Origin: Pontederia crassipes
Lineage: Eukaryota > Streptophyta > Magnoliopsida > Commelinales > Pontederiaceae
Reading direction: 5' to 3'
DNA length: 64,000 nucleotides
Assembly: GCA_030549335.1 (NCBI GenBank)
Contig: CM060196.1
Coordinates: 15,267,501-15,331,500, forward strand
The notes under the pieces are model-generated. The model did not search any database and was not told the origin of the DNA. It saw nothing but the letters and a program-made list of their open reading frames with translations. The stretch's first letter is position 1, and each line of letters opens with the position of its first letter. Positions 1 through 64,000 of this stretch are shown here, piece by piece. The translations under genes and the position numbers were made by a program.

Positions 1-700
1 GGCATTGAAAATAATCTCCTTTTATATCTTAACTGTACTCTTTTTTTTAAAAAAAATCTAATCTCACAAGCATCTGAAATAATAAAATAACTGAAAAATG
101 AACCAAGAATGCAACAATATTTATAATTTTATCATAAAATTAATTTATGTCTATAAAAATGAGGTAAATCAGTAAATGTACGAGCGTTTGCCTTCAACAA
201 TTTGGTTTATGGAGGAATAAAAGAGAAACCCGATGAATTATGATAAATTTATTTCTCAAGGCATTGCATGTAATTTATTTCTCAAACTACTAACAGGATA
301 ATTTATTTCTCACTTCTAGTTTTAATGTAATTTATTTCATTGTTTTGTTTTGTTGAACTTGACAAGTCACGTTGATGTTTATACCCTAGGCTTGGCACTT
401 TGGCTGATATAAAATAATTGAAGTATTTTAGTGACTAAAATTTATTTTAAAAATAAGTAATTATACATTTGAATAAAATTATTTATAATAATAATAATAA
501 TTAGTTAGTTAGGATACAACTAATTGATTTATTTTGTCATATTATAATAGATTTGATATCTTTTATTTAGTTAGGATAACTAGTTCATCTACTTATTTTT
601 TTTACTTATAATAGATTTGATATCTCCGTCATATTAAAGTTTTTTTTAAAAATGATTTATCAGTTAATAAGGGGGCCTTAGTCGGATTAGGTTAATTAGT
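1..700. other. AT-rich intergenic sequence
   Basis: No gene or recognisable mobile element was seen. It holds short A and T runs, a small (ATA)n run near 488-500 and two imperfect copies of a TAGATTTGATATCT-type stretch near 549-562 and 611-625. It ends at the presumed 5' flank of the F-box gene. Confidence 0.5.
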
Positions 701-765
701 TTTAATCAAAGATAATGTAAACGAAGAACCCTAAAACGGCGAGAGAACGACGACCACCGTCGACA

Positions 766-1956
766 ATGGAGAGAGATCGAGAAGGGGAAAGCAGAAGAAG
801 AGGAGGAGAAGGCCGAAGCATCGACATGTTACACGACGAACTCATCGAAGAGATACTGCTGCGGGTTCGCTGTTCCGCCACCCTTCTGGGTCTTCCGGCC
901 GTCTGCAAGCGTTGGCGGTCCATCACCGGCGGTGCCACCTTCCGCCACTTCCATCAACTCCGGAGCGCGGGACTCTCCCTTTTGGGGTACACGGCATCCC
1001 CCGATAATGGTACGGAAACCGTCGCGTGCTTCAAGGGCCGCCAACGCCGCTTTCGCCAAACACCGTTCCCCAAGGCGCCGGACAGGAGGTCCACGCCGTC
1101 TTGCCACGGCCTCGTGTGCCTCTTCCGCGTCATGCGCGACACCCGTGAGATCACCGTGTGGAATCCCACCACCGGAGAGTCGCTCGTCTTACCACCGTCC
1201 CCCCTGGATGTCCGGGATGGGCGCCAGTCGAGCGTCTTCTTCGGGTTTCATCCTCTGACGAACAAGTACAAGGCCCTGGTCATGTGCTACAGGCGCTTCC
1301 ATGTCCTCACAGTCGGCAGCGGCGGCTCGTGGAGGACTACCGCGCCGGAGCGGGATCGTGCTATCTGGTTGACGCAGCTTTTGTCCCCATATTGGCGATC
1401 CGAATCTTTCCCTATTTCTTTCTGCTACAACGGAGTCCTCTACTGGTTCCTCGAAGGTGTATACGGTTCGAGAACTGGAGGTCAGCCGGCGTTGCTGGGG
1501 ACATGCGATCTCGGGAGCGAAGAGTTGGACGTGCATCACGGGTCCTCCTGCAGGCGCGACGTCGGCAGCCACCCCATGCCTGCTGATCATCAGAAGTATC
1601 TTCAGACAGAAGGAATCAAGCATAGCATTGAGTGCGTCATACGGCTCGGTGATTTCGGGCAGACCGTCGACGTCTGGTGGACGCCGCAGTCATCGGATCC
1701 TGATTATGAAATAGTCAGCTTCAAGATAGGGCAGGATCGCCGTCGCGGCACCGGCGCCACAACTGCTACTGGTTCTGCTGTTCTTCCAATATGCATCAGG
1801 ATGGGATCAACTCTGGTATGCGACGACGAAGGCCTTCGTTTTTACCGAGATTTGATGGTGAACGTGATCGAGTACGACTACAACCGTTACCTGAGGCGTT
1901 CGTACCCTCTCTCTCTCCACGAGGGAACACGAGCTCCATTGAAGGATCTGATATAA
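766..1956 (+). CDS. F-box protein with F-box-associated (FBA) region
   Basis: An intronless 396-residue gene. F-box proteins bind SKP1 through the F-box and present a substrate to the SCF ubiquitin ligase; the substrate is not known here. The F-box lies at about residues 20-60, with LHDELIEEILLRV followed by LPAVCKRWRSI, the usual pattern. Downstream, SCHGLVCLF, WNPTTGESLVLPP and FGFHPLTNKYKAL match the opening blades of the FBA interaction region of large plant F-box families. The start at 766 is the first in-frame Met before the F-box; Met21 just before LHDEL is an alternative. GC content rises sharply over the gene compared with its flanks, as is common for intronless monocot F-box genes. 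A damaged relative lies about 7 kb downstream. The family is certain; the orthology is not. Confidence 0.9.
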   Translation: MERDREGESRRRGGEGRSIDMLHDELIEEILLRVRCSATLLGLPAVCKRWRSITGGATFRHFHQLRSAGLSLLGYTASPDNGTETVACFKGRQRRFRQTPFPKAPDRRSTPSCHGLVCLFRVMRDTREITVWNPTTGESLVLPPSPLDVRDGRQSSVFFGFHPLTNKYKALVMCYRRFHVLTVGSGGSWRTTAPERDRAIWLTQLLSPYWRSESFPISFCYNGVLYWFLEGVYGSRTGGQPALLGTCDLGSEELDVHHGSSCRRDVGSHPMPADHQKYLQTEGIKHSIECVIRLGDFGQTVDVWWTPQSSDPDYEIVSFKIGQDRRRGTGATTATGSAVLPICIRMGSTLVCDDEGLRFYRDLMVNVIEYDYNRYLRRSYPLSLHEGTRAPLKDLI

Positions 1957-4900
1957 AGAAGAATTAAGTGAGGAACTGATCAGGTGTCCCTTCATCCATT
2001 CCTGTTCTTGCTGTTGAAGCTGCTGACGATGATTTGATTACTTAGACTTGCTCTTTTACTTAATTTGTTCCGCTAATTTATATGCATTTGGACTTGAGTT
2101 GGATCGTCTGCCAGAATTTTCTCTTTTCTTTTCATTTTTTTTCATTTCAAATCTCAAGAAGTTTATAAAAAATTTCCATCCATTTGAGACATATTTTCTG
2201 ACGAGTTATGTCCCTAGAAAAAAATGTTCGTCCCAAATAAATTTGTGATAGCAAATCACAAATAACCAAGGACGTTTGCCTTCATAATTTGCAATCGATA
2301 GTGATAAAATTAATTAGAGCAATTAATGCCATGACTAATCCGTTTTCGAACGAAAAAACAAGAAGACTGATCAATTAACCATTTCAGAAATCAAACTTAT
2401 TTTAAATTTTCTCCTTTGTTTGATTGCAATGAAAGTTAAAATTGCAGCAGATTGATTCGTCTTAGTTCTGATTACTGCGTGTGGTTTAGCATAACCTTCT
2501 CTGGAATTCCTTCATTTGTCTCGATAAGTCATTTCTTTTTTTAACTACTATTTTTTTTTTGCATGTCAATTATATGTGTAACATTCGATTTTTAAAAAAA
2601 AATTAAAATTAAATTTCATAATTAAAATAAATATAAAATTTGGGATTTGTTAAAGAAAGATGAAGTTTGAAAAGAAATAAAAGTATAGTTAGAGAATGAT
2701 AAGAGAAGAGGAATGGATAAGATAAGAAAAGTCTGAATGAGAATAAAATATTATTAGATAAGAATGATAATTCTTAATTATGTTAGAAATTAAAATTATA
2801 AAATTGATTTTGAATTTAACTATAAGTTTAGAACATAAAGGATTTTTAATGAGAGTTAAATAAGAGTTTTATGTCCAAAAATATCTAAAAGATAAAATAA
2901 GATTATTTTATTTTATTTAGAGTTAAAGAATATTATTTATTTATTTATTTTCAAAAATTCAGGAATAATTATGTTTAGGAGAGATAGAATAAAGAAAACA
3001 TAATTAGAAGAGTATTAGGGATAAAGTTTCATTAAATGATTGAATTAGGACTTCTAAGAATGTTGAAATTAGGTGTTTTAAAGATAAAAATATTTAGAAA
3101 ATAAAATAATAATAAATTATTATTTTAAATTTGAAAAGTCAAGAAAAATATAGTGATATTAATTAATTATTTAATTAATTTATGAAAATAAAAAATAAAT
3201 TATGAATAGGAAGTATGATTATGAGTTCTAATTAAATTAGAACTTAAGAACTTTTCACTATTAAAAATCTCTTTCAAGCTATCTTCTTCTCGTGTGGCTG
3301 AAACTTTTGGTCATCTCTTCACGGACATCCCTCTGTTCAAGAACGTCGAAATCATTGCCGAAAAATAAGCGTGGTCACCAAGAAGATTGCCTAAAGTTTT
3401 GACTTGCAAGTAGTTATGCTTGGATAGGTACGCGTTGATGTTGGATTCACTTTTTCATATAATTTTTTAATAGATTTAATCAAGTTACGAATAGAAATTG
3501 GTACCCACATATTCTTTAATGATTAGTAGCCCTACATTCTTTCTATGAGCGTAAGAACTTCACCTTCGATGGAGTCGTCAAAGGATGATTATGTTCCTCA
3601 ACAAATTTTCTCATCTTCCACTTTTCATCCTTTCGTAGATCAATATATAAATGACCAAGACAATCATCTCTAACTTCTCTTCTTTGTTTAAATTCTTTTT
3701 CAATACCTTGCTTCACTCTTTTATGCCTTTTTTAGAACACACATGTTTTATTGATAACATTTCTTGTAATTTGGACTTATGCAAACCTTGTTTTCTAATA
3801 GAAAAATTAACTAATTTCGTATACATATTATAATGTGTAAGCTTCATCATCATTGTCAAATATCATCCCAAGTATGGCTTCGGTACTTCGTAGGATTTAA
3901 CATAATCAACTTGCATGTTATCATTTTCTTCTATTGCGATATCTTCATCATTTGCTTCTTCCACATAACCATTTACAATGGCAATCTCTGGATGTGCTTC
4001 CATAAATTAACCTGTAGCTAAGATTCACAATAAATGACGAGGGGTTTAGGGTACAAATGAGATCCACGATGCGCAGTTCATGACAATTATGCATTCATCA
4101 ACTTATTTGCATACTATAACTCAGTCTATTAGCATTAAACATAAGCATCTATACTATTTTCATTACATGCATAGATTGAACAATTACATGCATTCTATGA
4201 CGAGAGGTTGAGCAGTGATATCACTGGCAATTACATGCATAGATTTAACACAGAAGCTTCTGTATCGCAGACCAACATAAAATCCTTTAGAGCAACTAAA
4301 TAGCAGGGGGAAAGAGATAATTACATAACAATAATTCCCTTTTGATTGCATGAGGAAAGCATGCAAGGATTGATAGGAAAGTTAAGGCAAAGTTTCGGTA
4401 ATTCGACACTAGGATACCTTTGTGCAGAAAACTAGCCCGATCTGGAAGAAACCGACTCATGTTCTTCAATGGATAGGAAACTCGACGCATGACTATGCAC
4501 AACCGAACCTAGGTTTGCACTAAACCCATCCCGGGTTTAGGGGAGGTCAACCCATGTTCTTTACTCGATGAAAGTCGACTTTTGATTTTCTTTTTGGCCA
4601 ACTAAACAGACCAAGTTTAAATCATGCTTAGCTCGAGTTGCCGTTGTCATGAAGTATAAGGTATTGAATCGACTAAACCCGGCCCAAGCCACCTCGGACT
4701 CGACTCAAGTTCTCATTAAAAATATGTTAGAGTTTATGTTGTGATAGAATCCGACCCGAATTATAGTATATACCTAACCCGAGTCAGATTAAACTTGGCC
4801 CGAATTTCCACTGATTATTTGCACATATTATTTCATTGATTCTTTTATTATCAAATGACATTTTTGCCCATGCATTGGCGTATGATGAATTGAATTGAAA

Positions 4901-6490
4901 AGATAGTTAACCAGGTAAGAAAGATAAAAAATGAAAAATGTGAGAAAGGGTCAAGTAAAATACCCATAACCATAGGGGATTGGAACTAAGTGCCATATGA
5001 AACTAAGTGCTATATCTTACGAAGAAAAGGTGAAAGTCATCTTTAGAATTCGTATGGGTCACCTCTAAAATTCAATCATAACCAAAGAACTACATGAAAG
5101 CATCATTGTTATACTTAAAAGTAAAGAAGAAAACACATGAACATTAAAAGTAAAGAAGCAAAAAACATGAACGTGAAAAGTAAAGAATAAAGAATATGCA
5201 AAGAAATGTGAATAAACATATGAACAAGAACATTAACATGAATGTGGAATAAAATAAGAATAGTAAAAGTAATGAGAATGTTTATTAAAGTGTATGATTA
5301 TTAATCAATGATCTTATGATTGTTTTATAACTAAGTTTGATTTATTTTTATCATAATTTTATATCTTTTTACATTATCGCATGTAGTGAGTATTCATTAC
5401 TCATGTAAATTCTATTTCATTGTATTTGAATTATACAAGTAGATGAACAAATAAGTAAGGATAAAGGTGTGGGCAATAGTAAAGTTCGTGGTGATGTAAA
5501 ATGTACATGGATATTAAGTCATTAGAATTCTTCATTATGTTGTTATTTGAAAATAAGTTAGCTTTTGCAGGACTAATAGAAAAGGATAGTTAGAAAGTAA
5601 AAATAATTTCTGTACTCTATTAAAGAATAATATAATATTATTTTACTTCCTCATTCCGTGTAAAAGAGGATTCAAGAAAAATGAATTGTAAGTAACATGG
5701 CTCCAAATAAGTTCAGATACTATGTGAGAGGAGGGCAAAATTTTTTATCTTAAGAGGCGCATATAATGATGTCAATACATCAAATGCTATTGGAATAGTT
5801 ATGATATCTTGTATTGGGATGACATATATAATTTCAATTTATTTCCTCAAAGTCACCGGGATAGAATCATATAACAACTACTCTACCCATTGACTAAAAA
5901 TTAAGAGAGAATAGAGTGTAGAAACAAAAGCAAAACATTAAATAACTATTCTTCATCCATCTTTCATCTCTGTAATAGTAGAAAAATAAAATTGAGAAAG
6001 GAAGAGAGAATAAGGGTAAAAATGTGAATCATCAAAACAAGAAATATATGGTGATTTTATTTTTTTCCATCTAATGGTCTAGAAGGAAAATGAAAAGATT
6101 TTTTCATCCATTTAACACCCTCTTCACTTGGTTTGTCAAAATATTATTCGTGTGCAAAGAACATTTGCCTCCATTGTTCAATCTCTACCTCCATTAATAT
6201 ATGTCACATACACCCTCTCATCCTAGGCCCTTTTTCTGCCTCCTCTCCTCCCCCTGTCCACATAAACAATAGGAGTGCATTTGGTTGGTTGATTGATCTC
6301 TTCCTTAAAATCCTAGCATTTTAAGAAATATGATAACTTGAAATCACATTCTAGAATATAAAAGCATAATTATGTTTGGTTTTGGTTTAAGTTTGGAATC
6401 TATAATAGGAAAGAGCCACTCGAATGTGAGATAAAATTTGGAATGTGAGATTACTCCCCATTTTCAAAGGAATGAGATTTGCTCATTTGG
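1957..6490. other. AT-rich intergenic region
   Basis: No supportable gene. Short open frames around 3651-4021 and 4184-4502 have no family features and look like chance. The stretch from 2570 to 3250 is extremely AT-rich. A more GC-balanced stretch at 4500-4810 holds repeated words built on AACCC and CCCGA and may be old LTR sequence, but I found no boundaries. From about 6272 there is a GTGCATTTGGTTGG word resembling a hAT-type MITE end. Confidence 0.4.
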
Positions 6491-7458
6491 CAGGAATTTG
6501 AAATTGCACGAATGGTTCCCCAACTTTGAGTCGATTTCTAGTTGGTCAATCAACTTCAATTTATAACCAGAACATCCTCCATCTTTCACTTTCTTGCACG
6601 CCTAGTCCTCTTGACCGGTGATCACAGGTTCTCCGGTTGCCTTGCTGACGTGTCCGACTTTCTCTCTCATCCACGTCGACTTAAGTTGGCCATGTCAGCT
6701 TAAAAATTTTAAAAATTAATAAAAAAATATGAAACGGTCCACGTCATTAAAAACATAAAAAAAAGTTGGACCGAGAGAGGGAGGGGGGCGCTCCGATCCG
6801 CCCCCTCTGGTCGAGCTCGCCGAGCTCCAGCAAGCTCGACCAGTGTGCGAGAGAGAGGGAGGGGGGCGGTCGCCCCCCTCCTTCTCTGCGAGAGAGAGAG
6901 AGGGAAGGGGGCGACCACCCCCCTCCAGTCGAGCTCGCCGAAGCTCGGCGAGCTCGACCGGAGGGGGACGGTTGCCCCCCTCCGATCAAGCTCGCCGGAG
7001 CTCGGCGAGTTAGACTGGAGGGGGGCGGTCGCCCCCTTCCCTCTCTCTCGCACTTTGGTCGAGCTCGCCGGAGCTGGGCGAGCTCAATCGGAGGGCGGCG
7101 ACCGCCCCCCCTCCGATCTAGCTCACCGGCGAGCTGGATCGGAGGGGGGCGGTCGCCCCCCTCCCTCTCTCTCTCCAACTTTTTTTTAATGACATGGATA
7201 GTTTTATATTTTTTATTAATTTTTAAAATTTTTAAGCTGACGTGGCCAACTTAAGCTGACGTGGCCAACTTAAGCTGACGTGGATGAGAAAGAAAGTCGG
7301 CCACGTCAGCAAGGCAATCAGAGAACCTGTGATCACCGGTCAAGAGGACTAGGGGTGCAAGAAAGTGAAAGATGGAGAACATTTTGGTTATAAATTGAAG
7401 TTGAGGGACAAATTAGAAATCGACTCAAAGTTGAGGGACCATTCGTGTAATTTACCTG
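6491..7458. mobile_element. Fold-back (long terminal inverted repeat) element, about 970 bp
   Basis: Two arms of about 280 bp (6491-6770 and 7174-7458) are near-complete inverted copies: both contain CACGAATGGT, CAACTTTGAGTCGATTTCTA, the TGACCGGTGATCACAGGTTC word and CTTGCTGACGTG. The right arm has a 19-bp unit (GACGTGGCCAACTTAAGCT) about twice more than the left. The interior is a GC-rich repeat. Both ends read CAGG going inward. I could not find a matching flanking duplication, so the superfamily (MULE-like or other) is open. Arm identity is high, so transcription would give a long hairpin RNA. Confidence 0.8.
6771..7173. repeat. GC-rich tandem repeat inside the fold-back element
   Basis: About 400 bp of alternating blocks: a GGGGGCGGTCGCCCCCCTCC-like palindrome, a GAGCTCGCCGGAGCTCGGCG-like palindrome and GAGAGAGAGGGA runs, repeated about six times with varied order. 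It is open in several frames on both strands (Arg/Pro/Ser/Gly-rich), a by-product of repeat length and lack of AT. I do not call a protein here. Confidence 0.75.
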
Positions 7459-8589
7459 ATTACTTCCGGAATGTAATATTATCAAATGCATTACAATATA
7501 ACACACTTTCAAACGCTGATATTTAACATGCCTTCAGAGATTCTCAGAAAACATTCAAATAAAACATACCAAACACATTAAAACTTGTGGAAGGCATATA
7601 TAAGAGATAAAAGGTGTGTAGCACTATTATTTTAATATATATATATATATATATTATTATCAATTACCCCAAAAAATTATTATCACTGTTTCATATGACT
7701 AATAGATATTTTTTGTCTCTATTTAATAAAATGAAGCGATAATGATATTTTTAAAGTGACAATAATGCCACTTTAAAATGTCATCAAACAGAAACAGCTC
7801 CAAAATAATCTAACATTAACTTATTAATTATTTCAAGTATTTCTTGTTTTCCTGATTTTTTTCTTTTTGTTTTGGTTTTCTAAATTAGAGATTATTGTAA
7901 TTCATTAATAAAATAAGTCAATGAATAGAGAAAATAGATATCTTATCTTTGGTTAAAAAATAAACACTTATTTAGAGTAATGCTGATGGACGAGTACTAT
8001 CAAATTAAAATGGATGCAAAACTCACTTATTATTGAAAAAGAATACTTTTTATTTACAATTTTAAAAGATTAAAATATTTTCATAGAAAATTTATAGAAT
8101 AATGCTTCCATTTTCTGAAATTAATACATCCACTTATCATGAGAAAATATCCTTACTTCATCATAATTATCTATAGATTATTTTTTCTTATTTATATAAG
8201 TTAGAATTTCAATTGTGAAATTTATCTCATATAAACCCATCCAATAAAAAAATATCAAACCGATAAAAAATTAGGACAAATTTTAATAGAACGAAATCGA
8301 TCAGCTCAACAAAGATTAAAAAATCAAGGAGACCATGGAGCCCAATTTTTTATTTTATAATTATTTAAATTATCATTTTATTATTGGTATAATAAATTTT
8401 ATATAATTTAATATTTTTCTATCAGATTATGGAACTCTAATTTGATAATTTTAAAAGTTTAATACTTTATCTTATTTTTATTTATAAAATTAAATATGTT
8501 TATATTAAACTGAATTTATTTATATTTTTAAAGAAATATTTTTATATTGAAATACAGTTTCAAAAATATAGTGCTTTATCTAAGCATAA
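7459..8589. other. AT-rich intergenic region
   Basis: No gene seen. Contains a (TA)n run at 7638-7656. An ACCAAACACATT word at 7570-7581 is the rough inverse of the word near 6272, so the fold-back element may sit inside an older MITE. The rest is low-complexity A/T sequence. Confidence 0.4.
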
Positions 8590-8811
8590 TTCGCCAAGGC
8601 GGGGGACGTGGCATCCATGCCGTCTTGCCATGGCCTCGTGTGTCGGCAGAAGGCATAATCCGACCACCAGAGAGTTGCTTGTCTGGGATGATCGCGTGTC
8701 GACCATCTCCTTCAGTTTTCATCCTCCGACGAACAAATACAAGGCCCTAGTCATGCACTGCAGGCCCTTCCATGTCCTCACTCTTGGCAGCGGCGACTTG
8801 TGAAGGACTAT

Positions 8812-9573
8812 GGCTCTATTTGACAACAGTAAAAAGCGTTTAACGTTTAACGATTTAATCGCTAATTCTTTTATTTGGTAAATAATAAAAATAAGTAGCG
8901 TTTAATATTTCATGTGAAAATATTGAAAAGCTACTTATAATAGTATTTAGTGATTAGAGGTTAGCGATTCATAATTTTTTTTCAATTTGCCCTTATTCAA
9001 ATGCATTATTTCTTTATCATTTTATCTTATTATTTTCTCATTTTTATTTTATTACCAACAACAACAACAACAAAGCCTTATCTCACTAGGTGAAGTCGGC
9101 TACATGGATCATACGACACCATTCCGCTCTATTAGTAACTAAACCTTTCGGTATATTATTCACATTTAACTGTATTTCTTTTTATATTCATGCTTAATTA
9201 ATTAAAAAATATTTATATATTAATAATAAATAAAAAGTTTAATAAATAATATTTTTATATAGTGCACTATATACAATTTATTGTCAATATAAATTTCTAT
9301 ATATTTTAACAAAAAAAATAACTAAGAGATTTTATTTTATTTAACTAAGATATAAATGATTTATTTATTGCATTGTAATAGAATTTGTATAGTGTTTGAA
9401 TTGAATAATTTATCATATTGTCCAATTATATTATTTTATATTCATCAGCTAATTTTATCTCTAAATTTAACAAACACTTATTTATTAGAATTTCTAATCG
9501 ATAATCACTATTCGCTATCTGTTGATTAAACTGTTATGAGCTTATTAAATTATTAATAATGTCAAATCGAGCC
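8812..9573. mobile_element. MITE-like insertion in the F-box relic
   Basis: The ends are imperfect inverted repeats: GGCTCTATTTGACAACAGTA at the left and, read inward from the right, GGCTCGATTTGACATTATTA. The flanks give a possible 3-bp TAT duplication. The interior is AT-rich with further inverted similarity (TTAACGATTTAATCGCTAA against the inverse of AATCGATAATCACTATTCGC). It contains a SINE fragment. The superfamily is not certain. Confidence 0.7.
9055..9151 (-). mobile_element. TTG-tailed SINE, 5'-truncated (copy 1)
   Basis: The AAC-repeat tail at 9055-9073 is followed by AAAGCCTTATCTCACTAGGT and the GGATCATACGAC and CTCTATTAGTAAC blocks of the SINE family. It stops after about 97 bp, so the 5' half is missing. 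It lies inside the MITE. No clear target duplication was found. Confidence 0.8.
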
Positions 9574-9655
9574 TATATCTAGTTGACTCATATTTTCTCC
9601 CTATGTTAGCAGTTTGAACATGCTCCTCTTTATTTCTGCTACAATGGAATCCTGT

Positions 9656-10694
9656 AATGCATTTATTAAATAAATCTAATTTAAAGAATTAAATTATTTT
9701 ATTAAATAAATCTAATTTAAAGAATTAAATTAGATGATTGGTGTTTGAAAAGAGATAAAGATATTAGAAAAAAGAAATTTGAGATTGGAATAAAATTATG
9801 GATTTAAAATTGGATTTTTAATCTAATCGAAAGTTTATCTTATAAATGTCTCCTCCAATTGGAAAAATCAAGATTTTTAGGTTTCAAAATATTCAAGAAA
9901 TAAAATAATGGAGTTGGAGTAAAGATATAATAGAAAAAGAAATAGAAGAGGATTAGAAATAGTTAGATAAATATTATGAAAATAAAATTTATATTATGAA
10001 TAAAATTTAAAAATAAAATATTTAAATAATAATGCAAGATTATTGAAATTAATAATTTTAAACTTAATCTAGGATGATCAAGCTTTTATTTAACCTTAGA
10101 AAAAAAGATATTATATACAAAGAGTTAAAAGTAAGTAAACATAATTTAATATAGTCATTTTAAACTTAATTAGAGGCGAGGCAATATTTTTGTATTATAT
10201 AATATATGAATTGCTAGATAGATTACTTATGTATATTAAACAAAATAATATACGTTAACGAATGATCTTTTTTTAAGAGGCAATATGAATTATCAATAAT
10301 GTGGAATGATAATGTTGTGAACATCCAGAGTTAAGGAATATGCAAAGTAAAAATTTCATTAATACCCACATTTTAAATTAACATTTTATCAATAATTCTC
10401 ATGAAAATTAGTTCACACTTGATAAAAATATTTTAAAATTCAACCTATAAAAATGTAATACACGGCAACGAATGAAGACACCAAGAATTAAAAGAAAAGA
10501 AAAATGAATCCCCCAAGAGAAACACCAAATAAACAAAAGGAAAAGAGCTCGGCGCACCGCACAGGTGCAGTTGTTGGTTTCCTCGTCATGTCAACTTTTA
10601 TGTCGTTTGCTCCTGACGATGAGCGAAGCGCCCAAGGCCCTTTTACCTCCCTCCCTCCCTCCTCAGACTCGTACTGGTACTGTTCTTCTTCTCC
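9656..10694. other. AT-rich intergenic region and 5' flank of the aminotransferase gene
   Basis: Contains a 36-bp tandem duplication (9662-9697 and 9698-9733, unit starting TTTATTAAATAAATC). Otherwise A/T-rich with no gene. Composition becomes GC-balanced from about 10505, the likely promoter and 5' leader of the next gene. Confidence 0.5.
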
Positions 10695-13600
10695 ATGGCA
10701 GACGAAGCAGCCGGTTGTTTCGATGTCCCTGTGTACTCCTCAGCTACAGAGGCTAGTCGATTACTTCCTTTTCCTTGCCTCATTCCCTTCAATTTAGCTC
10801 ATGCATGTCTTGCAATGATAAATGTCCCTCTTTTAATATGCCATTCTTGGGTTAACTTTTTTTTTCCTGCAAGCAAGTTCAAGATGACTTTAATATCAGA
10901 TTGGGAGAAAAACTATTTCGTAATGTTGTCAGTCAGTGGAATCGACAAGAGAGAGTCAATAGTTTCTAATCTTCAGTAGATTCTTAGGTGGGTGTGACAA
11001 GAGCTTGAGAAATTGTAATCTGGCAAGGCATTGATTCTTCTTTCTTTGGGTGAAAACTGACCTTTTACTTTTGGCTTGGGTAAAAACGGTAGCTTCCTTT
11101 TCCTTGCTTCTTTTTGTTGATCGGGTTATATTTCTTGGTAGGATGTGAACAAATTGAAGGAGAAATGGGGCTCGGTGGAGAAGCGACCGTACCCGGCAAT
11201 GTACTCCAGTGTCCTTGGCGGGATTATCCTTGATCCAGCTATGATGGTCGTTCCAATTGATGATCACATGGTTCATAGAGGGCATGGAGTTTTTGACACT
11301 GCTATGCTGATGGATGGGTAGGCATAATCTTCCTTCTTTTTTGTTTTCTTGGTCTTACATTTAAAATGTATGTTGGACAAGAAAATTAAAACCATATACA
11401 TGATGATATACACACTCTCCTGGGAAAATGCCTGGAGGAGGTCCACAGTGTATACCTGTAACTAATGCAGAGGAGGAAGAATCTTATTTGGACTTCCCTC
11501 AAATACTTGACGAAGTACCTATATCTTGCTTTTGGGATCAGAATACACTTAAAGATATTTCTGGTTAAGGGTTAGGAGGGAGAAAAGTGGGCGCATATTA
11601 GCGCAACTAACTTAACAAGGCATCACTCATGTAACCAAGAGAATATTGAATAAAATAATATGAAAATGATAATAGAATGACTTTCAATATGTAAATCTAA
11701 AAAAAATGAAATAACACTCGAGTGTTCTTGCTGCTCAGTAGAGTTAAGTTTTGTTGCATACGTCCCCACAAGCTCAACTGAAGAAAATAAGAAGCTGAAT
11801 TGAAAAATAGAAGGATGTTTAACAATGACGATTGCAATTGGATTATTTGAGGAATAAAATGAACGAGAAGACAACACTTAATAACTTCTCGATGAATAAA
11901 TTAGATGTCAATTTCTAAATATTTCGTTCTTGTGTGAAAAGTAATAACATCATGGTTTCACAAAAGATATTATCCACACGCAGATCCACATATTTCAAAG
12001 TGTCTTTATGAGTCACAGACATGTCTCATATATATCTAGCATCTCTTTCATTCTTGTCCATGTGGAGTTTGCCTAAAACCCTGTTCGGTTAAGTTGATAA
12101 GGAGATAAAATATACTTATAAGCAAGTTTGAAGTTATGCCAGTGCTTGGTAATTTTATGATGTGCTCATACAACAACAACAACAAACAACAACAAAGCCT
12201 TATCCCACTAGGTGGGGTCGGCTACTTATCCCACTGATGTGCTCATAAGGAGATAAAATCTACTTATTAGAAAAAGTAAGGGGAGGGCTGCTTGTTTTTT
12301 GTCGGGAAATAAGTTAGTTTGGTTGTAACTAACTATTGTTATTAATTTCATACTTTTTAGCCAAACACATAACTAATATTTTGAAAATCAATTTCAGTCA
12401 ATAAATTGTTTATACGCACTTAAACTTATAAATTATTTTTTATCAGTTAAACTAAACAGGCCCTAAGTGTTACAAGGTCTCAATGATCATGTTGCCCCAT
12501 CAGGATCCATAAAATATCGAGAGATTATGATACTTCAAAAGAAGAAAAAGACTTTTTGGATGGTGAAAGATCCTGATTGTTGAGTCCTAAGCTTCAACAA
12601 GTAAAATTTGATCTTCTTTGAAAGTTATAGTCAAATCTTTTTATCGTGCCATAATTTGTTTTTTTTTTTTTTGAGCAGATCGTGCCATAATTTGTTGCCA
12701 TCCTTTAGATGCCTAAGCTCACGTAGGCTTAAGATGCAATTATTCTAGTTCAACATGTTGAAGCATTCCCTTCTCTCTAGTTGCTCAGAGGCCATGCTAA
12801 TCTTCTCTGTATCATTCCAATTGTATCCTTCATGTCGGGATTCAATTGTATTATTGCCTAGTAGATTTTGTGTGGCTATTTGGGCGACACAGTTTCTCAT
12901 AAATACCGGTTTTTGCGAGATAGGATGTGACAACTCAATGGATTATTAAGACCTGATTCAAGGGCATCTTGTCTACTTAAGATATTTTTGCTTCTCTAGC
13001 TACTATCATAGGCAGTTACAAATTAGTTTACATTCTTGAAGAGGGTGAACCCCACCTAATGGGATAAGGCTTTGTTGTTGTTGTTGTTGTCTTGAAGAGG
13101 GTGGACCAAAGGAAGCCTACTTGTAATATTCTGGATGTCGTTCTTTGAGTGCCACCATAATTGTCATATGGTGAGGAATGTCATTATGCAATAATATGTG
13201 GAATAACTTCTTGAACACATCTTTGCAATTGTTCATCTACACATTTCTGAAGAGAAAAGAATCAATCCAATAATAGTGTTTTAGTAAGAATTTGTTTCAG
13301 TGTTTAGAAGTGATGCCCAGTAGGAGTGCTCGAATGGCAAGATAATTTTGCCATGTTAGTGAACTAGGGTGGTGATTGTAGGATCCCAACGAGCACCAAG
13401 AGGGATGGGGGTGAATTGGTGTTGAACTGAAAATATCGATTTCAAAAAACCCTCACAGAAGCTTAAAATCGATTCGTTAATCCTTCTACAACAACAACAA
13501 TAACAAAGCCTTATCCCACTATGTGGGGTCGGCTTCGTTAATCCTTCTAAATCAAATCAATTCAGATCATAAACATAGTATGAGAGGGAGAAAGAGAGAG

Positions 13601-16600
13601 AGAAAGCAAACACAAAATGCACGGGTGGTTGTTGACGAGGTTCGGCCACACCTTGGTTTACGTCCCCGCCCTGACTTCTCAACCTCGAGACTGTCAGATA
13701 TTCCACTAAACTCTTCCTTAATTTCAAATGGGGCGAGGAAGAATGTCCTTTACATCAACCACCTTTTCTCCGCTTTGAGAGGCAAGGCAACCTCTCCTCC
13801 TAGGAAGCTAATCTTTTCACTCGCTTAAGAGGTAAGATTTGGAACCTCTTTGACACAGGAGCTCATACAATCTTTCTGATAATGATTTCTCTTTTTTACA
13901 ATGACAAACTCACAAGAAGAGAAGAGATAAAGAAAGTTCTAAATGATAACTTTAAGAGAAATGGTCTTTTTTTGATTTTTTTGAAGCTTTTGCTTCAATG
14001 CTTGGATGAGTGTTTTGCTTCTGATTTTGGCACTCCTTTTATAGACTTCAGCATGTGGAAAATTCGTCCAGAATTTATTTTACATTTTTCTCCTTAAAAT
14101 ATAGCCGTTATTGTTCATTCCAATAGGGACCAGTTGTCTTGGAATGAAGGTGATATCTGTAGAAGTGATTGCACTCAATATAACCCGGTTGTCCAGATTG
14201 CCAGATTGCCAGATTGCCTAACAGAAATATTAAACCTTATTATATTACTACTTTATTTACTATGTACAAGCCATGTGACAATGATATGGGCACTGTAGCT
14301 AGTATAGGTACAAGGTTCAGTCGTTTCAAAAAAAAAAGTAGAATATGGATACGACAATATATCTTAAGTATAGATAATATGAATATATATAATAAGTTAA
14401 TATTTCATAAGACAATATTATAATCAGTAGCATAATTGTGTGAAAACACAATTTTAAAAGTTCTAGCATACAACAATATCAAACTTTAGTAGTGTTAATC
14501 TCATTGGCTCCTTCTCCACATCATTGAAAAGAACAACTTTCAAGTTTGGTTCATCAAGAGAAAAACTAGCAACTTCAAGAATTCCAGCACCATCTGACAA
14601 GTCCCAATAGTCTCTGCCAATATCCCACATTTTTGTCTCTCCTTCATTAGAACCTTTGCTCTTTTGTGAAAGAAGAAGATTTGTTTGTACAAAAGCTAAA
14701 TTCTCACTTCTTTTTGGTTTGAGTTTAGTTCTTTCTTAGGAGTCTATAAAAGAATATGTACTCCAATTTCTTTCACAACAAGAAGAGCATGGTTGTGAAA
14801 GTAGCTACAAGGCAATAGCTTTCAAGATTCATACATAAGCCACCATTCTTTTGGTGTCAAATGCCATTTATCTAGTAAACAATCGGCACAAGCTTTTCCT
14901 CCTCACTTGAGAATTTTACAAATTTCTTAGTCACTTCCAACCTTCCACTTGAATCTTGAAAATAACTCCTTAGTCTTCCTTCTCAAATCCCATTATCCTT
15001 ATTGGGAGGAACTTGATTAGGAGATTCATTAGGCCATTGTTTTGTTTTATACCTATTATTATACCAAGCATAAATCATAATGTTACAATTTAAAATGACA
15101 AATTCCTTTAAAATAATAAAATAAAGCTGAAAATTAATCAAATGTTACCTTGGATTAAGTGAATGGGCCAATCAATGAAGTGGTGTATAACTCTTAGCCC
15201 ATTTATCAAGTAAGATGTCATACACCACATAAAAAAATGGAAGAATCTTGAGTCAATTCCTTGTTTTCATGTTAATATGTAGTTAATTTCTCTTGTTCAA
15301 TCATAGAATCTCACTTCCCATAACTCAGATGAAGGTTTGATTTATCAACACAGGAACGAAGTCGTCATAAATTGGTTTGGTGAAGATCAAAATATAATCA
15401 ACATTAGCTTACTAGATGTCATTTCAGATTATTTCTTTCACAGTAGCAGTTTTTTCAACATCATCATCTCTAATATCAATGCTCACTAATAATCGTATAT
15501 TGAAGGCTATGATTAATTGTTATAAACCTTTTCCGCATTACTATATTATATACAAATCTAGTAGTAATGTTGTCCTCAAGGCATTATAACTTGGAGAAAG
15601 AAAACCTGAGATAGGAGAATTTGTTGCATACATAAATGAGCTAATATGTTATGGATTTGATGCAACACTGAAAGACAAATCAACATATAAAATGGCCTTG
15701 CTATTTCATGTGTCAAATGATCTCTTGCTTCACTATTGAATGCTTTCCCTAATGGTCCTTCAATGGCTCATCTTCTTTTGCTTCCATCTAAGTACATACC
15801 AGCACTAGGAGGATTGGCACTTGTACTTTCACTAGACAAAGGAACTTGAACTGTCTTTGCTTTTTCACTTATCTATTTATTTAGTTTTTTCATCTCTTCA
15901 AGGTACTCATTTGTCACAGTCGAAAATGCAGCTATATCACATCACTTTCTCCCTTAGCAAATGATTTTTCACTCTGCAATGTGGATTGTCACTTGTTAGG
16001 CAATTCACATGGTAGAGGTAATTTTAAGTTTAGATTGCCAGTAATTTGAGAAGATGAACGGTAGGGAAACGCCTCCTCAGTACATTGCAAACACAAGTGT
16101 TGCATGTGATGTTATTTGGCTTAGAAGAGTTCTTGGTGATTTAAAATAAGAACATAATGAACGGACAATAATTTTTTCACAACATATCAGTTATTACATT
16201 GACCAAGAATTCTATTTTCCATTGAAAAACAAAGCTTAAAATTTGGTTAACACAAATAAGACATCAATTCAACAAAGATTTGGTTAATTTGAAAGAAATT
16301 GACTTAAAGTTTATTAACACAAATGAGCAATCTACAAATTTAAATACAAGAAGTTTGAGAAGTTCAAAAAGCTATCCAAGCCTTGAAAATTAAGAAGGGT
16401 TAATGAAAGTTCATTTGCAATTAATCAAATAAGTTAGTATGCATGATTCTTCATATTTATAATTTTGTCTTAATTGTCTTTTAATTTAATAAGTCATCCT
16501 CTTTAGTATCCATGAAATTCATTAAGATATCCATGACGCTCATAACTTTATTCATTAATATCATTCATCACAGTGTTACAATAGAAAGGTTGTGAGTTTT

Positions 16601-19600
16601 TTCAGAATAAGTCATCAATGGTTGTAAGCTTATGAAATCCATAAACTATTTATATTAAGTTCCTAATGCAGTATTATTTATCTTCTATCTTTTCAACATT
16701 TGTCCTTCATCTTGAAGGATTGAGAGGGAAGAAGAGGTTGTGTGCGTTTAGGGACTCCCATCAAGTCGTGCATTTTTCACTCGTTGCTTAAGCTTTTAAG
16801 GTTATTTGCATGAGACATTCATACCCCACTCCCCACCAGGAATGGCAATCAACAGTTTTCTGTGGAATTTGAGGCAATCCATTGTGCACCGATTCCTTCC
16901 CAATTGTCAATGTCATCTTGTTGCCTAAACAATTGATTCTGCAATCGACCATTAAGGGTTTCTGATCCTGCCAATCACCTTTCTATGCACGTATATCCTG
17001 TGCGACTTCACAGTCCGTGATGTCTATGATCATGGCTCGTGAATCATGAAGATGGCGATCATTTACAATCATTTGCTACTTAATCATCATTGTCTATCTA
17101 ACACTTTCACAACATATGTTGTATTAACCATAGATGCTATCCTGAAGTCCACTATTCATTAGGGTTTGTTTGACAATTAATGTTGAAAAATATGTTTTCT
17201 CTTATTATTCACAAAACACTAGTGCCGCCTTATTTATAATAAAGGTAGGCAATACAAGAAAGGAGAATATGCTAGAATATTACTCCAAAATATCATGGAT
17301 ATTATCCCAAAAAATTTGGGATATTATTCCAGAAAATCTGGGATACTAATCCTGAATAATATTACAAAGATATGCAACAACAACAAAGCCTTATCCCACT
17401 AGGTGGGGTCGGCTACATGGATCATACGACGCCATTCCGCTCTATTAGTAACCAAACCTTTCGATATTATTCGTTGATCCATGTTCATAAGATTCGACAG
17501 GGTTTTACGCTGACTGTCGGGGCCTAACACAACCCTCCTTTATCCGGGCTTGGGACCGGCTATAAAACATAGGCGGAGTTCTGAAGATTATTAAATAATA
17601 AAAAATAAAAAAAATTGATATCACATAGCAGTGCTGGCAGAAGGAAAGCACGGTGCCAAAGAATTTTGGAAAATCGGAGTATTTACTGAAGGAAACACTT
17701 CAATCCAAGAATGGTGATAAGGAAGAAAAGGAAAGATCCTTATGCATTTAATCCCTAAGATTAAAGCATCTAACAGAGTATTTCCATTAAGAAGGCATGG
17801 AAATATCTAGTTTTCCCATCTTTGTTATTAGGTTAAGGTAACCATCTGAATTCATTTAACAAGTTTCAGCATAAACTTTTGTTTAAATCAGCGATCCCAA
17901 ATTAGAAGCATAAATTAACATCACTGTCAGCCATTCGTTTATCTGATGTTTTTGGAGAAAAGTATATAGCAAAAAATTACACTTTTCTGTTCTGAGAAGA
18001 TAATATCTGTTTGGTGATGGAGTGACAACACATGCTACACAATAATCAAACTAACGATAATGATCACTCTCATGTTGATCTTGTCTTAATTTATATTAAA
18101 GGAATAATTGTGGGTACACATCACATAAGGTCACGTATTTCTTTTCTATAGTCAGTATTTGGGGTTCAAACAGGATCGAATCTCAGGTCATTTTGATATA
18201 ATGCCAATGGACTTATTTGATAAACCAAGTGGCAAGAATGTAAATGAAAAAAAGTGGCAATATATTCAAGCATAAACCTTCGAAGGGCAATATGACAGTT
18301 AATTCGTGAAAACTTCTTGAGCTAGTTAATTCGTGAATGTGGGCATGTACTAGTGCCTTCTAAAACGGTCTCTCTTCACAATTTTAGTGTAGGTTAGTGT
18401 ACAAGTGCCCTCTAAAAAGATCAGTAGAAGTATTCATTTTGCTATGCACTGAGCATAGAATGCAGAAACATGGGCCAAGTTCAACTGAAAGTTATTTTAT
18501 GACAACATTGTGGTCGCGATTTTTGGTCATTTCTACATTCTGTCATATCCGTTAATCACATACTCTCAAACTCTATATCAAAGATAAACCTGCCAACCTC
18601 ATTAATGGCACTGCACAATGGACATCCATATGAATGTGCTTATTTTTAATCACTGTGCATTGGTTCACATCTAACTCAGTGCTTATTTTTAATCACTGCA
18701 CATTAGTCCACATCTAACTCAATAATAAAGTATTTGCATACCTTTATGCAATACTTCGAAAAATACTGCAGAACAATCTCTAGCTTCCATTTTGGTTCAC
18801 CAAATGCCGTTAGAACCTCATTAATTACAAAGATATGCAAAGATATGAAAAGATATGCAAATCATATCTCAACACTCCATCTCAAGCTGGAGCATAGATA
18901 TCAATCATGCCTTGCTTGTCGCATATTAATCATGCCTAACTTGGTAGTTAGAAAGTTGATGACGCCGACCATTCTATATTCCAACACGCCCCCAAGTCGA
19001 CGTTGGGAAGAGACTGACTTGAAGAGAGCTTGAGCAGCAGTAGCAGAACATCCAATGAGGCAAGTAGAGATTCTTCGATGGAAGTAGAGAACCGGAGATG
19101 AACATAGCTGAGCCTCATCAACTTGAAAATCGATCTGTCAATTAGAAGAAGCGTAGAATAGGTTGGACAATGATGAGTGGCGATCACTACTGCGAAAGAA
19201 CAAAAAATGACGAGAGTCATAAGGAGATGAGCTCCGAAATGTTGGGCGAGTCAAGCTCGATGGCGACCTGGCCGATAATCGCCAAGTAAACAAATAAAAG
19301 CGAAGGAAACATAGAAGAGGCAAGAATGAAGTTTCGCACTGCTGCAATTGATCTTGTAATAGAAAGGAGAGAAATATAGAAGAAAACACAGAGACACAAA
19401 GACGTAGCCTCTACATTTGAGTTCAGAGACAATTAAGTTGCTGCCTAAGAAGGGCGGTTGGAGGCAATTAGGCTGCTCTATACGACGAGAAGTGAGGTCA
19501 GAGGCAATTAGGCTGCTCTCTATGAGATATGAAAAGATATGCAAATCATATCTCATCACTCCCCCTCAAGTTGGAGCATAGATATCAATCATGCCTTGCT

Positions 19601-22600
19601 TGTCGCATATTAATCATGCCTAACTTGGTAGCTAGAAAGTTGATGACGCCGATCATTCTATATTCCAACAATTAACTAATGAAAGGTGAGATAGGATGGT
19701 AAAGTAGGAGATGATGGATGGGGTTGTGGTATGATATTGTTTAAGCCCATAATTGGATAGAAAATAGTGGGAAAGGATGGAGTGAGTTTAAACCACATTT
19801 TGTTTGGATAGAATATTTAAAACATGGGTTTTGGAAGGTTAATTTAAACAAAAGTTTTTTCCCTTTATCTTTTATTCTTATTTATATCACTTAATAAATT
19901 GTTTATTTAAAGTTAATGATGCAAAGCAAACAACAAGAGTAAGCTACAACAACAACAACAAAGCCTTATCCCACTAGATGGGGTCGGCTAAAGAGTAAGC
20001 TAAACTTGAAGAATTCTTTTTGGGTTAAAAGAAACTTGAATAAATTTGATAATACAGGGATACCACAAGAGCAATTGTCTTATTCCCGTCATTTCATCCA
20101 AACACTGTTTTCTTCATCATGTGGACCCCACATGTAATGATGAAAAAAATTGAGGTTTTCAAGTTCTTGGGGGGTGGGGGTGAGAACGTGATTTTCTCGG
20201 TGGGGTTAAAAGGTGAGAACAGAGTGCGATTAAAGAAAAAATGTTCTGGAATATTTGCTTTGCATCCAAACAGGGTCTAAGAGACGATAAAGATATTATG
20301 TGATAAGAACAAGCTTTTACGGCATCATTTTAATGTCTAGAATAGAGGCTGCAATTATGTATGAACAAAAAATAAATAAATAAATAAAACACAAAAGATA
20401 GTGAGCAATGACAACATTATGCAAGTTGAATAAATGAAACAAATAAATTAGCAGAAACATGACAAAGATAAGTTAAGAATTAAGTTGCTCAAGTCTAATA
20501 TCTGCAGTTGTTCTAATAGAGTGCACCCTGCAGCCTCCAAGTCCTTCACCATCACGATCATTCTACTTCCGTGATCCGACACATTACCATATGCCCTCAT
20601 CTTGCAATTGTACATGTGCAATAAGAGTTGTATATTCATATCCATTTTGGACGTGCACTTTTCCATAATAGAAATCTAGTTTTGTGTCCCTTAAATACCA
20701 TAATGAGGTTATCCTCCACATATGTCAATGTGAAAGTCTTTGCTTTTTCATCATTATGTTGCCAGACAACTATCACATGATCCATTTTCTTTTAGCTTAT
20801 GACTTCTTTCTAATGCTCCAATACAATGGTGTCCAAGTAATTATGAAAGTTGTCGTGAAGTAGACAGTACAAAACTTTTTGGCTCCATATATCAAAGTTG
20901 ATGCCATTAACTCCGCCTATATTTTATAGCCGGTCCCAAGCTCGGATAAAGGAGGAGGGTTGTGTTAGGCCCCGACAGCCAGCGTAAAACCCTGTCGAAT
21001 CGCATGAACATGGATCAACGAATAGCGTCGTATGATCCATGTAGCCGACCCCACCTAGTGGGATAAGGCTTTGTTGTTGTTGTTGTTGTTGTTGTTGTAT
21101 ATCAAAGTTGATGCCATTAAAGTGCTCCAATTCGACTAGTTCAGCGCAAAGAAATTTTTTACATTTTCTTACACCAGAGATCAGGGCAGATTGTGAAGCA
21201 GAGGGGGAGGCAATGTTTGACCAAATTGAGTAGTCAAGAGGGTCCAACAACTGTCTGAGAATTTCATAACCATCAATTTGAAGTTGTGCTCTACAAACGA
21301 TCAATGTTGGGAGTGCATTGCAGCGCAGAAAGCGATTAGGATGGATCACTTCACTTTGAGTCCCAGACGCTTCAGAGATTGAAGGTTCTCCGGTGGTCAA
21401 AGCAAAGATGAAAAAACAAAATTCCCAGTGCACTTGGATGCTATTGAATGATTGAGAGGGAAGAAGAAAAGATTGTGAGCGAATTTGGGACTCCCATCAA
21501 GCTATGCAATTTCCACTCATTCCATCCACACAGACATCCATCCCCAGCTCCCCACCAGAAGCACTGCCAACTGCACTCCATGGAATTTGTGGCAGTCAAT
21601 TATGCATTGATTCTGCAATCGGCCGTTAACAGTCTGCAATTCCTCTGGTCGCGTTCTACACGTGTGTATTGCCTGCCACCTCACGATCCCTGAATCATGA
21701 CCATTTAGTAACATACCTTCACTACACTGTTGCACCCCATAATGTTTTCACCAGTACTTGTGATATTCCATTTATTACAGAATGTTGACGCAATATGTAC
21801 AGGAAAAACCAAACAAACATACCTTCTCAGTTGTGCAACTCTCAGTTAGATCTATATGTTCCAAGTTAAAAATGGATACCTTTAAAAAGAAGGATCACTT
21901 ATCAACTAAGGAATTGGTGATACTGAATTTAAGTCATAATTGAAGCCTCCCTAGGAAAGCTTGGATTTTGTATTAGAGATACTGAGGTTGCAAATAAATT
22001 AGCTTTCCAGATAGAGAGAGCCAAGCGGGAAAAAGGAAAACAAAAAACCTTTTGTTTATTGGGACTTAGTTTTCATGAAGAAATAATTATCTCAATTTTT
22101 GGCAATAGGTATTTTAATATTCTAGTCATCCTTTGCAGGTATCTATATGAGCTAGATTCACATTTGGACCGACTATTGATATCTTCAGCTAAAGCCAAGA
22201 TACATCCACCTTTTGCTCGTGAAAAGTTGAAAAGCATACTTATACAAATGACAGCAGCATCGAAATGCAAGAAAGGTTCTATTAGATATTGGCTGAGTGC
22301 AGGTCCTGGGAACTTTCTTTTATCATCATCAGGTTGTCAATCTGCCTTCTATGCAGTAGTTATTGAGGATGATTACTCTCAGAGTACCAAAGGTGTCAAA
22401 GTTATTACATCCAGCATTCCCATGAAGCCTCCCCTATTTGCGACAGTAAAGAATGTGAATTATCTCCCAAATGCTCTCTCTGTAATGGAAGCCGAAGAAA
22501 AGGGTGCATGGGCTTCAATTTGGGTCGATGATCAAGGTTATGTTGCAGAAGGCCCTAATATGAACGTCGCATTCATAACAAAGACCAAGGAGTTACTACT

Positions 22601-22998
22601 TCCTTCATTTGACAAAGTCTTGAGCGGGTGCACTGCTCAGAAGCTTCTAGCACTGGCACCCAAATTGGTTGAGAAAGGTCTTTTATCAGGTGTCGCCAAC
22701 ACAGACATTACAGTGGACCAAGCAAAAGATTCAGCTGAAATGATGTTTGTCGGAAGTGGACTGCCCATCTTACCGATTATAGAATGGGATAATCAGCCTG
22801 TTGGTGATGGTAAGCAGTTCCAAATTTGATTTTTGTTGTGATTGCTGCAATTAAGGCACAACATATACTTGGTTTATGTTATATGACAATTTTGTGTTGT
22901 GTGCAGGACAAGTAGGGCAACTGACACTTGCTCTCTCGAGTATGCTTTGGGAGGATATGCTTGAAGGTCCAGATAGGATTTCAGTTCCTTATAACTGA
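10695..22998 (+). CDS. Class IV PLP aminotransferase, D-amino-acid transaminase-like
   Basis: Exons: 10695-10751, 11142-11317, 22139-22809, 22907-22998 (331 residues). This fold-type IV group includes branched-chain aminotransferases, D-amino-acid transaminases and aminodeoxychorismate lyases; the plant clade it resembles is the At3g05190/At5g27410 type, whose substrate I cannot state. Seen: YPAMYSSVLGGIILDP, then HMVHRGHGVFDTAML (residues 61-75); ATVKNVNYLPN with the presumed PLP-binding Lys182; and YVAEGPNMNVAF with the conserved Glu215. The C-terminus SMLWEDMLEGP closes the domain. There is no obvious transit peptide. Phases match at every junction (0, 2, 1). Intron 1 appears to use a GC donor (GAG|GCTAGT), because the nearby GT would shift the frame. 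Intron 2 is 10.8 kb and holds SINEs, a MITE, a decayed hAT gene and other repeats; intron 3 is 97 bp. Exons 2-4 are very secure; exon 1 is less so. Confidence 0.92.
12079..12464. mobile_element. hAT-like MITE in intron 2 of the aminotransferase gene
   Basis: The left end reads CCCTGTTCGGTTAAGTTGAT and the right end, inverted, GGCCTGTTTAGTTTAACTGAT. This CTGTTYGGTT-type end is common in plant hAT MITEs. No clear 8-bp duplication was found. A short SINE copy with an exact duplication is nested inside, so the MITE is older than that SINE. Confidence 0.6.
12171..12234 (-). mobile_element. Ultra-short SINE tail insertion (copy 2)
   Basis: Only the AAC tail, AAAGCCTTATCCCACTAGGT, GGGGTCGGCT and an 11-bp ACTTATCCCAC extension are present. 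It is flanked by an exact 13-bp duplication, TGATGTGCTCATA, at 12158-12170 and 12235-12247. The extension repeats part of the hairpin, which suggests the reverse transcriptase re-copied it before finishing. Confidence 0.88.
13048..13089 (+). mobile_element. Ultra-short SINE tail insertion (copy 3)
   Basis: A 42-bp insert: the hairpin (ACCCCACCTAATGGGATAA), GGCTT and a TTG tail. The flanks are an exact 14-bp duplication, TCTTGAAGAGGGTG, at 13034-13047 and 13090-13103. Confidence 0.88.
13378..14230. mobile_element. LTR-like retroelement fragment
   Basis: Begins with TGTAGGATCCCAACGAGCAC and GGGTGAATTGG, wording I recognise from long terminal repeats of plant copia elements. It runs to about 14,220, near CCAGATTG repeated three times and GCCTAACA. 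No matching flanking duplication or second LTR was found, so the ends are estimates. A short SINE copy lies inside. Confidence 0.42.
13489..13533 (-). mobile_element. Ultra-short SINE tail insertion (copy 4)
   Basis: A 45-bp insert with AAC tail, AAAGCCTTATCCCACTATGT and GGGGTCGGC. An exact 16-bp duplication, TTCGTTAATCCTTCTA, lies at 13473-13488 and 13534-13549. Confidence 0.9.
14467..16000 (-). pseudogene. Decayed hAT transposase (DUF659 plus dimerisation region)
   Basis: Conceptual minus-strand pieces, in several frames, keep the family order. From high to low coordinates: GPLGKAFNSEARDHL then EIARPFY (about 15,680-15,770); ISSFMYATNSPISGF and YNALRTTLLLD (about 15,560-15,660); LLDKWAKSYTPLH (about 15,180-15,215); and SSCCERNWSTYSFI near 14,770-14,815, the hAT dimerisation signature. 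It ends with an acidic tail (SLDEPNLKVVLFNDVEKEP) and a stop near 14,467. Many frameshifts and stops make it non-functional. It lies antisense within intron 2 of the aminotransferase gene. The N-terminal BED finger was not found, and terminal inverted repeats were not located. Confidence 0.72.
16080..16155 (+). pseudogene. copia RNase H fragment
   Basis: Translates as QYIANTSVACDVIWLRRVLG, matching the EYIAxSxxxxxAIWLRRxL signature near the end of Ty1/copia polyproteins. Sequence on both sides does not stay open. Only this scrap is supportable. Confidence 0.55.
16718..17060 (+). repeat. Diverged repeat, partner of 21449-21705
   Basis: Shares blocks with 21449-21705 in the same order: TTGAGAGGGAAGAAGA, GGGACTCCCATCAAG, CTCCCCACCAG, TGGAATTTG, ATTGATTCTGCAATCG, and a final TGAATCATGA-type word. 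The copies differ by several small gaps. Both are inside intron 2, about 4.7 kb apart. Confidence 0.7.
17375..17580 (-). mobile_element. Near full-length TTG-tailed SINE (copy 5)
   Basis: About 206 bp in reverse orientation: AAC tail, hairpin block, GGATCATACGAC, the CTCTATTAGTAACCAAACC segment, TTCGACAGGGTTTTACGC (box B-like on the other strand), GGGGCCTAACACAACCCTCC and the 5' end TAAAACATAGGCGGAGTT. No exact duplication was found, so this may be an older copy. It is a long-form copy that retains the roughly 27-bp segment missing from copies 7, 9 and 13. Confidence 0.88.
18636..18721. repeat. 43-bp tandem duplication
   Basis: Two adjacent units (18636-18678 and 18679-18721) both start GTGCTTATTTTTAATCACTG and end CACATCTAACTCA; they differ at a few bases. 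In intron 2 of the aminotransferase gene. Confidence 0.85.
18825..19672. mobile_element. Small element with terminal direct repeats (TRIM-like)
   Basis: Direct repeats of about 140 bp at 18845-18984 and 19530-19672 share GATATGAAAAGATATGCAAA, TCATGCCTTGCTTGTCGCAT and end in TATATTCCAACA. The 3' end is followed by ATTAA, which also occurs before the 5' copy near 18822, so it may be the target duplication. The 550-bp interior codes for nothing I recognise. No clear primer-binding site was found, so the LTR nature is likely but not proved. The 5' boundary is uncertain because of an AAAGATATGC duplication there. Confidence 0.6.
19947..19990 (-). mobile_element. Ultra-short SINE tail insertion (copy 6)
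   Basis: A 44-bp insert with AAC tail, AAAGCCTTATCCCACTAGAT and GGGGTCGGCTA. The flanks are an exact 12-bp duplication, AAGAGTAAGCTA, at 19935-19946 and 19991-20002. Confidence 0.88.
20911..21097 (+). mobile_element. Full-length TTG-tailed SINE (copy 7)
   Basis: Starts CTCCGCCTATATTTTATAGC, then GCCGGTCCCAAG, GGTTGTGTTAGGCCCCGACA, CCTGTCGAATC (box B-like), GAACATGGATCAACGAATA, the AGCC...GGCT hairpin and nine TTG units. A 23-bp exact duplication lies at 20888-20910 and 21098-21120. It lacks the roughly 27-bp TTGGTTACTAATAGAGCGG segment seen in copies 5, 10 and 12. In intron 2, same strand as the gene. Confidence 0.93.
21449..21705 (+). repeat. Diverged repeat, partner of 16718-17060
   Basis: Same block order as the copy at 16718-17060, with small gaps. 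An older dispersed repeat or an intron-internal duplication; function unknown. Confidence 0.68.
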
Positions 22999-23993
22999 GG
23001 ACGACAAAGATGATATCTTCCATAAATTCCTACAGGAAGAGAGAAAAAAATCTTTAGTGAATGGCTTCAAGGTCAAAAGTTCAAACTTATCCTTTGTGAT
23101 TAAGGATATTTTTTCTTTGACATTGTTGTCGACTAGTAGTTCAATAAAATCCACTTGCTCTCTTGAATATGCTAAGAGTGATTCAAACATGAAGGACTAG
23201 AGGTTGTATGTTTATAAACTTCAAGTCTGAGATGAATTGAGTCAATAGAAATCTGAGTGTGTGTAGTTTCTCTTGTGTGACGATAGTTATTTTTATTTTC
23301 TGCAATATCAGCCTACCTACTGAGCTTGTCCTAATCAGGTTAATTGATTCAATCAAGGAATTTATTATGTATTTCTATAGTTTCCCATAGCTACCCTTAT
23401 AGGTTAATCTCTTTTTGACACCAAGTATCTTTAGGATATGCAGTACTTGCAAGAGCTCTCCGAGAATATCTACAAATTGTTGAATATCTCAGCATGCTGA
23501 TCTGATATGCAAATTGAAAATGCATTTTTTTCCTGTACTTTTTTCTTTTGACCCTGAACTGAAGGATATAAGTGATTTTTGTCATAACATGTCAGATTAT
23601 GGTGGATGATTTTTCATGTTAAGATGATTTGATAATCTGAAGATATGGACATGCCAAGAATCATGTGCAATATTCTTTGAATTCCTCCCAAAAGATCAGT
23701 TGTACATGGAGCTAACTCTGAAAGAAGAGCTAGGAGTGTCAGTAATGTGTGATTTGTTTTCTCTTTCTGAAATTGGGAAAGAATATATAGAATTCTGTGC
23801 CAAAACATGTTGAGTTAGAGAAGGCTTGACAAGTATGGCAACTTCTATGTACCTGTGACTTGGCCTCATTTTTCCTCATTTTTTTACTGAGCTAGAGAGG
23901 GCATCGACTTGAATAAGTTAACGAAATAGGCCTAGCCAACCCGATTAACTAAATCGGACCATCCAATTGGACAAAATTAATATAACATATATA
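22999..23993. other. 3' flank of the aminotransferase gene
   Basis: No further coding exon is needed: the family C-terminus ends at 22998. Sequence to about 23,250 is probably the 3' untranslated region, but I saw no decisive polyadenylation signal. Nothing else recognised. Confidence 0.4.
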
Positions 23994-24032
23994 CAACAAC
24001 AACAAAGTCTTATCCCACTAGGTGGGGTCGGC
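23994..24032 (-). mobile_element. Ultra-short SINE tail insertion (copy 8)
   Basis: A 39-bp insert, the shortest copy: AAC tail, AAAGTCTTATCCCACTAGGT and GGGGTCGGC. The flanks are an exact 16-bp duplication, TAATATAACATATATA, at 23978-23993 and 24033-24048. Confidence 0.9.
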
Positions 24033-24504
24033 TAATATAACATATATATTACACCAATTTTTATTAATCACATCAAAGCTAATATTATTATATATCAACA
24101 TATAACAGTAAAAATCGTAAAGCAAATGATAATAGTTTATTTATTTTAATGTTAAATGTACAAATTATACTTTCTAAACTCATAGTTTCTTGATTTAACC
24201 ATTAATGTCAATTTTTTAACAAAATTTTCTAATTTCTTTTTTTTTATTTTCAACCAATTACACAATTAGTTTATTTTTTTTATTTTGTCATCCGAGAATA
24301 GTAAAAGAATGGACAAAATATTATCTAGATGGAAAACACAAAACGTGCCATAGTTGACAACATTAGCTAATAATAATATATGATTAGCTAATAATAAACT
24401 ATCAATGACATTTATTAAATAAGTCTCTCGATAAAGTTAGCAAAGCTAGAGGAAATTCAAAAATTATATTTGTTTCATTAACACTCGGCATAGAGGATTA
24501 TTTT

Positions 24505-26779
24505 TGTAACGTAATTGTCTTTAATAAAAAAAAAGAAATTCGAAACGAACGGTCGGCAGGAGAGCCGCCTCTGACCTTCCGCCGTTTCGCCTCCAGTCGG
24601 CCGGAGCGTATAAGAAGGGGGGGGGGGAGAGGACGCACTTGCGCCCTCTTGGAACCCCTGACCCCCTCCTCTCCATCGTCTTCTTCTATTCGTCCAGCGA
24701 CCGACGATCCACGCGCGCACGAGCAGCAGAGCAGCGATGAACGGCGGACAAACCGACCCACTCCGACGTCCAACGACCTCCCCTCGACGCGCGCGGAGGT
24801 CAGGCAAACCCTTCCAGACGACAGCGAACGTCCGGCGATCGACGGACAATGAATAGTGATCGGAAAACTCCAATAGCCGAACCGTAAAGGTACCCTTAGT
24901 GTTTTAATCTCATAGATGAAGAATTATGGATTGTTTGATGCAAAGGACTATACTATCATGATCCTGGTGTAATTTCCTACAACTTTCGTATTGATGTCAT
25001 CATCAATCGACGGCCGGAAGGCCGTCAGAATCGATGGAAAAATCCGGCGGCCCTATTTTATCGCAGTGACCGGTCGACCGATTCTAGAGAATGGTCGATC
25101 GGTCTGCGTACAGAACTCACACGAACCCTTCCTTATCGGTCTACCGGTCTCACCATGGCGGTCGATCGATCTATGTGTTTGATAGATAAATACGATATTG
25201 TGATCGATCGACCAGTTCCAGAGAACGGTCGACCGATCCGATGCGTAATGTGTATTTTCGTGGCTAAATGAACGGTCGACCGACACTCATATCGGTCGAC
25301 CGATTCACAGAACCCAAAGTAAAGAACACGGTCGACCGATCCTAGAGGACCGGTCGACCGGTGCCAACTAAACGATCGACCGGTCCACTAGGAACGGTCG
25401 ACCAAATCTAACAGAGACCCCATCGATCCAATGGGACAGATCTACCCTAAACATAATGGAGACTCTGACCAGTTTGCCTACACTGTTTGAGCCCTACTGT
25501 ACAAAGACCAATGTTCTGTTGGATCACAAATCATAGATTCACAATGATTAAAAATAAACAAAGCAAGGACAAAGACATAAGATTGCTATGTGTCGCCCCC
25601 AAAGTTAAAGCAAATATCAGAGATTAAAGCAGAGAAGGGATATGTAGTTAGCTGAGGGGACAGTGACGCTACTGTCTTAAATGACCACTATTCCTGAGAT
25701 TTCAGGTTTTTTCCCACCTGTATCTCGAATGAAGGGTGATGCTAAAGGACATACCCCTTCCCTTAAAGATTAAAGTATTATGCCAGAGGGACATGTAGCT
25801 AGCTGAGGAGACAGTGAACTTACAGATCTTGTAACCGACCATTGTTCCTGGATTGTAGGAGTTCTTCTCCCTACCTTCCGAACTGGGTGAGGTAGTAACA
25901 CCCACATCTTCCCTTTTATAGGCTTTCTGGCATCAGAAAATCAGGAAGGCACCTCTGGTTTCCCAATCTAATAAAGTAGAGCTCGCATAGGACAACTAAC
26001 CCTAAAGATATTTTAGTAATGTAAAAGACGTAGTGCAATTCACAATAAAATAATACAAAGCAAAGCAAAGTATTGTAAAGCAAAGCAGAGATAATGTAAA
26101 GTGAAGTATAGTAGAGACATTGTAAAGCAAAGCCAAAGTAAAGCAAATATAGAGTATTATTATAATAAAAGAACAGAGTACTGATATGAATAAAGACTTA
26201 TACATTACTGTCATCGATCCTTATTTCACCGTCTATAGCTATTGTACTGGACATAATTGCTCATGGGTATTCTATTCCTCTGCATTGGGATTTTGTAGGT
26301 GAGAATGCCAACTGAGGAGATGACGGAGGGCGCAGAGCTTGGAGAATGCTGCACATGACTGATATGTCTACTCCCAGCTTTTCTATCGCATTTCTATTTA
26401 AATCATACTATGTTAAGAGACATCATGTTTTACTTCCGTTCATAGAACTTCAGACAAATGTTATTATGTTTCCGCATAATTTTTCTATATTGCAAGACAT
26501 TGACTTCCGCATATTTTCTATAATATGAACCATCATAGACTTCCGCATATTTTTCTATAAAATGAGACGTTATGAATTTTCGCATTTAAGTCATTCATCA
26601 TGGCATTTTTACTACTCTTCCGCATTTAAAATCCTCTATTATATTTATTATTATTTTATTAGTGCCACGTGAGCAATTTTGTTGAATAGTCAATGTCAGT
26701 AGAGCAATAGGCATTGTAGCGCTCCCGGTGTCAAATTGACCGCCTATGTGACGGGAGGTGCGATTTCGGGGGCGTTACA
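24505..26779. mobile_element. Solo LTR, about 2.3 kb (family A)
   Basis: Begins TGTAACG and ends CGTTACA, the usual inverted ends of an LTR. A perfect 5-bp duplication, ATTTT, lies at 24500-24504 and 26780-26784. No gag or pol is present, so recombination between LTRs probably removed the interior. Inside, in order: a GC-rich segment (24,550-24,860), a palindrome cluster (25,010-25,410), a diverged tandem pair of about 155 bp (25,636-25,920, both with GTAG-TAGCTGAGG-GACAGTGA), an AAAGCAAAGC-rich tract (26,040-26,165) and repeats of CTTCCGCATA (26,470-26,640). Gypsy type is likely from the size and ends but is not proved. Confidence 0.85.
25010..25410. repeat. Cluster of GGTCGACCGAT-like palindromes in the first solo LTR
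   Basis: At least a dozen copies of a CGGTCGACCGAT-type word, itself near-palindromic and holding a GTCGAC core, spaced about 20-35 bp apart and often paired around a short CTAGAG or CAGAGAA spacer. Variants include GGTCGATCGGT and CCGGTCTACCGG. Confidence 0.85.
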
Positions 26780-26784
26780 ATTTT

Positions 26785-27507
26785 CATCTTATTAGTTAAA
26801 GTAGATAATGAATTTAACCGTAACCACGATTAAGAAGTCTTCCAATGATCATAAACAATTTTTGCTTGCTTAATTAACAAATTTGATCATAATTATTTAC
26901 CCTTATATGCTAATTTAATTAAACAACCGTTCATTAGTTCATATTATGAGTTATACTATAAGCGAGACTATGATTTCTTTTTTTAAATGGTAAAAGAGTT
27001 AGCTGCATTCATTTATTTACTCCTGTATTTGTTGTAAAATAAAGAAAGTCATTAACTTTGGAAATTTTTAGCTGTCCTCAGTCATCAACTTTTGTATTAA
27101 ATTTTATGTAGTAATATTCCTTTTTCGTATATTTTTTTAAAAATAAAAATATTATAAAAAAATAATTTGGCATAGTAATGATAATAACTATAATTAACGG
27201 TAGATTTCAACCTTTTACATGTGAGCATCAAATCTTTGTACATGTAAAAAAATAAAAACTTTTTAATTCGATTAATTTATACGGACGAGCCTACGAGTTC
27301 AATTCAAAATGCCCCCACTTTTTTTTTTTCTTTGCCTTTTCCCAACGGCTACTTTTGTTGTGGGTTTGTCTCCAGGCAACAACGACTCAATTCAAACCTC
27401 CTGCAGACTGCGACCTCCCTCTCCTCGCCTTTTAATTCAATACAAATTCAACCACCACACCACGCAGCAAATACAACTCGTCAGAAACCCCGCCGATCGC
27501 TGTCCCC
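26785..27507. other. Upstream region of the reticulon gene
   Basis: AT-rich to about 27,300, then GC-balanced leader sequence. Contains a pyrimidine tract at 27,311-27,333. No separate gene: open frames at 27,309-27,847 in other phases are shadows of the GC-rich first exon. Confidence 0.5.
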
Positions 27508-29565
27508 ATGGATTCCTCGACTCCTTCCACTCCCCCCTACATTCGCCTCCCTCCGGCGGCGGCAGCGGTTGTTCCCGTTATCGTCTCCGTCGCCGACGAC
27601 CCCGACGACCTCGAGCACCCGATCGCCGCCGGCCTCGCGACCCCGCCGTCAAGGAAGAAGCCCTCCATCTCCCCTTCCCCGCTCCACCTCCACCCCAACC
27701 GCCACCACCACGGCGGAAGCCCCCACGCCTCCTCCCTCCAGGAGCTCCTCCTCCTGTCCCCCTCCCACTCACCTTGCCGCAGCAGGTCACGAGCGCGGCT
27801 CGAGGCGGCTGCGGCCATGGTCGTCGACGACGGTTGCCTTGAAGTGACGACGTTGACGCCTCGCAGGAAAGGGAAGAGCGGCAGGGCGGCCGCAGCGGCG
27901 GCGGGGCCGTTGGGCTGCGCGTCGCCCAGGAATGCCCGGAGGGCCCGGAGGAGGCTGGAGAGGGAGATAGGTGGAAGGGGAGAGGAGAGGGAGGTGGGGC
28001 ATGGAGATGACGATGTCGATAGGGTGAGGAAGCGGAGGCAGGGCAGAACCAAAGCGGCGGCGGCAGCTACCAAAGAGAGGCTGAGCTTGGTGCCTGTGCC
28101 TTCTCCTCCTCCTCCTCCCCCTCCATCTAGCGGTATTGCCTAATCTTCTATTTTCTCTCTTCATGGACATAACACGTTCGATACTTTACCGATGTGAAGT
28201 TTTGGTTCTAAGATGCAGAGAATGTTGAGGCATGTGGCCAGCTTGATGGGTTGAGGGACCTGATCTTGGATCTCGTTATGTGGAGGAATGTTGCCAAGTC
28301 AACACTGTGGTTCGGATTTGGATCGATGTTCTTCTTGTCTTGTTGTTTCTCAAACAACCTGAACTTCAGGTACGCAAAGAATAGAACGTTGTACTTAGAA
28401 GCAGGCGGCCACTTTGCTGATTTTTTTTTTATTTCTTCGCAGTATCATTTCTGTAATGTCCCACCTCGGTATCTTGTTTCTGGGTTTGGCCTTCTTCCGA
28501 GATTGTGCTCCGAATAGGTAATTGGTGCACACTAATTATCCCCCGATAGACTACTTGAGGAATTGAGGATGTATAACACAAAGTTTTACAGGCAGCAGAT
28601 AAAGTTGGGTGGAAACTTTCAGCTGACCGAAGGTGACATTGTTCGACTTGTGCGTTTCTTTCTGCCATTTGTGAATATTGTCTTGGCAAAAGCTCAAGAT
28701 ATTTTCTCTGGAGATCCCTTGCGCACTCTAAAAGTATGTTTCCATGTTCTTCTCTTTGCTTGTAAACTCCATTGTGCAGACTACTGATTTATCTGCCCTT
28801 TCTCTGTCAGATTGCACCCATTCTCCTCCTTGGAGCCAAGTATGGCCACTTATTAACCTTGTGGAAGCTAGTTTCTGCTGGTATAGATAATTAACCATCT
28901 TTCTTCTTTGAGAGAAAGCTATAGTGCAAAAGAACAGAAATTGATTACTATATTTTATGATTTGACAGGATTTTTCTTGTGTTTCACTGTACCGAAACTG
29001 TATTCTTGCTACTCACAGCAGATACAAACAATAGGTACTACAAACTTGCAAAAAAATACTTATGAATAAGCTGTAGCATATTTAGTGTAAAATGAGATAA
29101 CCTGCTATGATGTCTTGAATACAATTGGAGCTTTCAAAATGTTTCAGTTGGGACTTCAATCAGTTGGATCCTAGAAACGTGGAAATCTTGCCCACGCAAG
29201 AGATTTATAGCATCAACAGCTGCCATATTGTTCTGGAACTTGTTCAGTGTCAAGACACGAATCTTTGCAGGTATCTTAAACCCGTAACAGTTGTCTAGTT
29301 CTATAGGATATGATTTTTATACTACTGTAATATACCTATCTAGTTGCATGTTGCACAGCACAAAGCTTAAATCTATGCATCATGAAATTTATTGGTTTAT
29401 GTGACTAATTTTCATAAACTGTATTTCCCCAAAAAAAGTGATTATAAAATGTACATACCACTTACACCAGTGTTATCATCTGCAGCATTCATCTCGGTGG
29501 TAATTTTTCGTTACCACCATCAGCAAGTGAGGCAAAAGGAGTCAGAAAGCAAGAAGGAAGATTAG
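27508..29565 (+). CDS. Reticulon-like protein (RTNLB, long N-terminal type)
   Basis: Exons: 27508-28132, 28219-28369, 28443-28517, 28592-28733, 28811-28880, 28969-29034, 29148-29270, 29486-29565 (443 residues). Reticulons insert hairpins into the ER membrane and bend it into tubules. The first 208 residues are Pro/Ala/Arg-rich and disordered-looking, with RRARRRLEREIGGRG and a basic RKRRQGR patch. The reticulon domain follows: DLVMWRNVAKSTLWFGFG, two hydrophobic stretches (FGSMFFLSCCF; SHLGILFLGLAFF), LTEGDIVRLVRFFLPFVNIV, FSGDPLRTLK, a second hydrophobic pair (APILLLGAKYGHLLTLWKLV; FFLCFTVPKLYSCY) and WNLFSVKTRIFAAF near the end. All junctions are GT-AG and in phase. Length and layout fit the RTNLB17/18/21 group rather than the short B1-B16 forms. 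The start is the first Met in the only frame that reaches the domain. Confidence 0.93.
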
Positions 29566-32126
29566 CCACAGGAAATGGTAGTTGAAGAACAAGGTCAGGC
29601 ATAATGCACCTTCCTTTGTCAGCAGAATTTTCCTGCAGTAGGTTCTAGTTTGCCTCCAATATGTATAATAGCATTGTAATAGTAAAGGGATGGACATGAT
29701 GCACTATACCATGTATATATCTAATTAGCTGTTGAAACGAAATCCCTTTTTCAAATGCATCAAATGTTCCTGGGGCATAATCTTGTGAGAATTGAGAGGA
29801 CCTTTGGAGACTTTGCTATTTTCTTCGAGCTATAGCCAGATTCTTTGCTGGTGGAACTGGAAAAACATATCCTGCTTTGACTGTCATACAGATTCTATTG
29901 TGATAAGAGAGTATTTTCTAATGGAAGCACAAAAGTTGCTACCAATCCAAGTCGTCCATTTATATAACATAATGTCTTCATTATGCTTGACATTTGAATT
30001 TTTTATGTTTTTTACCGTCGTAAAAGCATTAAAATCGTAGGAAATCTTTATTGTATAATTATGTAATGTATAAATTTCAACGACTTAAATAACGTACTTT
30101 TTTCCGATGACAATTTAACAAAAAATAAAAACGGTGCTTAATTTTCATTGGGACATTTTGATCCACAAGTCGACGGTTGTATTACTTAACTTCTATAAAT
30201 GTACGAGCTGGAGTGCAATTTCTTACTATGAAACTAAGGATATGACGGATAATTTTAATCTCATATTACTTTCCTACTTATTAAAATTTATCTGGTCTGT
30301 TTGGTTGGGTGAAAGGATGATAAAGAGTGGAAAGGGAAAGAAGGAGAATATGTTCTCCTCGTTTGGTTGAGTTTAAGTTGGAAAGGAAATAAGGGGAAAG
30401 TCTCCTCCTTTATCTTTCATTCTTCTCCAATGTTCCATTTTTCTTTCCCCTCCAAGTCGAAGTGGAAAGGAGAAAAAAGACATATTTAATATGTGTTTTC
30501 AATTTTGACCAAATAAATTAAACATACAACTATATAAGTAAAAGATAAAATCATCTAAAAAAATTAATCACTTAACATTCATTCCCTTCTCTTCCTTCCC
30601 TTTAATGATATCAACCAAACGAGGATAACTATTCATATTCATTCTCATACTTTTCTTCCCATCATTTCCCTTCCCACTTTTTACCTTACCTTTCTCTTAA
30701 TGAATTTTGGACCAAACAGACCTTAACAGAAATCATCCTCTTATATATTTTTTGTTACTGATCATGACGGTTGATTTAATACTATAAAAAGTAAATAAAA
30801 CATAAAATAAATACTTTAAACGCACGAAGGGCCATGAAAAAAAAACAATTTCGCTCAAGCACCAAATTATCACGCATTATCAAGTGCAAGCAGGGGGGCC
30901 AAGTACCCAAAGAAAGAAATAGGACAAAATGACGAAACTAATGGATCATCTGATTAATGAATGTTTTAACCATACTACCCACTCCTTTAATTTTTGTTAT
31001 TTTTACATGATCCATTTTTCTTGTTTCTCGAAATAGCCATATTAGCATTTGGCCCCCATGAGAGTAATCAGTGTCATGGCAAAAATGAACCCTTATTGTC
31101 TCGTTATATTTTCACTGGTGAAAACTCAAAACAAATCATTTTAACCTTTTCTTCTATATGGCAGAAGTGCGAAACTTTGAGCAGTTCGATTTAACAAATT
31201 ACTGTAATCCATTTATTCGGACGACTCAGATGCACGATATTGAACGGTATACCAATTTCTAATTTTTCTTTCATGAGATGATTTATTTGTCGCTGTGCTA
31301 AATATTTCTCCACGACGATGATACATCAGTCCTTTTTTTTTTAATGTTGTCAGGTAGAAGCATATTTTTTTCTTTTTCGTGAAGAGGTAGAAGCAAAATT
31401 CCATTTTAGCCCCTTTCTTTTCTTTCCCAATTTTTGCACAAAAAGGGAAAAAAACCTGAATGAAAGAGTAAACAAAATTTTGATATTATTTCTTTTTTCT
31501 TCAGGGAGAATATTGAGGTGTGAGCTACAGTCTCTACAAACTTGTCCATCAAAATTTTCATATTACATTACAATAAACATAGAATTTATGTATGAAACTT
31601 TGAAGATACGTGAGTGAAGGGCCCTGTTTAAAGAATTAAATCGATAGCAGCCGTAACAAGAGTGGTAATTTGTGTAACGTAAAATATCATATTTTTGTTT
31701 GACTGATTATTTAACCGTTTAAAAGGACACAAGTAAACTAGCAAAAATTGTTTCAGAATAATTTTAAGCAAAGTTACATTTCTCTTGGTAGCGAGAAGCA
31801 TGCCAATTTTTGTACATAATTCAAGACACTCTACTACTATGCGGCGACTGCAAGAAAAATTCACCTTGACAATATCTGACCCTTTCGTTTGAACATATAA
31901 ACAAAGCACAATAAAGTGACTTTTTCAGGAAAAAAGGAGTAAAAATGAACTGACAAAGGACGGAAGAGACATGGAGTGCAATGAATGAAAATGAGCTAAA
32001 AAGATTCAACCCAAGAAAAAATTAGCTAGAAAAATGTCAGAGATTGTCCGAATACTGTACAGCTGTATAATCACCAGCGACTCAGATCAAAAGAGTAAAG
32101 CTTCTGACAAAATAATTGCTGAACTG
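29566..32126. other. Intergenic region between convergent genes
   Basis: Between the ends of the reticulon (+) and AP-3 mu (-) genes. Holds one MITE (listed separately). Small open frames at 29792-30040, 30994-31194 and 31628-32009 have no family features. The 3' ends of both genes lie here. Confidence 0.45.
30294..30722. mobile_element. hAT-like MITE
   Basis: Left end GGTCTGTTTGGTTGGG; right end, inverted, GGTCTGTTTGGTCC. The interior is purine-rich in the left part and pyrimidine-rich in the right, so the two halves are loosely self-complementary (GGAAAGGAAA against TTTCCCTTCCC). No flanking duplication could be fixed. Confidence 0.65.
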
Positions 32127-35100
32127 TTATGCCCTCACTTCATACTCCCCCGCTTGAGTGACAGCCCGAAAACCTTTGTATGGCGGAGTAGGAGTATTCT
32201 TCACGTCCAACTTGTCTATTTGCAACGCTGAGAGAGCAACCCCCATTATCTTGAAGTTAACCTGGAAAACATGAAAGAAATGCAGTCGATCCAATCCATT
32301 CTCAAGAACCAGGTTGCCTGACAAAGATGGGGATTTGTCTTTCGGGATTTGTCCAATGACCCAATAGCATGTCTGCGGAAGGGTAAATGCACAAGGATCA
32401 AAGCCAAAACAACAAAGTATCGAAGTGCTTAACAGGACCAATCAGCTTTTGATGCTGCTTGATCATGGGAGGGGTCTCTTTCTCATTGTTATTTAAATGA
32501 CAGCATGAATGGAAAAATTTTGTCAGATTGGATAGCTACAGAAAAAGTGCAGCTAACAGACCTTGTCAGCCAGAATGTTCACTGTGCCATGATTGGAGGT
32601 CAAGTCAGCTGATGATACACAAGGTGGTAATTGAAACTTGACTGTAATGGAATCAATAGTTTTCCCAGGATCATTCCGTATTCCAACCAACACATTAACA
32701 CGGCAATTTCCAGCATTTGAACTTAATTGGGGCTTTACATAAATTGGTGTCTTCTTCAGCTTTTTTACCCTGAAAATTATAAGATGTCATGTTAGAAAGA
32801 GCCAAGTAGGGTTCGGTAGTATATAAAACGAAAAGTGAAACAAAAGTCAAACCTGTAACTCATGAGCTTAAACTCCCCATCAGGAGGCACGAAAGAAAGA
32901 ACTTGATTTGATTCCCAAGGCCGAAAACGAACACATGGATGAAATCTGACATCATACAAGATAGCAGGATTTGCAAATGATAGAGTCAAATCAGGAAGAC
33001 CAGGGAGGTGTGAGTTCACTTGAACTTCACCATATATTTCACATTTGACTAAAGCTCCTTCGCTGATCATTCACAAAATATTGTTAATCAAGCCAAAATG
33101 AATAGAGAAAATCAACTAAGAAGGCAAAGCTGACAACAAGAACTAATGAAATTCCTATGCCAATCAAATAAATTATTCACAAATATCATATAACCTAGGT
33201 CACAATGATAAATGGAAACCATGTCGGGACAAATATTACATAGTGACCTGTTAAATGATGCATCCATTTCTTCAGCAAGCGTAACATAAACTTCATTGCT
33301 TGAGCGTGTCAAGTTTGTTGTCCTCCAGGGAACACAAGATGTTGTTGCATCAGGAAGTTTGCTACTGACATTTGAACTTTTACCAGTCACAACACTCAAC
33401 ATTTTACTAACGACATTTGGTGCTGCTATCATATCCCGCAAGATGTTGGGTTCAGTTGTTAGAGGAAAACCATTATCCATCATCTCATCCAAAAGCTGCA
33501 ATAAAAAGAAAGTCTTTCAAGGTTGGACATGAGAAACTATTATAAATGCTTCTTTCCAAAGAAAGCCATAGAGAAAGATACCAAATAAGTAGCATACTGA
33601 ATCAGATTTATCATATGAGAACCAATTAACTCTGCATCAAAAGTGTTAAAAATATAAAATAAATGAAGTTGTTCTTCCTAACGGCTTAAGCTTTTAGGAA
33701 AATTGATTAGCACATCAATTTTTAACATGGTATTCGAGCTTCATTAAGCTCTTATTAAAAAAATATGTTCCTCCCATTATTGTCCGGCTAGACCAAAGTT
33801 GTCAACGGTCTACACGTGAAGGGGAGTGGTAAGAATATAAAATAAATCATGTTGCTCTTCCTAACGGCTTAAGCTTATAGGAAAATTGGTTGGCACATCA
33901 ATTTTCAACAAAAAGAAATTTATATTACTTTTTCTAGGGGAAAATTTATATTACTTAAGTGCTGTTTTATATGGTCGATACGAACTTGTATATAATTAGA
34001 CTATCAAAACTTAAATTACTGTAAGATACAATTTAGTCCTTTCGGCATATGCTGATATGCCAATTCCTTATTTTGATAGAAATTATCTCTTGATGCATCA
34101 TATGATGTTTTGTTATTCTGAATTTTGATGACTTGGAACTTTTGGTAATTTGGAATTTGGTACGGATCCATCATCCTTTGACATGTTGCTTAATATTTGA
34201 TAACTTGATGAAATTTTTGCTTTATTAAAATATTATATTCAGTTTTGTGCTAATTAATATATTAAAAAAATAATCTGGTAGAATCGGTCGTGTCGTGTTA
34301 CGTGTTCATGATTTACGTTTTTTCCCCGTCCTCCATGTTTGATAACATTGGTAGGAAGTATACTGTAGATTTCACAATGTTTTGCTGTCATGTTTATGTG
34401 GTGGCATAATGTCCTATGCATAAATCTGCCTTGGAAGGACATAGTTGCAGTCTTTACATCCATTTACATGGAAGGAAATACATAAAGAGTATAATTAGGA
34501 ACTTGATAAAATTTTATTTTGTTCATTGTTTCAAACATTACATCAACTCCGCCTATGTTTTATAGCCGGTCCCAAGCCCGGATAAAAGAGGAGGGTTGTG
34601 TTAGGCCCCGACAGCCAGCGTAAAACCCTGTCGAATCTCATGAACATGGATCAACGAATGACGTCGTATGATCCATGTAGCCGACCCCACCTAGTGGGAT
34701 AAGGCTTTGTTGTTGTTGTTGTTGTTTCAAACATTACATCCTTTTTACTTAGCTTTTTGGTATAGCTCATATCATTTCCATGAAAAGAAACCCAGAGCCG
34801 CATACTTGGAAACAATTTACCTCACTGGGTTAGAACCAACTATTTCATGAAGTACATACCTCATATACAATAACAAAATTATCTTTGATCAAGTCCTCAT
34901 TCAAGCCTCCAAGATAATCAGTCAAAACATCTGCCACTCTACCAAGGAACTGGAACAACAAAAGGTAAATCTAAAAGTAAAACAAAAAACGTCCATGATA
35001 TAAGCTAAACTGAAATCATGATGACATGCACGTAGGTTTGACTGGCTTCACAAACTAAAATCACTAGTGTTAACTTCAGGTTGAATACTAAGCTTATAAT

Positions 35101-37287
35101 TTGCAGTGATAAATGTCTCATTCCCTATGATAAAGAATTAATTATGTAGTATACAGAATGCTAAGATGGCAGAGAGGTAACAAATCCGAACATCCATTTT
35201 AAAATAACGGTGACATGCATAAAACTTGAATTATGTTTTACTATCAGATCAGCAAAGAGATGAACCACAGTTTTTTTAGGCTTCTAATTTTTATTAACTC
35301 CGCCTATATTTTATAGCCGGTCCCAAGCCCGGATAAAGGAAGAGGGTTGTGTTAGGCCCCGACAGCCAGCATAAAATCCTGTCGAATTTTATGAACATGG
35401 ATCAACGAATAAGATTTGGTTACTAATAGAGCGGAATGGCGTCGTATGATTCATGTAGCCGACCCCATCTAGTGGGATAAGGCTTTGTTGTTGTTGTTGT
35501 TGTAATTTTTATTAACTCTACCTGCCCAGACAGAAATTATGCTGTCTGCAAACTTGGAATAAATTATTATCAAGTAACTGTTTACATGCAAAACAACAAA
35601 TGGATAGACACCATGCTTATGTCTCACAATAATATTAATAAAGGAGTGCTATCTGAACCAATACAATAGTATACTTGAAGATGAAATACGGTGAAAAGTA
35701 AAATGGAAATGATATTGAAAGTCCGAATCAAAAGTATAAAAGTGCCCAACAGTGGCATCAGTTTTCCTACTAAAATAAATAGGATAGATGAAATTTTCCT
35801 CAAGAAGATTACTCAAATATTCCCTAAAAAAGACTTATTCAATGATCCAAAGGTGGAGAAAAATCATTTTCAATGCTTGAGATTGATGCCTTTCAAATAA
35901 CCAACCTCATATGCCATAAGACTACATAATTTGATATGCACATTTTTTCACTGTAAAAAATTGATAACTCATTCAGAAGCTTTTAGTATCCATCCATATC
36001 CTCTCTCTGTTCAGTTTTACTACAAATCGTATATGTAACGTTATAATAGTTTTTATTTGCACACAAAATATAAATTCATTAAGGGTCATGTATGGAATAT
36101 GACACTTCTCCTTCGCCATATTGAATGCTAAAGTTACTAAGGAATCCAAACGAAATAGAATAGCTTTCAATATAGTGAATGTTAACTTCCTAAAACTTGT
36201 AAGCAAAGACAAAAACTAGCATGTATTGTTGACCCCGAATAGTCATCCATCTTTCGTTAAAAACATGGATAATATATAACTCCCATGAGGGACCATGATG
36301 CAATACAGTCATGAAACATTATGTTTAATCTTGCATAAAGCGTAGTGAATTGCTACTAAACTTATGCTTAATCTTAACCCTTGAAACATTATGGTATTGG
36401 TCTAAGTAGTCATTTATCTTAATTCAAACACTGGATTTATTACCTCGATACCCATAAGGGGAGGCATCTCCACCTGGGTACATGCTAGGAAAATGATCCC
36501 CCCACGAAATATTTGAAAGAGATAATGCGTCGGAGAAGCAACCACAGGTAGCACCTACACTATATGGATGAAAACAATTAGATGGAAACAAACAGCATGA
36601 AAACAATTAACCGACTTGTAACAATTAGATCAATGGATTGTGATAGAACACCAACTTAGAAATGAAAAACAACACGAGATGGAATTAAAAGATAGCTGTC
36701 CGTATGGAGTGGACAAACAGTACAAAGTCTAACAACAAAACATACCCATAAACAGATACTAAACACATATTTATAGAAATAAAGAAATAAACTAACTAGT
36801 AAATGCTGCAACTAAAGAGGACATGCTCTGGCAGTTAGTGGAAGAAGGTGGGGTAGCAGGATGCTAGTGGTGGGAGAAGTGGGATACTTCTGAGACCATC
36901 AGATTGCTTCTTTAGTAGGAGCTCTAATGGTTTTTTGGATCATTTTACAATTGACCGCTTTTCTTTTCAGGACGTACAGACGCCAATTTCTCCCTGGTAA
37001 ACAAAAAATTAGCCTACTTAGATCGCCTAGCTTTCTTTCAAGCAAATCGTGGTTACCTTGGAGGGGTCGCCACCTTGGGAGAGGACGTAATCCCAGAACC
37101 AGGCGCAGATAGAGCGATCCACGCGGCGCCCCGTCATCTGCTTCTCCAGCATCACCTCCCTGCTCCACCCAAATCAATACCACCATCCACCAAAAACTTG
37201 AGAAGAAATTGCTTCAAAGAGTACAAATTAGATCAACTGACAGGGATTTTACCCAGAATCCGAGAGGAAAAATATTGACTGAATCAT
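32127..37287 (-). CDS. AP3M: AP-3 adaptor complex subunit mu
   Basis: Exons in transcript order: 37287-37253, 37159-37057, 36554-36444, 34949-34860, 33495-33248, 33062-32853, 32769-32562, 32372-32127 (416 residues, close to the roughly 415 of Arabidopsis AP-3 mu). AP-3 mu recognises Tyr-based sorting signals and sends cargo from Golgi/endosome to the vacuole. The N-terminal longin-like half starts MIQSIFFLSDSGEVMLEKQM and includes DRSICAWFWDYV and ASPTHYLFQIFRGGI. Next comes DYLGGLNEDLIKDNFVIVYE, then LLDEMMDNGFPLTTEPNIL. The mu homology domain opens with CVPWR and SNEVYVTLAEEMDA and contains LTLSFANP, VRFHPCVRFRPWE, LSFVPPDGEFKLMSYR and the C-terminal YKGFRAVTQAGEYEVR. All introns are GT-AG and phases agree throughout. 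The exon 5/4 intron holds a TRIM and a SINE; the exon 4/3 intron holds another SINE. The assignment is secure. Confidence 0.97.
33644..33910 (+). mobile_element. Complete 267-bp TRIM/SMART-type LTR element
   Basis: Two 84-bp LTRs (33644-33727, 33827-33910), each TG...CA, sharing CTTCCTAACGGCTTAAGCTT. Directly after the left LTR, TGGTATTCGAGC (33728-33739) matches 10 of 12 bases of the usual initiator-tRNA primer site TGGTATCAGAGC. Directly before the right LTR is the purine tract AAGGGGAG (33819-33826). A perfect 5-bp duplication, AAAAG, lies at 33639-33643 and 33911-33915. It has no coding sequence and lies in an AP-3 mu intron. Confidence 0.93.
34545..34722 (+). mobile_element. Full-length TTG-tailed SINE (copy 9)
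   Basis: A 178-bp short-form copy without the roughly 27-bp internal segment. An exact 18-bp duplication, TGTTTCAAACATTACATC, lies at 34527-34544 and 34723-34740. Antisense to AP-3 mu, in the intron between exons 5 and 4. Confidence 0.93.
35301..35502 (+). mobile_element. Full-length TTG-tailed SINE (copy 10)
   Basis: About 202 bp, long form, with the TTGGTTACTAATAGAGCGG segment. The duplication TAATTTTTATTAACTC lies at 35285-35300 and 35503-35518; the last bases overlap the SINE start, so the boundary is uncertain by 1-4 bp. Antisense to AP-3 mu, in the intron between exons 4 and 3. Confidence 0.92.
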
Positions 37288-37751
37288 TTCTTGACCAAAT
37301 TGGCACGTCTACGCCTTCGATCTCAGGGCAACGGGAGGAGAAAGCGACAGAGAATTGTGAATTGTGATACAGGGCGAGAGAAGTAAATCTGGTCACTTGT
37401 TGGGCTCTGAGTCTTCGACAAATTTGCTCACCCCCGCAACCCGTTCGATGAAATCGCCCATTGAGCAATGAGCAGTTGCATGTTTTGGGCGCAGACTCTG
37501 CCGTGGGCCGCCGGACCCAAAGTTTCACCTTTACATTTTCCTGCCATTTTTGTTTTGAAACTTTAAGCTGTAAATGATGTAATCACCAAATTATTTTTTT
37601 TTCTAAAGAAATAAATGCTTCAAATTTGTTAATTATAAAATAGGTTAACACTTAAAAAAATCATTCTTTTTTTTTAAATTTTTATTCATTTTCCTCTCAC
37701 TAATAATCTCTGTTGTATTTTCAAGACATTTTTTTTATATTTCAGATCATC

Positions 37752-37905
37752 TGTAACTCGTCTATATTTTATAGCTGGTCCCAAATTCGGATAAAGATGA
37801 GGGTTGTGTTAGGTTCCGACAACTAGCGTAAAATTCTGTCGAATCTTATGAACATGGATCAAATTAGCCGACCTCACCTAGTAGAATAAGGCTTTGTTGT
37901 TATTG
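37752..37905 (+). mobile_element. Degenerate TTG-tailed SINE with internal deletion (copy 11)
   Basis: A 154-bp copy with the 5' TATATTTTATAGC, GGGTTGTGTTAGG and TGTCGAATCTTATGAACAT blocks, but lacking the GTCGTATGATCCATG stretch. The tail is TTGTTGTTATTG. The duplication TATTTCAGATCATC lies at 37738-37751 and 37906-37919. It has more substitutions than the other copies, so it is older. Confidence 0.9.
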
Positions 37906-38088
37906 TATTTCAGATCATCCGTCAAAGAACTAACCTAACCATCCGATTAAGAATTTATTTTCCTTAGCAATTTTTTTATTCAAACAAATGAAATTTAAGT
38001 GAGTAATAATTGTTTATCTTTTGCGAATAAAATAGAGGAATTTATTTTAAGAATGAAAACATATTTCTAAAGGTTTTCTTCATGCGTA

Positions 38089-38133
38089 CTAATAATAATA
38101 ATAATTATTATTATTATTATTATTATTATTTTA
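38089..38133. repeat. (TAA)n followed by (TTA)n
   Basis: About five TAA units run straight into nine or so TTA units, making a self-complementary AT hairpin. Confidence 0.85.
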
Positions 38134-38284
38134 TTTATGAAAAAGTGAAGTCAACGGTTTCGCAACACTAATGATTATGAGCACAATTAAAAGTGGGCCC
38201 GCTGTAAAGTCTAACTAATCCGATTTATTTGTTTGTCTTCCACCCCAACTCTTGATGTAAACCTCAAATGCAATTTGGATCTTA

Positions 38285-38540
38285 TGAAAAGTCAGCAACT
38301 TCAATCAAACAAACTGCCTTTTCAGATAAGAAAGGAGATCCACAGGGGATGACATTGCAATTCTTTCAGAACTGGTATTAAAATGCACATACGTCGGTAA
38401 GTGACATTTTGTTCTGACTGTGGTGCAACTTGAAGTAAAAAAGAAAAATTGGGATCATCTTGACAGGGGATCAGATCGAAGCTTGGACCTCCATTTCAAG
38501 AAATCCATACGGCAGAACATTAAGACTAGGGCAAATTGCA
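38285..38540. repeat. Dispersed duplication, copy A (partner 44878-45192)
   Basis: Shares with 44878-45192, in order: CAATCAAACAAACTGCCTTT, TTCAGAACTGGTATTAAAAT, ATCATCTTGACAGG and TTTCAAGAAATCCATAC. Copy A lacks about 60 bp found in copy B. It lies just 3' of the VQ gene; copy B lies 3' of the NFD6-like gene. Confidence 0.88.
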
Positions 38541-38607
38541 AAAATATTATACATGTCATCTTGCTTTTGCTAATGGCTCGCGGAACTAGGAGGACATTTG
38601 AATCCTC

Positions 38608-39171
38608 CTATAACAGCGAGCTAAACTCCTGCAGCAACCATTTCGTAGTTGGCGAGCAAAATAAAAAGCTGGGAGACATCGCTGATGCATCCGAAGGTGT
38701 GAAGGGCACCTGGCCGAGCGTAAGAAGCAGCGGATCCACTTCCACCTCGGCGCCGGAGTCGCTGCTGCTACACCGCCCTACGTCGACCTCGTCGCCACCA
38801 TGCACGGCCCCATCATCCTCGGCATCAGCATGTGAGCTCACACGGCCGGATATACCAGAAGAAGCAGAAGAGCATCTGTTATTGCGCGAACCCTTCCCCG
38901 TCAAGCTCTGCACCAAGCTCATGAACTCCTGAGGAGTAGCGTGGATGACCCTCGGGGTGCGCACGTAGACGATCACCGGATTCCTCCGATTCCCGGCAGC
39001 GGCGGAGGAGGGTCGGTCGGAGGAGGTCACGACTGGTGGTGCGATCTTCTTAACCTTCCTCGAGTCCTTGTTCACTGTGAGCGGTGGAGGTTTCGGACCT
39101 TGGAGCTCTCTTCTCGAGGGAGGCATGTCGACGGTTAACTTGAAGAAGTCTGCGTATGTATTGTTCATCAT
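38608..39171 (-). CDS. VQ-motif protein (MKS1/VQ20-like)
   Basis: Intronless, 187 residues if read from 39171. VQ proteins bind WRKY transcription factors, and some are MAP-kinase substrates in defence signalling. The VQ motif FMSLVQSLTG is at residues 83-92, preceded by RTPRVIHATPQE. PPSRRELQGPKPPPLTVNKD and KVKK (17-42) are the N-terminal blocks of the MKS1-type subgroup. Ser-Pro and Thr-Pro pairs (FTPS, MSPS) are possible kinase sites. A Ser-rich acidic stretch (SSSDSGAEVEVDP) follows the VQ motif. Start choice: a strong TATA box lies only about 20 bp before Met1, so the transcript may begin near or after it. Met16 (39124-39126), giving MPPSRREL and 172 residues, fits both the TATA spacing and the family better. 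Family assignment is firm; the start is open. Confidence 0.92.
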   Translation of the reverse strand: MMNNTYADFFKLTVDMPPSRRELQGPKPPPLTVNKDSRKVKKIAPPVVTSSDRPSSAAAGNRRNPVIVYVRTPRVIHATPQEFMSLVQSLTGKGSRNNRCSSASSGISGRVSSHADAEDDGAVHGGDEVDVGRCSSSDSGAEVEVDPLLLTLGQVPFTPSDASAMSPSFLFCSPTTKWLLQEFSSLL

Positions 39172-39190
39172 CTGCCTCCCGCCAAGGGAT

Positions 39191-39201
39191 ATTTATATAT
39201 A
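39191..39201 (-). promoter_or_regulatory. TATA box of the VQ gene
   Basis: Reads TATATATAAAT on the minus strand, a near-ideal plant TATA box. Transcription would be expected to start about 25-35 bp downstream, near 39,160-39,168, which is at or after the first Met codons. Confidence 0.65.
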
Positions 39202-39378
39202 GCATGCGCGCATGCTGATTGTTCGACCATATGCGCAAGCGGGGGCGGGCGCGCGTTGACATTATGGAGCGTTGGGAAAGAGCAGATAAGTCAGAGGTCC
39301 TCGGTCAATCGCGGCACGAGTGGTTGCGTTGTGTTCGACTTCTAAAATAAGCGGCAGGATCATAGTCATATTCACGTA

Positions 39379-39846
39379 CAAGGTTATCAAGATCTCGATT
39401 TAAACCTTAAGATCTTACGATTTTACGATTTTACGGATCTCTTCCGATCTTAATTTTATCTTAAAAATCTTATGTGTAAGATCTTAATACGATCTTAATT
39501 TTGATCACACGATCTTACGATCCTATCCAATCCTATACGATCTCATATGATTAATATAATCATTTAAATATTAATTTAAAATATATTTATAATAATAAAA
39601 ATTAATTTATATGAAGTTAAATATATTTTCTTTTATTTTTAATATATTTTGATATAATTTGACTTAAGAATCGATAAAAAAATGTCTTAGTGGGATATCA
39701 TTTAAGATTTCAATGTGAAAAATTTGTCAAAAATATATTTATTACTTTAAATATATATTATTTTATTAATAGGTAGAATCTTACGATCCTCGATTCGATC
39801 TTACGATCTTCGATCTTATGACCCCTCTCCGATCTTGACAACTTTG
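39379..39846. mobile_element. GATC-rich hAT-like MITE
   Basis: Ends CAAGGTTATCAAGATC and, inverted from the right, CAAAGTTGTCAAGATC (14 of 16 alike). The 8-bp flanks TTCACGTA (39371-39378) and TTCACATA (39847-39854) match at 7 of 8, fitting a hAT target duplication. Both ends carry many short ACGATCTTACGATC-type repeats around an AT-rich centre. Confidence 0.78.
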
Positions 39847-40747
39847 TTCACATATGCATTCACTACGGTCAAAGAATGGCAGAGACCAAAAGGAGGGGCA
39901 CGTAATAGCAATATGAAGTAAAATAAATTACTCGTTGAAAACTAATAAAAGGTAGGGTTTTTTTCTTGTTGTAGAAATTTCAGAACCAATAATTGAATAT
40001 GCAAAAAAAATACTTTTTCTTAGATAAAGAAAGAGATGGTTCGATTTATTTATATATGAATCATGATATATGTAATAACTCTTGCTGGATCAATGAATCC
40101 AGGTTGTAAATAAAGAAATACGGAGAAGAGGTAAAGAAAAAAAATCTTGAATTATAATTTTTTTTCGCGTATAATCACGACTTTCGAATTTTTTACAAAC
40201 CTCTCCTAAATTATGTCTTCTTTTTTACTAAGGTTCGTCCATCAAACTTTGTTAACTTTCTCATTAATTTTCATTATTTTGATTTGTGAAATGATTAAAT
40301 TGCCCTCGTGCAGTTCAAATAAGTTTGCGGACATGATGAGGATTGCAAAACAAAAAAGTTAACATAAGTAAATTTGGTCATTTCATAAATAAAAAATTAA
40401 AAATTAACGAAGAAAGTTAACGGAGGTTGACAAATGATTCTAAGTGAAAAAAGAGACATAATTTATGAAAAATCTACAGAAAATTCAAAAGTCACGAGTA
40501 GATATAAAAAAAGTTCATAATTCAAGAGACGTCAAAAGCAAAAACCGGATTAAATATATAATTAATTATTTTTTGAGATATAAAATTATAGTAAATAAAA
40601 ATATTATGTATTTATTATTAATAATAATTACTATCATATAAAGAAATTTATACATAAATATTAATGTAAAATTTATTAAAAAACTCAGTTGTGTAATCAT
40701 GGCGCTTCATGCAATTATAATCCTTTTACATATTAAACATTTGTAGC

Positions 40748-40786
<39 letters not shown>
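40748..40786. repeat. (AAT)n microsatellite
   Basis: Thirteen uninterrupted AAT units. Confidence 0.95.
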
Positions 40787-41270
40787 TTTAATTTTAATTT
40801 GAAATTGAGTGATGATAAAATGATTAATTATTATTTTGCCAAAAATGACATCATAGATTTTGAGGGCCAAACTTATTGAGAAGATAAGTACGAGTAAAAA
40901 AAACTTAATTTATATTGTTTTAATATGAGAAAAGCAAATAAAATATGAATTATTTTTAAATATAACATCTTCTTATTATTCAATGAGGAATTAATTTGTG
41001 CTAAAAATATTTCAATTTTTAATATATAAAAGAAATACAATTCATAAATGGTATATTATTAAATTTGAAATCATACAACTTACTTCAAAATAAATATTCG
41101 AAATATATCTGAATTAGTTTGTATAAAATTTAATTGTGATAATTATCCTTTTATAGTTCCATCCATAGAGGATATAAAAAAAATAACTCTACAAAAAGTA
41201 TATATATATATATATGATAATTGTTTCCTAGTGCATGATAATAAATTAATAGCTATTAGTAGTTATTTTA

Positions 41271-41971
41271 TTCATTCATGATAACTTGTTTATAATACCT
41301 ATGATTTTTCACCATTACGAACAATATAATATATGCATATATTTCGTGTATAATAAATATATATGTAATATTTGTTATAAAATTATTATATATTTTTAAA
41401 AAATAAAAAATATAGTGTTGTAGACATGGTATTGCCCTAATATGATATATTTGATATCACATATACTTTTGTTTAATAACTTAAATAACCCGCATTATTT
41501 TTTTATAAGTTACTTTATATTTAATATATTAAATTTACCGAAAACGTAGAATCACAAAAAATCGTCCTTCTTTGCTATAACTCTAACTTGCATGGTTATA
41601 TGTGATTTTATGTTATGCTCTTCATTCATGATAACTTGTTTATAATATCTATGATTTTTCACCATTACGAACAATATAATATATGCATATATTTCGTGTA
41701 TAATAAATATATATGTAATATTTGTTATAAATTATTATATCTTTTTTAAAAATAAAAAGTATAGTGTTGTAGACATGGTATTGCCCTAATATGATATATT
41801 TGATATCACATATACTTTTGTTTAATAACTTAAATAACCCACATTATTTTTTATAAGTTACTTTATATTTAATATATTAAATTTACCGAAAACGTAGAAT
41901 CACAAAATATCGTCCTTCTTTGCTATAACTCTAACTTGCATGGTTATATGTGATTTTATATTATGCTCTTC
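41271..41971. repeat. 350-bp tandem duplication
   Basis: Unit 1 (41271-41620) and unit 2 (41621 to about 41971) both begin TTCATTCATGATAACTTGTT and contain GTTGTAGACATGGTATTGCC and CGAAAACGTAGAATCAC. They differ only by a few substitutions and small indels. Both are very AT-rich; no coding potential was seen. Confidence 0.92.
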
Positions 41972-42589
41972 AACTGATTATATTAAGAACAAAAAATGTG
42001 TATATTTTGCACGCGAACGCATGCACACACGTATATAGTCACCCACATTTCTTTTTTTTTAATATCTTACATATTTTTCCCGTAACTCTAGCTTTTATAG
42101 TTGTACATAATTTTAGATTATTCTACTCAATCAATTGGTAAAAGAACTGAAAAAAAAAGCCAAATTTGATGAAAGAAGAAAGCATTACTTCCTAAATCCT
42201 AATTAATAAATTGCCCACTAGTTCATGGTTTAATTAATTGTTGGGGGAATAATTTAATACATGTGTATAACTTCGTAGTCCAATGGAAATATATATATTT
42301 CTTTTTCGAAGTTAACAATATAATTTAAATGATATTTAAATAAACAAAAGAGCTAAAAGAATAAATGGAAAAGGCAATACAATGAATAATCTTATAATCT
42401 AATAATAACATTTTTATAAGATATGAATTTATTAGCTTTACTAAATCTCCTATCATGGAATAGGACAATTAACACAAATAGGCTCTCTTTTTATAGACAT
42501 TCTATTCATCTTTTAAAAGAATTATGTTTTCTTAATCATCAAGATAAAAAAAAGAGGGGATAAATATGATTTTTTACCCACCTTACATC

Positions 42590-43930
42590 AAAATATAGAA
42601 ATCCAAAGCACTCGTCGGCTGTGAACCGGCGCACGGCGGCGGTGAGAAGGCGCCGAGCCCGCAGCCCAACGCCACGACCAGGCCCACCACGGTCGCCCGG
42701 CGGGACCTATCCGGCTGGTTGCGCGCAGCTCGTTCCCCACCCTCGTCAAGAGCCCCATGCCAAGCGAGGAAGGCAGGACGCCTACGGTGGCTACGCTGGA
42801 CTTGGCGTCCGGCGGCAGGCCGCAGAACAACAGCATGATCTTCTCAAGAGAGTGAGAGGCCTAACGAGAAATTGCAAAAGAATTTTGACATAAATAAAAA
42901 TATTATTATATTTTTTAAAAATTTAATATAATTTAAATATATATATATTTAAACAATTAATTTGTGAAGATGATAAATAAGAACTATTTTTTAAGTGTAG
43001 TTCTTCAATGCAAATGAATAAAAATGTTATCAACCATGTACAAGAGTAATAATAATATTAATGAAAAAATTTAATTGTAAGTACTATTGATTTTTGAGAA
43101 AAAATTCAAATATGAAAAATTGACATAAATTAAATTCAAAAGATAAGGAGACATTTAATTATGAAGAATTAATTATAGTTTAGATAGTGAAGGTAAATGG
43201 TATTAAAAATGAATATAAAATATATATATTTCGTGATTTTAAATTAATAAAGTATTAAAATATGAGATCTTCATAATAATTTAATATTTTAAATTAATAG
43301 TTAATATATAATTAGGGATTGGGTGAGGCCTCAAGCCAAGTGCAAAACCACTCGAGGCACACCGACGCGACGCTCGGGGTCGCGAGTGCCACGAGCGGTC
43401 GCCACCTGCGGAGGCACTCCGACGAGAGTCCCGCCCACGGCTTTGCCCGAGAACATCGGCAAACCCCGGCATGCCAAAGTTGATGTTGACGGTGTTCCAC
43501 GCGGAGGCCATCGCGACGCCCTGGACGCCGAAGCGGAGATAAAATACGACAGGTAGTTGATGGGCACGTGGAGTTTCACGGCGAAGGTGGCGCTCAGGGA
43601 TGAGTGGATTTGTGATCCCCTGCGCCCTCAGGAAGATGCTGAGCGGGTGCGAGAAGGCTTGAGCAATGAGGTCGGGGATGGACTATGGAGAAAAGTACGT
43701 AGTCCCTGGCGATGGACGTGACGGCGGCGTCCTTTCTGAGCCGCAGGACTGCAGGAGGACGGGCTCGATATTGCACCAGAGGAGGGAGATGGGGATGGCG
43801 GACAGGAGGAGAGCTTTGCAAATAGGCAACCTCGCAAGAATAAATGAACGGAAAACCGAAAAAGCAGACTGTTTGACCCCAAGGCCCGTTAAGCCCAAAA
43901 GAAAATTTCCGATAAAGATCAAATCCACTA
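42590..43930 (-). pseudogene. MATE (DTX-type) transporter pseudogene
   Basis: MATE proteins are 12-helix antiporters exporting metabolites or xenobiotics. Family blocks occur in order but in different frames: LLSAIPISLLWCNIEPVLL (about 43,760-43,830), AAVTSIARDYVLFSI (about 43,690-43,735), FLRAQGITNPLIP (about 43,590-43,640), KLHVPINYLSYF (about 43,545-43,580), FGVQGVAMASAWNTVNINFG (about 43,460-43,530), RPLVALATPSVASVCLEW (about 43,340-43,405), MLLFCGLPPDAKSSVATVGV (about 42,780-42,836) and PSSLGMGLLTRVGNEL (about 42,730-42,775). Several frameshifts and deletions separate them. An AT-rich insert of about 440 bp (near 42,860-43,318) splits the gene and is flanked by GAGGCCT on both sides. The last third of the protein is gone. 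Confidence 0.85.
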
Positions 43931-45671
43931 GGAGAAGCGCATTACAATAATCCTCGGCCGATTTTTTTTATTCCACCTATTTTGAAGAATAAATTAAACA
44001 TATATCGTGGATCGCGCACGCGTTGTCCTTAATCTATCTCGTGTTTAATTATATTTCACATATTATCTATTTAATCCAAAAAGATTATCTATTTAATCCA
44101 AAAGGTAACTCACAACCAAACATAGCGCCCAAATGATTAGGATAGTTTACGGTTTACTTAGAAAATTAAAATGAAAAGACAAGAAAGAACTGACCTATGC
44201 AGGAGGGAGAAGAGAAAAATAAAGGGAGAAGGTATATGTGTCATCATAACTTTGTTAGCGGTGGAAGAACTTTGTTAATGGCAGAGATGGAGTGAACTTT
44301 TATACCTATGAAAGGAAGCTGAGTTTTGGATTTAAATTTTAGAAGTTTCTTATTATGAGAAAATTATGAAATGTCTTAGTTAGTAAAATTTAATAAAGGG
44401 GATAAGGACTATGAGAAAATTCTCAAGCCTATGTTTTAATAAACAATGATATGATATTAGTATGTCAAACCGCGAAGTTTATTAGCATCAACATTCGAAT
44501 AAAATGTCAAAAAGTAATAAAATTACTTTAAAATGATGTAGGCATTAACAACATATATTCGACGTCTTTAATCTTCCCAACAAAATGTGAGTTGAATGTA
44601 ACCGAAAAAAGAAAAAAAAGAGTTGAATACGCCAGGGAGGCAATATACATTGTCTTTCCTATCTGATCTCATACACCAACAAGTTAAGAAAAAAGTAAAA
44701 TTTAACCAAATTCCATAGTTGAATTTCAATTTAAGTACTATGATTGAAAACAACATTATTAGGTTTCTCGACGGAAATGCTTCTGGTGGGTATGGCCCGC
44801 ATTGAGATTGCTTGCTCAAGAATCACTAGTGTAAACACCTACAAAATAAAATGTCGAAGTATGAAGCATTGCAAAAATGAAAAGTTAGCAACTGCAATCA
44901 AACAAACTGCCTTTTCAGATAAGAAAAGAGATCCATGTTTAAAGAGAAACAGAAAGGCAGTCAAATTATGGAAAATGAACGAAATGTTACTAGTTGTGGA
45001 GATGACATTGCAATACTTTCAGAACTGGTATTAAAATGCACAATTCTTTCAAATTATGTAAGTTACATTTGTTCTGACAGTAGTGCAAATTGAAAGAAAA
45101 AAAAATTGGAATCATCTTGACAGGAGATCACTAAACTTGAAGCTTGGACCTTCATTTCAAGAAATCCATACCGCAGAAAATTAAGACTGGGTCACCACCA
45201 ATCTAGGGATTGAAAAAACAGAACTGTCAAATCTAAAGTATTTACAGCGCAAACCATTCGGGTCAAAAAACTTTATCTTGGGAAGAATCTAGCAAGGGAA
45301 ACTTCAATTCAGATTTGCAAATGACACCTGTGCTGAGAGGCAAACCACATCTTATGATTTAAATCTCATAGATGTATCTCAAGTTGGTTACTTTTAATAA
45401 AAAAAGATAAAGTTCATGACTTTTAGGGGAATAAAATTCACCAATTCGTGTTTAATCAAACTCATCAACTAGTGATGCACTGATGCATCTTCAACCAAAA
45501 TGCAAAAGTAAATTCACACCAAAAAGAGATGCAAAAGCAAATAGTGATGTGATACATCTCAGTTTAGGTGAAGTTATTCTGTTACCTAAATTTTGCACCA
45601 ATTAAATGAATTTTCCAGAGAAAAGCTAGGAAATGAAGATCACCTTTTCTTTCAAATTTTTTTTGCTGACC
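43931..45671. other. Intergenic region, including one copy of a dispersed duplication
   Basis: No gene supported. AT-rich; the open frame at 44744-45034 covers duplicated non-coding sequence. The 3' untranslated region of the NFD6-like gene probably lies at its upper end. Confidence 0.45.
44878..45192. repeat. Dispersed duplication, copy B (partner 38285-38540)
   Basis: The longer copy, with about 60 bp (44,940-45,000) absent from copy A. It lies 3' of the short-isoform stop of the NFD6-like gene. Which copy is ancestral is not clear. Confidence 0.88.
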
Positions 45672-47763
45672 TCATCTAGTATCATCTTTTCCTACAACAA
45701 AAGAAAGTGTTTTTTTATTCAACTAGATGAAAGAACTCAAAGAAAGTTATAATTCTTTCGTTAAAGTGAAAAACGCATGAGTTTTGTACAAGAAAGAACA
45801 AAAACACAAGTCAAAAATTGCTTTGAAAGAAATGTAAGGTATACTTTTTTGTCTTTTTTTTGTGTGTGTGGGTGTTGGGGGGACTGTACATCATTGACCT
45901 CATTTGTACATTTTCATAGCAGGATGACTTACATATTTGCCTAGGTCTTCAACAACAACAACAACAACAACAAAGCCTTATCCCACTAGGTGGGGTCGGC
46001 TACATGGATCATACGACGCCATTCCGCTCTATTAGTAACCAAACCTTCAGAACTTGCTTCAAACAAAAAAATATTTGCCTAGCTAATCCTTTTTCTAATA
46101 TATGTATATATAGATACATATATCTTCAGAACTTGCTGGAGTGGAAGCAATGAACACAAACACCAAAAACTTATGAGAGAACAATTCCTTCTTTTAATAT
46201 TTTAAAAAAAAATCTCACAAGAGAATTTGTTTTACAAGAACTGACATTATGTTTCAATGCACAAAAGTCTTATCTATGGCACTCCCTACATCAACAAACT
46301 AACAACCCTGTGAATTATTGCTACATGGTAACTGCAGTCCTATCCAATCAGTCTAATCAAAGCTCAGTCGAGATTCACTGAACAGTTTGGTTTGTTACTT
46401 ATCCATGCAATCATTCAGTCTTCAAATGCAAAAACTATTTTTTAACATATATTGGCTACTATGGTCTAGTGGGCTGTCCTAACAAACCATGAGAAATGTG
46501 AAACCCCTCATAATCTTAGCTTAATCAATTTTTGAAAGAATATAATGAGCCTATATCAAGTTAACAGAGAGGATGGGCATACTGATAAGTTTGGGCGAAA
46601 GCCTGGAGAAAGTTCAGTGGTACACATATAGGATTCCTAATGGCTGACATCAAAACAACATAGTAGGAGATTCAATGCAATGACACAGGTCGCTCCTTCC
46701 AATAATAGGTCTTCAGAAGGACCTGTCCAGATCAATAACAAATAGTAGGTCTTCATAGTATTACAAAGAAAGGTATGATTTGCTCTTTTAAACGGTTTTT
46801 CCCAGACTCCAAGATTGATGGACAGAAACAGAGGCACAGGGTAAATAAAACCTGACACTGTCCTCTAAAGATTGATTCTAGTGTGGAGCAAGTCAACTGA
46901 CTACCTTGCATTATGAGATTCTCCGAGAGCAATAAGAGGTTCTGCTTCTCGTGGCAAGGGTATCTGAAATGAATCAAGTTGCAAAATTAGTAGATTGTGT
47001 TTGATAAGTATGAGTTTAGCTCATAATTCACTGGGAGATGGAAAGCATGTGGTCTATCAAAAATCAGGAGGCAGATGTAGTTTAGGAAGTGGATATTTTT
47101 TCATATGCCTAATTACAAAATATTTGTGTTTTATTTACAGAAAGTAGCGACGGATTTGGACCTGATCAGTCAATGACCTTTGCACACATTTGCTAATCCA
47201 GACCACAAACTCCCACAACCCAACATATTTTCTCTTCTCTAAAGGATACATTGGTATGCTCTACAAACTATTCACATTCCGAGCAATCTATTGTCAACAT
47301 TCTATCAAGTCGCAACAAGAGCAAATAGAAAAAAAAAGATAAAAGGAACGAGATAATAAGCGAACGGAGCGGCCATTACCCTCCAAAAGGTAGCTATAGC
47401 TCCGGCGTGACACCGAGAGCAGCGAAGTCATAAGCGCATTGGATCTCGCGCTGTGCTCCGGCAGAAGCGACTCCGAACAGAAACTCAATACCATCACGGG
47501 CGACCTTCAAAGTTATATAACAAACCGATTTGATAAAATCTCTAAAGAAGTAAACAGAGATCAAAAGATTATATTTTTTTTTTGTGTTCCGGTGCGAAGA
47601 ATAACCTGAGAGAAGGAGAAAGAGCAGATGGGCGTCGACCGGGGAGGCGGCGAAGTGGAGGGTGGGCGGCGGTGGCTGGCCTCGCTGCGGCAGATGAGGC
47701 GGTGGCGCCGCGGAGGAGGGGAGACGAGGAGCGGAGAAGAGACCTGGCGGCGCTGCTGGCCAT
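45672..47763 (-). CDS. NFD6: NFD6-like small organellar protein, alternative last exons
   Basis: Exons: 47763-47606, 47504-47380, then either 45691-45672 (100 residues, ending EGKDDTR) or 46963-46911 (111 residues, ending EGDTLATRSRTSYCSRRIS). Arabidopsis NFD6 is a small chloroplast/mitochondrial protein needed for polar nuclear fusion; its biochemistry is unknown. The first exon is a typical presequence: MASSAARSLLRSSSPLL, Ala/Ser/Arg-rich with no acidic residues in the first 50. The second exon carries the family core: SPVMVLSFCSESLLPEHSA followed by NALMTSLLSVSRRSY. All donors and acceptors are GT-AG and in phase (2, then 1). The 45,672 end resembles the EGQDKTR-type tails I recall from relatives; the 46,911 end is in phase but less familiar. 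The large last intron holds a SINE. Family is likely; isoform use is inferred. Confidence 0.85.
45945..46070 (-). mobile_element. TTG-tailed SINE, truncated, with extra 5' sequence (copy 12)
   Basis: The AAC tail, hairpin block and CATTCCGCTCTATTAGTAAC end near 46,044. About 25 bp more follow before the second copy of the duplication ATATTTGCCTAG (45933-45944 and 46071-46082). The extra piece contains CTTCAGAACTTGCT, which also occurs at 46124-46137. This suggests patch copying from nearby DNA when the 5' end was joined. It lies in the last intron of the NFD6-like gene, same strand. Confidence 0.8.
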
Positions 47764-50700
47764 TTCCTTCTTCGGGTTTCCGGATTCAGATTCCGACGGG
47801 TTTGGTCATTTTAGGGTTTATAGGGGAAAAGGGGTTTAAATTTTTAAAATCAATAACAGTAATATTATTTATTTTAATTTATATATTTACGCCCTTTGCA
47901 TAATTCATTGTTAATTTTTACTTTTTACACGTGAATTTGATCCTAACAACAAATCTTACGAATTACACGACGGCACCAATAATAATAGTCATAATAATAC
48001 GACATGACACAATCTTAAATTATATAAAATTAATATTGATGATCATGCACTCAGAAAAATGTTATTAAATACCGCAGAACATTACTGTGTTTGGACAAAG
48101 GATCATTAAGGAAAAGAGAAGAGAATAAAAGGGAAGATTAATGGAGGGAAGGAAAGAGAATTGTTACATCCTAACTTGGGGTTGAAACAAAATGGAACAA
48201 ATGAAAAGGAATGGAGAAAAAAAAATGGAGATTCTCCTCCATTAAAATTTTATTCAAACAAGGAAAAAAAATTTTTACCTTCCCTTCCCCCTCTTTATCC
48301 TCCGTTCACCTCAATTCAATCATAGTGTTAAGTAAATATGTTCGATTTGTATACATTATTATTATTAATTATATTTATCATTTTAAAAAAATATTATTAA
48401 TGAACATAATTATTTTCTATAATTTATTATGTTTTGAAAATATTTTTAAAATGTTATTAATTATTCTCTGAGTTATTATTAAAGTAAGATAAAGTGTGGT
48501 GTAATATGTAGCAGATAAATTTTGATTGTACCGATTTTTCCAATTTTATTCTCTAATTTTACTTCATCATCGGATTATTCTTCAACTATTAATTTTTTTC
48601 ACCGACATAATTTATCGATGATTTACTGACATGACATATTATTAAAAATAAAAATATTAAAATAATAATTAAAATTTAAAAATTGGGACACTCTCCCTCT
48701 CCCTTCGGCAGCTACGCGTCGACCGCAGCCGAAGGGAGAGGAGGAGGGGGCCCTCCTCATACGAAAAGGGGGTGGGGGCGCATTCTATGTTGAGTTGGTT
48801 GGCTCCTTCCTCTCTCCTCTTCATCATCGGGTAGAAGGAGAGGAGCGCCACTAACGTCACGTGCGTCGGCGAGCGCAAAAAGGGAGCATTGGCTCCACCG
48901 TGTGCTCACTGACGAGCTTGCAGAGGGGGTTCGACAACTCCCTTTTTGTGCTCGCAAAGAAAAAGGGAGGCATGAGCCCTCTCATTTTTATTTTACTTTT
49001 CCATGGCTTGATAGGTAAATTGATCAAAAAATTGTCTGTGTGTGATGAAAAGAGTAGTGGGTGAAAGAAATTGATAATTGGAGGCTAATCTAATTAGAAA
49101 ATAAAGTTAGAGGATATAATTGAAAAAAATGTTAAAGTGAAAGAGTATTTAGTGAAATTTATACAATATGTAACACACATAAATTGAACTATAGATTTTT
49201 TTTCCATAACTTCAATATCAATAATTTGTAAATTAATAAAATTTTTCTATATATATGAGTGCTCCGACCTTGATTTGTCACATATTTTTTTTACTTTTAG
49301 TGACATATGAAGAGTTGATTAAAATGATAAAAGAAAGTATTTGATCTTTATATCATCACCATTGGATGAAACTCAATGGCTCCTGGGTAGATTATTTCAT
49401 TTTTACAAAATTATATAAAATTTGAAAGTTAATTTTGTTGTGCTAGGGAAATGCACAGTACATATTATGTAAGATCATGTGCTATATATTTTAAGTTTTA
49501 TATAATAAATATTTCATTACATTATATTTATTTATAATTAATGTTCTATATGATTATGCTCAATGATAAGTCGATGTTGATTTGATAATCTTTCTTTTAT
49601 TCTGAAGCAAATCATCTTTCATTGATGCAGCCACTAGTGCATGATGTTCAACCTATTCCACTCCATCCATTGAGCGTTCGTTGACTTTTTGCAAGGGTGT
49701 TCATTTCAGAGGACACTTTATTAGCAAATGAATAGCAATAGTGTATAAATGAACTTGATGTGGAGAATGTCTAGAAACATGACCGAACGGTATTGTGCAT
49801 GCATTTGTAAAAGAATTAGGCATTATATAAGAGCAAAATACATGCAAATCAGTACTAGAAATATATACATGAATTCACCACATCATAATTATATTAGTTA
49901 TAGAAGATGAGTGTAAAAATTTTGGACATGATTCTTTGAACATCTTATTGATGCAACTAGAACTCATCAAGAGATGAGATATGTTTTTATATCTTATTGA
50001 TGCAAAAGGTATAATAATGTTGTTATTATTGTTTGTTAATATTACTTATATGTTTAATTCACTTATGTATTATAATAATATTATTACTATTCTTGTTAAT
50101 AGGGACTACTGTAAATATTTGCAAAGTTAATGTCTGAAGAGACACCTAACCTATAACTTTAAGACAAAAATTTAAGGATAACGAATTGGAGATGTGATCA
50201 TGATAAGCAACCGATGCATACATTAAAGAAGAGTGAAAACATGCAATTGACACTAATTCTCAAACTCATAATTACTTCATGAAGTAGTCACCCAAAAATT
50301 AGTTTATATCACTTTTTTGTAAAAGTCAAAATATGATTTGATATTTTTTAATCATTTAATTGAGAAGGAATCACGTGAAAAACTTATTCTCGCAATGTTA
50401 CAAATAATATGTTGACAACTAATGATAAGGCACAATAAAAAAAGAATGGGCCAAGACTTCGTGTACTCAAATATGTCTACAAATTATGAGTAGGCTTCAA
50501 AAGATAAGATGGTAGGAATATGCCATGAAGTATTAGTTGTAGGTGAAGGAAAATTTTAAGTACTTAGTGATAGAAATTTTTATTGTGCATGTAGGAACCA
50601 CGAGTTGTTCTTGTAGGATATGAGATATAACATGAATTCTATGTAAACATGCTTGTACAATCATCTTTTTTTATAGAAGATGTTGTGAAGATTTTGTACA

Positions 50701-52218
50701 TTCATTTTACTCTATTGAAAATTACAAGGTGGCATATTATGATATTACATGTCCTATTACAGATGAAATGCAATGGAACACATTGAATAAGAATCATTGC
50801 AACCATCTATTATTTTAAAAAGATCAGGACAACCCAATAACCAAAGAAAAGAAGGCTACAGACGAACTTAAAAGGACTATAAAAGTAATGAAAGAATACA
50901 CTTAAAAATCTCAATTGTGATAATTACAGAAGAATGGTCACGATATCTTATCTTATAATAAGCTTATGAAAAGCAATGATACGAGAATGAAGGTACACCT
51001 ATACTTAATTTATCATTTATATATTGTGTTTAAACTTCAAAATATTAAAATGATAATACCACTTCTCTATTGATATGATGCACCTAATATGAGAAAAGGA
51101 AAGGAAAACTTTAATGATGTTTTTAAGACAAAGAAATAAAAAGAAATTGTCATTCATATCCAAATATGTGTTTAATAATGGCTTAATTAATTTCACTTAT
51201 TACACATGATGTGCTTAGTGACATGTATCATTTTATATGGTTTCATATGTCCTGGCGCAGAAGCTAAATTCACTTTTTCAATTGGAGTTAGGAAAAACAA
51301 GACATATGTGAAATGAGTATTGAAGTATTGAAGCATGTAACAGTATTGTATGGCAACATCATTTTCACTCAAGTTTATACAAATAATTCACATGTTAAAC
51401 TTGCAAACTGAACTGGTGATGTTTGTGATGTTTGTCTGTGTAATGCTTATGTTTTTTTTTATCATGCACTTGTCCTTAGCAATTCAAGTGCACCTTTTAA
51501 TATAATTCAATAGTTACATTATGTTTTGTATACAACTAAATAGATTCTTAATGAGTTAACTTGGGCCATGTAGTAGTTCATCTTTTGAAATTTCTTTTAT
51601 AACTATGAAAGTGGTATATGCGATTATCAATATGATATTAGTTATCAAATATTTATCAATATTCGTATTTGATTCTCACTTTTAATATGAATTTACACAT
51701 GTTGTGAAACACATCCAAAGTGAATAAATAGATAACAAAGTTGCTAGCCTCATCATAATACAATCTTAGTTAGTTTCTGTAATATAATGCTCCATTATAA
51801 TTTCAAATGTATTATGATAGAGATGACAATTCATTACTCCCTTTAAAATTACAACTAATGACAATTACAGTAACAAAGTTAATAATAATAAATAACAAAA
51901 TATAACATCCTGACTCATTCTTGACTTTATAATTAATGCCTCTTGCTTCAACTATATTTTTCATTAGTGTATAATTGAAAATTTTCAAATATTTTTTATA
52001 TTCTTCATCTAGATTTTCTAATCGAATAATTCATCTTTTGACTTTATAATTTTGTCCTTGAACTTTGTTATTCTGTCAAGAACTCAATTACCTCAAGCCA
52101 TACCCTTCGAACAAGTCGACAAATCAACCCACTTGAAAAATCAGCATATAGAATCTTATCCTTTGTAGTCATGATATCCAATTAAACATCGACCAATATT
52201 GTCCTTATTAAATGGATA
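47764..52218. other. Long intergenic region
   Basis: The first 80 bp are the NFD6-like upstream flank. Between 48,660 and 49,000 there is a GC-rich island with small inverted repeats. From 49,060 to 52,200 the sequence is AT-rich with no gene or recognisable element; open frames are short and scattered. A few words recur (TTATTGATGCAA near 49,950 and 49,997) without clear structure. Confidence 0.45.
48697..48740. repeat. Perfect 13-bp inverted repeat in a GC-rich island
   Basis: CTCTCCCTTCGGC (48697-48709) and GCCGAAGGGAGAG (48728-48740) surround an 18-nt loop. A second inverted pair, GAGGAGGG and CCCTCCTC, follows at 48741-48758. Probably a scrap of a mobile element like the fold-back at 6.5 kb, but no sequence identity was established. 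Confidence 0.7.
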
Positions 52219-53135
52219 TTTTGTGTAACATCTAGAAAGGAATCAAACAAAAAAAAAAGGGAAAACAGCCTGGCCGCACAAGGCCCAAGCCCATGTGCAC
52301 CCAGCCTAGAAGCCCACACGTAACTAACCTAAGTGCTACAGTGCCCTAACACTTTTTCCCCCACCTAATGCCAGCCGAAAGTTGCCCAAGACCCCACTCT
52401 GCTACAGTAACCCCCATCTCCTCTCTCCCTCCAAACCTCCATTCGGCCAGCAGGGAAAGGGAGCTCCATTTCTGCTACAGTAAACCACCATGATTTGTCC
52501 ATTGGTCCATAGCAAGCTCTCTTACCATTTCTCTCTCTCTCCATTTGATTATAAGCAATGGATTTGCTCACCTTTTCCTCTCTTAATCACCATGACACTC
52601 CCATTAGAGTCTTTGGAACTAGAGGAAGAAGGAAGAAATTAGGAATTAGAAATTAGGACATAAGCTAAGCAAGGTATGTTTGAGGGGATCCTAAATCTAA
52701 TCACTCCTTAATGATGTATGTTGTGTGGAATAAGAGATTTTAAGACCACACTAAGTCTTATTAAAGTATGATTAGGGATTATGCATTTCTTACTACATGT
52801 TACATTAGGGTACTATATTATTGCTAATCATGATTTGAATGCATGATGCTTCATGTATTGTTATTATGCTTATTATCATATTGCTAATCATGTTTAGGGT
52901 TATGATGTTCATTATCACTTGCATTAGCTCATCATGAAATCTTGTAAAGTTTATGTACAAATTATAAGTGTGATTAGCATGTTGAATGCCTTATGTGGAA
53001 ATCTCATTATGTTTCACGAGTAGAATGCTAAGAATGTTAAGAAATATCTTATATGATGTTTGGAAGTCAAAATTGGTTCAATATGTTAATGTACAAAAGA
53101 TTTGGGAAAGAAACCATGTAAAAATTGGATGTCTG

Positions 53136-53650
53136 CCGTCTCAGAACGGACGACCGATTTCGTATCGGCCGACCGTTCTGGAAGGGCAGACACATTCTGT
53201 GATTAGCGGGCGACCAAACACCCTGTTTTGGTCGTCCGATAATAATATAAAGGTCAATCGATACACTAACGGTCGTCCGATATGTGTAGTCGAGACATTC
53301 GACACATTTTGTGATTAGCGGAGGTCCAAACACTTCGATTCGGTCATCCGAAAAGTCAAGTACCGATCGATCGATACCCAAGACGGTCGCCCGATATGTG
53401 TAGCCAAAATAGTCGAAACATTCTGTGATTAGCGGACGAATCGAAATCTATTTTTGGTCATCCGAAAGACCTATAACGGTCGATCGATATACGAGCGGTC
53501 GTCCGTTTCAGATAGTCATCACATTCTGTGATTAGCGGATGAACCGAACGCCCATTTCGATCGTCCGAAAGAACCATAACGGTCGACCGATAATCCGACT
53601 GGTCGTCCGATATAAGACCAATGGTCGACCGTTACCCAAAATGGTCGTTC
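53136..53650. repeat. Tandem array with GGTCGTCCGAT-like palindromes
   Basis: Four units of about 105-115 bp begin at about 53190, 53303, 53417 and 53520, each with CATTCTGTGATTAGCGG (one with TTTTG). Each then carries a GGTCGTCCGA or GGTCATCCGA word, an ACGGTCGATCGATA word and a CGGTCGTCCG word. Two extra palindromes precede the array and two or three follow it. Confidence 0.88.
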
Positions 53651-53844
53651 GTTTCTAGAGGATGATTGGTTATATTTGAATGTCCACACTTAGCATGATT
53701 TGAAATTATTATGACCTTAAATAGGATTAAAATATGCAACATGTATTAAATGATTGGATGTATTGATGAACATGATTAAAAGACGGATTGATGAAGGTGT
53801 GACCTTTTTATGACTCGAGACCAATCGGTACCCTATATGTAAGA

Positions 53845-53960
53845 CTCCACCGACGGGTGGAGGAAGACCTCATTGGCGAATGAGGGTAACGACCTCATTG
53901 ACGAATGAGGGTAATGACCTCTTCTACAGAAGAGGGTTATGACTTCACCTACGGGTGAGG
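53845..53960. repeat. Row of five covarying tetraloop hairpins
   Basis: Five inverted repeats, each with a 7-bp stem and a 4-nt loop: stems 53845-53851/53856-53862, 53868-53874/53879-53885, 53893-53899/53904-53910, 53918-53924/53929-53935 and 53943-53949/53954-53960. Loops are GACG, GGCG, GACG, TACA and TACG. The last four are exactly 25 bp apart. Stem bases differ between units, but pairing is kept (ATT/AAT, TTC/GAA, ACC/GGT). Confidence 0.93.
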
Positions 53961-54903
53961 ATTACGATTTATGAGTCATCATCCTTCTCAATCGACAAGA
54001 TAAGAAATCATTTAAGTAAAGATGAAAGACGAAAAGATGAATGATGAATGACATGGAACATAAAGTTGAAGACGATAAGGATGTATGAAGAAGTATGCAC
54101 CTATGAGGATGCAATATGAATGTTCACTTGACACATCATATGATGTCATCAACAAAGATGACCAAGTAAAGTAAGATAAGATCATGATATGCAATAGCAT
54201 AATGATAGGAATGATGATAAATTATGATATGCATGATCTAAAGATTATGATGTTACATGTTATCTTATCTTGCCATGATAATATGCTCACATGCCATATA
54301 GTATGCATAAGTAGCACATATCATGCATGTGACTTATGTTTTATGATGATGAAATGCATATGTCATGACATATAGAATCATGTTATAAGATCATAGCATG
54401 CATGGGCTTCAACATACTCTAATGGAAAAAATCCCCTGCACCCCATAGATCCGTACAGGCATGGAGGAGGCTTAAGTTCGGCGACGAGGGCCTCGTGATG
54501 ATGATATTGTACATGGGTCTGTCGGGCTATAGCCCAAGTTATCTACTTCTTTTATGTCATGACGATGAATTTTGTTAAGAGTGTTTTATGTAAGGCTTAT
54601 GGGCCTTATTGAGTCATGTACTCCACTTGAACTCATTTATATATGATGAACCCTCTATTAGGTATACATTAGAGCCTATTAGGGCAATGGGCCAGTATTA
54701 TGCATCTTGGAATTTTATTTACTCATGAAGTCTTTCGCTGTTAATGAAAATGATGTTTTACGATGTTATTGTTTACGTTTGATATTATTATATTTCCGCT
54801 GTAATGTTTTATGAAATTAGGTCACGTCAAGGTCAAAGTGACGCCGCCTAGAGTTCGACAAAAAATTTAATTTGGAGCTGAATTTTGGAGTCGTTACATT
54901 TTG

Positions 54904-55717
54904 CTTCTGAATTCATTCCACAATAGTACATTGGTTTAACTTCATATACATTAACACAATACAGAAGTTGATAATTTGCACAATTACTTCGAAAACTATT
55001 GAAAATTGAAGACAACTTAAAAAAAACTTTAAACCAGAGAAAAATGAGTAAAAGTTAAGGTTTAGGATTTATAAATTATGTATATGAAATAAAGGTACTC
55101 AACTAAATACCAGAGTAGATCGTCGGGAAAAAATATAGATCAAAGCCTAGGGTTTCATAAGTTTGAACAAACACAGATCGAAATTGTGGGATTTTCCATT
55201 TTACTTTTGGTCCGAGCACAAAAGGAGATTAAAGAAAGACGTTTTTTTATTTGATGAAAGGATATTTTAGTTTTTTCATAAATAAAGAGATAAAAAATAT
55301 AAACTTAATAAAATCTGACGAAAATAATTAAATGAAAATCGTGATAAATTTATGCACGTTATATGATTAATTCTTATTTAAAATTGACGTTGAAAGAAGG
55401 TTTATTAAAATAACTCCATAAACATAATTAAAGTTTAAACAATAAAAATATTTATTTCCTCAAAAAGTTTTATTTCTTTTCTGCACCTTATTTTCAGTAA
55501 AAGGCACTGTTTACAGCGGCTCGAAAAAGAAGAAAGAAAACAAAATGTGAAAGAAACAGAGAAGAAAATTAACTCGAATCACACGCTGCTTCCGGCTCTC
55601 CGCCTCCCCCGCCGTCTCCAGCTCCACCATCTCCACCCGTCTTTCCCCCACTCTGCACCCATTTCCGCCGCGCCCCACCATCACATCGATCCCAGACAAG
55701 GAGGAGGAGGAGGAGAG
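54904..55717. other. Upstream region of the 148-residue gene
   Basis: AT-rich to about 55,500. The last 150 bp, rich in CCGCC and CTCCACC words, are the probable leader. No other gene was seen. Confidence 0.5.
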
Positions 55718-58647
55718 ATGGGGGATTGGGCATGGACGCATCGGTTGTGGGAGAAATGGGCATCCAACAATATCGGTTCTTCAGGTAACCTTCATCGCCC
55801 CCTCTTCAAATCTGTTGTGACGGCGACCACGGCGGCGGCGCTTGCTTACTGATTTCTGCGATCACCGGCGTTTCTTTGTCAGGCGAACCATTGAAAGCTG
55901 CGTTGCTGCTCAACTACGACTTGAACGGCCCTTCTCGCCTCTTGCCAGTCATGTACGCCGTCTCTCCCACTTTTGCCTTTCTTAGCATCCTCTCCTGCTG
56001 TAGTCGACGCTGCTGTTTGTGTTCTTAGAGCATAACTCTGTAACGTTAAAGAAATCATAGCTTTGGTTCGGATCTAAAGTTCATCTCAGTTACACACAAA
56101 ACGAGTGATCAATACTGTATTATGAAAAGTTTAAGGTGGAGCATGGTACGGGTTATGCTCTTAATCTCCTGCCATGTCTGAAGCAGCTTGATGATAGAAA
56201 TGAGAACGATTAGCAAGGGCATGATCAAATATGCCGCTAATGTAGCTGTATAACTGCACTTTGTTAAGGGGCTTTATTGCCTGTCACTTTCTTGCGCTAA
56301 TGGTATATTACGATTATCTTCCACCAGTATCTCAAGAATCCAAAGTAGTTTTCGCTGTAAATGCGATTAGTTTCTGTTCTTCTAAAGTTATACTTTCTTA
56401 GTTTCACCCCAAGTATTACCAAATTCTAATTACTCAACAGGAAAAATAATGAGACAAAAGATCAATTCAATAATTTATCTAATCTGTTGGACTATGAACC
56501 ACAAAGTTCTAGAACATTTGTTGGATATTGTTGGGAGATTTTCCAACCATTCTGATTTCATGATCACGTTGGATATAGATGTGGAAAACTATAGGCATCA
56601 AGTGATAGTCAAGAGATGTTCCCTATATATGGAAGGATGCAAAAGAAGCTATATTTTCTACTGAACCTATTCCTGGTAGAGAGTCACATTCAAGATGTTT
56701 GTGACTTCCACCTCTTTCGCATCTCTGCCAATATGTTGTTATTCAGGATTCAATCCACAAAACTGCAACATCACCGTGTGGAATTGTTGCTTACACTTGG
56801 AAGATGCTGTGATCATTTGGACATCATGTTCGGACATGGATGATGTTATTAAGAGAAATGATGCTGTTGGGTGCAGTCAGTCACCTTTCATGGAATCCTC
56901 TCCATCTCCTCTCTCAAAGTAGTAGTTCATTGGTTGACACTTTTGCTAAATTCATGAAGAACAGTCGCAAAGCTAGACTTGACCGGCATCTCTTAAATCT
57001 CTGCGCTAATGAAGATTGGAAGTGTTGGTGCCTTCCTTCACATGCCTGATGATTGAAAGCTATTACTATGAATCTGGAATCCAGGAACCGTCAGAAAACA
57101 AATGAAGATATACAGTGTGGAATGGTTACTCAGTGAGGAAGACTGATGATTGTAAGTTGTATGAATTTGTGACAGCCTATAGATATAAACAATTTGTATA
57201 AATTATGTATTTACTCAATTCAATAATTCAACAATTAAAAACTTGCAAGCGAAAGGTCAATAAAACTTATCCAGGAATTGGCTTCATTCTGCTTCATATC
57301 ATTGTTTTTTTTTATTCATTAGCTTATGTTTATATGTTTTTTGAAGGGTTTGAAGTTTTACCATTCTTAATAGCTAGTTGTCAACCTATTTGTAGTTCTT
57401 AAACTTGACATATGTTGTCTGAACCTTTAGTAATCCTTAAGTCTTTGCATAGTCAGTGTCAAGCCTTATGAAGGGATATTCTGGCACAGTGCTTGACCCA
57501 TAAAACTGTCTCCTAGGTGATTTATATGTTCAACTGAAGAGAATCTCTTAAGTTATGCATTGGTGACAATATATATCATCTGGATGACTACATTAGTTAA
57601 CATGAACACTATTAAGTTTTTATCTTCTTTTTGTCATCTTTGTATTTAACTCCGCCTATATTTTATAGCCGGTCCCAAGCCCGGATAAAGGAGGAGGGTT
57701 GTGTTAGGCCCCGACAGCCAACATAAAATCATGTCGAATCTTATGAACATGGATCAACGAATATATTGAGAATGGCGTCGTATGATCCATGTAGCCGACC
57801 CCACCTAGTGGGATAAGGCTTTGTTGTTGTTGTTGTTGTTGTTGTCATCTTTGTATTTACTTTTGTAGCAGTACTTTCTTCAATTCATCTGGAAAGGGAT
57901 TCAAATCTTCCAGGTTCTCGTCTTAAGCATCAATGTAAGTATGTAACTAGGATTTAGTGTTTGCAGAGCAGAGCAGGAGGGGATAAAATTAAAAGCTCTT
58001 GATGTGAATCCATTCCTTGAGTTTATCAAACGGAACAATCTCCAGAAAGAGTACTTTTTTATTGGACCAAACCAATGTAAGTCTCTTTTGCATTTTTTTG
58101 AAGAGCCCCTATTGTATTTAATTTTAGATTCTATATTGCAGCCTTGTTAATCAGTTTCAACATAGTATAGTGTAAAACTATGATATTCAATATGAGAATC
58201 TATATTGGATCTGGTTCTTCATGGATAATGGGATATACTACATGTCAGTTGGTTCTTAAATTCAGAAATTATCAGTCATGTTTTACTAAAATAAGGTGGC
58301 TTTTCCCCCTATATATTTATCTTTTGTTCTCAGCTAACACGACTCGCCAACATAACAGATTTGGTGACATCAATACACGAGCATTGGTTCTGTGCCCGCT
58401 GTGTAAATACATCAAAGCCTGGCGGAGAAGGTGTTATAGTCATGCAGATTGGCTCTTTTCAACTTGTTGTGATGTAAGGATGGGGAAGCCAAAAACTTTC
58501 TTTTTTATGCTTTTTCATGTTTATTTCATCTTCCATCTTATAGATTTGATTCATGGCTGTAGGTATGATGGTTCAATTGGATCTGCATCCCGTGCAATGG
58601 TTGCTGTTGATCAATTTGCTTGGCAATTAAGCAGAAGAAATCATTGA
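55718..58647 (+). CDS. Conserved plant protein of unknown function, 148 residues
   Basis: Exons: 55718-55784, 55883-55952, 57967-58076, 58359-58473, 58563-58647. All junctions are GT-AG with matching phases (1, 2, 1, 2). The protein begins MGDWAWTHRLWEKWASNNIG, then GEPLKAALLLNYDLNGPSRL, AEQEGIKLKALDVNPFLEFI, KRNNLQKEYFFIGPNQYLVT, HEHWFCARCVNTSKPGGEGV and ends DGSIGSASRAMVAVDQFAWQ plus a short basic tail. I believe similar proteins occur widely in plants, but I cannot name a domain or function. The CARCVN cysteine pair could bind metal but lacks partners. No signal peptide or membrane segment, so probably soluble. Exon 4's acceptor was chosen at 58,358 because it gives NQYLVTSIHEHWF with no insertion; the upstream AG at 58,332 would add unrelated residues. 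Intron 2 is 2.0 kb and contains a SINE. Confidence 0.85.
57649..57841 (+). mobile_element. Full-length TTG-tailed SINE (copy 13)
   Basis: A 193-bp short-form copy with seven or eight TTG units. An exact 18-bp duplication, TTGTCATCTTTGTATTTA, lies at 57631-57648 and 57842-57859. It sits in intron 2 of the 148-residue gene, same strand as the gene, about 125 bp from the exon 3 acceptor. Confidence 0.93.
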
Positions 58648-59740
58648 TTGACTATTCAAGAAGTTATTGTGCATTAGTTCTTGTGTTGTTTTTCTTCTTA
58701 CTTACAGATGGAAACAATAATGTTATGCTGCTTAAGGTGGATGCATGTGTTATCTGTTTCCACATGTTCATTCATACAAGTTTATGCTACAGTGTTCCTG
58801 TCAAAATTCAAGTCATTTTCTGTTTTTAGTTTTCTTGCTTGTTTCAACATATTTGACGCCTGAAATCGGGGATAGACACGAGACAGTATGGTTATAGTTC
58901 TGGCTTTTGTTTATGACTCCCCATCATTTTGTGACATTTCACTGGCGGCGGCTGCTGATACATGCCAAAATTCTGTTTCTTTTTTCATTGGAAATAACAT
59001 GAATAAGAGCTGTAATCCTACATGGCCTAATCCTTCTTTTCCTTTTCTTTTTCCCCCTTTGGATACTTTTAGTACTTGATGAACTGCATCAAGCAGACTT
59101 CAATGTCAAAGATATATGAGATATGTGCCTTGAAGTACTCCTTTTTTTCTTTCTTTTTTTGTGGTGGGGGTGGGGGGTTAAATACTTTGTACTTCTGACT
59201 GAAGCTCACTTTAGTAGTTTGCAACGTTTAGATTGACTGACTTGGCATGTTTTGATGCTTGGGTGGTTTTTAAGTAACGAGTCCAGTGCGCACTTAGAAA
59301 AGGGAAATTATGTGAGCAATAGAACTAAGCTACAAACAGGTTCCGATCTTGAAAGTATATCTTTAATTTTTGTCAGGAGTAATTATGACAATTATAACAA
59401 TTGTTTTTGTTGGAAGAAACGATAACTGTTCCATTTTTTTTAGAATTCACTTAGGACTTTTGCAAAAATAAAAAAAATGTGACACTATGTAGCCTACCTA
59501 CCAACCGTAAGTAACAGAAGCTAAGAACAAGTTCATGTTCTTGACACGGGAGTATCTCGACAAATTCATCTTATTCTGCAATTGAAGGATCAGTTAAAAT
59601 GAATGTGATAAAAAACAATAATGCATGACTGTTCCATTAAAAGGATCAGAAGCATTCGTCGTGCCGAAAGCTCTCATGCATTCATAGATCAACAAATGGA
59701 GAGCTTCCTCTTATGAAGGATTGATCTTCTCTTGGTCGGT
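58648..59740. other. Intergenic region between convergent genes
   Basis: The 3' flanks of the 148-residue gene (+) and the At3g17950-like gene (-) meet here. A T-rich and G-rich stretch lies at 59,140-59,180. Open frames are short and without features. Confidence 0.45.
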
Positions 59741-61997
59741 TCAGCATCTTGAAGTAGACCCACCAAATATTAGTGGAACACAAATGCAGCAGGTGATCAT
59801 CCTCTCATGGCTCTCCATCGCAGCAGCTGATGAACAATTCACCATTGAGGCACTCTCCAAATTGTCAGCCAGAAATGATTTAGGGATGTACAAATTCTTA
59901 TCGATCGGGTTCATCCCTATTAGAGTACCTAAAGTGATGCTTCGATCTGGAAAGAAAGAGCCTGTGGACTGCACCCACGCATAAAATATATTTTGAATTA
60001 GATCACACAAATAACTGTTATTTTTCATGAAAGAGCTGGGGGAAATGACCTCAGTATCAAGTTCAGAGGAGTAATACGAAGGGAAACTATCTGATTTCGT
60101 ATGCCGTGAACTAGGCACTATTGCAAGAGCTTCTGAAGTCTCCATGGCCCTTAGTCTGAAGGTCAAGCTCTCTAATCCAAGAGGCCAGCCACTGCCTGAA
60201 GTGTTAAGCTGCAATTTGAAATGACCGAACACAAGATGAAAGCTTATAGAATGCTGGTTTATGCACATTGACAGTTTGAAACAGACAAATGAACTCGGAA
60301 ATAAATAAGCATGACAGAAAGAGTTGATTAGAGGAATGGTAAAATTGATGCTAATTGTGTCTATAACAATCAGAGATTAAACGTTGAGTTCATCAAACTG
60401 AGAGATACAGACATGCATATGGATATTTGTACTATTGTTCATTTAAGTCCGAAAAGTTGTTCGTCGCTGATTGTGTTCAGACGTGCATAACCTGGAATGA
60501 TCCTAAGAGAAAAAAAATAAGACAACTTGAAGAAACTATCCTTTTATCAATGGAATAATCCCTCAAAATGGCAACGACATTGTCAAAATGCCAATTACTG
60601 CATCTCTATAGTTTTTCATTTTCACAGGAAAGTCACCTGAAAATTTCTCCGTGTTAAGGACACAAATTTGCTTCATGATGTACCAAAGAGTTTTAGAAGT
60701 TCAGACTAAAATCTGCAGTGACACTTCAAAAAATCATTTTTAAAGCAAATACCTTTACAAAAATTTCAATAAATGTTTAGCAAGTATGTCTGACTAAGGT
60801 GATATCTGAATGAATCACATCAAACTGCATGAAAAAAACTATCGCAGGTTCATAGAATTTTCAGGAAGAAAATCTGGATGTCCTCATATTACATTTGTCA
60901 TTATTATTATGTGATACTAATAATGATACTTCCTAAGGTTTGTTTTTTTATGAGGGGTTTTCTCACGTGTATTTCCTATAAAAGGATGGCTACTCTAAGA
61001 TAAGATTTTTTCAACAACACTTGCCTACAACTGCAATGTTGGGAAAATGATTCAATAAGAAACGGATTACTGACTGTAACCAGATCAGTGCCCTTTGTCT
61101 TGAAGCTGTTATCATAAACATGCTCGAAGAATATTGACGCAATCGTCCAGACAAATTTTAAGAGGATTCCTTTTGTAGAATTATTATTCACTACAGTGGA
61201 ATGCTACTGGTTAATGCAATCGTATATGATGTGTGCTACTTCAGATAGAACCCGATTTCAATAATACTTGCTGGTTTTATTTCCTGAGATTAATTTTTTT
61301 GGCGGACATGATCGAAGATACCCTCGAGTATCTATACACTATCCTTCTTGATGTTCACTAGATTATTTTCCTTATGCTGGTAGTAAACTCCAAAATGTAC
61401 AGCAGCACCTTGGGGAGCAATGAGAGAAAACAAGCCTTTATATGTCTAATTCCAGATCTGAGGCAAAGAAAACTGAAAGAAGTAACTCGCAAGACGAAAT
61501 TGTACAGGACTAAGATGATAATGCAATATGAGCAAAATCCTGATGTCACTTAGAGAAATAATTACCTGCTCTGCCTATTCCAAGTCTAAAGACACCTTTG
61601 CAATTTTCATAACTTGTCTTCAAATTTTTCAAAGCAACTTTCAAAGTGACAGTCCACTATCTCACACCTCAAAATCCTTATCAAATCCATGAAACTGAAA
61701 CGGTTATATATCCTGTACTTGTAAGGATTACTTTTACAATACCAGCTTTAACAGAACACCTTTATCAAAAGACTCTTCATCGTGAGCACTGAATAATAAA
61801 GCAACTACAAAAGTCCTGAAACTTAGCGCACCCCTAACAGGCATATAAATACCAGGAAAGTAGCAACAACAAAGAAATGATCACCACAAAATTTCAAGTC
61901 CAAATATATATATGACCAGAATTCCAAAGTAAAATTAGTATTACAAACACAGCAGCAGAAAGAGTTTGAAGAAACAGTTACCAACCTCAGCAGCCAT
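59741..61997 (-). CDS. Short plant-specific protein, At3g17950-like
   Basis: Exons: 61997-61986 (only MAAE), 60208-60050, 59968-59741 (132 residues). Function unknown. Recognisable blocks: SGSGWPLGLESLTFRLRAME near the N-terminus and SSELDTE joined to STGSFFPDRSITLGTLIGM. The GWPLGL and SSDLDTESTGSFFxDxSxTLGxLIG pattern is what I recall for At3g17950-type uncharacterised proteins. The intron between exons 2 and 3 is only 81 bp, a multiple of three, and contains no stop, so retaining it would give an in-frame 159-residue form with 27 extra residues. The join LDTE-STGSFF fits relatives, so splicing is probably the norm. The 12-nt first coding exon was chosen because it is the only nearby ATG with an in-phase GT donor; it is the least certain part. 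The C-terminus ends in SRC. Confidence 0.78.
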
Positions 61998-62046
61998 TTG
62001 AAGGAACCCAGCAGTGCTCAGCTCTCAGACAACAGCTGAGCTCATA

Positions 62047-62082
62047 AGAAGAGAGAGAGAGAGCGAGAGAGAACAAAGAAAA
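62047..62082. repeat. GA/CT tract in the presumed 5' leader
   Basis: AGAAGAGAGAGAGAGAGCGA and onward on the plus strand, so CT-rich in the minus-strand transcript. CT-rich leaders are common near plant transcription starts. Confidence 0.7.
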
Positions 62083-62104
62083 GAGTAGTGGCCTAACTCA
62101 GCTC

Positions 62105-62113
62105 CTATATAAA
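62105..62113 (-). promoter_or_regulatory. TATA-like site of the At3g17950-like gene
   Basis: The minus strand reads GTTTTATATAGG across this site, about 110 bp before the start codon. Transcription would begin close to the CT tract. Plausible but not proved. Confidence 0.38.
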
Positions 62114-62774
62114 ACAGACCACATCAAGTTTCATTCAGGGTCTTTCGTTGTTGAGGGAGGTCTTCTCCTACTGGCTTAACCTGTTAAGCAGCAATAAATG
62201 CTGCAGTGCAGCCATGGGAAGCAAACTTTGCAAGAGAGCACAAGGCCATGAAAGGAGTATACAACTCGTGATGGATGAGGAAAAGAAATTTTTTCCAATT
62301 TTCCCTTGTGGGTGTTGAGAGGAAATTTAATGGCATTGAGACGTGGTAGGAGGAAGATGGGAAGGAAGGTGTCGGCTGGCCTGGAAATAGACGGGGGAAG
62401 TCAAGGAGGAGAGAATGACTTTGCAATATGAAAGAAACTGGTCGTGTCAGATATTTTAAATACAGTTTTAAATGCACCCTACGATCAAGGTAAAAAAATA
62501 ATAATGATGATGAACATAATGGTAAGAGAAATAGTATATGCACTTAGCCGAAGGAAAAAAAATAGTATATATAAGATCGGAATCTTATTTAAAGTCATAA
62601 GATTGGTACAACAATCGAGAATTGTTAACACTTAATAGTAAAAAATCTTGACCCATAAAATAAAATATTATAATAATCCTATATAATAGATTATGAATCT
62701 ATACCAAATCCTTATAGAAAATAAAATAAAAATGAAATATTTTTCCTTTGAAAAGCATATAAAATATTTTTTTG

Positions 62775-63215
62775 CACTACAAGAACGTCGTCATTGTGCC
62801 ACACAAATGAGACATCGACGTATTGTAACCGATAGCATCGTTTTGGCATCAACATGAAAGACGACTCTATTAATGTCACTTGTCGACGATAGAGAGGCGA
62901 TATGATGACTCTATAAGATATAGGTGTGACACCCTATTGACGTTAATGTGACACTAAACCATGACGCATGTTGGCGCCAAGTTGACGCGAATGTTATCTT
63001 GTTGTCGTTTGTGGCGTTAAGTTGATGCTAACACAGCACTAAAGGGCGACATTGTTGAGGCTTGCAAGTGGCACCAAGTTGTGATGCTTTATCGATGTTG
63101 TAGTGCCGATTTCGTATTGTACTCACCTGATATGACATTGCTATTGTGACGCTAAAAGGACGTTAATTGCACTATCACCATTGCGACAGGTGCTAATGTG
63201 ACGTTAAATACAATA
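62775..63215. mobile_element. CACTA-like terminus with subterminal repeats
   Basis: Starts CACTACAAGAACGTCGTC, the standard CACTA end. GTTAATGTGACAC, GTTAAGTTGATGCT, GTGACGCTAAA and AATGTGACGTTAAA are loosely repeated words, like subterminal repeats of that superfamily. TTGTAGTG at 63098-63105 could be the opposite end of a 331-bp deletion derivative, but the 3-bp flanks (TTG, CCG) differ and the repeats continue past it. The true 3' end may lie beyond the window. Confidence 0.6.
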
Positions 63216-64000
63216 TGTTTTATCCCAATTATACCTTTATTATTTTGTTCACTCCCCATACAATTTACAATGCATCTACATAATGCATTATGCACATTCA
63301 TCATGATAGAAAATAACACTTAACATTCATAACAAGAGAAAGTAAATAATAGTGCATAAAAAAAACTAATGACATAACAAAAATATTAATAACATAACAA
63401 ATTATTATCACTACAATAATTATAAAAATATTACAAAAGTTTTTATCTAAATTATTATCGTCATTGATGTCACATTTGACGACACACTCGATCCTTACCA
63501 CCGTGGAATTTGAATATCAATGATGGTCTGAATAGTCTACAAGATCAAAATTGAATGCTGAAAAAAATGTTCTAAAGATTAATGACTTTCATTTGTTATA
63601 ATTGGGAGATATGACACACATAAACTATTAAACTTATTGACAATAATTATATAGGTCATATTTAACATTTGAAAATCTGCAAACATTGTAAAAGTTCACC
63701 ATGGATATAGATAATTTTTTAGAATTTACTATAATTGCAACACTATTTCTTTCAACATCCTCGAAGATTTTCTAAATGATTAGTAGAGACAAACGTTCCA
63801 TTGAAGAAAGTAAATGATATATCACGTTTCACTACATGTTTACTAAAGCCATATATATAACTAATGAAAAAGGATATGAATATAGACGTCGGGTATAATG
63901 TACATGACATAAAATTTAAGCATAAAAGCAACATTTCTAACCAATAAAATCACATCCGAGAATTCTCACCATAATATTTATATATTTTTTCTATTATGCG
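63216..64000. other. AT-rich sequence to the window end
   Basis: No gene seen. It may be the interior of the CACTA-like element or flanking DNA. Confidence 0.35.

Follow-up and report, generated by a model that had tools for sequence, protein, structure and literature searches.

Tandem hairpins of the same build, each with a 7-bp stem and a 4-nt loop, form an array in the long terminal repeats (LTRs) of a plant Ty3/gypsy-type retrotransposon family. The array is an inherited family trait found at a fixed place in the LTR, and the paired change of its stems across subfamilies is real. Our best guess is that it represents a cis-acting structure of the LTR element, and the reading that we favour, with a probability of roughly 40%, is that of a selected RNA structure. 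The window, i.e., the whole stretch of 64,000 nucleotides from Pontederia crassipes that was analysed (CM060196.1, 15267501–15331500), contains one copy of this array, and searches for relatives of its LTR were made in the source genome (1.13 Gb in 43 contigs). The family supports the array better than the window copy alone, whose own compensations are less telling. The features of the window copy are as follows.

52219–52223, no strand: left target-site duplication TTTTG, read from the sequence.
52224–54898, + strand: solo LTR of a Ty3/gypsy-type element with TGTAACATC...GTCGTTACA ends (TG...CA) and a TTTTG duplication.
53664–54440, + strand: most conserved LTR block among 40 close copies (pi 0.064–0.127 per 60-nt bin).
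53716–53725, + strand: CTTAAATAGG, a candidate for a TATA-type element; TTAAATAGG occurs in 28/40 close copies (eye count).
53819–53828, + strand: GACCAATCGG, CCAAT-like, directly upstream of the array.
53845–53862, + strand: hairpin U1, loop GACG, the first unit in subfamilies A, B and C.
53868–53885, + strand: hairpin U2, loop GGCG, replaced by GACG in 10/13 B and 9/10 C loci.
53893–53910, + strand: hairpin U3, loop GACG, read directly.
53918–53935, + strand: hairpin U4, loop TACA, with a private C-G to T-A change at 53923/53930.
53943–53960, + strand: hairpin U5, loop TACG closed by C-G (UNCG type), with one T.G wobble at 53944–53959.
54899–54903, no strand: right target-site duplication TTTTG, read from the sequence.

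The assignment of the host sequence to a solo LTR, made in the original prediction, is borne out by the TG...CA ends and by TTTTG on both sides of 52224–54898. Among the related LTRs, L010 and L011 flank pieces of a pol region in the order reverse transcriptase, RNase H, integrase: between the two, L048 carries RVT_1, RT_RNaseH, Integrase_H2C2 and SH3_Tf2-1, one after another in broken frames of its minus strand. The order reverse transcriptase–RNase H–integrase is a mark of the Ty3/gypsy clade. The same pol region has a sub-threshold Chromo match (E 0.00035; 20.9 bits against a curated cut-off of 25.1), a C-terminal chromodomain being the mark of the chromovirus clade. TGGTATC, a usual primer binding site, stands directly after 7/39 of the fetched LTRs (eye count). 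Sequence conservation is uneven along the LTR, with pi of 0.158–0.322 in the bins at 52704–53604 against 0.064–0.127 at 53664–54440, part of the latter block having served to pick the 40 copies in which pi was measured. An Rfam scan of the LTR left the array without a match; its two hits with E up to 1 lie elsewhere and score far under the gathering threshold.

Two neighbouring sequences deserve mention in their own right. Upstream of the hairpins, 53124–53660 holds four repeats spaced 103–114 bp apart, which also contain inverted repeats and are highly variable among close copies; the fold of 53124–53243 has z −7.3 on the + strand and −9.2 on the − strand. Elsewhere in the window, at 45950–46010, lies a CAACAACAACAAAGCCTTATCCCACTAGGTGGGGTCGGCTAC stretch, presumably typical of plant Au SINEs.

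Direct reading of the window copy confirms five hairpins of 7+4+7 nucleotides with the loops GACG, GGCG, GACG, TACA and TACG, as had been claimed. Their starts are 23, 25, 25 and 25 nucleotides apart, in agreement with the spacing given for the last four, and the single G-T wobble is that of U5. The RNA fold of 53830–53975 reaches −60.2 kcal/mol (z −7.2), a value equalled by 0/200 shuffles, and the best such fold merges units 2 and 3 into one longer stem. Hairpins of the 7/4/7 type with at most one wobble number 81 across the 64-kb window, whereas 40 dinucleotide shuffles average 29.5 (sd 5.2); up to five of them lie within 130 nucleotides in the window, and never more than two in the shuffles. 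A coding repeat was discarded as an explanation, the 25-nt period being unsuited to it.

Of 2331 first-look candidates for a query comprising 53700–54100, 40 were scored, and these matches serve as the close copies (subfamily A); their selection by similarity to the array stretch limits what they show. Whereas the lack of hairpins in other copies had been named in advance as evidence against a conserved structure, all five hairpins stand in register in 40/40 close copies, with 30–35 of the 35 pairs kept when wobbles are counted and 35/35 pairs intact in 12/40. The copies are old, since the two LTRs of six same-element pairs (mates judged by neighbouring positions) differ by 5.6–8.2%. At the pair 53923/53930 of unit 4, C-G is found in 37 copies, T.G in one and C.A in one, and T-A in the window copy only; hence the double change is recent. 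Of the compensating stems that had been put forward, those differing across subfamilies do covary, whereas among the 40 aligned copies the TTC/GAA stem of unit 4 belongs to the window copy alone. As proof of selection this double change was therefore ruled out. The same TTC/GAA stem is also found in units of subfamily B.

Single copies decay neutrally, regardless of pairing. In the close copies, C-G pairs changed 30 times to T.G, which still pairs in + strand RNA, and 25 times to C.A (p 0.59), and single stem changes comprise 37 that keep a pair and 56 that break one. Double changes of C-G pairs number three, including that of the window, where 1.1 would be expected in 839 C-G cells. At A/T sites, 11/1080 positions changed in stems against 192/6968 in flanks, and at non-CpG C/G sites 86/1679 against 238/3103. 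Linkers are as conserved as stems at A/T sites (8/718 changed), so that the low rate of change is not specific to pairs. The original prediction had inferred selection for structure and had proposed that equal rates of paired and unpaired substitution would speak against it. Read literally on single copies, in which transitions that keep and break pairs are about equal (30 versus 25), that comparison goes against conservation, whereas the subfamilies covary beyond the shuffle and sliding controls described below, and this part of the claim stands. Selection cannot be read from copies that have ceased to move, so the informative comparison is the one between subfamilies.

A second query, 54380–54720, which is free of the array, returned 30 loci, 22 of which carry an array at the corresponding position. 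The window and A copies of the first set account for eight of these (L054, L055, L057, L058, L065, L069, L071 and L073); the analysis beyond subfamily A used the 14 new loci together with 12 further short arrays (L084–L095). A hairpin-array match is absent in 8/30 loci found with this query (L067, L068, L070, L077 and L080–L083). Subfamilies A, B, C and D were grouped by eye rather than by a tree, and three array loci lie outside A–C. Arrays have five units in A (40 loci), mostly seven in B (13 loci) and 5–9 as parsed in C (10 loci), with an overall range of 4–9 as parsed; these numbers are lower bounds in L012, L016 and L034 (A), in L088, L092 and L095, and in several C loci. The D loci L070, L077 and L083 have a different repeat (GACCAAGACCCCACAT... 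type) at the array place, between similar flanks. Identity of the query block is 86.8–89.4% in the 14 new loci, and the first array piece is 72.9–82.7% identical to that of the window in 11 of them and 87–91% in L056, L060 and L074. Several non-A loci diverge in the stretch between array and query block as well (73.7–90.8%).

Traces of unit gain and loss are visible in L090, where one unit stands twice in succession, and in L088, which has a truncated unit. Separately, LTR pieces lie head to tail in L067, L068 and L070 (C1; about 1570 bp) and in L080–L082 (C4; 1055 bp). These satellite-like arrays, born from the LTR, are without a hairpin-array match in the stretches examined.

Six stem types occur in at least seven loci each: CATT/AATG (50), CACC/GGTG (31), CTCC/GGAG (23), the U1 stem (22), CATC/GATG (9) and CTTC/GAAG (7). 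Pairing is complete in all six (with one wobble in U1), although they differ from each other at pairs 2, 3, 5, 6 and 7. For the 17 stem types common to at least three loci (L095 excluded), 115/119 cells are paired, against 99.4 (sd 2.7) when the arms are re-dealt, with 0/10000 re-dealings reaching the observed value. In the 82 distinct non-A 18-nt units, 514/574 cells are paired (re-dealt arms: 454.7, sd 5.1) and 85 cells are two-sided (re-dealt arms: 31.9); 0/5000 re-dealings reached either count. The arm shuffles ignore relatedness, so that their figures are no probabilities. Sliding the partner by one or two nucleotides lowers the pairing of the same 82 units from 90% to 45–64%. Both of these sets of pair counts concern 18-nt units, and leaving out the 17-nt units (30/357) and one 20-nt parse flatters the pairing.

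These data bear on one alternative, a neutral tandem repeat that grew by chance from a palindromic 25-mer, its whole units being exchanged unequally and its pairing only inherited. The neutral decay of the copies fits it, as do the varying number of units and the apparent movement of whole units, such as the doubled one in L090. Nevertheless, among the stem types of at least three loci, pairs 2 to 7 each have two-sided variants, which exchange of whole units can spread and cannot create, and the arm shuffles likewise disfavour such a history, which we regard as improbable.

Whole-genome pattern counts are independent of how the loci were fetched, and they refine the picture pair by pair. At pair 5, the first 100 of 180 matches by genome position comprise 66 A-T, 32 T-A, 2 A.A and 0 T.T; the pattern admits A or T only, so that bulged, G.G and G.A units fall outside it. 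At pair 6, the first 100 of 262 matches by genome position comprise 47 C-G, 35 T-A, 13 C.A and 5 T.G (Fisher 4e-11), the unpaired C.A exceeding the wobble T.G with p 0.10. Pair 7 does not covary in the TACG pattern among the matches listed (p 0.50). All 100 pattern matches of U1 were counted by eye for pair 2, giving 50 T.G, 38 C-G, 10 T-A and 2 C.A. Taken as a table this distribution lacks significance (p 0.12); among T-bearing copies, T-A makes up 10/60, which exceeds the background of G-to-A change in the stems of close copies (28/839; p 9e-5).

Some established units depart from perfect pairing. A C unit whose 3' arm is one base short, leaving a bulged A at pair 5, has 117 exact copies in the genome. 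Another C unit combines G.G at pair 5 with a TTCG loop, and 91 matches were obtained with a pattern that fixes G.G. Eye counts of these 91 give 67 C-G, 22 C.A, 1 C.T and 1 C.C at pair 6, with 87 T-A, 3 T.G and 1 C.A at pair 4. In addition, a B unit with G.A at pair 5 is present in three loci. Pair 5 is thus the tolerant pair, and some units also lose pair 6. Such established defects indicate that the fold is kept in outline and that a perfect stem is dispensable.

The step from paired change to selection requires care, because templated correction of hairpins could also yield paired change. The nascent strand would fold back while reverse transcription or DNA replication is under way, and one arm would be copied from the other; imperfect hairpins would become perfect, tandem slippage would multiply the units, and a function would be unneeded. 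Such a mechanism has been described in RNA genes, where paired changes of several bases are its expected product (PMC8794818, in part). The switch between A-T and T-A at pair 5, with almost no intermediates, would be an easy single event; the number of units varies; and the three double changes in the close copies are slightly above expectation. Against this process stands the persistence of the bulged and G.G units in many copies, which efficient correction should have removed; the defective units argue against strong templated correction and also against strict selection on the stem. Correction alone would furthermore leave the constant loop length, the GACG start and the fixed place in the LTR unexplained. 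We consider it rather unlikely, and structure kept by selection of some kind is somewhat more probable than not.

If selection is at work, action as RNA is rather more likely than action as DNA. The energy of the + strand is the lower one in 22/27 hairpin arrays scanned and in 3/3 D loci, and four of the five arrays with a lower-energy − strand are C loci. The commonest state of U1 pair 2 is T.G, a wobble that + strand RNA can form and − strand RNA cannot. The strand argument based on wobbles is mixed, with U1 pair 2 in favour of + strand RNA and pair 6 against it. The alternative at the DNA level holds that dyad-symmetric binding sites or cruciforms serve transcription or recombination, like the tandem repeats in the U3 of other elements. 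Repeats of this kind that may act in transcription have been described, for example in Tnt1 (PMC3601003, in part), and structure-forming DNA of another type, namely quadruplexes, occurs in plant LTRs (PMC3902901, in part). Moreover, the CCAAT-like motif lies directly upstream of the array, and the DNA fold of 53830–53975 (−28.9; z −5.8; 0/200 shuffles) has five separate hairpins as its best form. On the other hand, the inner stem sequence varies with its pairing mostly kept, which a factor reading the sequence would not require, and the T.G of U1 pair 2 would mean a wobble in one arm of a cruciform and A.C in the other. An element acting as DNA appears unlikely.

The position of the array relative to the promoter is a related matter. 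By eye count, GACCAAT is present in 13/14 A/B/C rows and in 0/3 D rows. If TTAAATAGG or the CCAAT-like motif marks the promoter, the array may lie in or near the 5' leader; otherwise it would perhaps be found at the 3' end of the RNA only. TATATA at 54638 was rejected as a promoter, being found in 2 of the 37 copies with letters there.

In the selected RNA structure that we favour, a cis-acting structured element of this plant Ty3/gypsy family would be kept in the active master copies. The + strand RNA would fold into a row of hairpins, a step suggested by the + strand energy, the U1 wobble and the loop types. The row may then aid dimerisation of the genomic RNA, or the binding of Gag during packaging, through contacts formed by GACG loop–loop pairing and self-complementary arms, and the number of repeats would be free to vary if the signal is redundant. 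Granted action as RNA, dimerisation or packaging has slightly less than an even chance against another RNA role. The full proposal is accordingly doubtful, namely that, independently of retroviruses, a plant Ty3/gypsy dimerisation or packaging signal consists of a GACG pair followed by an expandable UNCG-capped row with compensatory change across subfamilies. Little is known about the way in which plant LTR retrotransposons select and pair their genomic RNA. Array units of this family number at least in the hundreds in this one genome, and the array offers a defined candidate with natural variants for RNA selection and pairing. It also lends itself well to setting selection on RNA structure against templated correction, since the decaying copies supply a neutral baseline from that same genome.

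The loops connect the array to known systems. Counted in parsed 18-nt units, U1 has a GACG loop in 30/38 A, 11/12 B and 10/10 C cases, and the second loop in A is GGCG in 28/38 and GACG in 5/38, with U3 mostly GACG in this subfamily. GACG-type hairpins thus head the array in A, B and C. The UNCG/YNMG tetraloop class is defined by the loop Y-N-(A/C)-G. From unit 3 on, such loops are found in 43/60 units of B, 22/24 of C (24 of 46 such units being scored) and 21/114 of A, where TACA (37) and GACG (36) dominate; the scarcity of YNMG loops in A weakens any strong claim based on them.

A pair of GACG hairpins is known from type C retroviruses (Konings et al. 1992, as cited in PMC5086612 and PMC5874298, each in part). 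In MuLV, both GACG loops of SL-C and SL-D add to dimer stability (PMC5874298, in part), GACG loops have been tied to packaging (PMC516450, in part), and the nucleocapsid protein does not bind the tandem GACG hairpins alone and does so only with a third hairpin (extracts of PMC7599994). The gammaretroviral motif resembles the present array in placing hairpins with GACG tetraloops next to each other in a retroelement (PMC5874298 and PMC516450, in part), a feature present in B and C. That motif has its place in the 5' untranslated leader of the genomic RNA; the array belongs to a plant Ty3/gypsy element and lies in the LTR, possibly within the leader, more hairpins follow the first two, and the second loop is GGCG in A. 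The likeness is best regarded as a resemblance, and no kinship is claimed; a role in packaging is proposed by this analogy.

Among the entries listed for the terms searched in open-licence literature, titles and abstract openings revealed no hairpin array of this kind in an LTR. Template-switch hairpins in RNA genes share the paired multi-base changes of stems (PMC8794818, in part); they represent a mutational mechanism rather than a functional family, and the mechanism may act on the array too. The U3 tandem repeats of Tnt1 are likewise short tandem repeats in an LTR (PMC3601003, in part), whereas the units of the array are hairpins, and over much of the inner stem what is kept is the pairing and not the sequence. 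Finally, the quadruplex stretches of plant LTR retrotransposons also place structure-forming sequence at set positions of the LTR (PMC3902901, in part); in the present family, by contrast, the structures are duplex hairpins that covary between subfamilies.
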